Of a stretch of 24,560 nt of DNA, positions 1 through 24,560 are shown one piece after another; within the stretch, counting starts at the first letter, position 1; each line of letters opens with the position of its first letter. The DNA is taken from the IMG/VR virus record IMGVR_UViG_3300034520_000260, positions 1 to 24,560 of that record; one strand, given 5' to 3'. The notes beneath the pieces are model-generated. The model worked only from the letters and a program-made list of their open reading frames with translations. It had not been told where the DNA came from and did no database searches. Position numbers and translations under genes: made by a program. This DNA comes from a virus.

Positions 1-127
1 GAAGAACTTGTATAGTTCATCGTCTACTCTTAAAGTCACTTTAACCTCCAAGACTATTGGCCCCCCTCGTCATCTAATAATTTCTTTAGTGACATTATTG
101 TAACAGCCACCAATGTCTCTGACTCCC
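1..127. repeat. Terminal direct repeat, copy 1 (circular closure)
   Basis: The first 127 bases are identical to the last 127 (24434-24560). Removing one copy closes the genome at 24,433 bp and restores the gene crossing the junction (24200-24484). A repeat of exactly 127 bases is typical of an assembler overlap at k=127 on a circular or circularly permuted molecule, so it need not be a physical terminal repeat. Confidence 0.95.
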
Positions 128-286
128 TTATACTTGTACCTTTAATTGTGGCCTCTAAGGCGATTAGAAGCGCTTCCAACCCAATTAATGGATGCGCCCC
201 TCATCACGGAATAACCTCACAGTCTTAAGAGCTAATTCTTTACTTTCCTCAAAGGCTTCCTCGGTCAATATAAACTTGTCATCCAT
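54..286 (-). pseudogene. Small early gene split by a -1 frame change
   Basis: An ATG at 286 (2 nt after the upstream stop) opens a 33-codon frame that ends at a TAA at 187-185. The -1 frame then reads on smoothly from the GAG-GGG codons at 202-197 as EG-AHPLIGLEALLIALEATI and ends with a TAG at 54-56, 2 nt before the next gene. Read as one gene with a single -1 shift in the four-G run (200-197) it gives 77 residues: an acidic N-terminus, then amphipathic helix-rich sequence ending SLKKLLDDEGGQ. The downstream part has no ATG of its own near the junction, and its first usable start would be TTG. Either one G has been lost (broken gene, or sequencing error) or the P-site tRNA slips from GGG to GGG. 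The family is not recognised. Length and position match the other small early regulators. Confidence 0.5.
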
Positions 287-288
287 TA

Positions 289-531
289 CTACGCCTCCAA
301 TGTGTACACCCTAACTGGTTTCCCATACTTATTCACTGTTATACCCGTAGTTGCCGCCACCCTACGCGTGTAGATTGTGACAGCCTGCCGGGTTACATCA
401 TAATTCCTTCCGAATTCATAGTTGTGAAGGAGTAGCCTGTGCAACTCCTCCACACTCAACTCCCCATATTCTCTGAGTAATTCTTTTATGGCCTTCTGGA
501 GATCTCGCCTTCCGCAGATCCTCCTCTGCAT
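289..531 (-). CDS. Small winged-helix-like DNA-binding protein
   Basis: The protein has about 80 residues from the ATG at 531, which has a GGGGGG element 7 nt upstream. An in-frame ATG at 546 would add five residues but lacks a good ribosome binding site. The N-terminus is strongly basic (QRRICGRRDLQKAIKELL). Next comes a helix-turn-helix-like stretch (GELSVEELHRLLLHNYEFG), a second helix (NYDVTRQAVTIYTRRVA) and a hydrophobic hairpin ending GKPVRVYTLEA, which would form the wing. This order suggests a winged-helix DNA-binding fold, probably a viral regulator acting on early or late promoters. It overlaps the 3' end of the preceding 50-residue gene and lies 2 nt before the next gene, so it is part of the early operon. 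The fold assignment is by pattern only; no named family is claimed. Confidence 0.65.
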   Translation of the reverse strand: MQRRICGRRDLQKAIKELLREYGELSVEELHRLLLHNYEFGRNYDVTRQAVTIYTRRVAATTGITVNKYGKPVRVYTLEA

Positions 532-638
532 CCTTCTTCCCCCCATCTATGGGCCCATCTGATGAGTTTACTCCATGCTTCCATAGCACTCTGGAGTTCT
601 TCCTCATCAACGTTTCCTCTCATCCTTTCACCTACCAT
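486..638 (-). CDS. Small acidic early protein, unknown function
   Basis: This 50-residue gene starts at an ATG (638-636) that overlaps the TGA of the upstream RHH gene as TGATG, a typical coupled junction. It begins MVGERMRGNVDEEELQSAME and continues with a tryptophan-rich amphipathic stretch (AWSKLIRWAHRWGEEGC), then a Gly/Ser-rich tail ending SRRP. The stop codon (488-486) lies inside the next gene, giving a 46-nt overlap with the ATG at 531. I prefer this frame to a competing one through the same DNA because it is exactly coupled to its upstream neighbour and its composition matches the other early proteins. No family is recognised. A single helix-turn-helix-sized domain or a protein-interaction peptide are both possible. 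Confidence 0.55.
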   Translation of the reverse strand: MVGERMRGNVDEEELQSAMEAWSKLIRWAHRWGEEGCRGGSAEGEISRRP

Positions 639-823
639 CAGCGCATCCTCCTCTCAAGGTATTCTCTCTCGATGTTCACATAGTCCAGGTAATAGAGGAT
701 GGCGTCATTGATGATCTCATTCAGGGATAGTTTCACGCCCTCCTCCCTGGCTGTTTCAACCAGTTCCTTCAGGTAGGCATAGACCCCCTCAGGTAGGGTT
801 ATTGATGTCCTGACATACTCCAT
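638..823 (-). CDS. Ribbon-helix-helix (CopG-like) DNA-binding protein
   Basis: This protein has 61 residues. Residues 3-10 (YVRTSITL) form the N-terminal beta strand that pairs in the dimer and reads the DNA major groove. It is followed by a helix (PEGVYAYLKELVETAREEG), a short turn (VKLSLNEII) and a second helix (NDAILYYLDYV), the standard RHH layout, then a basic tail. RHH dimers bind short palindromic operators, so this is probably a viral transcriptional regulator. The ATG at 823 has GGTGG just upstream. The stop overlaps the start of the next gene (TGATG). It is one of at least four RHH-type genes in this genome (see 2081-2254, 24200-24484 and 23739-24203), so self-regulation or cross-regulation is likely. 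The target site is not known; the TGTACA cluster is a candidate. Confidence 0.85.
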   Translation of the reverse strand: MEYVRTSITLPEGVYAYLKELVETAREEGVKLSLNEIINDAILYYLDYVNIEREYLERRMR

Positions 824-834
824 GACACCACCAC

Positions 835-1089
835 CTATGCCTCTAATTTCTCTTTGATCCTGAGGTAATCGGACTCTGTGATCCGACCCTCAGTGTAGAT
901 GAGTTCATGGTATTCTTCTGGGACGTTCACCCCGGCATCCCTGAGGTGTTCAAGTCCTTCCTCAGCCCAGGCTTCTATCCTTGTCCTGGCTGTTTTCCTC
1001 TCGGCTATCTTAGCCGCTAGTTTAGCTAATCTGATATGGTCTCCTGGGCGGAGGATTTTGGTGTCTTTGTATTCATCTTCTAGGCGCAT
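835..1089 (-). CDS. Early operon protein, unknown function
   Basis: The protein has 84 residues from the ATG at 1089, which has a GGAGGT element 8 nt upstream; a TTG at 1098 is a poorer alternative. It is charged and predicted helical throughout: MRLEDEYKDTKI, a middle basic helix (HIRLAKLAAKIAERKTAR), an acidic helix (RIEAWAEEGLEHLRDAG) and a C-terminal segment (EGRITESDYLRIKEKLEA) that resembles a small helical DNA-binding or dimerisation element. There is no cysteine cluster, no membrane segment and no enzyme motif. It overlaps the tiny membrane protein upstream by 10 nt and is followed 11 nt later by the RHH gene, so it is co-transcribed with the early regulators. The function is unknown. 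Confidence 0.75.
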   Translation of the reverse strand: MRLEDEYKDTKILRPGDHIRLAKLAAKIAERKTARTRIEAWAEEGLEHLRDAGVNVPEEYHELIYTEGRITESDYLRIKEKLEA

Positions 1090-1196
1090 AGTATCCAACC
1101 TCCATGGTATGGTGTGACTTCAATGGCCTGGATCCTCATGATGAGGATGAAAAAGAGTAAAAGTAGGATGATGAGGACGACAGGCCCCATATCCAC
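1080..1196 (-). CDS. Tiny single-span membrane protein
   Basis: This 38-residue gene starts at a GTG (1196-1194) with a strong GGAGGA ribosome binding site about 5 nt upstream; an ATG two codons later (1190) is also possible. After three residues comes an almost uninterrupted hydrophobic helix (PVVLIILLLLFFILIM), then a short tail (RIQAIEVTPYHGGWILCA) whose end overlaps the next gene. One transmembrane segment with a short N-terminus is typical of small viral membrane peptides such as holin accessories, superinfection-exclusion peptides or host-protein modulators. Its place inside the early operon argues for an early host-interaction role rather than lysis. No family is recognised. The ribosome binding site and tight coupling make it credible despite its size. 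Confidence 0.65.
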   Translation of the reverse strand: MDMGPVVLIILLLLFFILIMRIQAIEVTPYHGGWILCA

Positions 1197-1197
1197 G

Positions 1198-1242
1198 TCA
1201 GTCCTCCTCACTCAACAGGCCCCCTTGTTGATGAACGGTCAT
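1198..1242 (-). CDS. Possible 14-codon leader peptide
   Basis: A 14-codon frame (MTVHQQGGLLSEED) starts at an ATG at 1242 with GGGGGG about 7 nt upstream. It ends at a TGA one base before the GTG of the tiny membrane protein. Its last codons contain that gene's ribosome binding site, so translating it could control the next gene by coupling. The evidence is only spacing and the ribosome binding site. Confidence 0.25.
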   Translation of the reverse strand: MTVHQQGGLLSEED

Positions 1243-1256
1243 AATTCTTCCCCCCA

Positions 1257-1511
1257 TTAGAAGTACATCACGTTCCGTTTTTTCCCGTCTTTTTTCTGTT
1301 TTTTTCTTTCCTCCTTTACAAGGGAGGAGATGGCTTCGTTGAGGATGTCGAATGTTTCGTCTGGGTCTTTTGTTTCGATGCGTGGCTTGTCCTCTTTGGG
1401 GGTGTCTTTGGGGGTGAGCTCGGTGACTATGTCGAAGGCCCCGTAGGATTCTCTTAGATAGCGTTTCCCGTTTTTCATGTAGACTTCGACTTCAGGGACT
1501 CCTCTTCTCAT
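1257..1511 (-). CDS. Small charged early protein, unknown function
   Basis: The protein has 84 residues. The ATG overlaps the stop of the upstream gene as ATGA, so the two are translationally coupled. The N-terminal 35 residues look like a small beta sheet (VPEVEVYMKNGKRYL, then YGAFDIVTELTPK). The middle is a charged linker rich in Lys, Asp and Pro, and the C-terminus holds a helix (ETFDILNEAISSLVKEERKK) followed by a highly basic end (KKQKKDGKKRN). This suggests a nucleic-acid or partner-binding protein, but no family is recognised. It is the second gene of the early operon, directly after the histone-fold-like protein, and could be its partner. Confidence 0.75.
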   Translation of the reverse strand: MRRGVPEVEVYMKNGKRYLRESYGAFDIVTELTPKDTPKEDKPRIETKDPDETFDILNEAISSLVKEERKKQKKDGKKRNVMYF

Positions 1512-1966
1512 AATTCTTCACCCCATATCAGTTCCTTGTAGGCATCGTTGTACTTATCGATTAGGGGGTCATCGGTGTAGGATAGAACGTCGAGGTATGC
1601 GAGCCTCACAATCTCTGGGGTGATGATGACATCCCCCTCCCCTTTTTCACGGAGTGTTTTGATCTTGGCGAGGCTACCAGCCTCATCAAATAGCTGGTTG
1701 GCCAGGGCCTGGATCATGCTCTCTAACTCATACATTGCCTCAGGGGTTAGGATGGCCTTGTGGGGGTTCCTGATCCCCATGTGTTTCTCGTGGATTTGGG
1801 TTTCTAGGGCCTCGCGGGGGTTTTGTATTTTTACCCTGACCCCTGCGTGGTCCTTGTATGTTTGGAGGGCTTCTTCTACTTCTTCAGGATAACCCGTTTC
1901 ACGGGTTTCCTTGTATTTTATCCAGGCTTCAAGCCTACTACCAAGAACAATATCTCGTGTTTTCAT
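1508..1966 (-). CDS. Early protein with a histone-fold-like C-terminal half
   Basis: The protein has 152 residues from the ATG at 1966, which follows GGTGGTAAG; an ATG at 1981 would add five residues but covers this ribosome binding site. The N-terminal half is charged and unassigned. Counting from ATG 1966, residues from about 78 to 137 resemble histone-fold helices 2 and 3: LTPEAMYELESMIQALANQL, FDEAGSLAKI, an inserted loop, then VIITPEIVRLAYLDVL. The last stretch matches the end of archaeal histones (IKAEDIELA against ITPEIVRLA, five of nine identical) in the right order and at nearly the right distance. Helix 1 is not clear. If correct, it would bind DNA or pair with host histones, in chromatin-level control or genome compaction. 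It is the first gene of the early operon, behind a TATA-like stretch at 2001-2009. Confidence 0.6.
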   Translation of the reverse strand: MKTRDIVLGSRLEAWIKYKETRETGYPEEVEEALQTYKDHAGVRVKIQNPREALETQIHEKHMGIRNPHKAILTPEAMYELESMIQALANQLFDEAGSLAKIKTLREKGEGDVIITPEIVRLAYLDVLSYTDDPLIDKYNDAYKELIWGEEL

Positions 1967-1980
1967 CTTACCACCACACA
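1957..1980. repeat. 24-bp direct repeat, copy 1
   Basis: These 24 bases recur exactly at 2286-2309. Read on the minus strand they carry the GGTGGTAAG ribosome binding site and ATG AAA AC start of the first early gene. The copies lie 329 bp apart and flank the plus-strand RHH gene with its promoter region, as if that cassette had been inserted at, or had duplicated, the original start site. Confidence 0.95.
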
Positions 1981-1981
1981 T

Positions 1982-2080
1982 AATTTTATAGATAATATAG
2001 TATATATATTTTTTGGTATATTGGTGTAGTGGTTAAATATTATAAATATTTTTAAGCTATGCTCCGAAAAAATAGAAACC
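1982..2080. promoter_or_regulatory. Divergent promoter region, early operon and RHH repressor
   Basis: This is a very AT-rich 99-bp gap between divergent genes. On the minus strand a TATA-like run (about 2001-2009) sits some 35-40 nt before the ATG at 1966 and would place transcription start near 1980. On the plus strand TATAAAT at 2041-2047 sits about 35 nt before the ATG at 2081, giving a short leader. Overlapping divergent archaeal promoters are well placed for repression by the RHH product. Start sites are inferred from the usual spacing of about 25 nt between TATA box and transcription start. Confidence 0.6.
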
Positions 2081-2254
2081 ATGAAAAGTGAAAAGGTCAA
2101 CACAAGTGTCAATATCGATGCAAAAAAGTTCAAACTCTTCAAAGTCATCGCAATGCTAAAATTCGAGAAAACGCCAATTACCTCCGCATGGGAAGAAGCT
2201 ATTGATTTGTTTATCGAAAAAAATAAAGAATATCTTGACGAAATTAAAGAATAG
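2081..2254 (+). CDS. Ribbon-helix-helix repressor candidate, divergent from early operon
   Basis: This 57-residue gene is on the plus strand, opposite the early operon. It begins MKSEKVNTSVNIDAKKFKLF: residues 6-12 (VNTSVNI) are the predicted beta strand, followed by helix 1 (AKKFKLFKVIAMLKF), the turn (EKTPITSAW) and helix 2 (EEAIDLFIEKNKEYL), the RHH pattern. It starts at the ATG at 2081, 35 nt after a TATA box. There is no clear ribosome binding site, as expected for a short-leader archaeal transcript. A small DNA-binding gene facing the early operon across a shared promoter, next to the integrase, fits a lysogeny repressor or switch protein. The whole gene is enclosed by a 24-bp direct repeat and is crossed by a possible antisense promoter. 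The repressor role is inferred from position. Confidence 0.8.
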   Translation: MKSEKVNTSVNIDAKKFKLFKVIAMLKFEKTPITSAWEEAIDLFIEKNKEYLDEIKE

Positions 2255-2285
2255 AGCAGTGAAACTCTTTCTTCTGCCCCCCTCG

Positions 2286-2309
2286 GTGTTTTCATCTTAC
2301 CACCACACA
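2286..2309. repeat. 24-bp direct repeat, copy 2
   Basis: This is the second exact copy of the 24-bp element at 1957-1980. It lies just beyond the 3' end of the RHH gene. On the minus strand it again offers a ribosome binding site and an ATG (2295-2293), with a TATA-like TTATATATA about 25-30 nt upstream (2325-2333). The frame that follows runs antisense to the RHH gene and does not look like a protein. Confidence 0.95.
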
Positions 2310-2324
2310 CTAAAGGGGGGCACC

Positions 2325-2333
2325 TATATATAA
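2325..2333 (-). promoter_or_regulatory. TATA-like element reading antisense into the RHH gene
   Basis: The minus strand reads TTATATATA here, in an otherwise mixed-composition region. The expected start is near 2304, inside the second 24-bp repeat. A transcript from it would run antisense through the RHH gene into the early operon. It may be the original early promoter, left behind when the RHH cassette arrived. Confidence 0.35.
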
Positions 2334-2359
2334 CACTACCATTAATACCTATCACATAG

Positions 2360-2404
2360 CATCCCCCTAAGGGATGCGCATCCCCAGGGGGCCATTAGGG
2401 GATG
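2360..2404. repeat. Two adjacent GC-rich stem-loops
   Basis: A 6-bp stem with a 5-nt loop (2360-2376) is followed at once by a 7-bp stem with a 12-nt loop (2379-2404). The outer arms also pair with one mismatch or bulge, so one larger cruciform is possible. It may mark attP, a terminator or another recombination or replication structure. Confidence 0.5.
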
Positions 2405-2532
2405 TCACTTGGTGGGCGCCAAAAGAACTTCCTTCTAAAACCCCCTGGGGACCCCACCCTATGAAAGGTTAATAAGAAAAGAATAAATAATACCTTTAAC
2501 CTTAGAGAGCCCCTGAAAACTAATCACAATCA

Positions 2533-3741
2533 TTATCTCATTCTCTTCAAAAACTCAGGATCTGAAACAATAATATTATAGATTTTCTCCGTTTTCTTCA
2601 CCCACTCCCTCAACTTCTCCTGAGACTCACGCAACTCCTTAATCTCCCTCTCCTTAGCCTCCAACTCACGGACAATCTCCCTGACCTCATCAGACATAAC
2701 CCTCCTAACACGTGACTTCTCCAGGGTTAATGCATGCATCCTCTTCCTATACTCTCGCTTCAGGTGCTCAATATTAGCCTTAAAATAAGCCTCCGTGACG
2801 GGATTAACCTTATGGCCCAAACACCAATCGATCATGAGCTTATCCATTCCCTCCTTATAAAGGATGCTCGTGAATAACTTTCTAAGTTTATGTGATGTAA
2901 ACCTGCGCGATCCATTCTCACAGAAACCCATACCTAAAGAATCATTTATCCTCTCAAAAATTGCCATATAATTGGAGCGCATTATGGGCTTATTAGAACG
3001 AGTTACGAATAAAGGATCCTCTGAACTTGTGGCGGGCACACCCTTAAGTTTCCGGTGTTTCAAATATTCCAGGATCTTAAGGTTAGCCTCAGGCGTGCTG
3101 AATGTCACATAGGGCATCCCTGTCTTCACACGTCTGATCTTCCACACACCAATGATCTCCTCATCCATAATTCTTTTTTTCAACTCATTATAATCTCCGC
3201 CCAGGACATTAAAGCCGATCGCACTATTATAATCATGAAGTGTGAGGCTTTGCACTTCTGCAGCGCCCATTCCACTCGTGAGGTGCAGTAGGATTATGGC
3301 CTTTTCTCTGATTTTAACATTATCAACAACATGCTTCACCTCTTCAATACTAAGAAGCTCTTCAAGTGATGCATTGTTATTAGTGTTGGTCTTGTAGGTG
3401 ATACGTGGTGTGTCTATCTCATATTCATTGTAGATAGTTTTCAGACGTGAAAGGTAGAGGTTGATGGTTGATTCTCTGATTCCATTTTCTTCGAGTGCCT
3501 TGATGTATTTGATGAAATATGTTCTGATGCGCCTTTTTCTTCTTCTAACACCATGGTCCTGTTCATTCTCAGCTTCCTCAATGAGTTCTGTGAGGCTCTT
3601 TTTACCTGTTATTGGGAGATAGTATTGTAAAGCCGCGATATATGATCTGATCGTTCCCAGTTTTATGTTTCTTGTTAAAATAAAGTCCTGGAATAGGGGG
3701 TCTTGTGTTACTTTATCTGGGGATGGTTTCTTGGTGGGCAT
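2533..3741 (-). CDS. int: Tyrosine recombinase (virus integrase)
   Basis: The 402-residue protein would integrate and excise the viral genome at a host attachment site. Residues 15-110 form the helical N-terminal SAM-like DNA-binding domain. The catalytic domain spans about 125-340: Lys206 (RRVKTG) in the beta hairpin, His284-x-x-Arg287 (SHKLRK), Gly309-His310 (CLGHK) and the nucleophile candidate Tyr319 (TEAYF). The first catalytic arginine, usually in T-G-x-R-x-x-E, is not in its place: the motif reads SGMGAAE (156-162). A coiled-coil tail (350-385) follows. The ATG at 3741 has no ribosome binding site, which suggests a leaderless or short-leader mRNA from the TATA elements upstream. The gene lies alone between the endopeptidase and the control region. 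The family assignment is firm; activity is less sure because of the missing arginine. Confidence 0.9.
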   Translation of the reverse strand: MPTKKPSPDKVTQDPLFQDFILTRNIKLGTIRSYIAALQYYLPITGKKSLTELIEEAENEQDHGVRRRKRRIRTYFIKYIKALEENGIRESTINLYLSRLKTIYNEYEIDTPRITYKTNTNNNASLEELLSIEEVKHVVDNVKIREKAIILLHLTSGMGAAEVQSLTLHDYNSAIGFNVLGGDYNELKKRIMDEEIIGVWKIRRVKTGMPYVTFSTPEANLKILEYLKHRKLKGVPATSSEDPLFVTRSNKPIMRSNYMAIFERINDSLGMGFCENGSRRFTSHKLRKLFTSILYKEGMDKLMIDWCLGHKVNPVTEAYFKANIEHLKREYRKRMHALTLEKSRVRRVMSDEVREIVRELEAKEREIKELRESQEKLREWVKKTEKIYNIIVSDPEFLKRMR

Positions 3742-3762
3742 GAATTATTTGTATGAAAGCAC

Positions 3763-3790
3763 TGTCTATAAATGTAGACATTTCTATAAA
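3763..3790 (-). promoter_or_regulatory. Integrase promoter with overlapping palindromic operator
   Basis: On the minus strand TTTATA elements lie at 3785-3790 and 3767-3773, about 45 and 27 nt before the integrase ATG. A perfect inverted repeat TGTCTA-N6-TAGACA (3763-3780) covers the nearer one. A repressor bound there would block TBP, so the integrase is probably under a viral regulator, plausibly one of the RHH proteins. Confidence 0.55.
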
Positions 3791-3954
3791 ACTTTTCATC
3801 TTAAATGTTGGTTTTTTTGTTTACTTTTGATCCTATTTTGACATATTATTTCATATAATGATAATACATTAACCTTTATGGTCAATGCCAAGAAATAAAC
3901 ATATGGACGCGTGTTTCTGCCATCAATTAATGCCCTACCTTCTTTTTTCTTTTT
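3791..3954. other. AT-rich intergenic region between peptidase and integrase
   Basis: This is AT-rich sequence with no credible gene; short frames on either strand have random-looking composition. It holds the upstream part of the integrase promoter. A run of T and C at about 3940-3957 would be a T-rich terminator for plus-strand transcripts only. No clear T-run terminator is seen for the late minus-strand operon. Confidence 0.4.
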
Positions 3955-4719
3955 TTAGTCATGTTTGGGGGAGACTATGCCCCATCCCAGATGTTTAAGT
4001 CCATTTAAGCAACAAGGTTTCCCTAATGGTCTTCCCGTCTTTGTTGCAGATACGTAATCCCATATGACCCAATCTTTTAATTCAAAACCTTTGACATTTA
4101 GAAGGTAGTGGCCGTACCATTTCCCGTCGTTACACTTCACCCGAACATGTTCGATTTTCACCTCGTAGCCCATCTCCTCGAGGACCTTGCTGAAGAGTTG
4201 GCAGGCGTCAGTACAGTTTATCCCGCTTGTTGTCATTCTCATGACTGCAACATGATTAGGGACCTGATCATTATAGTAATATTTATACTTGCAGGTCTTT
4301 TTCACCTGTTCATAGAGGCTCGTTGCATCATGAAAAGTACCTATCTTTTCGATGACTTTAGTTGTCCAAGGCCCTTTTAAAGATGACTGAGGTTGAATGC
4401 TGATATAATTAGGGTCACGGCCATTACTCCTCACAAAATCCTTGTAGCGCCTTAACATATCCTTGAATGTTCCTAAAGAAACATGGTCACTTTTACCTTG
4501 TTCAAGGTATATTATATTGGGTTCACGACCTTCCTTTTTCACAAAATCCTCGTAGCGCCTTAACATATCCTTGAATGTTCCTAAAGAAACATGGTCACTT
4601 TTACCTTGTTCAAGGTATATTATATTGGGTTCACGACCTTCCTTTTTCACAAAATCCTCGTAGCGCCTTAGCATATTCCTAAACTTCTTTATCTCAATCT
4701 TACCATTTTTAAGAGGCAT
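3955..4719 (-). CDS. peiW: Pseudomurein endoisopeptidase (PeiW/PeiP family lysis enzyme)
   Basis: The 254-residue enzyme is predicted to cut the peptide cross-links of pseudomurein and so lyse the host. Residues 10-108 hold three pseudomurein-binding repeats (FKDMLRRYEDFVKKEGREPN type) that anchor it to the wall. The C-terminal half is a transglutaminase-like C71 peptidase with the expected triad Cys169 (GINCTDAC), His204 (WYGHYLL) and Asp221 (VIWDY). There is no signal peptide, so release through holin lesions fits (candidates at 22079-22607). The first two repeats are an exact 108-bp tandem duplication in DNA. Known relatives are the endopeptidases of Methanothermobacter virus psiM2 and its defective relative psiM100. 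It is the last gene of the late operon. The family is certain from the repeats and triad; the symbol is by analogy. Confidence 0.93.
   Translation of the reverse strand: MPLKNGKIEIKKFRNMLRRYEDFVKKEGREPNIIYLEQGKSDHVSLGTFKDMLRRYEDFVKKEGREPNIIYLEQGKSDHVSLGTFKDMLRRYKDFVRSNGRDPNYISIQPQSSLKGPWTTKVIEKIGTFHDATSLYEQVKKTCKYKYYYNDQVPNHVAVMRMTTSGINCTDACQLFSKVLEEMGYEVKIEHVRVKCNDGKWYGHYLLNVKGFELKDWVIWDYVSATKTGRPLGKPCCLNGLKHLGWGIVSPKHD
4444..4659. repeat. Two exact 108-bp tandem copies in peiW
   Basis: Bases 4444-4551 and 4552-4659 are identical, and a third, diverged unit follows. 108 bp is exactly 36 codons, so the reading frame is kept and one pseudomurein-binding repeat has been copied. Complete identity, silent positions included, points to a very recent duplication or gene conversion. 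Confidence 0.95.
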
Positions 4720-4733
4720 AGTACCATCTCAGA

Positions 4734-5483
4734 TTAACGTGTGAGCACTCTATATTTCAACACCCCACCAAAATTGGATGATAGTGTTAATTTCAACCTG
4801 AGTGGTGCGATATCCCATGCTGGGATCCTCCCATATGACTCAACTTTATATGGTGTGCCAGGGGCTGATCGAATCCACTCCCCACCTATAAGAATATTAT
4901 TATCATTTAACCAGTTAATCTTCACTTCCCCCATCACTTCAAGATAACCTGTGGTTGATAACCCTGTTGCGAGATTAATCCTGTTCAAGGGGCCAGAACC
5001 TATAGACACATTAGAGCCATGTATTGTTTCCCTGATGACATAATCGTCAAGGTATGCCTCTGTGTCCAGTCGCAAGCCAATATAATCATTACTGGTATCA
5101 GTGGTTGTGGGGGTCTTGTATGTGTATTTAAGAATTATGTCTTTCTTATCAGTGTAACTACAGAGTAGATCCCCATCACTGACACCATTAATTGTTGCTT
5201 CCTCATGGATTTCATATTCACCCCCTCCACTATCCTGATGGCTCTGAAGAATATCAAGGACATATTGCCCGAGGTTCGTGGATTCCCCACTCATCTCCTC
5301 ATTCAACCTTTGAGTGAGGATATTATTCACATCTGTTTCGTTTAGAAATTGATAGTTGCTGAGTATTGTTGAAACCGCAGATTCAACATCCTCATCGAAC
5401 CCCTCAACGACATGGACATCATTCCAATCGGTCCCTGTAACCTTATTTGTTTTGGAAGCTATTTTACTATGCCTTATATTCAT
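4734..5483 (-). CDS. Putative tail fibre / receptor-binding tail-tip protein
   Basis: The protein has about 249 residues from the ATG at 5483, which has GGAGTGAT upstream; an earlier GTG at 5492 is less likely. The N-terminus (MNIRHSKIASKTNKVTGTDWNDVHVV) has the short ordered segment with a GTDWN motif seen at the start of many tail fibre and baseplate proteins. Residues 35-80 are helical, perhaps a trimeric coiled coil. The rest is beta-rich and Gly/Asn/Thr-rich (SIGSGPLNRINLATGLSTTG, NNILIGGEWIRSAPG), as in receptor-binding domains. It lies between the tail-tip protein and the lysis enzyme, the usual place for a fibre. It probably recognises the pseudomurein wall or a surface glycan. There is no clear homolog by eye, so the role rests on position and composition. 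Confidence 0.6.
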   Translation of the reverse strand: MNIRHSKIASKTNKVTGTDWNDVHVVEGFDEDVESAVSTILSNYQFLNETDVNNILTQRLNEEMSGESTNLGQYVLDILQSHQDSGGGEYEIHEEATINGVSDGDLLCSYTDKKDIILKYTYKTPTTTDTSNDYIGLRLDTEAYLDDYVIRETIHGSNVSIGSGPLNRINLATGLSTTGYLEVMGEVKINWLNDNNILIGGEWIRSAPGTPYKVESYGRIPAWDIAPLRLKLTLSSNFGGVLKYRVLTR

Positions 5484-5488
5484 TAAGA

Positions 5489-7369
5489 TCACTCCTTTCT
5501 ACCATATATCCAACCTTCCTTCGGCTGGAGATTTCCGCCCTTACCATATAATACACCAAACCCGCGAACTTCAACAAGATGACCTGAATCTGTATTGCTT
5601 GCTGTTATCTGAGTTATGGCCCCCTGACTATCGAATGAGATCCTGACTGCTGTGATTAGGAAATCCTCACCATAAATCGGATCGGTAAAGACACACCCTG
5701 GCTCTAAGCCAATCCACCCACTAAACTCGGCATTCATGCTCATGACGGGTTTTGTTACTTTTTTATGTGACTCCATAAGTGTGTCCGTGTCAACATCTCC
5801 TCCTGCGGGGATCTCCATAACAATTCTCCCCAGACCTGGATGCATATCCCCATTACCTAATTCCCATCCGTTAATGCTCTCCAAATCTTCATATTCTCTT
5901 TCAAGGTATGTTCCTCCAGCATCCCACTGACGATAATACTTCAAATGGTTGATAACGCCCGCAGAGTCCTCTTCATATTCTAATGAAATCGTGGGGAATC
6001 CATTAATGTCAACAGTGTCATGTCCATTAGTATTCCTGATAAGCACTTTTCCCTCATACATTGTTGCAACCCACCCCCCTAAAGATAGAATAGAGTCAAA
6101 TTGTTCCTTTGCATTCCCATTCACATACTCCCTGTAGGGCCATCCTGGGATTTGTATTGATGAGGGGTGAACTTCAAGGCCACATCTGGCAAGGATGGCT
6201 CTCAGGTTGTTGTAGTTCTCAAGGCCACTGTAGACTCCTATACCATCCCATTCCCTGTAGTTCAAGCCAACAGACCGGTTGAGGATTTCCTCTAATGAGG
6301 GTGGTTCTGAACGGAGCACCACAGTACACCCTTTGCTCGTATAGTTCCTTGAAACATAGGTGATTTTATCCTCATAGATCATACCTGCTTCTGTTTCGAC
6401 CCGCAATGTTTGCCCAGTGTAAGCTTTAATATTTAAGCTCGTCGCTTCCACGGAAATATTATTGATTGTCTTATTAATCTTCAATCTTTTGACGGGGATC
6501 TTTTGATTATCAATGTACACGCTTAAATTCGAAATATTAGTTGTTTCCGGTTTTAGGGAATTCACGAAGCCCCTCAGAAGGATGTGATCCGTGTAATATG
6601 ATCCATTCCACTCCCAATCCCCCATTTCAATAGAGATCTCTGCTTCTGGGGATATTGTGCTAAAGGGTCTATCCCATAATTTATACCCCGCCACGCATTC
6701 TATAGTATTCGTGCCCTCAGCAATGTCAGTGAGTACTTTAAATGTGACTATATCCCCCTCAACGCCTTCAAGTGACCTGTCTTCAGCGATATTCCCATTC
6801 ACATAAAATTCAAAATCACGATAGTCCACACGAAAACTGTCTGTGAGAATGGGGAGTGTAACCTCTAAAACAACACCCTCATCATCCGCATCTGATTCAT
6901 ATTCAGACACAGCACGATAAGTCCAATCCTCTGAAGCAATAGGTGTTCTCTCAGGTCCATCATGTCTAAGATACGCCCGTATTCCCACATAGATTGGTCC
7001 TGGGGGCAGATTCCTTGGGGTAAACTTAAACGGAACATCCCTACATTCATTTGTTTGTAAAGGAATGAAACCTGATGGTGAAATATTCAGTGATGTCCCC
7101 GGATTTGTCTCGGGATATCCATATAGGCTATCAAAGCAATTAAGCGCATTATCATGACTTATATACATATTTGGGGGTCTAAAGGGTTCGCTGAATATGA
7201 TCAGAATATCCTCCTCTGGGTTTGACGGGTGAGGCTCCCCATAGTTCTTAAATGACACCTTGCTCTCAAAGCTAACTCCATTATACCATGGATTGTTATA
7301 TATAATGCAGAATCCAGTGCTCTGATTACAGGCATTTAAGAATTTATAATTATACGCCATCCTCATCAC
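5489..7369 (-). CDS. Tail-tip / baseplate hub protein
   Basis: The 626-residue protein follows the Dit-like gene with overlapping stop and start codons. The start could be the GTG at 7369, the ATG at 7366 or the ATG at 7360. The N-terminal 250 residues are beta-sandwich-like and aromatic-rich. Residues from about 330 to 450 (YREWDGIGVYSGLENYNNLR, then SILSLGGWVATMYEGKVLIRN) resemble the central part of siphovirus tail hub proteins. The C-terminal region (GWIGLEPGCVFTDPIYGEDF, LITAVRISFDSQGAITQIT) is typical of the hub beta domain that closes the tail tube. It would cap the tail and connect the tape measure to the fibre. No peptidase motif was recognised. The assignment rests on gene order and pattern, not on catalytic residues. 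Confidence 0.65.
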   Translation of the reverse strand: MMRMAYNYKFLNACNQSTGFCIIYNNPWYNGVSFESKVSFKNYGEPHPSNPEEDILIIFSEPFRPPNMYISHDNALNCFDSLYGYPETNPGTSLNISPSGFIPLQTNECRDVPFKFTPRNLPPGPIYVGIRAYLRHDGPERTPIASEDWTYRAVSEYESDADDEGVVLEVTLPILTDSFRVDYRDFEFYVNGNIAEDRSLEGVEGDIVTFKVLTDIAEGTNTIECVAGYKLWDRPFSTISPEAEISIEMGDWEWNGSYYTDHILLRGFVNSLKPETTNISNLSVYIDNQKIPVKRLKINKTINNISVEATSLNIKAYTGQTLRVETEAGMIYEDKITYVSRNYTSKGCTVVLRSEPPSLEEILNRSVGLNYREWDGIGVYSGLENYNNLRAILARCGLEVHPSSIQIPGWPYREYVNGNAKEQFDSILSLGGWVATMYEGKVLIRNTNGHDTVDINGFPTISLEYEEDSAGVINHLKYYRQWDAGGTYLEREYEDLESINGWELGNGDMHPGLGRIVMEIPAGGDVDTDTLMESHKKVTKPVMSMNAEFSGWIGLEPGCVFTDPIYGEDFLITAVRISFDSQGAITQITASNTDSGHLVEVRGFGVLYGKGGNLQPKEGWIYGRKE

Positions 7370-7776
7370 TCAAAATATTCCCCATCAAAATAATCATAAT
7401 CGAAGTACATACCATCCACTATTTCCAGGAATGATGGTGGGGCCTCCACTAAGGCGGTTACACTAACCACAATAACAGGATAATGATCCAAATTGTATTG
7501 TGGCTTAAGAATAACTCCAGTCCATTCTCTTATACCATCTGTGATGGTCACAGTCTCTCCACCGGTAAATGTGACCTTCGTTTTCCCATCAATTAATCTG
7601 TGAACCTCACCATCCGCAACGGCCATATCGGATATTGCCTTAACTTGCATGAGGAGATCTTTATATTCATCAGATTCCGCATGAACAACGAGTGTGAATA
7701 CAAGACTATCCCAGTTTTCAGTAACTTGCGAAACAAGTAATTCCTGATTATTGATTTTCCAGGACACATCGATCAT
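7366..7776 (-). CDS. Distal tail (Dit-like) protein
   Basis: The protein has 136 residues, almost all beta strands (IDVSWKINNQELLVSQVTEN, KTKVTFTGGETVTITDG, YPVIVVSVTALVEAPPSF). The ATG at 7776 has GGTGATCT upstream. It is directly downstream of the tape measure and upstream of the hub protein, the standard position of Dit or gpL-like tail-tip proteins in siphoviruses. It is shorter than the classic 250-residue Dit, so it may be only the ring-forming N-terminal domain. The C-terminus is acidic and aromatic-rich (MYFDYDYFDGEYFE). There is an 8-bp gap after the tape measure and coupling to the next gene. Function is inferred from order and all-beta composition. Confidence 0.55.
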   Translation of the reverse strand: MIDVSWKINNQELLVSQVTENWDSLVFTLVVHAESDEYKDLLMQVKAISDMAVADGEVHRLIDGKTKVTFTGGETVTITDGIREWTGVILKPQYNLDHYPVIVVSVTALVEAPPSFLEIVDGMYFDYDYFDGEYFE

Positions 7777-7784
7777 TAGATCAC

Positions 7785-10700
7785 CTAACCAGAGAATATT
7801 GTTCTCCTCTGAACTCCTTCTGCGATGAGGTAAGGATTCTTCCCGTTTCGCCTCATCTCCTGGAATATCTTATTATTAATTCTCGTGGAGATTTTCTCTG
7901 CCATTTCTTCAAGGTCAATATCAGATTCCACTTTATCCACGTATACATGGGTTTGAATCTGGAGATTCACATCCTGAGAATAAAGACCTCCTCTCGCCCT
8001 ACTTTCTGAACTTAACTGAGAAGGCAGAAATTGGGGAGATCCTATACTTGAGATTGTATTGGGGATTGTCGCTGCCAGGCCCTCATTAAAATGTCTCCCA
8101 AGAAGATAACCATACTCCCTCATCACATCATATGTTAATGAGGATAGAGGACCCTCTTTTGGTGGTGATGATGGTAACAACCTTCTTATGATGCTAAGAA
8201 CACTGTTTAGGTTAGGAATCGCTGAACGGATTCCTGCTGCAAGGTTAGATATGAAACGTGACCCCCAAATCCTGAATTGGGCCGCGATGCCTGAGAAATC
8301 GGGTAATGGTAACTTGGGCCACTTGAAACCACTGAATCTTGATTTTATCCATGATGTGAAGGAGGACCAGACCTTGCTGATCAACGATACGAGGTTAGGC
8401 ATGGATGGGCTAGGTAATTTAGGCCACTTAAACTTGGGGACATGTTCCTTAACCCACGCAAGAAACTTATTCCATGCTTGTTGAATCAGCGCCACAAGGT
8501 TAGGCATGGAAATATTGGGGACTTTTGGCCATTTGAAAGTGGGAATATGTTCCTTAACCCATCCTGTGAATTTGTTCCACATCTCCTGCAGAGCCGTTAC
8601 AGGATTAGGAAGAGGAAGTTTAGGTAGTTGTGGCCATTTAAATGTTGGTATGCGGGTCATGACCCACACTTTGAAGTCATTCCATACTTGCCCAAAGCCT
8701 TCGATGATGTACTTTCCGGGGTCCCTAAATAATTTTGAAAGTTCCTCACGGATAGGATCCTCAATGTAGGTCTTGATATTCTGCATCAGCGCTTCCTTTA
8801 GTTTGCTCCACTTTTCAGGGCCATAGATCCCCTCAAAAAGTTTTTCAGGGGAAAACATGTTTTTAATGGAATCAGGAAGTAATGAAAGAGGTGTCGGCCC
8901 GAATAAGGATGTTGGATCAGAGAGTGCTCTGTTTAGGTATTCCCTAAAGTTTGCGAGTATATCTACACTTAAAAGAGCGACACCAACTCCTTCACCGATA
9001 CCCCTTATAAGCAAGGATCCTATACGGGAACCTAACTTTGGGATACTAACCCTTGCAGCGTCATCAACACTCCCTGTAAATCTCTCCAGGAGGGTCCTTG
9101 CAGCGTCATCAACCTGACTCTTACCTATGCCGAAATCTAATTTGGGGAGCTTTAATTCCACAGGAATCTTAATTTTAGGTATTAAACGGCCTGTCTCATC
9201 ACCAAGGATCCTCTTAATCGTGTCAATAAACCCCTTAATGATATCCTTTGCTTTGCCCGCCGCCTTATCAAATCCTTCAGATAATGTATCTATGAGGCGG
9301 CGTGACAGTTCCTCAGGCAACCTTCCCTTCAATTCATCGAATCCGTCGGACAATAGCCTCCTGATAGCCCCAGTGACACGTGGGATGAGTCTCTTTAAGC
9401 CTTCGGCAAGGTACTCAGCGGCTTTTGTGAATACCCCAACAAGCAGTGCTTCTCCGATTGGGCCCATGTCACCGAAAAAATCGTTCAACCATATCACGAA
9501 CTGATCCAGATAGTACCTTATCCATCCTAATATATCCCTATGTTTTTCCGCTGATTTACCGAGCGCTTTGTTCATCCTCTCAGATTCCTCTTCAGTTACC
9601 TTACCCGTGGTTTTCCAGTTACTTGCCACCTGTGCCAGCGCTGGCCCCACCGATTCACCAAAAACCTCAGTGGCCACCCTAACACGTTCCTGCTGATCAG
9701 GAATCTGAGAAAGAACCTCTATAAAATCAAAAAGCACATCACGGAATGGTCTGATATTACCATGAGCGTCTTTCACAGCCACGCCAAACTTTTCAAGTTT
9801 ATCACCGTATTCCTGGACACCCGTACCACCCCTCTCCCATTCCCTTGAGATTTCAGTTAACTCTTTAGCGAATGGTCTCAGAAGTCGTGTGCCAACAGGG
9901 CCTACTGATGCAATTATCCTGGCTGTATCCTCCACACTCAAACCTGCCTGCCTGAAAAAATACCCAAGGCGATCAACGGTATCAATGAACTGTGTGAATG
10001 ATGGGTAACCTGAGACCCTCCATAACCCAAGGAGCAGGTTCACTGTATCTGTTGAGTCTTGTACACTGACATTGAAGTCCCTAAAGACCCTTGCAAGTGC
10101 AAGTGTCACCGTGGATGCATCCTCCCCACTCCTTTTAACCCCAAGAAGGGCTGCTTTAAAGTAACCCATAGTCAGGTTCACATCATTGGTATAAGCTGCA
10201 AGTGTGTACATCACTGACGCTGTTCCCTTCATCCCTAGTGAGTAGACATAGTTTTCACGGATTAGATCCTCCATGGCTTCTCTCTGACTTTGAGTTGCAT
10301 TTGTGAGGATTGCTGACTGCTCAATTATCTTATTATAATCTAGGAGTTCGAGTGTTTTATTATATGATAAGAATCCCGCCGTTAAGCCAGCAACCTTCGA
10401 TGTTAAACCATCAACAGCTCCGGTGAATGTGTTTGTTGTTTCTGCAGCTGTTTCAATTGATTCCGTATCCACATTAACCGTAGCATCATATGTGGTCCCA
10501 TCGATCTCCTCAAGTTTAGCCTTAAGGTCTTCCACCTCCCCTTCATTAACTTCAGCGTTCACTGTGGTTGTGACTTCATCAGGGGTATTCCCTAGGAGGT
10601 CATGGAGTCTTTCAATAATTTCTGTAGCGTTATCCTCTACGTTCAAGGAGATATCCACGGTGGATGGGAGTTCGTCAAGGATGTTTTTCAGGTTTGTAAG

Positions 10701-11090
10701 TGTTTCAGTAGCGTTATCCTCTACGTTCAATGTTATGTTGAATTCCTCAGAGAGTTTCTCCTTCAAAGAATCAAGCAGATCCGATGCATTATCCTCTGCT
10801 GTGAGGTTCACATTCACTTCTGATGGCAATGCCTCTACAAGGTCTTTAAGATTTGTGATGGTCTCTGTGGCGAAGTCATCGAATGCTGAGATGGTGATTT
10901 CAACATCTGAGGGCAGGCTGTTCAAACCCTCCTGGATAGATTCAAGGATAGGAGTGATTGCATCTTCACTGGTGAAATCGACTTCCACTGAACCTGGAAG
11001 ATTCGATAACATATTGTTAATCTCATTCAAACCGTTCAACACTTCCTCAGCATCCATCTGAACCTGCACAGCAAGGCTATGATCACTCAA
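7785..11090 (-). CDS. Tail tape measure protein
   Basis: At 1101 residues this is the largest gene and sets tail length; at about 0.15 nm per residue it predicts a long flexible siphovirus tail of roughly 160 nm. It starts at a TTG (11090) with GGAGG 9 nt upstream. Residues about 10-215 hold tandem units of some 35 residues built on a VEDNATETLTNLK pattern. The middle (about 230-500) resembles the TP901-type tape measure core (SAILTNATQSQREAMEDLIR, PVGTRLLRPFAKELTEISRE). After hydrophobic segments, residues about 800-960 repeat a unit of about 39 residues with WVKEHIPTFKWPK. The C-terminus has the LPSSPPKEGPLSSL motif common to tape measures. It is separated from the tail chaperone genes by the plus-strand gene 11142-11852. 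Confidence 0.92.
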   Translation of the reverse strand: MSDHSLAVQVQMDAEEVLNGLNEINNMLSNLPGSVEVDFTSEDAITPILESIQEGLNSLPSDVEITISAFDDFATETITNLKDLVEALPSEVNVNLTAEDNASDLLDSLKEKLSEEFNITLNVEDNATETLTNLKNILDELPSTVDISLNVEDNATEIIERLHDLLGNTPDEVTTTVNAEVNEGEVEDLKAKLEEIDGTTYDATVNVDTESIETAAETTNTFTGAVDGLTSKVAGLTAGFLSYNKTLELLDYNKIIEQSAILTNATQSQREAMEDLIRENYVYSLGMKGTASVMYTLAAYTNDVNLTMGYFKAALLGVKRSGEDASTVTLALARVFRDFNVSVQDSTDTVNLLLGLWRVSGYPSFTQFIDTVDRLGYFFRQAGLSVEDTARIIASVGPVGTRLLRPFAKELTEISREWERGGTGVQEYGDKLEKFGVAVKDAHGNIRPFRDVLFDFIEVLSQIPDQQERVRVATEVFGESVGPALAQVASNWKTTGKVTEEESERMNKALGKSAEKHRDILGWIRYYLDQFVIWLNDFFGDMGPIGEALLVGVFTKAAEYLAEGLKRLIPRVTGAIRRLLSDGFDELKGRLPEELSRRLIDTLSEGFDKAAGKAKDIIKGFIDTIKRILGDETGRLIPKIKIPVELKLPKLDFGIGKSQVDDAARTLLERFTGSVDDAARVSIPKLGSRIGSLLIRGIGEGVGVALLSVDILANFREYLNRALSDPTSLFGPTPLSLLPDSIKNMFSPEKLFEGIYGPEKWSKLKEALMQNIKTYIEDPIREELSKLFRDPGKYIIEGFGQVWNDFKVWVMTRIPTFKWPQLPKLPLPNPVTALQEMWNKFTGWVKEHIPTFKWPKVPNISMPNLVALIQQAWNKFLAWVKEHVPKFKWPKLPSPSMPNLVSLISKVWSSFTSWIKSRFSGFKWPKLPLPDFSGIAAQFRIWGSRFISNLAAGIRSAIPNLNSVLSIIRRLLPSSPPKEGPLSSLTYDVMREYGYLLGRHFNEGLAATIPNTISSIGSPQFLPSQLSSESRARGGLYSQDVNLQIQTHVYVDKVESDIDLEEMAEKISTRINNKIFQEMRRNGKNPYLIAEGVQRRTIFSG

Positions 11091-11141
11091 AGAAATAAGC
11101 CTCCATGAAAAAATTTAATTACTTATTAACATAACATTATT
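11091..11141. promoter_or_regulatory. Divergent gap with promoter of the plus-strand membrane protein gene
   Basis: This 51-bp AT-rich spacer separates two divergent genes. It holds the GGAGG ribosome binding site of the tape measure on the minus strand and a TATA-like TTTAATTA (about 11112-11120) that could drive the plus-strand gene with a start near its ATG. A separate promoter is expected because the gene is opposite to the late operon. Confidence 0.45.
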
Positions 11142-11852
11142 ATGGGGGTGTCTCACTTGAAGGTTAAATGTAAGGAGTGTGGCCGGGAGTACACCCTAAA
11201 AGATGATGAAAACCCCAAGGATTACACATGTGAATGCGGGGGGAACCTAGAGAAAGACGAAGATCTAAGTGTATTAAAATGCAGCATATACCTTGCATTT
11301 ATGTGGTTAGTGGCAGCTACAAATGGAGGTATCCAGAATTTAGGGGATATAGAACTGACTCTAATAGAATTGATATTATTTATTTTGCCAGCTATAATCA
11401 TATCAGCCATAATCCTCCGCGAAAAAAACCCTAAAGAATTACTTGCCATTGAGGGTATCCTATTCCTCATATTAGGCATAATCGTCATCCATGACCCTAA
11501 AAGCCTGATCTATGGTGCCTTCGGTATATTAGGATTACTAGCAGGGGCGGTCCTAACCATTGAAGGAGTGCTTGGCACTATTAAAGGAGATTCTGATAAA
11601 GAAGGGCCCAGGGAAGTAGAAGGAGGTTTCCATGTCCTCCACGCAACAGCCATCCTCCTAGGAAGTTACATTGCATTACTTCTGATCAACCCCACTGCAA
11701 GTGAAAGTGAGGGTATCATGGCCCTGACTATCATGTTCCTAGTTCCAATCCTCACTGCACTAAGTATAATCTACAGGAAAGATAACCCTAAACCTCTTAG
11801 ATCAGTCCAATTAATAACCGCTATGATCATCTTATTCGTCCTCATCATTTAA
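11142..11852 (+). CDS. Multi-span membrane protein with N-terminal zinc ribbon (moron)
   Basis: The 236-residue protein is encoded against the late operon, between the tail chaperone and tape measure genes. Residues 8-35 form a zinc ribbon (Cys10-x2-Cys13 and Cys30-x-Cys32 in [10 protein letters not shown]). Six or seven hydrophobic segments follow (about 45-60, 70-92, 99-117, 121-147, 165-183, 191-211, 221-236). Zinc-ribbon plus polytopic membrane proteins are common in methanogen chromosomes, so it may be host-derived. Candidate roles are lysogenic conversion, superinfection exclusion or host envelope modification; none is proven. Start: the ATG at 11142 follows a TATA-like site directly, or the TTG at 11157 with GGGGGTG as ribosome binding site. 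The last 21 bp overlap the antisense end of the frameshift extension of the tail chaperone. Confidence 0.8.
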
Positions 11853-12571
11853 AGAATAATTTATCCTTTTGAGGGCCTCTAGTTTTTTCTCAATCTCCTC
11901 CTTGGAGGGTTTCACCCTGGGGGGTTCCATATGAGCCAGGTGATATTCTATAAATACACTGTACTCAAGTTCAAGTATCTCCCTTAAGCTCCACCCTGTC
12001 TTCATGCTGAGCTGGTAGATCCCCCTTTTGAGGGAGATCCACTCCTCCTCCGGGTTCCACTCTTTTTTTCAGTATTTTCAGTACCCCTAGGGTCTAGTTC
12101 ATCAGTGGATACCCCTATGATATCAGGGTTCCCCAGCTCTAACATGATATTCACGATCTCTGTGACCATGTATGGGGCTAATTCTACGTCGGGTAGACTG
12201 TCAATGTACTCTGTTAGGGTCCCCTGAGCTTCCGCTTCCTTGTATTCTTTAGTGTCCCTGTACAGGGCCCTCTTTAGCCCTCTCTGCGCTAAGGGATAAC
12301 TTCTCCTGCTGATCTCCACTGTGAGTTTATCTATCCTATCCTTTAGTTCTTTAATTTTCTTCGCATCATCCTCTGAGACGCCCTCCCCACTCTCTAGCCT
12401 CTCGATGAACTCCTTGTAGGCTGTTGCTATCTCCCATGCCTCATTCCTTTTTTCGATAAGAGGGATCACATATTCGCTGTCAATGACCCTGTATCCTTCG
12501 AGCTCGACTTCAGTACCGTCCAGTTTAACCTTTTTCCTCCTCAGAAAAGAGAAACGTTTGGGGGTGGTCAA
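11832..12571 (-). CDS. Tail assembly chaperone, -1 frameshift fusion (gpGT-like)
   Basis: The slippery heptamer A AAA AAG lies in frame at 12068-12062 (0-frame codons GAA AAA AAG). A -1 slip there continues into an open frame of 76 codons ending at a TAA (11834-11832), giving a fusion of about 246 residues. The extension reads [20 protein letters not shown], then [20 protein letters not shown], a helical continuation with [13 protein letters not shown] near the end. In the -1 frame a TGA sits immediately upstream of the heptamer, so this second frame is open only from the slip site on. This is the conserved gpG/gpGT arrangement of long-tailed phages, where the T part recruits tail tube subunits. 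The extension ends inside the opposite plus-strand gene. Confidence 0.85.
12002..12571 (-). CDS. Tail assembly chaperone, short form (gpG-like)
   Basis: The 189-residue protein starts at a TTG (12571) with GGTGA upstream. Its position, after the major tail protein and before the tape measure, is that of lambda gpG-type chaperones, which bind the tape measure during tail assembly. The sequence is charged and helical ([40 protein letters not shown]). The last 19 codons after the slippery site ([19 protein letters not shown]) are low-complexity and unlike a folded domain. That fits a readout used only when ribosomes do not shift. The frameshift product is annotated separately. The sequence family is diverged, so function rests on order and the frameshift signature. 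Confidence 0.8.
   Translation of the reverse strand: MTTPKRFSFLRRKKVKLDGTEVELEGYRVIDSEYVIPLIEKRNEAWEIATAYKEFIERLESGEGVSEDDAKKIKELKDRIDKLTVEISRRSYPLAQRGLKRALYRDTKEYKEAEAQGTLTEYIDSLPDVELAPYMVTEIVNIMLELGNPDIIGVSTDELDPRGTENTEKKSGTRRRSGSPSKGGSTSSA
12062..12068 (-). promoter_or_regulatory. Programmed -1 ribosomal frameshift site (A AAA AAG)
   Basis: On the minus strand the heptamer follows a GA and is phased X XXY YYZ with the 0 frame. It is one of the most efficient known -1 slippery sequences. GGAGGAGG-rich sequence (12041-12052 region) lies about 10-20 nt downstream, so a stimulating structure is possible but was not folded here. Confidence 0.85.
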
Positions 12572-12582
12572 AGCGGGTCACC

Positions 12583-13308
12583 TTAAACTTTTGGTATTAC
12601 TAGTGTTGGTGTGTCTGAAACGGTCATCTCAAGGGTGAATGACAGGTTATCCCCGGCTTTCCCTCCGGGTATGTCAGGTTTCAGTTTCACATTTTCAAAG
12701 TAGAACCGTCCCAGTGTCTCCCCATCCACGTGGTACACGGTGTACCCGTATAGGTTGAGGGGTTTGTCACGGAGTTTATACTGCTCGGCCCCTGTGGTCT
12801 CACCCACCTTGTAGTACATGAGTTTCCTGAACTGCTCCAAACCATTCTTGGAGAGTATCTGCTCAGACTTTAGGGTGATTGTAGTGCCAGCGTAGCTTGT
12901 TATCTTCGCCGACTCATTTAATACGCTGACCTCCTTCGTGTCCTGCTTCACATCAGGGGTCACATCCTGGGCAAGGAATGGTTCCATCTCCTCCACATAT
13001 GATACTTTCACACTATCCCCTGTGTCTGGTGCTGATGCGAGACTGAAACCCTTAGCGTATCCTTCATCCTCGTCGAAGAGGATGCTTGATACTGTTGCTG
13101 GTGAACCATCCACTGTCACTGTCACATCTGCTGGTTTCACTGTCAGGTCATCGCAGCTCCTGGGGAATATTGGAGGATTATTCACATAAAAATCCTTATT
13201 CGTCCCGTCTATATCCCCTATTGGGGTTTCATCCTGCACAGGTATCCCAAGGAAGAACCCAACATTCTCCCCTGTCAGTATAGTTTCTGCTAGTTTATCC
13301 ACAATCAT
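12583..13308 (-). CDS. Major tail (tube) protein
   Basis: The protein has about 241 residues from the ATG at 13308, which has GAGGTGAT 4 nt upstream; the GTG at 13317 overlaps the upstream stop and is less likely. It is beta-rich with short loops (DVTVTVDGSPATVSSILFDE, DTGDSVKVSYVEEM, KEVSVLNESAKITSYAGTTI). A central insertion between two beta regions is usual in tail tube proteins. The C-terminus (KAGDNLSFTLEMTVSDTPTL) looks like the final strands of the tube fold. Its place, after the tail terminator and before the gpG/gpGT pair, is the standard one. It would polymerise around the tape measure into the non-contractile tube; no sheath gene is present. Assignment is by order plus composition. 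Confidence 0.75.
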   Translation of the reverse strand: MIVDKLAETILTGENVGFFLGIPVQDETPIGDIDGTNKDFYVNNPPIFPRSCDDLTVKPADVTVTVDGSPATVSSILFDEDEGYAKGFSLASAPDTGDSVKVSYVEEMEPFLAQDVTPDVKQDTKEVSVLNESAKITSYAGTTITLKSEQILSKNGLEQFRKLMYYKVGETTGAEQYKLRDKPLNLYGYTVYHVDGETLGRFYFENVKLKPDIPGGKAGDNLSFTLEMTVSDTPTLVIPKV

Positions 13309-13313
13309 ATCCA

Positions 13314-13721
13314 TCACCTCATATTCAATTCAATCTCAAGCGTAACATCAAAAAGGACATAATACCTTCTATCATCCACTATGTCCTGCCTGATGTCCTT
13401 ATCCCACTTAAGTAGGCGTACACGCGCACCGCCGACCTTTGTGTAGAGAAATTCTCTCATGATAGCCTCTAATGCATCATTCCTTTTTTTAACGGCCATT
13501 GTGACGCTATTGTCGACAACTTTCCACACACCTGTGAGATGCCCCTCTATTGTGGCCCTGTAGATTTTCCCGTCAAGGACTGGCTCTATTTTCTTCAACT
13601 GCTTTAAGCTCACTATGATGACTGATTCGCCCTCAATTTTCTCATTAAAGTCCAGGACAACAGTGTCACTGATACCCATTGATTCCAGTTTCTCCTTGAA
13701 TGCAAGTTCCAATGAGTTCAT
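13314..13721 (-). CDS. Tail terminator / tail completion protein
   Basis: The protein has about 135 residues from the ATG at 13721, which overlaps the upstream stop as ATGA; a GTG at 13733 is a poorer start. The N-terminus is a helix (MNSLELAFKEKLESMG), followed by strands (DTVVLDFNEKIEGESVIIVS, GKIYRATIEGHLTG), a helix (KKRNDALEAIMREFLYT) and final strands (RRYYVLFDVTLEIELN). This alpha-beta layout and the position between the HK97 gp10-like protein and the tail tube gene match tail terminators (gpU / gp17-like), which cap the tube and connect it to the head. There are no catalytic motifs. Confidence 0.6.
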   Translation of the reverse strand: MNSLELAFKEKLESMGISDTVVLDFNEKIEGESVIIVSLKQLKKIEPVLDGKIYRATIEGHLTGVWKVVDNSVTMAVKKRNDALEAIMREFLYTKVGGARVRLLKWDKDIRQDIVDDRRYYVLFDVTLEIELNMR

Positions 13722-14122
13722 GATATCAGCCACTCGATAAATGAATCCTCCACGATACCCTTGGCATCGATATAGGCGACTGCCGCAGAGAAATAATCAT
13801 TCGGCGGGGCTGGTCTGGCATAGGCCACAGGATGTAACAGTTCCTCCCAATAGAGGGCTTTTTTCTCCACGGGGAACACCCATCCCCTTCCATAGAGGAC
13901 CCAGTGCAAGTATGGGACTGTGTTAGTGAGTTCACCAGTTGAACCCTCAACGCTCCATGTGTGGCTGATACGGAGTTCACCTGTCTTGATGGGGGCTGTG
14001 TTCATAGCTATTTCCTCAAGTTCTATCATGAGAAGTGTGACTGTCTGTTCAATACGATCCTCAACTTCATCATATTTACTCAGGAGTTCCTCCGGCTTCT
14101 CTATATCAATCCTTATTGTCAT
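13718..14122 (-). CDS. HK97 gp10-like neck / tail completion protein
   Basis: The protein has 134 residues. Residues 40-75 carry the signature of the HK97 gp10 family: an APIKTGELRISHTW motif followed by LTNTVPYLHWVLYGRG. The family consensus is AP-x-TG-x-L-x-S, then NT-x-PYA-x-x-x-E-x-G. Residues 1-35 are a helix. The C-terminus has a proline-rich turn (YARPAPPNDYFSAAVAYI), also usual. These proteins join the neck to the tail. It is coupled to both neighbours by ATGA overlaps. The start at 14122 is well supported. Confidence 0.8.
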   Translation of the reverse strand: MTIRIDIEKPEELLSKYDEVEDRIEQTVTLLMIELEEIAMNTAPIKTGELRISHTWSVEGSTGELTNTVPYLHWVLYGRGWVFPVEKKALYWEELLHPVAYARPAPPNDYFSAAVAYIDAKGIVEDSFIEWLIS

Positions 14123-14460
14123 GTTCTCACCCGTTTCAAGTGTAACTCCTGATGCGTCCTGTTAGGAATTATCAGGCTGACTGTGTATTCCCTGCCCCCT
14201 ACTTCCAGTTTATCCCCCTCGTCAACCTCCAAGTCCCTGATTGTTAATGCGTATGCATCATAATCTACAACATGCTGGCCAATGATTAACCTCTCGTTCC
14301 CTGTGTTCACATGGAAAAATACTTTAATAGTGTGTTGTGTGTCCTCCATTACTGGTTGGCCCCTCTCATCGCGACCCTTCATTTCCCTGTGGGTGAGGAT
14401 AGCATCAGCACCATACTTGTAGAGGGTCTGCTGAAAGCGTTTCAATCCGGGGTTAGGCAC
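14119..14460 (-). CDS. Head closure / head-tail joining protein
   Basis: The protein has 113 residues from a GTG (14460) with GGGGGTGGAT upstream. It is a small beta barrel by pattern: KVFFHVNTGNERLIIGQHV, then YALTIRDLEVDEGDKLEVGG and REYTVSLIIPNRTHQELHLK. The DEGDKLEVGGREYTV stretch resembles head-closure (stopper) proteins of the SPP1 gp16 / lambda FII type, which have a central D-x-x-x-GREY element. It lies between the adaptor and gp10-like genes, as expected, and would stop DNA leaking after packaging and dock the tail. Confidence 0.65.
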   Translation of the reverse strand: MPNPGLKRFQQTLYKYGADAILTHREMKGRDERGQPVMEDTQHTIKVFFHVNTGNERLIIGQHVVDYDAYALTIRDLEVDEGDKLEVGGREYTVSLIIPNRTHQELHLKRVRT

Positions 14461-14478
14461 ACATCCACCCCCTTATCG

Positions 14479-14802
14479 TTATGGTTTCCATATCCTGATG
14501 CCCTGTAACTTGAGCAGGGCTTTTTTGAACCTGTCACTGATGGGATTTTCGATGATTGATTTTTTTGTTATGCTGAATCTTCCATCAGTAAATGATGAAA
14601 CATCATCCATGTAATCTGTGAGAAAGGCCTGCAGAACTCCTGCAAGGACATACTCATCCTTTATATGATCCGGTGCCGTGGGGTTGATCCTCTCAGCGCG
14701 TAGACTGTACTCTTCGATTTTTCTAGTGATGAATGCCTCCTCTGAATCAGTTAACTCATCCCTTCGTAACTCTATACATATATCTTCAGGTGTGATTGTC
14801 AT
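14479..14802 (-). CDS. Head-tail adaptor (gp6/gp15-like connector)
   Basis: The protein has 107 residues, all helical: TPEDICIELRRDELTDSEEA, FITRKIEEYSLRAERIN, DEYVLAGVLQAFLTDYM, SDRFKKALLKLQGIRIW. Small all-helical proteins after the capsid gene with this arrangement are connector adaptors that bind below the portal ring. The ATG at 14802 has GTGAGGT upstream. The gene lies between the unassigned protein at 14813-15154 and the head-closure gene. The family call is from order and helical pattern, not a diagnostic motif. Confidence 0.6.
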   Translation of the reverse strand: MTITPEDICIELRRDELTDSEEAFITRKIEEYSLRAERINPTAPDHIKDEYVLAGVLQAFLTDYMDDVSSFTDGRFSITKKSIIENPISDRFKKALLKLQGIRIWKP

Positions 14803-14812
14803 AGCTGAGACC

Positions 14813-15154
14813 TCACATTATTCGGGAGGCTCCGGTGGATTTTTTCGGGAGGCTCCGGTGGATTTTTTCGGGAGGCTCCGGTGGATTTTCAAGGGTGCTG
14901 AGTCTCTGACTCGTGTACATCAAACCCAAAAGTAAGAGTGCCGTTAATCTATAAAGTCTTCTAATATCTCGCTGTCTGTTCCCGGACATTTTAATGTAAT
15001 CATTGAATTTCAGGAGTTCATATGCGTAATCACTGAAATCCTTGAGAAAACCAGGGGGCTGGTTAAAGAATTCGTCGAAGTTGTTGATGTTTACACCTGG
15101 ATATTTGATAGAGAATTCCTGAATCATACTGTCCAATCGTTCATTTGTATCCAT
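14813..15154 (-). CDS. Small protein after the capsid gene, with frame-rotating repeat tail
   Basis: The protein has about 113 residues from the ATG at 15154, which has GGGGGAT upstream; the ATG at 15166 has no ribosome binding site. It has an N-terminal helix, an aromatic region (NFDEFFNQPPGFLKDFSDYA) and a hydrophobic helix (LYRLTALLLLGLMYTSQRL) that may be a membrane or buried helix. The last 24 residues are encoded by three copies of a 23-bp repeat. 23 is not a multiple of 3, so the same DNA is read in three frames as NPPEPPE, KIHRSLP and KKSTGAS. A single copy would end NPPEPPE-stop, and this was probably the original C-terminus. Function is unknown; position suggests a capsid or connector accessory. 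Confidence 0.65.
   Translation of the reverse strand: MDTNERLDSMIQEFSIKYPGVNINNFDEFFNQPPGFLKDFSDYAYELLKFNDYIKMSGNRQRDIRRLYRLTALLLLGLMYTSQRLSTLENPPEPPEKIHRSLPKKSTGASRIM
14823..14891. repeat. Three tandem 23-bp repeats
   Basis: The unit beginning CGGGAGGCTCCGGTGGATTT starts at 14823, 14846 and 14869 (period 23). The copies differ only at the trailing T run. They lie in the 3' end of the gene 14813-15154, where each copy is read in a different frame. This looks like recent slippage or unequal exchange. Confidence 0.9.
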
Positions 15155-15167
15155 ATGATCCCCCATT

Positions 15168-16112
15168 CTAAACTGTTATGGTCGCTGATACTGCTCCTTT
15201 CTCGTCCTCATAATGGCAATCAGCCCTGAGACTCACAATGTACTCTGTACGTCTCATAGGGGCATCCCTCTGCGGCTCCACCTTTATGTTACGCCAGAAC
15301 CCGTAGACCAGGTTGGCGGGTACTGTGAGAAGGGCCCTCACCTTCCCATCCTGGAGAGCATCAAGGGCCGGGACGTACTGGACGGGTAGGCCCTGATATG
15401 TCAGGTTAGGACCACCGATTATTGCCTGATCACCCACCGCTGATTCTCTGCCCTTCAAGTACTCCCTGTACGCTTCAAGGATATCCCATGAGACATAGAA
15501 TCTCATCTGAGGGATCATCTGCTTGTACCTGTTAGGGACCTTCCCGAGCATCTCATCAAATAGGCTGAGTGGCCAGTCATCATCCGTTGGGCTTGCCGTT
15601 GTTGCCTGATTACCAGCCAGTTTCATCCAACCATCATTTATCTTGTAGAGCGCCCTGTCACCCGTGTAACTGGTATCAGCGTGTAGGAAGAAGCACTCCA
15701 AGTCATAACTCACACCCTGACCCAGTAGGGTGACGAGGGTCTGCTCGAACTGGGCCCTCTCAATGTTATCCTCGAGGGTCTCATCCTCTATGCTGATCTT
15801 GGTGATGAGCTCCTTCATGCTCAGGGTGTTAGTGGTGACATCCACTGAGTCATCTGTTGGGGCGACCTTTGCACCTGTATTGTCCCTACCAGCTTCCAAC
15901 TGGACATTCAATCCGATACGTGAAATGTCCACCTCATATGACTGTAGAGCATTCAGTATCCTCGCCTCCCCTATCAGGGATGATGATTCCCTGACTTCCC
16001 TGACGAACTGTCCGAACCTCTGGACTGGTAGGACTCCCCGGCCAAGGTCAGGGACATCTATCTTGGGGACTATTGCGAATGGTCTCGTATTGTACATGTC
16101 CATCATATCCAT
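15168..16112 (-). CDS. Major capsid protein (HK97-fold type)
   Basis: The 314-residue protein starts at the ATG at 16112 with GAGGTGAT as ribosome binding site, one of the best in the genome. The N-terminal 45 residues (RPFAIVPKIDVPDLGRGVLP) form an arm. Residues 85-150 (NTLSMKELITKISIEDETLE, DNIERAQFEQTLVTLLG) correspond to the long-helix and E-loop region. The P-domain and A-domain follow (KVPNRYKQMIPQMRFYVS, GGPNLTYQGLPVQYVPALDA), then the last strand (KGAVSATITV). The GLPVQYVPAL element is very common before the A-domain strands of HK97-type capsids. The gene follows the protease/scaffold gene as usual. It assembles the icosahedral head. Fold assigned from pattern and order. Confidence 0.88.
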   Translation of the reverse strand: MDMMDMYNTRPFAIVPKIDVPDLGRGVLPVQRFGQFVREVRESSSLIGEARILNALQSYEVDISRIGLNVQLEAGRDNTGAKVAPTDDSVDVTTNTLSMKELITKISIEDETLEDNIERAQFEQTLVTLLGQGVSYDLECFFLHADTSYTGDRALYKINDGWMKLAGNQATTASPTDDDWPLSLFDEMLGKVPNRYKQMIPQMRFYVSWDILEAYREYLKGRESAVGDQAIIGGPNLTYQGLPVQYVPALDALQDGKVRALLTVPANLVYGFWRNIKVEPQRDAPMRRTEYIVSLRADCHYEDEKGAVSATITV

Positions 16113-16130
16113 TGTATCACCTCAAATCTT

Positions 16131-16520
16131 CTATAGTGGTCTGCCAAACCTGTCCACACCCATCTCCTCATATAGTGTGTGGGCTCCCTTAACGGCTCCT
16201 ACTTGGCCCTTAATTGCCTGCGCATCCTCCACTTTTGGTTCATCAATAGTTTCTTCTGATGTTTCAGGCTCCTCAATGGCCTCCTCTGATGTTTCAGGTT
16301 CACCACTGGGCTCTGTCTGGGTACTTTTTATGGATTTCAACTCATCCTTTATGGATTTCAACTCATCCATCACTTCCTTTATCGAGTTTCTGAGCGAATC
16401 TATCTCAGCCTTCAAAGCCTGGACTTCCCCGGCATCCACTACTTCTTCAACTGTTTTGTCATTCTCAAAATACTGTTTCAGACTATCGAATATGCTTTTA
16501 AGCACGGATTTCTCATCCAT
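16131..16520 (-). CDS. Nested scaffold protein from an internal start
   Basis: Within the protease gene the minus strand has GGAGGTGAT, 7 nt (from GGAGG) before an in-frame ATG at 16520 (codon 274). Translation there gives a 129-residue protein that is only the coiled coil, the acidic SEE/EEPE repeats and the C-terminal motif (YEEMGVDRFGRPL). This is the lambda C/Nu3 arrangement, where the scaffold is made in excess from a nested start. The ribosome binding site match is better than that of the full-length GTG start, so the short form may be the major product. The coding frame directly shows the signal, but expression is inferred. Confidence 0.7.
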   Translation of the reverse strand: MDEKSVLKSIFDSLKQYFENDKTVEEVVDAGEVQALKAEIDSLRNSIKEVMDELKSIKDELKSIKSTQTEPSGEPETSEEAIEEPETSEETIDEPKVEDAQAIKGQVGAVKGAHTLYEEMGVDRFGRPL

Positions 16521-17339
16521 CTTATCACCTCCCCCTTTAATGGATAGGTATTTTGCTTTTGGGACTGCTGGCCTGTCCACGATCGAAACGGTCACTACTT
16601 CGAATGGCCAGCCAATATCCTCCAGGGTCGTTTTTTTCATCGCCGCTGGGATGGCTGTGATGCTGAAACCCTGATATTTGCCCTGGACGATCCCTTTCCA
16701 TGTGTCATCATCGTATACTTTCGCTGAGAGTATCCATGTGCCCTCAGGGAGTTCCACATCCCCTATCACTGTATCCTCTCTCAGGATGAAGGATTCCACT
16801 GGTTTCGCCACATTCTTGAAGCGGTGGAGGATGTCAATGTTCTGATAGTTCTCCATGAAATTGTAGGCTACTTCTTCGATCTGATCTTTGGTGAGGATAT
16901 CCCCGTCCAGGTCATATTCATCTGGGACCAGGACCGGGCCTGTGACTATCCGCTGGTGCTTATCCACCTTAATTATCATGTTCTGTTGTATGCACTGCCC
17001 CTGGCATTTCTCAGTTTTTTCATCGATCATTTCAAGCAAACCCCCTGCAGCATTGAATATCTCCTCGTTACGTGTTGCTCCCCGGGCCCCTGCAGCGGCT
17101 GACCGTATAGCCCTGAGCGCCTGAATGTACACTTCACCTCCACGGCCATAAGTGTAGGCATAGGCCTCAGCGGTGTTGGGGTCGGCCTCAGGGTCCTTCC
17201 CGAGGTGGAATAGTGCATATTCCTCGATATCCTTGAAATCCTCAAGGTTGGGTTTCTCCCACTTGCCATCATTCACCTTCCCGGCTTGTATCAGTCCCTT
17301 GGCATGATCATATCCTTTCCTATTCAGTTTCCATGTCAC
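16131..17339 (-). CDS. XkdF-like prohead protease fused to scaffold domain
   Basis: The 402-residue protein starts at a GTG (17339). Residues 1-90 are an N-terminal domain of unclear function. Residues 120-265 match the XkdF-type family (KVDKHQRIVTGPVLVPDEYD, LDGDILTKDQIEEVAYNFM). His172 (ILHRF) and Ser226 (GFSITA) are in the right places for an HK97-type prohead protease. Residues 274-340 form a coiled coil (SLRNSIKEVMDELKSIKDEL), followed by an acidic repeat (ETSEEAIEEPETSEETIDEP), together the scaffold region. It would guide capsid assembly and be removed by proteolysis. A perfect ribosome binding site precedes Met274, so the scaffold is probably also made alone (see 16131-16520). Protease activity is inferred from the two residues and gene order. 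Confidence 0.82.
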   Translation of the reverse strand: MTWKLNRKGYDHAKGLIQAGKVNDGKWEKPNLEDFKDIEEYALFHLGKDPEADPNTAEAYAYTYGRGGEVYIQALRAIRSAAAGARGATRNEEIFNAAGGLLEMIDEKTEKCQGQCIQQNMIIKVDKHQRIVTGPVLVPDEYDLDGDILTKDQIEEVAYNFMENYQNIDILHRFKNVAKPVESFILREDTVIGDVELPEGTWILSAKVYDDDTWKGIVQGKYQGFSITAIPAAMKKTTLEDIGWPFEVVTVSIVDRPAVPKAKYLSIKGGGDKMDEKSVLKSIFDSLKQYFENDKTVEEVVDAGEVQALKAEIDSLRNSIKEVMDELKSIKDELKSIKSTQTEPSGEPETSEEAIEEPETSEETIDEPKVEDAQAIKGQVGAVKGAHTLYEEMGVDRFGRPL

Positions 17340-17356
17340 AACCTATCACACTCCCA

Positions 17357-18010
17357 TTAAATGTAGTAGTATGGTGGTGGCGGCGGTACGGCTTCAAAGT
17401 CGATCCCAACATCCCCAAAGTCCTCCATGATCTCATCATAATATTCAAGTTCAGTTCCACTGTACTCTGAAAGGTCATCGATTGGTCTTCCATTCTCATC
17501 GCAGGGTTCAGGGTGGCATCTGCAGAAGGGGTGGGGGATATGGGGGAATTCCTCCACCCTATAGGGGGATCCGTCCTCATAGTCCTGGCATGTCTCACAG
17601 ACATGATCATCACCCATTGTCACCCAGTTCAGATATAATGGCCTGCCATGTGCTTCGGCGTGCTGACGATATGCCTGGATTTCTGTGTCACGTTCAATAT
17701 CCCTCGCAAGATAAACCACCGCAAGGCCCATGAACCAGATGATTTGCGCTAAATCCTTCCCATCCTCAAGAGTTGGTGGGTTTAAATCCTCTACTTCTTG
17801 AAGTGCGGCTTGGAGTTCATTGTATTCACGTTCACTGACACCATAACGCCTCATGAATTCTGCCTTAGTGAGTGAGTGGAAATCTGATAAGAAGGATTCA
17901 ACATCAGTAACCCTTAAACGAGTTAGGACATCCTGTATATCCGTGAGGAATTCATCAAACAGGTAGTCAATCCTTTCATGATCGTACTCAACTCCTCCAG
18001 GACGCACCAT
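17357..18010 (-). CDS. MuF-like head morphogenesis protein
   Basis: The protein has 217 residues from the ATG at 18010, which has GGTGA upstream; a TTG directly before it is the alternative. Residues near 139-166 have the MuF-type cysteine/histidine cluster: Cys139-x2-Cys142 (HVCETC), a loop, then HPFCRC with Cys164 and Cys166 (numbered from the TTG). The order WVTMGDDHVCETCQ then PHPFCRCHPEP is diagnostic for the Mu gpF / SPP1 gp7 family, minor head proteins that sit with the portal inside the prohead. The N-terminal 110 residues are helical. The C-terminus ends in a proline and tyrosine run (VPPPPPYYYI). It follows the portal gene after a 150-bp gap. Confidence 0.85.
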   Translation of the reverse strand: MVRPGGVEYDHERIDYLFDEFLTDIQDVLTRLRVTDVESFLSDFHSLTKAEFMRRYGVSEREYNELQAALQEVEDLNPPTLEDGKDLAQIIWFMGLAVVYLARDIERDTEIQAYRQHAEAHGRPLYLNWVTMGDDHVCETCQDYEDGSPYRVEEFPHIPHPFCRCHPEPCDENGRPIDDLSEYSGTELEYYDEIMEDFGDVGIDFEAVPPPPPYYYI

Positions 18011-18013
18011 CAA

Positions 18014-18163
18014 GTCTCACCACAAAATGTTATTAGGGAGCCGGCCAACCACCCATAAAACCATATTTTTAGGAGGTAGATTTTGCAACAGACAGGGGGG
18101 ATCTCATGGCTGAAGAAAAAACAAGTCTTATGCAGGGTTGGTTGGCCGACACAATGGAAGATC
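18014..18163. other. 150-bp gap in the head operon with inverted repeat
   Basis: This is the only sizeable gap between portal and capsid genes. It carries a 9-bp inverted repeat, GGCCAACCA (18043-18051) and TGGTTGGCC (18139-18147), an AT-rich ATATTTTTA at 18063-18070 followed by AGGAGGT, and the start of a small plus-strand frame (18106). No minus-strand gene is credible here. Confidence 0.5.
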
Positions 18164-18186
18164 TTACAGTTCCCTCCATCCTATAA
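18106..18186 (+). CDS. Possible 26-residue plus-strand peptide
   Basis: The frame MAEEKTSLMQGWLADTMEDL ends TVPSIL. It starts at an ATG with GGGGGG 5 nt upstream and a TATA-like ATATTTTTA 36-43 nt upstream. Its last 23 bases run antisense over the end of the portal gene. The product would be a small acidic amphipathic helix. It lies within a gap otherwise without a gene, which is why it is listed. It may be a small regulator or simply chance. Proof would need expression or conservation data. Confidence 0.3.
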   Translation: MAEEKTSLMQGWLADTMEDLTVPSIL

Positions 18187-19792
18187 CCTTATAGAGGTAG
18201 TGTCGTATCCTCCCCATCATATCCTCAACAGATGCTTCTAGGAGTTCCTCATACTTCTCAAGATTCAATGGTTTGGATGGGATTACAGATACTCCCTGGT
18301 TGAGGGCTGACATAGAACCCATATCCCCGCCTATGATGAGCATTTTCTTTCCAGCCTCATATGCCTCGGCTCTGAACTCTGCCAGGACTTCATCGATTTT
18401 TTTCTTTTTTTCTTCGGCACTGAGTTTTGATGATATGATTTCATTGAAGCGTGGACGGTATTTGGCATAGATCTTCCTGATTTCCCTGATCTGGTTTTTC
18501 TCATAGTTTCTTTCCTGTCTCTTCACAGACTTGGCAGCACCCTTTGATGGTACCATGAATATGTCAGGGCCACCATCCAAACCAAACAGTCTTTCACGCG
18601 CCTCGGCGGGTGTGAGGACTCCTGACTGTACAAGGAGTGCGTAATTCCTCACTGAGTCTGACTCTAGGAGGGTTTCATCATTAAATTTAAATCTTGTTCT
18701 TTGGTTGAATTTCACTTGAAAGAAATCTGTAAGTATGGAGGATATGATGTTCTGCTGTGGTCTCACAACAGACTCATAGTATGTGCGTCGGGTTACCTCA
18801 GCGAAGTTACCACCCAATGGGCCTGTGTCAGCTATCCCCAACCGGTAAGGGTCAATCATATGCGCAGCGGCGATATCATATTTTTTCTCAGCAGCATACT
18901 CCCTGAAGCTTAACTCTTTCTGTGACGTGTTTAATGGGGTGAATGTGACTTTCACAGTATCCCCACCAGGTATTGAGAAGACAAGGGGGGTGTGTGGGGA
19001 CTCTTTGAGGTATTTGAAATTATCCTCGATCAATGCTTGGAGGACAGTCCTCCCGGTGGGGTTCCCATCAGGGTCCTCCTCAAGTTCATCTTCAAATTCC
19101 CCCGTCACTGTAATCACATAACTAGGGATCGTGTAATTGTCAAAGAATGCATAGTTGTATTCATCGATTTTCTGCATCGCCAAGATCGCAGGGGCTGCTG
19201 AAACATACCGTGGGACGCCATAGTAGCTACATACAGGGGAGGGTATATGGATAAAGACAAGTTCATTTGCCCCTACACTATCCTGGTCCTCTCCTGTTTC
19301 AGGGTTGATTTCCCCTTCATAACGGTAGTCCTTGAAGTGGGTAATGTTAACCCCATCCCAGGTCTGCCGGTACCTTGAACCATCCTTATGCACCCTGACC
19401 GTATGGGAAGGAATATATTCAAACCTGATAGGGTCGCCCCGGTCATCCCTCACAACTTCAAGTGTACAGTAATTAAAAACCTGAAGATCCTCAAGGGCCC
19501 TGAGGAGGACATATTCAAATGAAGGTTTACATGCCCTGATGAACTCCTCAACCACCCCTTCATCGTCTCCTTCTAAAATGTAACCTGTCCTGATAATATC
19601 ATTAGCTTTAATACTACAGGCGCTGGCATGATAGGGATTGACCTGGAGGAGTGAAAGCAGGACAAGTGGATTGACTTTGGGTTCCACATACTCCTCAAAA
19701 CGTGTCTCCCCAAGGGCCTGTGATTCCACTTCCTCCCTCTTAATAGCCTTATACTTTTCAAGTGACCTGATTGAGAGGTGATAATTAAACAT
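18164..19792 (-). CDS. Portal protein
   Basis: The 542-residue protein forms the dodecameric ring for DNA entry at the capsid vertex. The start overlaps the end of the large terminase gene by 8 bp and has GGAGGAGGATGC upstream. The sequence has the PBSX/HK97-type portal pattern: PYHASACSIKANDIIRTGYI near residue 55, YIPSHTVRVHKDGSRYRQTW near 128, and HIPSPVCSYYGVPRYVSAAP near 180. Helices typical of the ring stem follow (FREYAAEKKYDIAAAHMIDP, RLGIADTGPLGGNFAEVTRR). The LTPAEARERLFG motif around residue 390 is common at the C-terminal part of portals. A lysine-rich helix and an additional 80 residues complete the C-terminus. Gene order with terminase and MuF-like protein supports the call. Confidence 0.9.
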   Translation of the reverse strand: MFNYHLSIRSLEKYKAIKREEVESQALGETRFEEYVEPKVNPLVLLSLLQVNPYHASACSIKANDIIRTGYILEGDDEGVVEEFIRACKPSFEYVLLRALEDLQVFNYCTLEVVRDDRGDPIRFEYIPSHTVRVHKDGSRYRQTWDGVNITHFKDYRYEGEINPETGEDQDSVGANELVFIHIPSPVCSYYGVPRYVSAAPAILAMQKIDEYNYAFFDNYTIPSYVITVTGEFEDELEEDPDGNPTGRTVLQALIEDNFKYLKESPHTPLVFSIPGGDTVKVTFTPLNTSQKELSFREYAAEKKYDIAAAHMIDPYRLGIADTGPLGGNFAEVTRRTYYESVVRPQQNIISSILTDFFQVKFNQRTRFKFNDETLLESDSVRNYALLVQSGVLTPAEARERLFGLDGGPDIFMVPSKGAAKSVKRQERNYEKNQIREIRKIYAKYRPRFNEIISSKLSAEEKKKKIDEVLAEFRAEAYEAGKKMLIIGGDMGSMSALNQGVSVIPSKPLNLEKYEELLEASVEDMMGRIRHYLYKVIGWREL

Positions 19793-21218
19793 GCATCCTC
19801 CTCCTTCTGAGAGGTCCTGAGATGTAAATCTTCTTCTTTCTCCTCATCTCCATTGATAATATGTTAAAAGCCCCGCTGAGGGCGTCGACCTGGTCATCAT
19901 GCACCCCCGCGGTGGGGAATGCAAGTAATTCAGTGATGAACTCCCTCCTCCATGGGGTGTTCTTCTTAACAAGGATATCCCCATTCTTCAATGCGGGGAT
20001 GAGGGCCCTGGCACGGTCAACTTTACCACCCCTCGTGGTGGGGTCGCCGTCAACATCATAACCAGGTAATCCACGGCGGAATGAATCAATAACGTACTTG
20101 GCGGATGCCCCGCCCTCCTGCTCGAATCTTATCATGTAATGCGCTCCCAGGGGTTTTAGGAACCCCGCGTCTCCAAGTATTGTATTGTAGATTTCCTCCT
20201 CAGCATCCGCAGGGTCGAGACGGAAACGGGTCACGTTCTCCACGTAACACCTCCCTGAGGCCCCGAGGAGTAACAGGACCCCTGCGGTGTAATCCGCTGT
20301 CTTAGATGCTGTCCCTGCGAGGTCCCAGTACCTCACAGCCGTGATGATTCGTTCATCGAGGCCTGTGTACCCTGTGGTGAACCATTCACGCTTGAACAGG
20401 CCGCCTTCTAGCTCCGCTTCCCAGTCACCGAGTTTCCATTGGCGGTAGAGGACGGGGTCAGTGTCCTGTATCTCCTTGAAGACGCGTTCGTACTCCTCCC
20501 TGTCAAGGTGAGGGTTGTCAGTGTAAAGGGATTGTATGAAGCGTTTACTGCCGTTGATGAAGTGTTCCTTGAAGTATTCATGGCTTAAACCACCAGGGTT
20601 GCCGGTGTACCAGACCCTGAGTGGTAATGGGTCGTCTTCGGCTTTACGAACCGAGCCTTTGAGGCGGGTTAGTTTGTTCTCACTGAATTGGGGTGCTTCG
20701 TCGATTATGAGCATGTGGAATTCGGGGCCCTGGTATTTCTCCACGTCTGCTTCTGTGTGGACGTGACCGAACTTGATGGTGGCCCCACTGGGGAATGTGA
20801 GTGTCTTGGTCTCATAATTCCACGTGGGTTTCAGGTCGCTGGGGAGGTTTTGGTTGTGGATGGTCCATCGGAGGGCCCGGTCCATTATCGCCCCTGGTAG
20901 TGAGAGTTCAGGGTAGGTTAACCTGAAGATTCCGACGCTCCAGGCGGGTTCCTGGGCGTATTGGAGGGCCCCCATGAGGCAGGCGTCGGTTTTACCTCCT
21001 CCTCGGCCTCCGCCGTAGAAGACTTCCATCTCCCGGGCGGTTAATAATTGGATTTGCTGGTAGAATGGGACGTGTGGTATGTATGGGTTGAGGATAACGG
21101 TGAGGTAGAATAATTCCTCCTCCTCAGGGGTTAGGCTTTGGATGTGGCTTCGGATGCGAGGATCGGAGGATAATAGGGTCTCCCAGGCCTCCACCTTTTC
21201 TTCGATCAGTTCAATCAT
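19785..21218 (-). CDS. terL: Terminase large subunit
   Basis: The 477-residue DNA packaging motor has an N-terminal ATPase and a C-terminal nuclease. The P-loop is FYGGGRGGGKTDAC with Lys76-Thr77. Walker B is MLIIDEAP with Asp173-Glu174. The coupling motif is WYTGNPGG (Thr205-Asn207). The nuclease domain starts near residue 290 (AVRYWDLAGTASKTADYT, with Asp299) and has the last acidic group in HDDQVDALSGAF (Asp441, Asp442, Asp445). Length and motifs are complete. The ATG at 21218 has no clear ribosome binding site, but TTATAA elements lie about 20-40 nt upstream, so this gene may have its own promoter. It lies between terS and portal, as in most tailed viruses. Confidence 0.95.
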   Translation of the reverse strand: MIELIEEKVEAWETLLSSDPRIRSHIQSLTPEEEELFYLTVILNPYIPHVPFYQQIQLLTAREMEVFYGGGRGGGKTDACLMGALQYAQEPAWSVGIFRLTYPELSLPGAIMDRALRWTIHNQNLPSDLKPTWNYETKTLTFPSGATIKFGHVHTEADVEKYQGPEFHMLIIDEAPQFSENKLTRLKGSVRKAEDDPLPLRVWYTGNPGGLSHEYFKEHFINGSKRFIQSLYTDNPHLDREEYERVFKEIQDTDPVLYRQWKLGDWEAELEGGLFKREWFTTGYTGLDERIITAVRYWDLAGTASKTADYTAGVLLLLGASGRCYVENVTRFRLDPADAEEEIYNTILGDAGFLKPLGAHYMIRFEQEGGASAKYVIDSFRRGLPGYDVDGDPTTRGGKVDRARALIPALKNGDILVKKNTPWRREFITELLAFPTAGVHDDQVDALSGAFNILSMEMRRKKKIYISGPLRRRRMHV

Positions 21219-21231
21219 GCAGAATCAATCC

Positions 21232-21264
21232 GTTATAACTTATAAGTTATAAGTTATAAGTTAT
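21232..21264. repeat. Heptamer repeats between terS and terL
   Basis: TTATAAG occurs three times in tandem (21240-21246, 21247-21253, 21254-21260), followed by TTAT, and is preceded by the inverted GTTATAAC. The block holds the palindrome AACTTATAAGTT and overlaps the stop codon of terS. It could be a packaging recognition site, a terL promoter (TTATAA on the minus strand) or an origin-like unwinding element. Confidence 0.7.
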
Positions 21265-21788
21265 CCTTCAGGTTCTTCCTTTTTGGCTTTTGTGGATTCC
21301 TTCAGGCGCTCAAGGAGTTCACGGGTACGATCCACCACCACAGACTCCTGCCTTGTAATCTCCGTAGGCCTATCCAAGAGTAGGCGGGTGATCTCAACAA
21401 TATTACGGATATCACTCGTTGATTCAATCGGAACCGCCGCCCCAGGATCCCTCTCCACATCACTGAAATACTTCTGAACAGAAATATCAACAAGACGCAA
21501 CAAATTAGTTTGTTTCTCGATGAGGTACTCCTCAGCCTCCCTACTCAACCTCTCAGTAAGGCCACGTAACCGCTCCGCCTCCCTCAACTCATGCTGATAG
21601 ATACGATCAGCCCATTTAAACCGTGAAGACCAAGTATAAACCGTCTGGGGACTGTAACCAAACTTCTCCGCAACCTTCCTGATACTCCTCTCCCCACCAA
21701 GACTAAGGTAGTACTCGAAGGCTTTGCGTTGGATTGGGGTTTCCTTTTGATTCCCCTTGATCTTCTTTGATTTTTTTGGTTTTGTCAT
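21261..21788 (-). CDS. terS: Terminase small subunit
   Basis: The 175-residue protein recognises viral DNA for packaging and hands it to the large subunit. After a basic leader (TKPKKSKKIKGNQKETPIQR), residues 17-58 form a homeodomain-like helix-turn-helix (ERSIRKVAEKFGYSPQTVYT, WSSRFKWADRIYQHELREAE). Residues 70-115 form the long central helices of the oligomerisation core (LTERLSREAEEYLIEKQTNL, LRLVDISVQKYFSDVE). The C-terminal part (DIRNIVEITRLLLDRPTEIT) is the likely terL-binding region. This is the layout of SPP1 gp1-type small subunits. The start at 21788 follows 19 nt after the upstream stop. Confidence is high from motif order plus terL next door. Confidence 0.85.
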   Translation of the reverse strand: MTKPKKSKKIKGNQKETPIQRKAFEYYLSLGGERSIRKVAEKFGYSPQTVYTWSSRFKWADRIYQHELREAERLRGLTERLSREAEEYLIEKQTNLLRLVDISVQKYFSDVERDPGAAVPIESTSDIRNIVEITRLLLDRPTEITRQESVVVDRTRELLERLKESTKAKKEEPEG

Positions 21789-21807
21789 TGGTCTTTCACG
21801 CCTTGTT

Positions 21808-22101
21808 TTAGATTGTTTTGAGGAGTATGGCTAGGAGGAAGCCTATTATGCTGGATAGGGTTGTTAGGAAGATGTTGTTGAGTAGTTGGGTTTTGGCGCG
21901 GTGTTCTTCTTCGAGGGTCTGTTGGCGGGTGATGTATTCTTGGATTCGGTCGAGTTTCTGGTCTAGTTCGGTGATTTCGCGGCGTAGGGTTCCTTGGAGG
22001 TCCCTGATCTGGGTGACTAGTAGTGGGTGGGCTGGGCATGGCTCACCTGGTGGTTCTGGTATTCTCAGGTTTTGGAGTTCAGTTTTGGGTTTCATCGTCA
22101 T
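21808..22101 (-). CDS. Coiled coil plus C-terminal membrane anchor (XhlA/holin-associated type)
   Basis: The protein has 97 residues from the ATG at 22101; an ATG two codons later is also possible. The N-terminus is proline-rich (LRIPEPPGEPCPAHP). Residues 30-70 form a coiled coil (RDLQGTLRREITELDQKLDR, IQEYITRQQTLEEE). Residues 75-95 are one membrane helix (FLTTLSSIIGFLLAILL). Coiled coil followed by a tail anchor is typical of XhlA-like holin-associated proteins and of some Rz-like lysis proteins. It is in a run of four small membrane proteins before the terminase genes. It probably helps deliver or time the endopeptidase. The family is not proven by sequence. Confidence 0.6.
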   Translation of the reverse strand: MTMKPKTELQNLRIPEPPGEPCPAHPLLVTQIRDLQGTLRREITELDQKLDRIQEYITRQQTLEEEHRAKTQLLNNIFLTTLSSIIGFLLAILLKTI

Positions 22102-22252
22102 CGTTGTTGTTGTTTGGGTGTGGGCAGAGTAGGTTATAGAGTGTTATGATGATTGCGATGATGAGTGGTGCGTACTCAGTATAACCGAGGCTCTGGATTG
22201 CTTGTTGTAGTGGTTCGGGGTTTGTTGCTATGTATCCGAGGATTGGGGTTAT
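22079..22252 (-). CDS. Small membrane protein with no standard start codon
   Basis: An open frame follows the stop of the upstream gene in the overlapping arrangement ATAA (ATA at 22252). It reads ITPILGYIATNPEPLQQAIQ, SLGYTEYAPLIIAIIITLYN, LLCPHPNNNNDDDETQN and ends 23 nt inside the next gene. It has one clear membrane segment and an acidic Asn/Asp tail, and the sequence looks like a real protein. The frame contains no ATG, GTG or TTG at all. It would need a rare ATA start, re-initiation or frameshifting from the upstream gene, or has lost its start. It lies in a cassette of holin-like genes, so a holin or antiholin role is plausible. The listed start is the ATA. Confidence 0.4.
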   Translation of the reverse strand: MTPILGYIATNPEPLQQAIQSLGYTEYAPLIIAIIITLYNLLCPHPNNNNDDDETQN

Positions 22253-22473
22253 ATTGTGCGTATGAGTGTGATGATTATGGGGATGATCAGGGCTGTTAGG
22301 AGTATCATGGTGATTTTATGGTAGGCTTTGAGTGTTGCTATTTCTGCTTGGAGGTCTATTAGCATTTTATTGGTCTCCTTGATGTCGATGATGTCGTATT
22401 CAATGTTTTTCAGTCTTTCCTCGAGGCTTGTTATCCTCTCTTTTTGTATGCATCCATGTCCCTCTTTTGTCAT
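22249..22473 (-). CDS. XhlA-like protein: coiled coil and C-terminal membrane helix
   Basis: The protein has 74 residues from the ATG at 22473, which overlaps the TGA of the upstream gene as ATGA. The pattern is a short polar start (TKEGHGCIQKERIT), a coiled coil (SLEERLKNIEYDIIDIKETN, KMLIDLQAEIATLKAYHK) and a final membrane helix (MILLTALIIPIIITLI). This matches haemolysin XhlA-type proteins, which work with holins at lysis. An earlier in-frame ATG 48 bases upstream would add basic residues but overlaps the upstream gene, so the coupled start is preferred. Cys8 might attach lipid or pair with a partner, but this is not established. Confidence 0.65.
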   Translation of the reverse strand: MTKEGHGCIQKERITSLEERLKNIEYDIIDIKETNKMLIDLQAEIATLKAYHKITMILLTALIIPIIITLIRTI

Positions 22474-22607
22474 GTTGTTTCTCCTGGGCGGGCTATGTAT
22501 CCTGCGATGGCCCCGATACATGCAGAGCCTAATTCGTATTGTTTGAAGTATAAGGATATCATCCCCAATATTATCAGGCCTGTGAGTCCTAGTGCTTCAC
22601 GATCCAA
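22470..22607 (-). CDS. Holin-like small membrane protein
   Basis: The protein has 45 residues and starts at a TTG (22607) with a strong GAGGTGA ribosome binding site about 6 nt upstream. The sequence is mostly membrane: LGLTGLIILGMISLYF, a short KQYE loop, then LGSACIGAIAGYIAR with a small-residue face that could support hairpin packing. It ends PGETT and is coupled by ATGA to the XhlA-like gene. Two closely spaced helices in such a short protein resemble small phage holins. If so, it would form the membrane lesion through which the PeiW-type enzyme reaches the wall. The start choice is strong because of the ribosome binding site. Confidence 0.65.
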   Translation of the reverse strand: MDREALGLTGLIILGMISLYFKQYELGSACIGAIAGYIARPGETT

Positions 22608-22697
22608 TTTTTGTCACCTCAGTTCTCTCCTCATAATATGTATGTAACGTAGTCGGAACATCAACAGAGTTATTAGAGAATACTGCAAAACTGGTGG

Positions 22698-22916
22698 TTA
22701 AAGTAGGAGGCCCCAGGGTAAGTCCAATTTCACTCCACCAACATAACAACAAACACTTGACAGGACCAAACCACATGACCTGCAGCAAATATTATACTCA
22801 GAATCCAGCTCAAAATGGATACCTTCACATTCAGGGCATTTCTCCTCCTCACTCAAAAACAAATTATAATTATCATATACTTTGACCTGGAATATCCTGT
22901 AATCCTGCAAATTCAT
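22698..22916 (-). CDS. TFIIB-type zinc ribbon protein
   Basis: The 72-residue protein has a start overlapping the stop of the upstream cyclin-like gene (ATGA). Residues 27-52 match the zinc ribbon of archaeal TFB: Cys27-Pro-Glu-Cys30, an acidic middle (HFELDSEYNI), then Cys45-x2-Cys48 in CCRSCGLVL. In TFB this ribbon contacts RNA polymerase through the dock domain. No B-reader or linker follows. The last 20 residues (SVCCYVGGVKLDLPWGLLL) look unrelated and overlap another coding-like frame, so the true protein may have been shortened by recombination. Together with the upstream gene it makes a TFIIB in two pieces and in reverse order. A role in viral late transcription is inferred. Confidence 0.7.
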   Translation of the reverse strand: MNLQDYRIFQVKVYDNYNLFLSEEEKCPECEGIHFELDSEYNICCRSCGLVLSSVCCYVGGVKLDLPWGLLL

Positions 22917-23284
22917 CCCCTCACAACAGGGGATCTGCTACGATAATATCTGAGGAGATTCCTGAGGACAGTAGTGTACAATTTATAGTTAACATTGTAT
23001 TCCTTAAGGATAGTGTACCTGTCTATCCTTAGGGGATGGCCCGTTGATTCCTCCTTGATGAATACTGCAAGGGCCAATAAGACCTGTTCCATTGATGCGC
23101 GCTTATGTAATTGTTTGATCCCCACCCTCCGTGTTATGTAGAGTATTCTTTGTATGTCAGTCCTGTTGAGGTTGAGGTCTGCAGATATTGTCTCCAGGAA
23201 GAAGTAGTGTTGAGTATGTCTCCATTCACCATTAGAAGAATTATGCATATCATATCTTCGGTTTAAGGATTCACTTACTCCCAT
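22913..23284 (-). CDS. TFIIB/cyclin-like core domain protein
   Basis: The protein has 123 residues from the ATG at 23284; a TTG two codons earlier is less likely. From about residue 25 it resembles one cyclin repeat of archaeal TFB: HYFFLETISADLNLNRTDIQ, RILYITRRVGIKQLHKRAS, MEQVLLALAVFIKEESTG, and a final helix-turn-helix (DRYTILKEYNVNYKLYTTVL, RNLLRYYRSRSP). TFB has two such repeats, which bind TBP and the BRE element; only one is present here. A TATA-like TTTTTATAG at 23309-23317 lies some 27 nt before the start, so the mRNA is probably leaderless. It heads the late gene block. The best explanation is a viral transcription factor or a decoy of host TFB. Confidence 0.6.
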   Translation of the reverse strand: MGVSESLNRRYDMHNSSNGEWRHTQHYFFLETISADLNLNRTDIQRILYITRRVGIKQLHKRASMEQVLLALAVFIKEESTGHPLRIDRYTILKEYNVNYKLYTTVLRNLLRYYRSRSPVVRG

Positions 23285-23307
23285 ATACAAAAATAAAAAA
23301 GCATAGA

Positions 23308-23318
23308 CTATAAAAATT
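23308..23318 (-). promoter_or_regulatory. TATA box for the TFIIB-like cassette
   Basis: On the minus strand AATTTTTATAG lies about 27 nt upstream of the ATG at 23284. With the usual TATA-to-start distance, transcription would begin only a few bases before the ATG, giving a leaderless message. No ribosome binding site is seen, in agreement. This may be the lead promoter of the long late operon. Confidence 0.5.
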
Positions 23319-23347
23319 AGAGGTAGAATGAATTTTTATGGGGACTA

Positions 23348-23566
23348 TTAAATTAGATGTGATACTTGTTCCTCTGATATATATCTAAAGCTTTGAGGGG
23401 GCCTTATATTGTTTAAGGATAACTCCAGTGGAGGATCAAAAGGTTTTAACTCCTTGATGGGTATTGCATAACCTTTTTTAATACCGCGAAAATAATCAAA
23501 AAACTCCCCCTGCGTCAAACCGGATTCCTCGTGATAAAATTCCCATAGAGTCTGGGGGTACTCTCG
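23348..23566 (-). pseudogene. 5'-truncated ASCH/PUA-like domain gene remnant
   Basis: An open frame of 72 codons runs from the TGA at 23569 to a TAA at 23348. From TYPQ-type sequence on it reads LWEFYHEESGLTQGEFFDYF, RGIKKGYAIPIKELKPFD, PPLELSLNNIRPPQSFRYIS. This is the second half of an ASCH-domain (PUA-like, RNA-binding) protein; the G-Y-A-I and P-P-Q-S-F-R-Y motifs are typical. There is no start codon before a TTG at 23518, and the N-terminal half is missing. Its 5' end coincides with one copy of the 51-bp repeat (23552-23602), so the repeat region seems to have replaced or cut the gene. A short form from the TTG is possible but would lack most of the fold. Confidence 0.65.
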
Positions 23567-23602
23567 TCAATGTATGTACAAAGAGAAAAAGATGTATGTA
23601 CA
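23552..23602. repeat. 51-bp direct repeat, copy 1
   Basis: This 51-bp element is identical to 23677-23727. Each copy ends with two ATGTATGTACA sub-motifs spaced 22 bp apart, which is about two turns of DNA. It overlaps the 5' end of the ASCH remnant. It is part of the TGTACA regulatory block. Confidence 0.95.
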
Positions 23603-23727
23603 TCGGCGAAGGTATCCCTGGGGAGCTTTGTACAGTCGACTGTACATGCCCTGTACAGCTGTATGTACATGATGTGCTGGGGGTACTCTCGTCAATGTAT
23701 GTACAAAGAGAAAAAGATGTATGTACA
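23575..23727. promoter_or_regulatory. Cluster of eight TGTACA sites (operator or iteron block)
   Basis: TGTACA, itself a palindrome, occurs at 23575, 23597, 23629, 23641, 23652, 23664, 23700 and 23722 (first base), eight times in 153 bp. Two of them build a perfect 18-bp palindrome, TGTACAGTCGACTGTACA (23629-23646). Several share the longer form ATGTATGTACA. The block separates the early regulators from the TFIIB-like cassette and late genes. Repressor binding by an RHH dimer, or iterons for replication initiation, are the main options. No gene of normal composition uses this DNA. Confidence 0.85.
23677..23727. repeat. 51-bp direct repeat, copy 2
   Basis: Second identical 51-bp copy, 125 bp from the first. 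It lies 11 bp beyond the 3' end of the RHH/coiled-coil gene. Its outer TGTACA (23722-23727) falls between a TATA-like element (about 23735-23743, minus strand) and the expected transcription start near 23714. Confidence 0.95.
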
Positions 23728-23734
23728 AATAGAT

Positions 23735-23743
23735 AAATTTATA
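23735..23743 (-). promoter_or_regulatory. TATA-like element upstream of the TGTACA cluster
   Basis: The minus strand reads TTATAAATTTATC here, covering the stop codon of the upstream gene. Transcription would start near 23714 within 51-bp repeat copy 2, with a TGTACA box between TATA and start. This placement fits a repressible promoter that reads toward the ASCH remnant and TFIIB-like genes. Confidence 0.4.
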
Positions 23744-24203
23744 AGGAGACTCCCATATCTAAAAGTAACCTTAAAATCTCCTCTTCAGGAGCCCCATAGA
23801 TCCTACTAGCAATCTCTATCAGATCCTCACCACGATCATTAACAACCTCACTGGGGGAAACCATACCCTCTCTCTCCTCAAGTCTCTCCATAACAAACCT
23901 TGCAGCTTCCCTCACCTCCCTCATGGGTTCATCAACAGGCTCAGAAAACCTCTCTAACTCTCTTTTCAATCGATCCTCTTCCATATTCAATCTTTCCAAT
24001 TCTTTCTCTAATTCAATCTTCCTCTCAGATATCTCATCTAACTCTTCCCTGAGTGCTTTCAGATATAACTCTGGGATTATACCCTTATTCTTCCTGAGTA
24101 ACCTTGCAAAATATTCGATGGCATCAGCATAGGTGTACCTGCTTTTCTTAATAGTCTCCTTATCAACCCTTGAAACCCTGACATTTATTCGCGCGGTTTT
24201 CAT
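23739..24203 (-). CDS. RHH-type DNA-binding protein with long coiled coil
   Basis: The 154-residue protein starts by ATGA overlap with the upstream RHH gene. The N-terminus (MKTARINVRVSRVDKETIKK) has a beta strand followed by helices (YTYADAIEYFARLLRKN), consistent with a ribbon-helix-helix or related small DNA-binding domain. Residues 48-95 are a strongly heptad-patterned coiled coil (LREELDEISERKIELEKELE, RLNMEEDRLKRELERF). The C-terminal 55 residues are helical and acidic (REVREAARFVMERLEEREG, EDLIEIASRIYGAPEEEIL). The coiled coil would lengthen the dimer or form tetramers, allowing binding to spaced sites such as those directly downstream. The gene ends 11 bp before the 51-bp repeat and TGTACA cluster, which is the obvious candidate target. 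Confidence 0.7.
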   Translation of the reverse strand: MKTARINVRVSRVDKETIKKSRYTYADAIEYFARLLRKNKGIIPELYLKALREELDEISERKIELEKELERLNMEEDRLKRELERFSEPVDEPMREVREAARFVMERLEEREGMVSPSEVVNDRGEDLIEIASRIYGAPEEEILRLLLDMGVSL

Positions 24204-24484
24204 GGTGCTTCACTGTTTAAGACCCCTTTTAGCCTATTTTTCTCATGATATTCCCTTAATTTCTCCTTACTCTTCCTTTCATCCTCATCGTACTCTGACG
24301 CCATCCTTCTGAGGACTTCTCCCACAGGAATCTGTCGCATCAGTGAATAGATGCTCATTGTCTCCCTGAAGTAGTAGTTCATCTGGTTCATGAATAACTG
24401 CATGACCCTATCCAAGTCAACATCATTCTCCATGAAGAACTTGTATAGTTCATCGTCTACTCTTAAAGTCACTTTAACCTCCAA
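24200..24484 (-). CDS. Ribbon-helix-helix DNA-binding protein spanning the circle junction
   Basis: The protein has 94 residues from a TTG (24484) with a GGGGGG element 9 nt upstream. Residues 2-9 (EVKVTLRV) form the beta strand, followed by helix 1 (DDELYKFFMENDVDLDR) and helix 2 (VMQLFMNQMNYYFRETM), the RHH pattern. A charged helical tail (EYDEDERKSKEKLREYHEKN) follows. The first 17 codons are repeated at 1-51 because of the terminal identity. On the circle it follows the frame-disrupted small gene by 2 nt and is coupled by ATGA to the coiled-coil regulator. It is probably a transcription regulator of the early set. Confidence 0.8.
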   Translation of the reverse strand: MEVKVTLRVDDELYKFFMENDVDLDRVMQLFMNQMNYYFRETMSIYSLMRQIPVGEVLRRMASEYDEDERKSKEKLREYHEKNRLKGVLNSEAP

Positions 24485-24560
24485 GACTATTGGCCCCCCT
24501 CGTCATCTAATAATTTCTTTAGTGACATTATTGTAACAGCCACCAATGTCTCTGACTCCC
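24434..24560. repeat. Terminal direct repeat, copy 2 (circular closure)
   Basis: This is the second copy of the 127-base terminal identity, beginning inside the 5' part of the RHH gene at 24200-24484 and running through the end of the upstream small gene. On the circle it is the same DNA as bases 1-127, so genes touching 1-127 and 24434-24560 should be counted once. Confidence 0.95.

Follow-up and report, generated by a model that had tools for sequence, protein, structure and literature searches.

ORF31 of psiM-type Methanothermobacter viruses: a divergent, acidic protein with a probable histone-fold-like C-terminal domain

Introduction

In a virus record related to the Methanothermobacter siphovirus psiM2, the gene that opens the leftward cluster encodes a homologue of psiM2 ORF31. 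Its sequence is best read as containing a histone-fold-like domain at the C-terminus, supported by profile comparisons over histone helices alpha2 and alpha3. We lean towards the view that a histone is either the ancestor or the structural counterpart of this domain. As no curated histone model of Pfam or NCBIfam reaches its cut-off with ORF31, the homology is likely rather than shown, and the protein is not classed as a histone but named a divergent, acidic, histone-fold-like protein.

The analysed stretch of DNA, referred to as the window, comprises 24,560 bases, forms a virus record of its own, and is closely related to psiM2 (Leisingerviridae). In its first 12 kb, 44% matches psiM2 at 92%, its integrase is identical to psiM2 ORF29, and a pseudomurein endoisopeptidase is encoded as well.

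Results and Discussion

The ORF31 family

The gene had been placed at the correct coordinates by the initial annotation, and its strand is minus. It runs from an ATG at position 1966 to a stop at 1508 and encodes 152 amino acids (Table 1). The start codon is supported by the relatives L008–L010, since ORF31 begins with MKTRDIV in these records. Homologues in other methanogen viruses, proposed as a check by the initial annotation, were found in psiM2 (AAC27070.1, 80%) and psiM100 (AAG39944.1, 37%), both orthologues of the window protein and both annotated as unknown. The window protein also matches PHROG 37053, a family of unknown function, with an E value of 9e-69 over residues 5–151, and shares with it end-to-end similarity as well as the conserved gene position. 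Pairwise dN/dS values of 0.15–0.39 within the family, with distant pairs near saturation, indicate a genuine protein-coding gene under purifying selection.

The family is small and of low diversity. The search of viral contigs returned five IMG/VR records with ORF31 relatives, psiM2 itself among them, and no viral contig was matched when psiM100 ORF31 served as the query. Neither the ORF31 nor the integrase profile matched any genome contig, and no significant ORF31 relative was detected in plasmids. In L010 (1852–2319), ORF31 carries a five-residue insertion after putative alpha3 that resembles a tandem duplication (YIITS).

Table 1. Coordinates of ORF31, its predicted parts and the neighbouring features in the window.
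Feature	Position	Strand	Basis
ORF31 homologue, acidic, with histone-fold-like C-terminal domain	1508..1966	−	ORF and homologues; dN/dS 0.15–0.39
N-terminal helical hairpin (predicted), residues 9–39	1850..1942	−	AlphaFold2, block pLDDT 61–74; sole moderately confident part
Histone-fold-like domain (probable), approximately residues 43–130	1577..1840	−	histone profile matches
Putative alpha1, residues 50–63	1778..1819	−	predicted helix; weak alignment with histone alpha1
Putative alpha2, residues 75–95, kink at invariant G97, helix 99–107	1646..1744	−	predicted helices; aligned with histone alpha2
Putative alpha3, residues 117–128 (ITPEIVRLA region)	1583..1618	−	predicted helix; aligned with histone alpha3
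Extra C-terminal helix (predicted), residues 134–148	1523..1567	−	predicted helix
Divergent 57-aa gene, candidate viral regulator	2081..2254	+	frame conserved in psiM2 and psiM100, on the strand opposite annotated ORF30
Divergent promoter region with TATA-like tract 2001–2017 for ORF31	1967..2080	.	sequence
24-bp direct repeat, copy 1, covering the ORF31 start codon	1957..1980	.	
24-bp direct repeat, copy 2	2286..2309	.	

Profile comparison with histones

The similarity was quantified with hhalign. The ORF31 family profile aligned with eight histones at P 0.004 and with a pooled 15-sequence histone profile at P 1.4e-4 and a score of 29.3, the latter template being approximate in several of its members, some of them read off PDB alignments. 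A histone H3 fragment, picked for matching psiM100, was taken out of this template ahead of the final statistics. The aligned span covers alpha2 and alpha3 with an insertion of eight residues in between: on the window side, IRNPHKA-ILTPEAMYELESMIQALANQLFDEAGSLA is followed by the insertion and then by EGDVIITPEIVRLA, and the HMfB side consists of IKDAGAERVSDDARITLAKILEEMGRDIASEAIKLA and HAGRKTIKAEDIELA. Within alpha2, the matched positions of ORF31 and HMfB are A77/A24, L88/M35, A89/G36, A96/A43, and A100/A47. The alignment of the C-terminal half with histone helices 2 and 3, proposed in the initial annotation together with the intervening insertion, was therefore borne out by this comparison and its controls, and so was the pairing of the ITPEIVRLA region with histone alpha3.

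Several controls place this similarity, which lies in the register of the histone helices, beyond chance over alpha2–alpha3. A set of 205 ORF families of the same viruses and their relatives was scored against the 15-histone profile; ORF31 ranked first, and the best of the other 204 scored 21.6. A score of 29.3 was reached by none of 600 column shuffles (maximum 19.5, Gumbel p 9e-6) and by none of 600 block shuffles in which helix-sized pieces were kept whole (maximum 28.3, Gumbel p 0.001), with these p values being partly dependent, as a histone had been proposed after viewing the same sequence. The reversed alignment scored 19.4, and all seven ORF31 homologues fell into a common register against the pooled histone profile.

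Database searches and structure prediction

Untargeted searches pointed in the same direction at scores below significance. The psiM100 domain had a single match among 18,950 NCBIfam models, namely the archaeal histone NF043032 (E 0.043), and this match was confined to the psiM100 member and scored 14.2 bits against a cut-off of 50. Histone H3 aligned with psiM100 ORF31 over alpha1-L1-alpha2 in a common register at E 0.73. A Pfam scan of ORF31 returned no histone family, and the psiM records gave no match to PF00808. In the PDB (177,635 sequences), the top match of the domain profile was the viral histone doublet 9cvt (miniH2B-H2A) with an E value of 0.099, which is insignificant on its own; a PDB histone doublet also ranked first with the full-length profile (E 0.34). 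Both histone folds of 9cvt match one stretch of the domain profile, in the alpha2 region. The doublets differ from ORF31 in carrying two histone folds per chain and belong to an unrelated group of viruses.

Three other candidates were rejected. A cytochrome P450 was the best single-sequence PDB match of the window protein (E approximately 0.003) and was judged spurious, being found with one homologue only; with the family profile, the match dropped to E 0.48–0.84. The best single-sequence PDB match of psiM100, GatB (E approximately 0.003), was likewise limited to one homologue and split into weak pieces. The Pfam match to Tox-ODYAM1 (E 0.001) stayed below the cut-off of that family and was dismissed as spurious, too.

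The structure prediction suggested in the initial annotation was run twice with AlphaFold2, for the full-length protein and for residues 41–152, each time with six homologues and psiM100 left out. The order of the predicted helices (50–63, 75–95 plus 99–107, 117–125) fits a histone fold followed by one extra helix (134–148). The mean pLDDT was 44 and 42, respectively, which makes the tertiary models unusable as evidence for or against a histone fold, and a Foldseek search with these low-confidence models returned noise and no histone. The low confidence is probably due to the shallow sequence depth.

A reading that competes directly with a histone fold is that of another all-helical protein with an amphipathic central helix that scores against histones by chance, which we consider less likely than not. 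It would account for the sub-threshold family scores and the low-confidence models, and the histone match is indeed carried mainly by alpha2, an amphipathic helix, with alpha1 aligning weakly. The invariant G97 breaks alpha2, the eight-residue insertion comes after it, the family is small and low in diversity, and the block-shuffle p is only 0.001. Against chance scoring, histones top two untargeted searches in register, and no decoy family or shuffle attains the ORF31 score.

Gene order and regulatory region

In agreement with its earlier designation as the first gene, ORF31 heads the leftward cluster not only in the window but also in psiM2, psiM100, and the relatives from IMG/VR. In the window, psiM2, and psiM100 it adjoins the integrase and a divergent gene. 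Early expression, which was part of the same designation, is plausible on the basis of gene order. The TATA-like tract upstream of ORF31 would start its transcripts near the start codon, and the divergent promoter region is conserved with psiM100 and differs in psiM2.

The divergent gene for a protein of 57 aa lies back to back with ORF31 in all relatives examined. The plus-strand frame is likely the real gene, since pS is saturated (0.8–1.05) while pN is low (0.17–0.24). The annotated ORF30 of psiM2 (L001, 5547–5921) and psiM100 (L002, 3002–3304) resembles an antisense artefact, and its opposite strand encodes a conserved protein of 57–59 aa under strong purifying selection. The N-terminal part of this protein differs by virus type, and the C-terminal part is nearly constant. 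By eye, the 57-aa protein looks like a candidate ribbon-helix-helix regulator, a resemblance for which database searches gave no support.

A block at approximately 1920–2350 of the window, which spans the 57-aa gene, the two promoters, and the initial codons of ORF31, is 100% identical to L008 and unlike psiM2, and both of its flanks match psiM2. Judged by this pattern, the block has the appearance of a regulatory or immunity cassette that was exchanged. A perfect 24-bp direct repeat lies near its edges; it is present in L008–L010 and was not found in psiM2, psiM100, or L007.

This arrangement bears on the main rival explanation, to which we would likewise assign a minor share of the probability: ORF31 could be an early regulator that acts through protein–protein contact instead of histone pairing, regardless of whether the histone likeness is real. 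It might, for example, bind and inactivate the divergent 57-aa product as an anti-repressor, or act on basal transcription in the manner of the histone-fold factors NC2 or NF-Y. Such a role would suit an acidic protein whose gene leads its cluster and is separated by a single promoter region from the divergent gene of a small, conserved candidate regulator, and the 5′ end of ORF31 moves together with this candidate in the swapped cassette. The cassette boundary, however, lies inside ORF31, which leaves the greater part of the protein outside the segment inherited along with the 57-aa protein, itself only a candidate regulator, and ORF31 matches no known anti-repressor or factor family.

Charge and DNA-contact residues

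Returning to the histone-fold-like reading, we consider charge and the residues with which histones hold DNA. In every homologue, the net charge of the C-terminal domain lies between −5 and −10, compared to +0.6 to +2.6 for HMfA/HMfB, and the whole protein has a pI of 4.8–5.2 and a net charge of −7 to −14. In histones, the arginine of loop L2 is held by an aspartate of alpha3 in the so-called R-D clamp, and L1 carries an RV and L2 an RKT motif (PMC13260811). These traits of archaeal nucleosomal histones, along with the basic DNA-binding character, are not shared by ORF31. The arginine of the RKT motif corresponds to D112, which is invariant in the family, the clamp aspartate to I119 or, in psiM100, to H, and the histone DNA-contact positions 19, 53, and 54 are not conserved in the window protein. 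Only psiM100 retains the minor-groove arginine of L1; it also has the threonine of L2 and an N-terminal hairpin that is basic. The equivalent of the capstone residue, HMfB position 49, is ambiguous because of the eight-residue insertion: with one placement of the insertion it is I102, with another G109.

As ORF31 is acidic and has lost both the RKT motif and the R-D clamp, it is very improbable that the protein acts as a histone on viral DNA by coating, bending, or bridging it, in spite of the histone-like profile and the residues retained in psiM100, and the coating of viral DNA considered in the initial annotation is thereby disfavoured.

Possible function of ORF31

Methanobacteriales package their DNA with histones, and poisoning of the host chromatin, the other function considered at the outset, would be a possible role of ORF31. 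The architecture of ORF31 would comprise an N-terminal helical hairpin, the probable histone-fold-like domain, and the extra C-terminal helix. The protein would be made early in infection or induction, and its domain may pair with a helical partner through the histone handshake surface, with the host histones as the favoured partners. Since ORF31 is acidic and lacks the DNA-contact residues, a mixed dimer of ORF31 and a host histone would bind DNA poorly and could keep hypernucleosomes from growing further on the DNA of the virus or the host. This mechanism is modelled on the archaeal capstone histones of Methanobacteriales, which were proposed to block hypernucleosome growth (PMC7776873).

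The whole statement, i.e., a histone-fold-like domain that is made early, pairs with host histones, and blocks hypernucleosome growth, is tentative and has the odds against it. Still more doubtful is the stronger version of a non-DNA-binding viral histone mimic that is made at the start of infection and caps or dismantles host hypernucleosomes as a dominant-negative anti-chromatin protein.

Comparison with known histones

With HMfA/HMfB (NF043032, PF00808), ORF31 shares the pattern and register of alpha2 and alpha3. In contrast to these histones, it is twice as long and acidic, carries an eight-residue insertion before alpha3, an N-terminal hairpin, and an extra C-terminal helix, and is devoid of the RKT motif and the R-D clamp. 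The capstone histones of Methanosphaera and Methanobrevibacter come from the host order of the psiM viruses, but are chromosomal archaeal histones, unlike ORF31, and serve solely as a model for the mechanism (PMC7776873). Schwab et al. 2024 proposed, from metagenomes, histone-fold proteins with an extra helical domain in tailed prokaryote viruses (PMC11390915). In these phage histones, the fold is N-terminal, its alpha3 is truncated, and a tetramerisation helix lies at the C-terminus, whereas the histone-like part of ORF31 is C-terminal; ORF31 does not have the phage-histone architecture and is set apart from it by description only (PMC11390915).

No canonical histone was retrieved by a tblastn search with HMfB against 50,697 phage records or by scanning viral contigs for short patterns. 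In the literature searched, we found neither a histone link for psiM ORF31 nor a report on how tailed Methanobacteriales viruses handle host chromatin. Histone-fold proteins do occur in giant viruses. If the fold is true, an acidic histone-like domain at the C-terminus would be new for cultivated methanogen viruses. Should ORF31 be a histone-fold partner that is unable to hold DNA, it would lend itself as a natural tool for probing how archaeal chromatin is assembled and, if the proposed mechanism is true, represent a viral counterpart of the capstone histones. As the gene is also present in a cultivated virus (psiM1/psiM2) and encodes one small protein, this is cheap to test.

Additional observations in the window and its relatives

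Some observations concern other genes. Part of the pseudomurein-binding repeats of the pseudomurein endoisopeptidase (window 3955–4719) is duplicated in tandem (FKDMLRRYEDFVKKEGREPNIIYLEQGKSDHVSLGT region). In the window at 835–1098 and 486–638, an 87-aa ORF resembles a fusion that arose through a deletion: towards its end it matches phrog_28379, a gene that is intact in L008, in no more than the last 30 positions. The SWIM zinc-finger gene of L008 appears to be missing from the window. Finally, the early region of L010 contains, at 6009–8376, an insertion of three genes (207, 184, and 403 aa) that the window lacks. With no Pfam match for the 207- and 184-aa genes and no PHROG match for the 403-aa gene, these may possibly represent cargo or defence genes.

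Follow-up and report, generated by a model that had tools for sequence, protein, structure and literature searches.

A tandem array of TGTACA boxes behind ORF4 of psiM100-like methanogen viruses: a putative operator whose boxes and neighbouring gene change jointly in one relative

Which protein reads the dense array of TGTACA boxes that follows the ORF4 gene in a methanogen virus, and to what use is it put? The window, i.e., the whole stretch of 24,560 nucleotides analysed here (IMG/VR record IMGVR_UViG_3300034520_000260), is by sequence match a close relative of psiM2 and psiM100, tailed viruses of the thermophilic methanogens Methanothermobacter that are among the few isolated methanogen viruses and that database records assign to Leisingerviridae, Psimunavirus; over 23552-24560, it is 99.9% identical to psiM100 and 99.4% identical to psiM2. 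Because the first and last 127 bases of the window are identical (1-127 is an exact direct terminal repeat of 24434-24560), it is probably a complete closed circle of 24,433 bp, the size of the repeat suggesting an assembler overlap. The minus strand carries most of the long reading frames, and an integrase is encoded; a minus-strand gene at 3955-4719 encodes a pseudomurein endoisopeptidase with three pseudomurein-binding repeats. In the sense of the genes, the order at the locus is ORF2, orfX, ORF3, ORF4, the array, a remnant of ORF5, an ORF6 homologue and a protein with a weak zinc-ribbon match (Table 1). The 77-amino-acid gene orfX, unannotated in psiM2 and psiM100, runs in the window on the minus strand from about 286 across the ends to 24484; its reading frame is open in psiM100, psiM2 and L027, and the window copy is frameshifted after about 30 residues, which may be real or a sequence error.

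Table 1. Features of the array and its surroundings in the window
Feature	Position	Strand	Remark
Protein with a weak TFIIB-type zinc-ribbon match	22698-22916	-	Intact; adjoins the ORF6 homologue
ORF6 homologue	22913-23290	-	phrog_30657; intact
ORF5 remnant, start lost	23348-23518	-	ASCH-type; ORF5 is the PADLOC candidate M11B in psiM2 and psiM100
Junction word CTGGGGGT	23552-23559		Array meets ORF5 remnant; 8-base overlap of the two psiM100 matches
Complete 125-bp repeat unit, six boxes	23552-23676		Period as in three psiM100 repeat_region features; first 51 bp recur at 23677
Partial second unit, 51 bp, two boxes	23677-23727		Identical to 23552-23602
Eight-box core	23575-23727		Found in 6/6 genomes
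Core boxes TGTACA	23575, 23597; 23629, 23641, 23652, 23664; 23700, 23722		Pair; quartet; pair
18-bp palindrome TGTACAGTCGACTGTACA	23629-23646		Built from two quartet boxes; another perfect palindrome in L027
T5 tract between the first two boxes	23711-23715	-	T5 or T7 at the same place in 6/6 genomes
TATA-like element TTATAAAT	23737-23744	-	Overlaps the ORF4 stop codon; sequence read
ORF4, 154 aa	23739-24203	-	Presumed RHH N-terminus, long coiled coil, small C-terminal helices; proposed array binder
ORF3, 94 aa	24200-24484	-	Same gene run; no residue difference among L027, psiM100 and the window

The initial annotation of this DNA described eight TGTACA motifs in 153 bp, a 22-bp spacing inside each of two 51-bp repeats and a perfect 18-bp palindrome, all of which are borne out. 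The two 51-bp repeats are indeed identical and start 125 bp apart, but they come from what is only a 1.4-copy slice of a 125-bp tandem unit, in which the spacings counted from ORF4 are 22, 36, 12, 11, 12 and 32, then repeating (sum 125). Chance does not produce such a cluster of boxes: the window contains 19 TGTACA words in total, compared with a mean of 5.32 and a maximum of 11 over the whole window in 100 dinucleotide-preserving shuffles, and no 153-bp stretch holds more than 3 boxes in 300 windows simulated with a first-order Markov model. The unit behind ORF4 is 100% identical over 189 bases to the psiM2/psiM100 repeat and has the same period of 125, and in the psiM100 GenBank record the repeat is already annotated, without function. 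The literature searched gives neither a regulator nor a function for the psiM2 and psiM100 repeats; the founding papers on these two viruses lay outside its reach and may discuss a role.

As the initial annotation had proposed, the array was sought at the matching position in related viral genomes. The sample comprises six genomes, namely the window, psiM100, psiM2 and three partial contigs, L027, L028 and L031, with loci from the same contig counted once (L025/L030/L034/L036, which are psiM2; L028/L032/L033/L037; L029/L031). In all six, the core of pair, quartet and pair lies directly 3' of ORF4, the first box starting at the 12th base past the ORF4 stop; absence from close relatives, which the initial annotation had named as grounds for rejecting the array, is thus not seen. 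The arrays contain 19 boxes in psiM100, 13 in L027 (8 switched and 5 of the old type), 9 in psiM2 and 8 each in L028, L031 and the window, the last being the smallest form found. Compared with psiM100, the old-type arrays differ at 0 of 180 box positions and 10 of 460 spacer positions, a difference that is not significant (P 0.07) and makes box conservation among them suggestive only; of the four stretches in this comparison, only L031 and the distal L027 unit contribute the ten spacer differences, with none in psiM2 and L028.

Searches of plasmids, phage records and viral contigs reveal no further carriers. The psiM-type palindrome was found in five stretches, three of which carry the array. 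L025 was rejected as an additional genome given that its length and box positions are those of psiM2, and the palindrome in L026 was taken as a chance occurrence (its 7,709 bases contain only 2 TGTACA words, which fall in a reading frame of an apparent bacterial phage). The L027-type palindrome occurs in 10 stretches, one of which is L027, the other nine having 2 or 3 box-like words per 300 bp and no array; a 16-base pattern searched in genome contigs yields 18 stretches, all bacterial by title and likewise ascribed to chance. Among plasmids, there is no match to ORF4 or the array; among phage records, only psiM2 and psiM100 match, each under two accessions; viral contigs contain no ORF4 relatives beyond the same four contigs, and relatives of ORF2 and of the ORF6 homologue come from the same contigs only.

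The clue to the reader of the array comes from L027 (IMGVR_UViG_3300010011_000018, a 7.9-kb contig), in which ORF4 and ORF3 show 94% and 99% identity, respectively, to the window (tblastn). The first 176 bases past ORF4 contain 25 differences from psiM100, 8 of them in boxes, and each of the eight core boxes has exactly one change, at position 5 in six boxes and at the mirror position 2 in two; one hit per box at a mirror position has P about 1e-7 under random placement of the 25 differences, for a pattern that was noticed before testing. The 10-bp box TGTACATACA becomes TGTATATACA at 5/5 sites, and the palindrome TGTACAGTCGACTGTACA becomes TGTATATACGTATATACA, which is still perfect through symmetrical changes. 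The density of changes is not clearly higher in the boxes (8/48) than in the rest of the array (17/128); the evidence lies in how the changes are arranged rather than in how many there are. Five old-type boxes persist in the distal L027 unit, with 3 spacer differences.

The ORF4 protein of L027 differs from that of psiM100 at 11 residues, including T3E, A4D, R5Q and N7S. The cluster at residues 3-7 has P 7e-5, or 0.008 for any five-residue window; the four codons 3, 4, 5 and 7 contain 8 nucleotide changes, each codon now specifying another residue, and positions 6, 8 and 10, which are hydrophobic, are conserved. The altered residues presumably lie in the DNA-facing strand of a ribbon-helix-helix (RHH) domain. 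Among the other differences, T24S, located where the second predicted helix begins, is unique to L027; R22K is not tied to the box type because it is also present in L032 (the same contig as L028), with old boxes; V131I is common to the window and L031; and M74I, D127N, I135M and L148S lie far from the strand. The initial annotation had named both ORF4 and ORF3 as RHH candidates for binding the array. ORF3 was rejected as the binder given that its residues are identical in L027 and psiM100, codon by codon, despite the changed boxes, so that only the ORF4 half of that suggestion stands. Because ORF4 changes with the boxes at residues 3, 4, 5 and 7 and ORF3 has no change, it is very probably ORF4, not ORF3, that binds the array, although the joint change is a single switch event in one contig and as such suggests, rather than establishes, that ORF4 reads the boxes as a switch. 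The description of the array as a putative binding array is well supported by its placement behind ORF4 in all six genomes and by this joint change.

Gene and sites appear to have travelled together because the differences between L027 and psiM100 (per 100 bases), absent from ORF3 (0.0), are frequent in the first half of ORF4 (10.2) and in the array (14.2), with 2.5 in the second half of ORF4, and drop to 3.0 in the distal unit; ORF2, farther away, also differs (4.8). The ORF4 gene and its sites thus seem to have been imported as a single stretch, with a crossover within the array.

The ORF4 protein itself has a single family match, phrog_33871, a virus family without known function, once weak hits that fall mostly on the coiled coil are set aside; no RHH family, solved structure or fold match was detected in Pfam, NCBIfam, PDB sequences or a Foldseek search of the PDB. 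An AlphaFold2 model from 4 sequences (mean pLDDT 72.7, pTM 0.39) has residues 1-13 under 50 with no strand modelled and predicts helices at 15-20, 25-38, 45-86, 95-110, 128-136 and 140-149. A strand followed by the helices 15-20 and 25-38 would fit the RHH plan, from which we infer this fold for ORF4. According to the part of a study that was available to us, the RHH sheet forms only in the dimer (PMC5569661), so the monomer model neither proves nor excludes the RHH fold. Elsewhere in the window, a small minus-strand protein at 638-823 gives a sub-threshold RHH_1 match (E 0.0034; 17.7 bits versus a cut-off of 20.5), in the region where psiM100 has ORFA and ORF1; ORFA (L005 4800-5267, L027 3546-4013) is uncharacterised in psiM100, and its L027 copy contains a SWIM zinc finger (E 3.3e-8).

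On its far side, the array leads into variable sequence. The initial annotation took 23552 as the left edge of a designed element, which does not hold: the edge is a junction within the 8-bp word CTGGGGGT. A BLAST comparison of the window with psiM100 aligns 22244-23559 with 11179-9867 (98.3%) and 23552-24560 with 6769-5761 (99.9%), and CTGGGGGT is found next to ORF5 sequence as well as within the repeat unit. This arrangement suggests a psiM100-like virus that lacks about 3.1 kb between two CTGGGGGT words, a segment holding the bulk of the array, the insert IFa and the ORF5 start; its absence would reflect a deletion in the line of the window. The ORF6 homologue and the protein with the weak zinc-ribbon match (22698-23290) are the first intact genes behind the window array; the TFIIB zinc-ribbon matches of the latter and of L028 8810-9022 (E 0.001 and 0.0038) are both below the cut-off.

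The sequence past the core differs in all six genomes, and the slot between the array and the ORF6 homologue contains exchangeable, often defence-like genes (L005 7090-10078, L006 2925-3308, L027 5789-6235, L028 6009-8376), where a defence candidate is a label of the PADLOC library and not a tested function. In psiM100, ORFD matches PDC-M11A (E 1.7e-119), ORF5 matches PDC-M11B (4.1e-44) and ORFB has a short DrmA match (3.5e-6); in psiM2, ORF5 adjoins the array and matches PDC-M11B (7.2e-39), and the annotation is without ORFD. The slot of L028 encodes a protein with weak PDC-M19A and DarG matches (1.6e-5 and 1.9e-5) along with two match-less neighbours; that of L027 encodes a small protein with one weak PtuB match (0.004) that reads like a PIN-type nuclease, without Pfam support. 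In L031, the ORF6 homologue lies within about 160 bases of the array.

The initial annotation also placed a box between a TATA-like element and a start. The element is present on the minus strand (23744-23737), but the transcription start is only predicted: the usual archaeal promoter geometry presumably puts it near 23714, between the boxes at 23722 and 23700. No purine-rich recognition element precedes TTATAAAT. The T5/T7 tract could be a terminator or a start region, and scans for bacterial-type promoters and terminators, which do not cover archaeal promoters, yield no more than in shuffles. Because the 10-bp box TGTACATACA is confined to the array in the available sequence of the six genomes, ORF4 seems to have one target; a regulator of many targets is not indicated, and the suggestion that the array is the main genetic switch of the virus is not borne out.

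Taken together, these features can be read as a multi-site operator for the virus's own ORF4; the ORF4 gene stops 11 bases short of the first box. ORF4 would bind as RHH dimers, the strand pair reading each box in the major groove, and adjacent dimers, spaced 11-12 bp within the quartet and 22 bp within the flanking pairs, would cooperate into one complex of about 153 bp. Bound ORF4 would then cover the TATA-like promoter overlapping its own stop codon and thereby dampen transcription running into the variable slot and the genes that follow. For this reading as a whole, that is, a cooperative ORF4 operator array repressing a promoter at the ORF4 end and the slot behind, we consider the chances about even. 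It is favoured because of the TATA-like element, the precedent of RHH repressors in archaeal viruses and the missing partner genes for some of the rivals; the position of the array downstream of the gene of its presumed binder, which is less usual for an autoregulator, counts against it. The joint change would be explained equally well by a replication origin, a partition site or an immunity determinant.

The array as a replication origin, with ORF4 as an initiator that binds the iterons and brings in the host replication machinery, appears unlikely. The boxes form a direct tandem array next to the gene for their binder, and an unknown initiator would be needed given that searches of the window, psiM2 and psiM100 for a Rep_3 initiator and an MCM helicase found each in 0/3. 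The GC-skew check that had been proposed for an origin points both ways: in all three of these complete genomes, the maximum of the detrended cumulative skew lies at the array edge, 11 bases short of the ORF4 stop, and it stays at the array edge when the 1,000 bases preceding the array are excluded, but the swing is within block permutation (P 0.06, 0.14 and 0.37), and the three genomes share the skew block almost letter for letter and are not independent. Moreover, the genes preceding the array are rich in G (0.11-0.19 in each 500-bp bin of the final 1.5 kb), and the array lacks a marked AT-rich stretch (about 45-60% A+T per 60 bases, 75% only at the ORF4 end). Distinctly unlikely, in our estimate, is that ORF4 on the array marks the genome for partition at segregation, or that ORF4 of a resident virus shuts down an incoming virus with the same boxes. 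Incompatibility or immunity selects for just such a shift in specificity between otherwise near-identical viruses, the ORF4 gene and its sites exchange as one block, and an RHH or helix-turn-helix domain plus a coiled coil acting on tandem boxes is known from plasmid partition proteins. Against partition, a ParA-type ATPase (PF13614) was detected in 0/3 genomes (window, psiM2, psiM100) by a search that recovered 14/14 controls; the ParM-type search (PF06406) also gave 0/3, yet detected no control either and is uninformative. Somewhat less doubtful, if still tentative, is the idea that ORF4 and the array constitute an immunity or incompatibility cassette with two natural specificities, the strand and every core box differing in step.

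The array might also not be an ORF4 site at all but a repeat-driven recombination hotspot or a packaging site, in which case the altered boxes of L027 would merely have come along with an imported, diverged stretch. The variable copy number of boxes (8 to 19), the different sequence beyond the array in all six genomes, the left edge of the window's own array being a junction and the similar density of L027 changes in boxes and spacers all fit this explanation. Random divergence, however, would not hit every box once at a mirror position with the palindrome kept perfect, and the cluster in the ORF4 strand would be left unexplained, so that we regard it as quite improbable, although the array may be a hotspot in addition to being an ORF4 site. 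The helix phasing of the boxes, which was also computed, carries no weight.

Compared with known systems, the psiM100 (AF301375) 125-bp repeats and the matching stretch of psiM2 (AF065411) are the same repeat in the same place behind ORF4 as in the window, with a different copy number and different sequence beyond, and the array of L027 has other boxes. Short-box arrays beside the gene of a binder are characteristic of plasmid centromeres and iteron origins (ParR/parC, omega/parS, sopC, Rep iterons), an arrangement that the psiM-type array resembles with its short boxes beside the gene of the proposed binder; unlike these systems, the window, psiM2 and psiM100 lack a ParA-type ATPase and a Rep_3 protein. 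In lambdoid heteroimmunity, near-identical viruses have different repressor and operator specificities, and the stoperators of mycobacteriophages are operator sites that could stop transcription running through; the ORF4 array could resemble them in both respects but, in contrast to the scattered sites of these phages, is one clustered target. Cooperative RHH repressors acting near promoters are known in archaeal viruses, namely SvtR, AvtR and F55, of which F55 binds tandem repeats (PMC5569661, in the part available). As far as that part goes, the likeness to ORF4 consists in the presumed fold, short repeated sites and cooperative binding near a promoter, the latter presumed for ORF4; ORF4 differs in adding a long coiled coil and C-terminal helices, in having at least eight boxes in one place and sites behind its own gene, and in showing no sequence match. 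In phage P22 Arc, the strand residues Gln9, Asn11 and Arg13 contact bases (PMC12645479, likewise seen in part) and would correspond, by eye, to the presumed ORF4 strand positions 5, 7 and 9, two of which differ in L027; there is no detectable sequence or fold match between ORF4 and Arc, and their sites differ.

Given that the 125-bp repeat itself was already known, the new point is the pairing of boxes and ORF4 strand in L027. This natural experiment singles out ORF4 as the probable binder and points to the residues that perhaps set its specificity (3-7) and to the bases that are perhaps read. If the immunity cassette is real, it would parallel lambdoid heteroimmunity in archaeal viruses: exchanged as a block through a crossover within the array, it would sit ahead of a slot of exchangeable defence-like genes. 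If, instead, the operator reading is true, the array would show how a methanogen virus controls a slot with defence-like genes.
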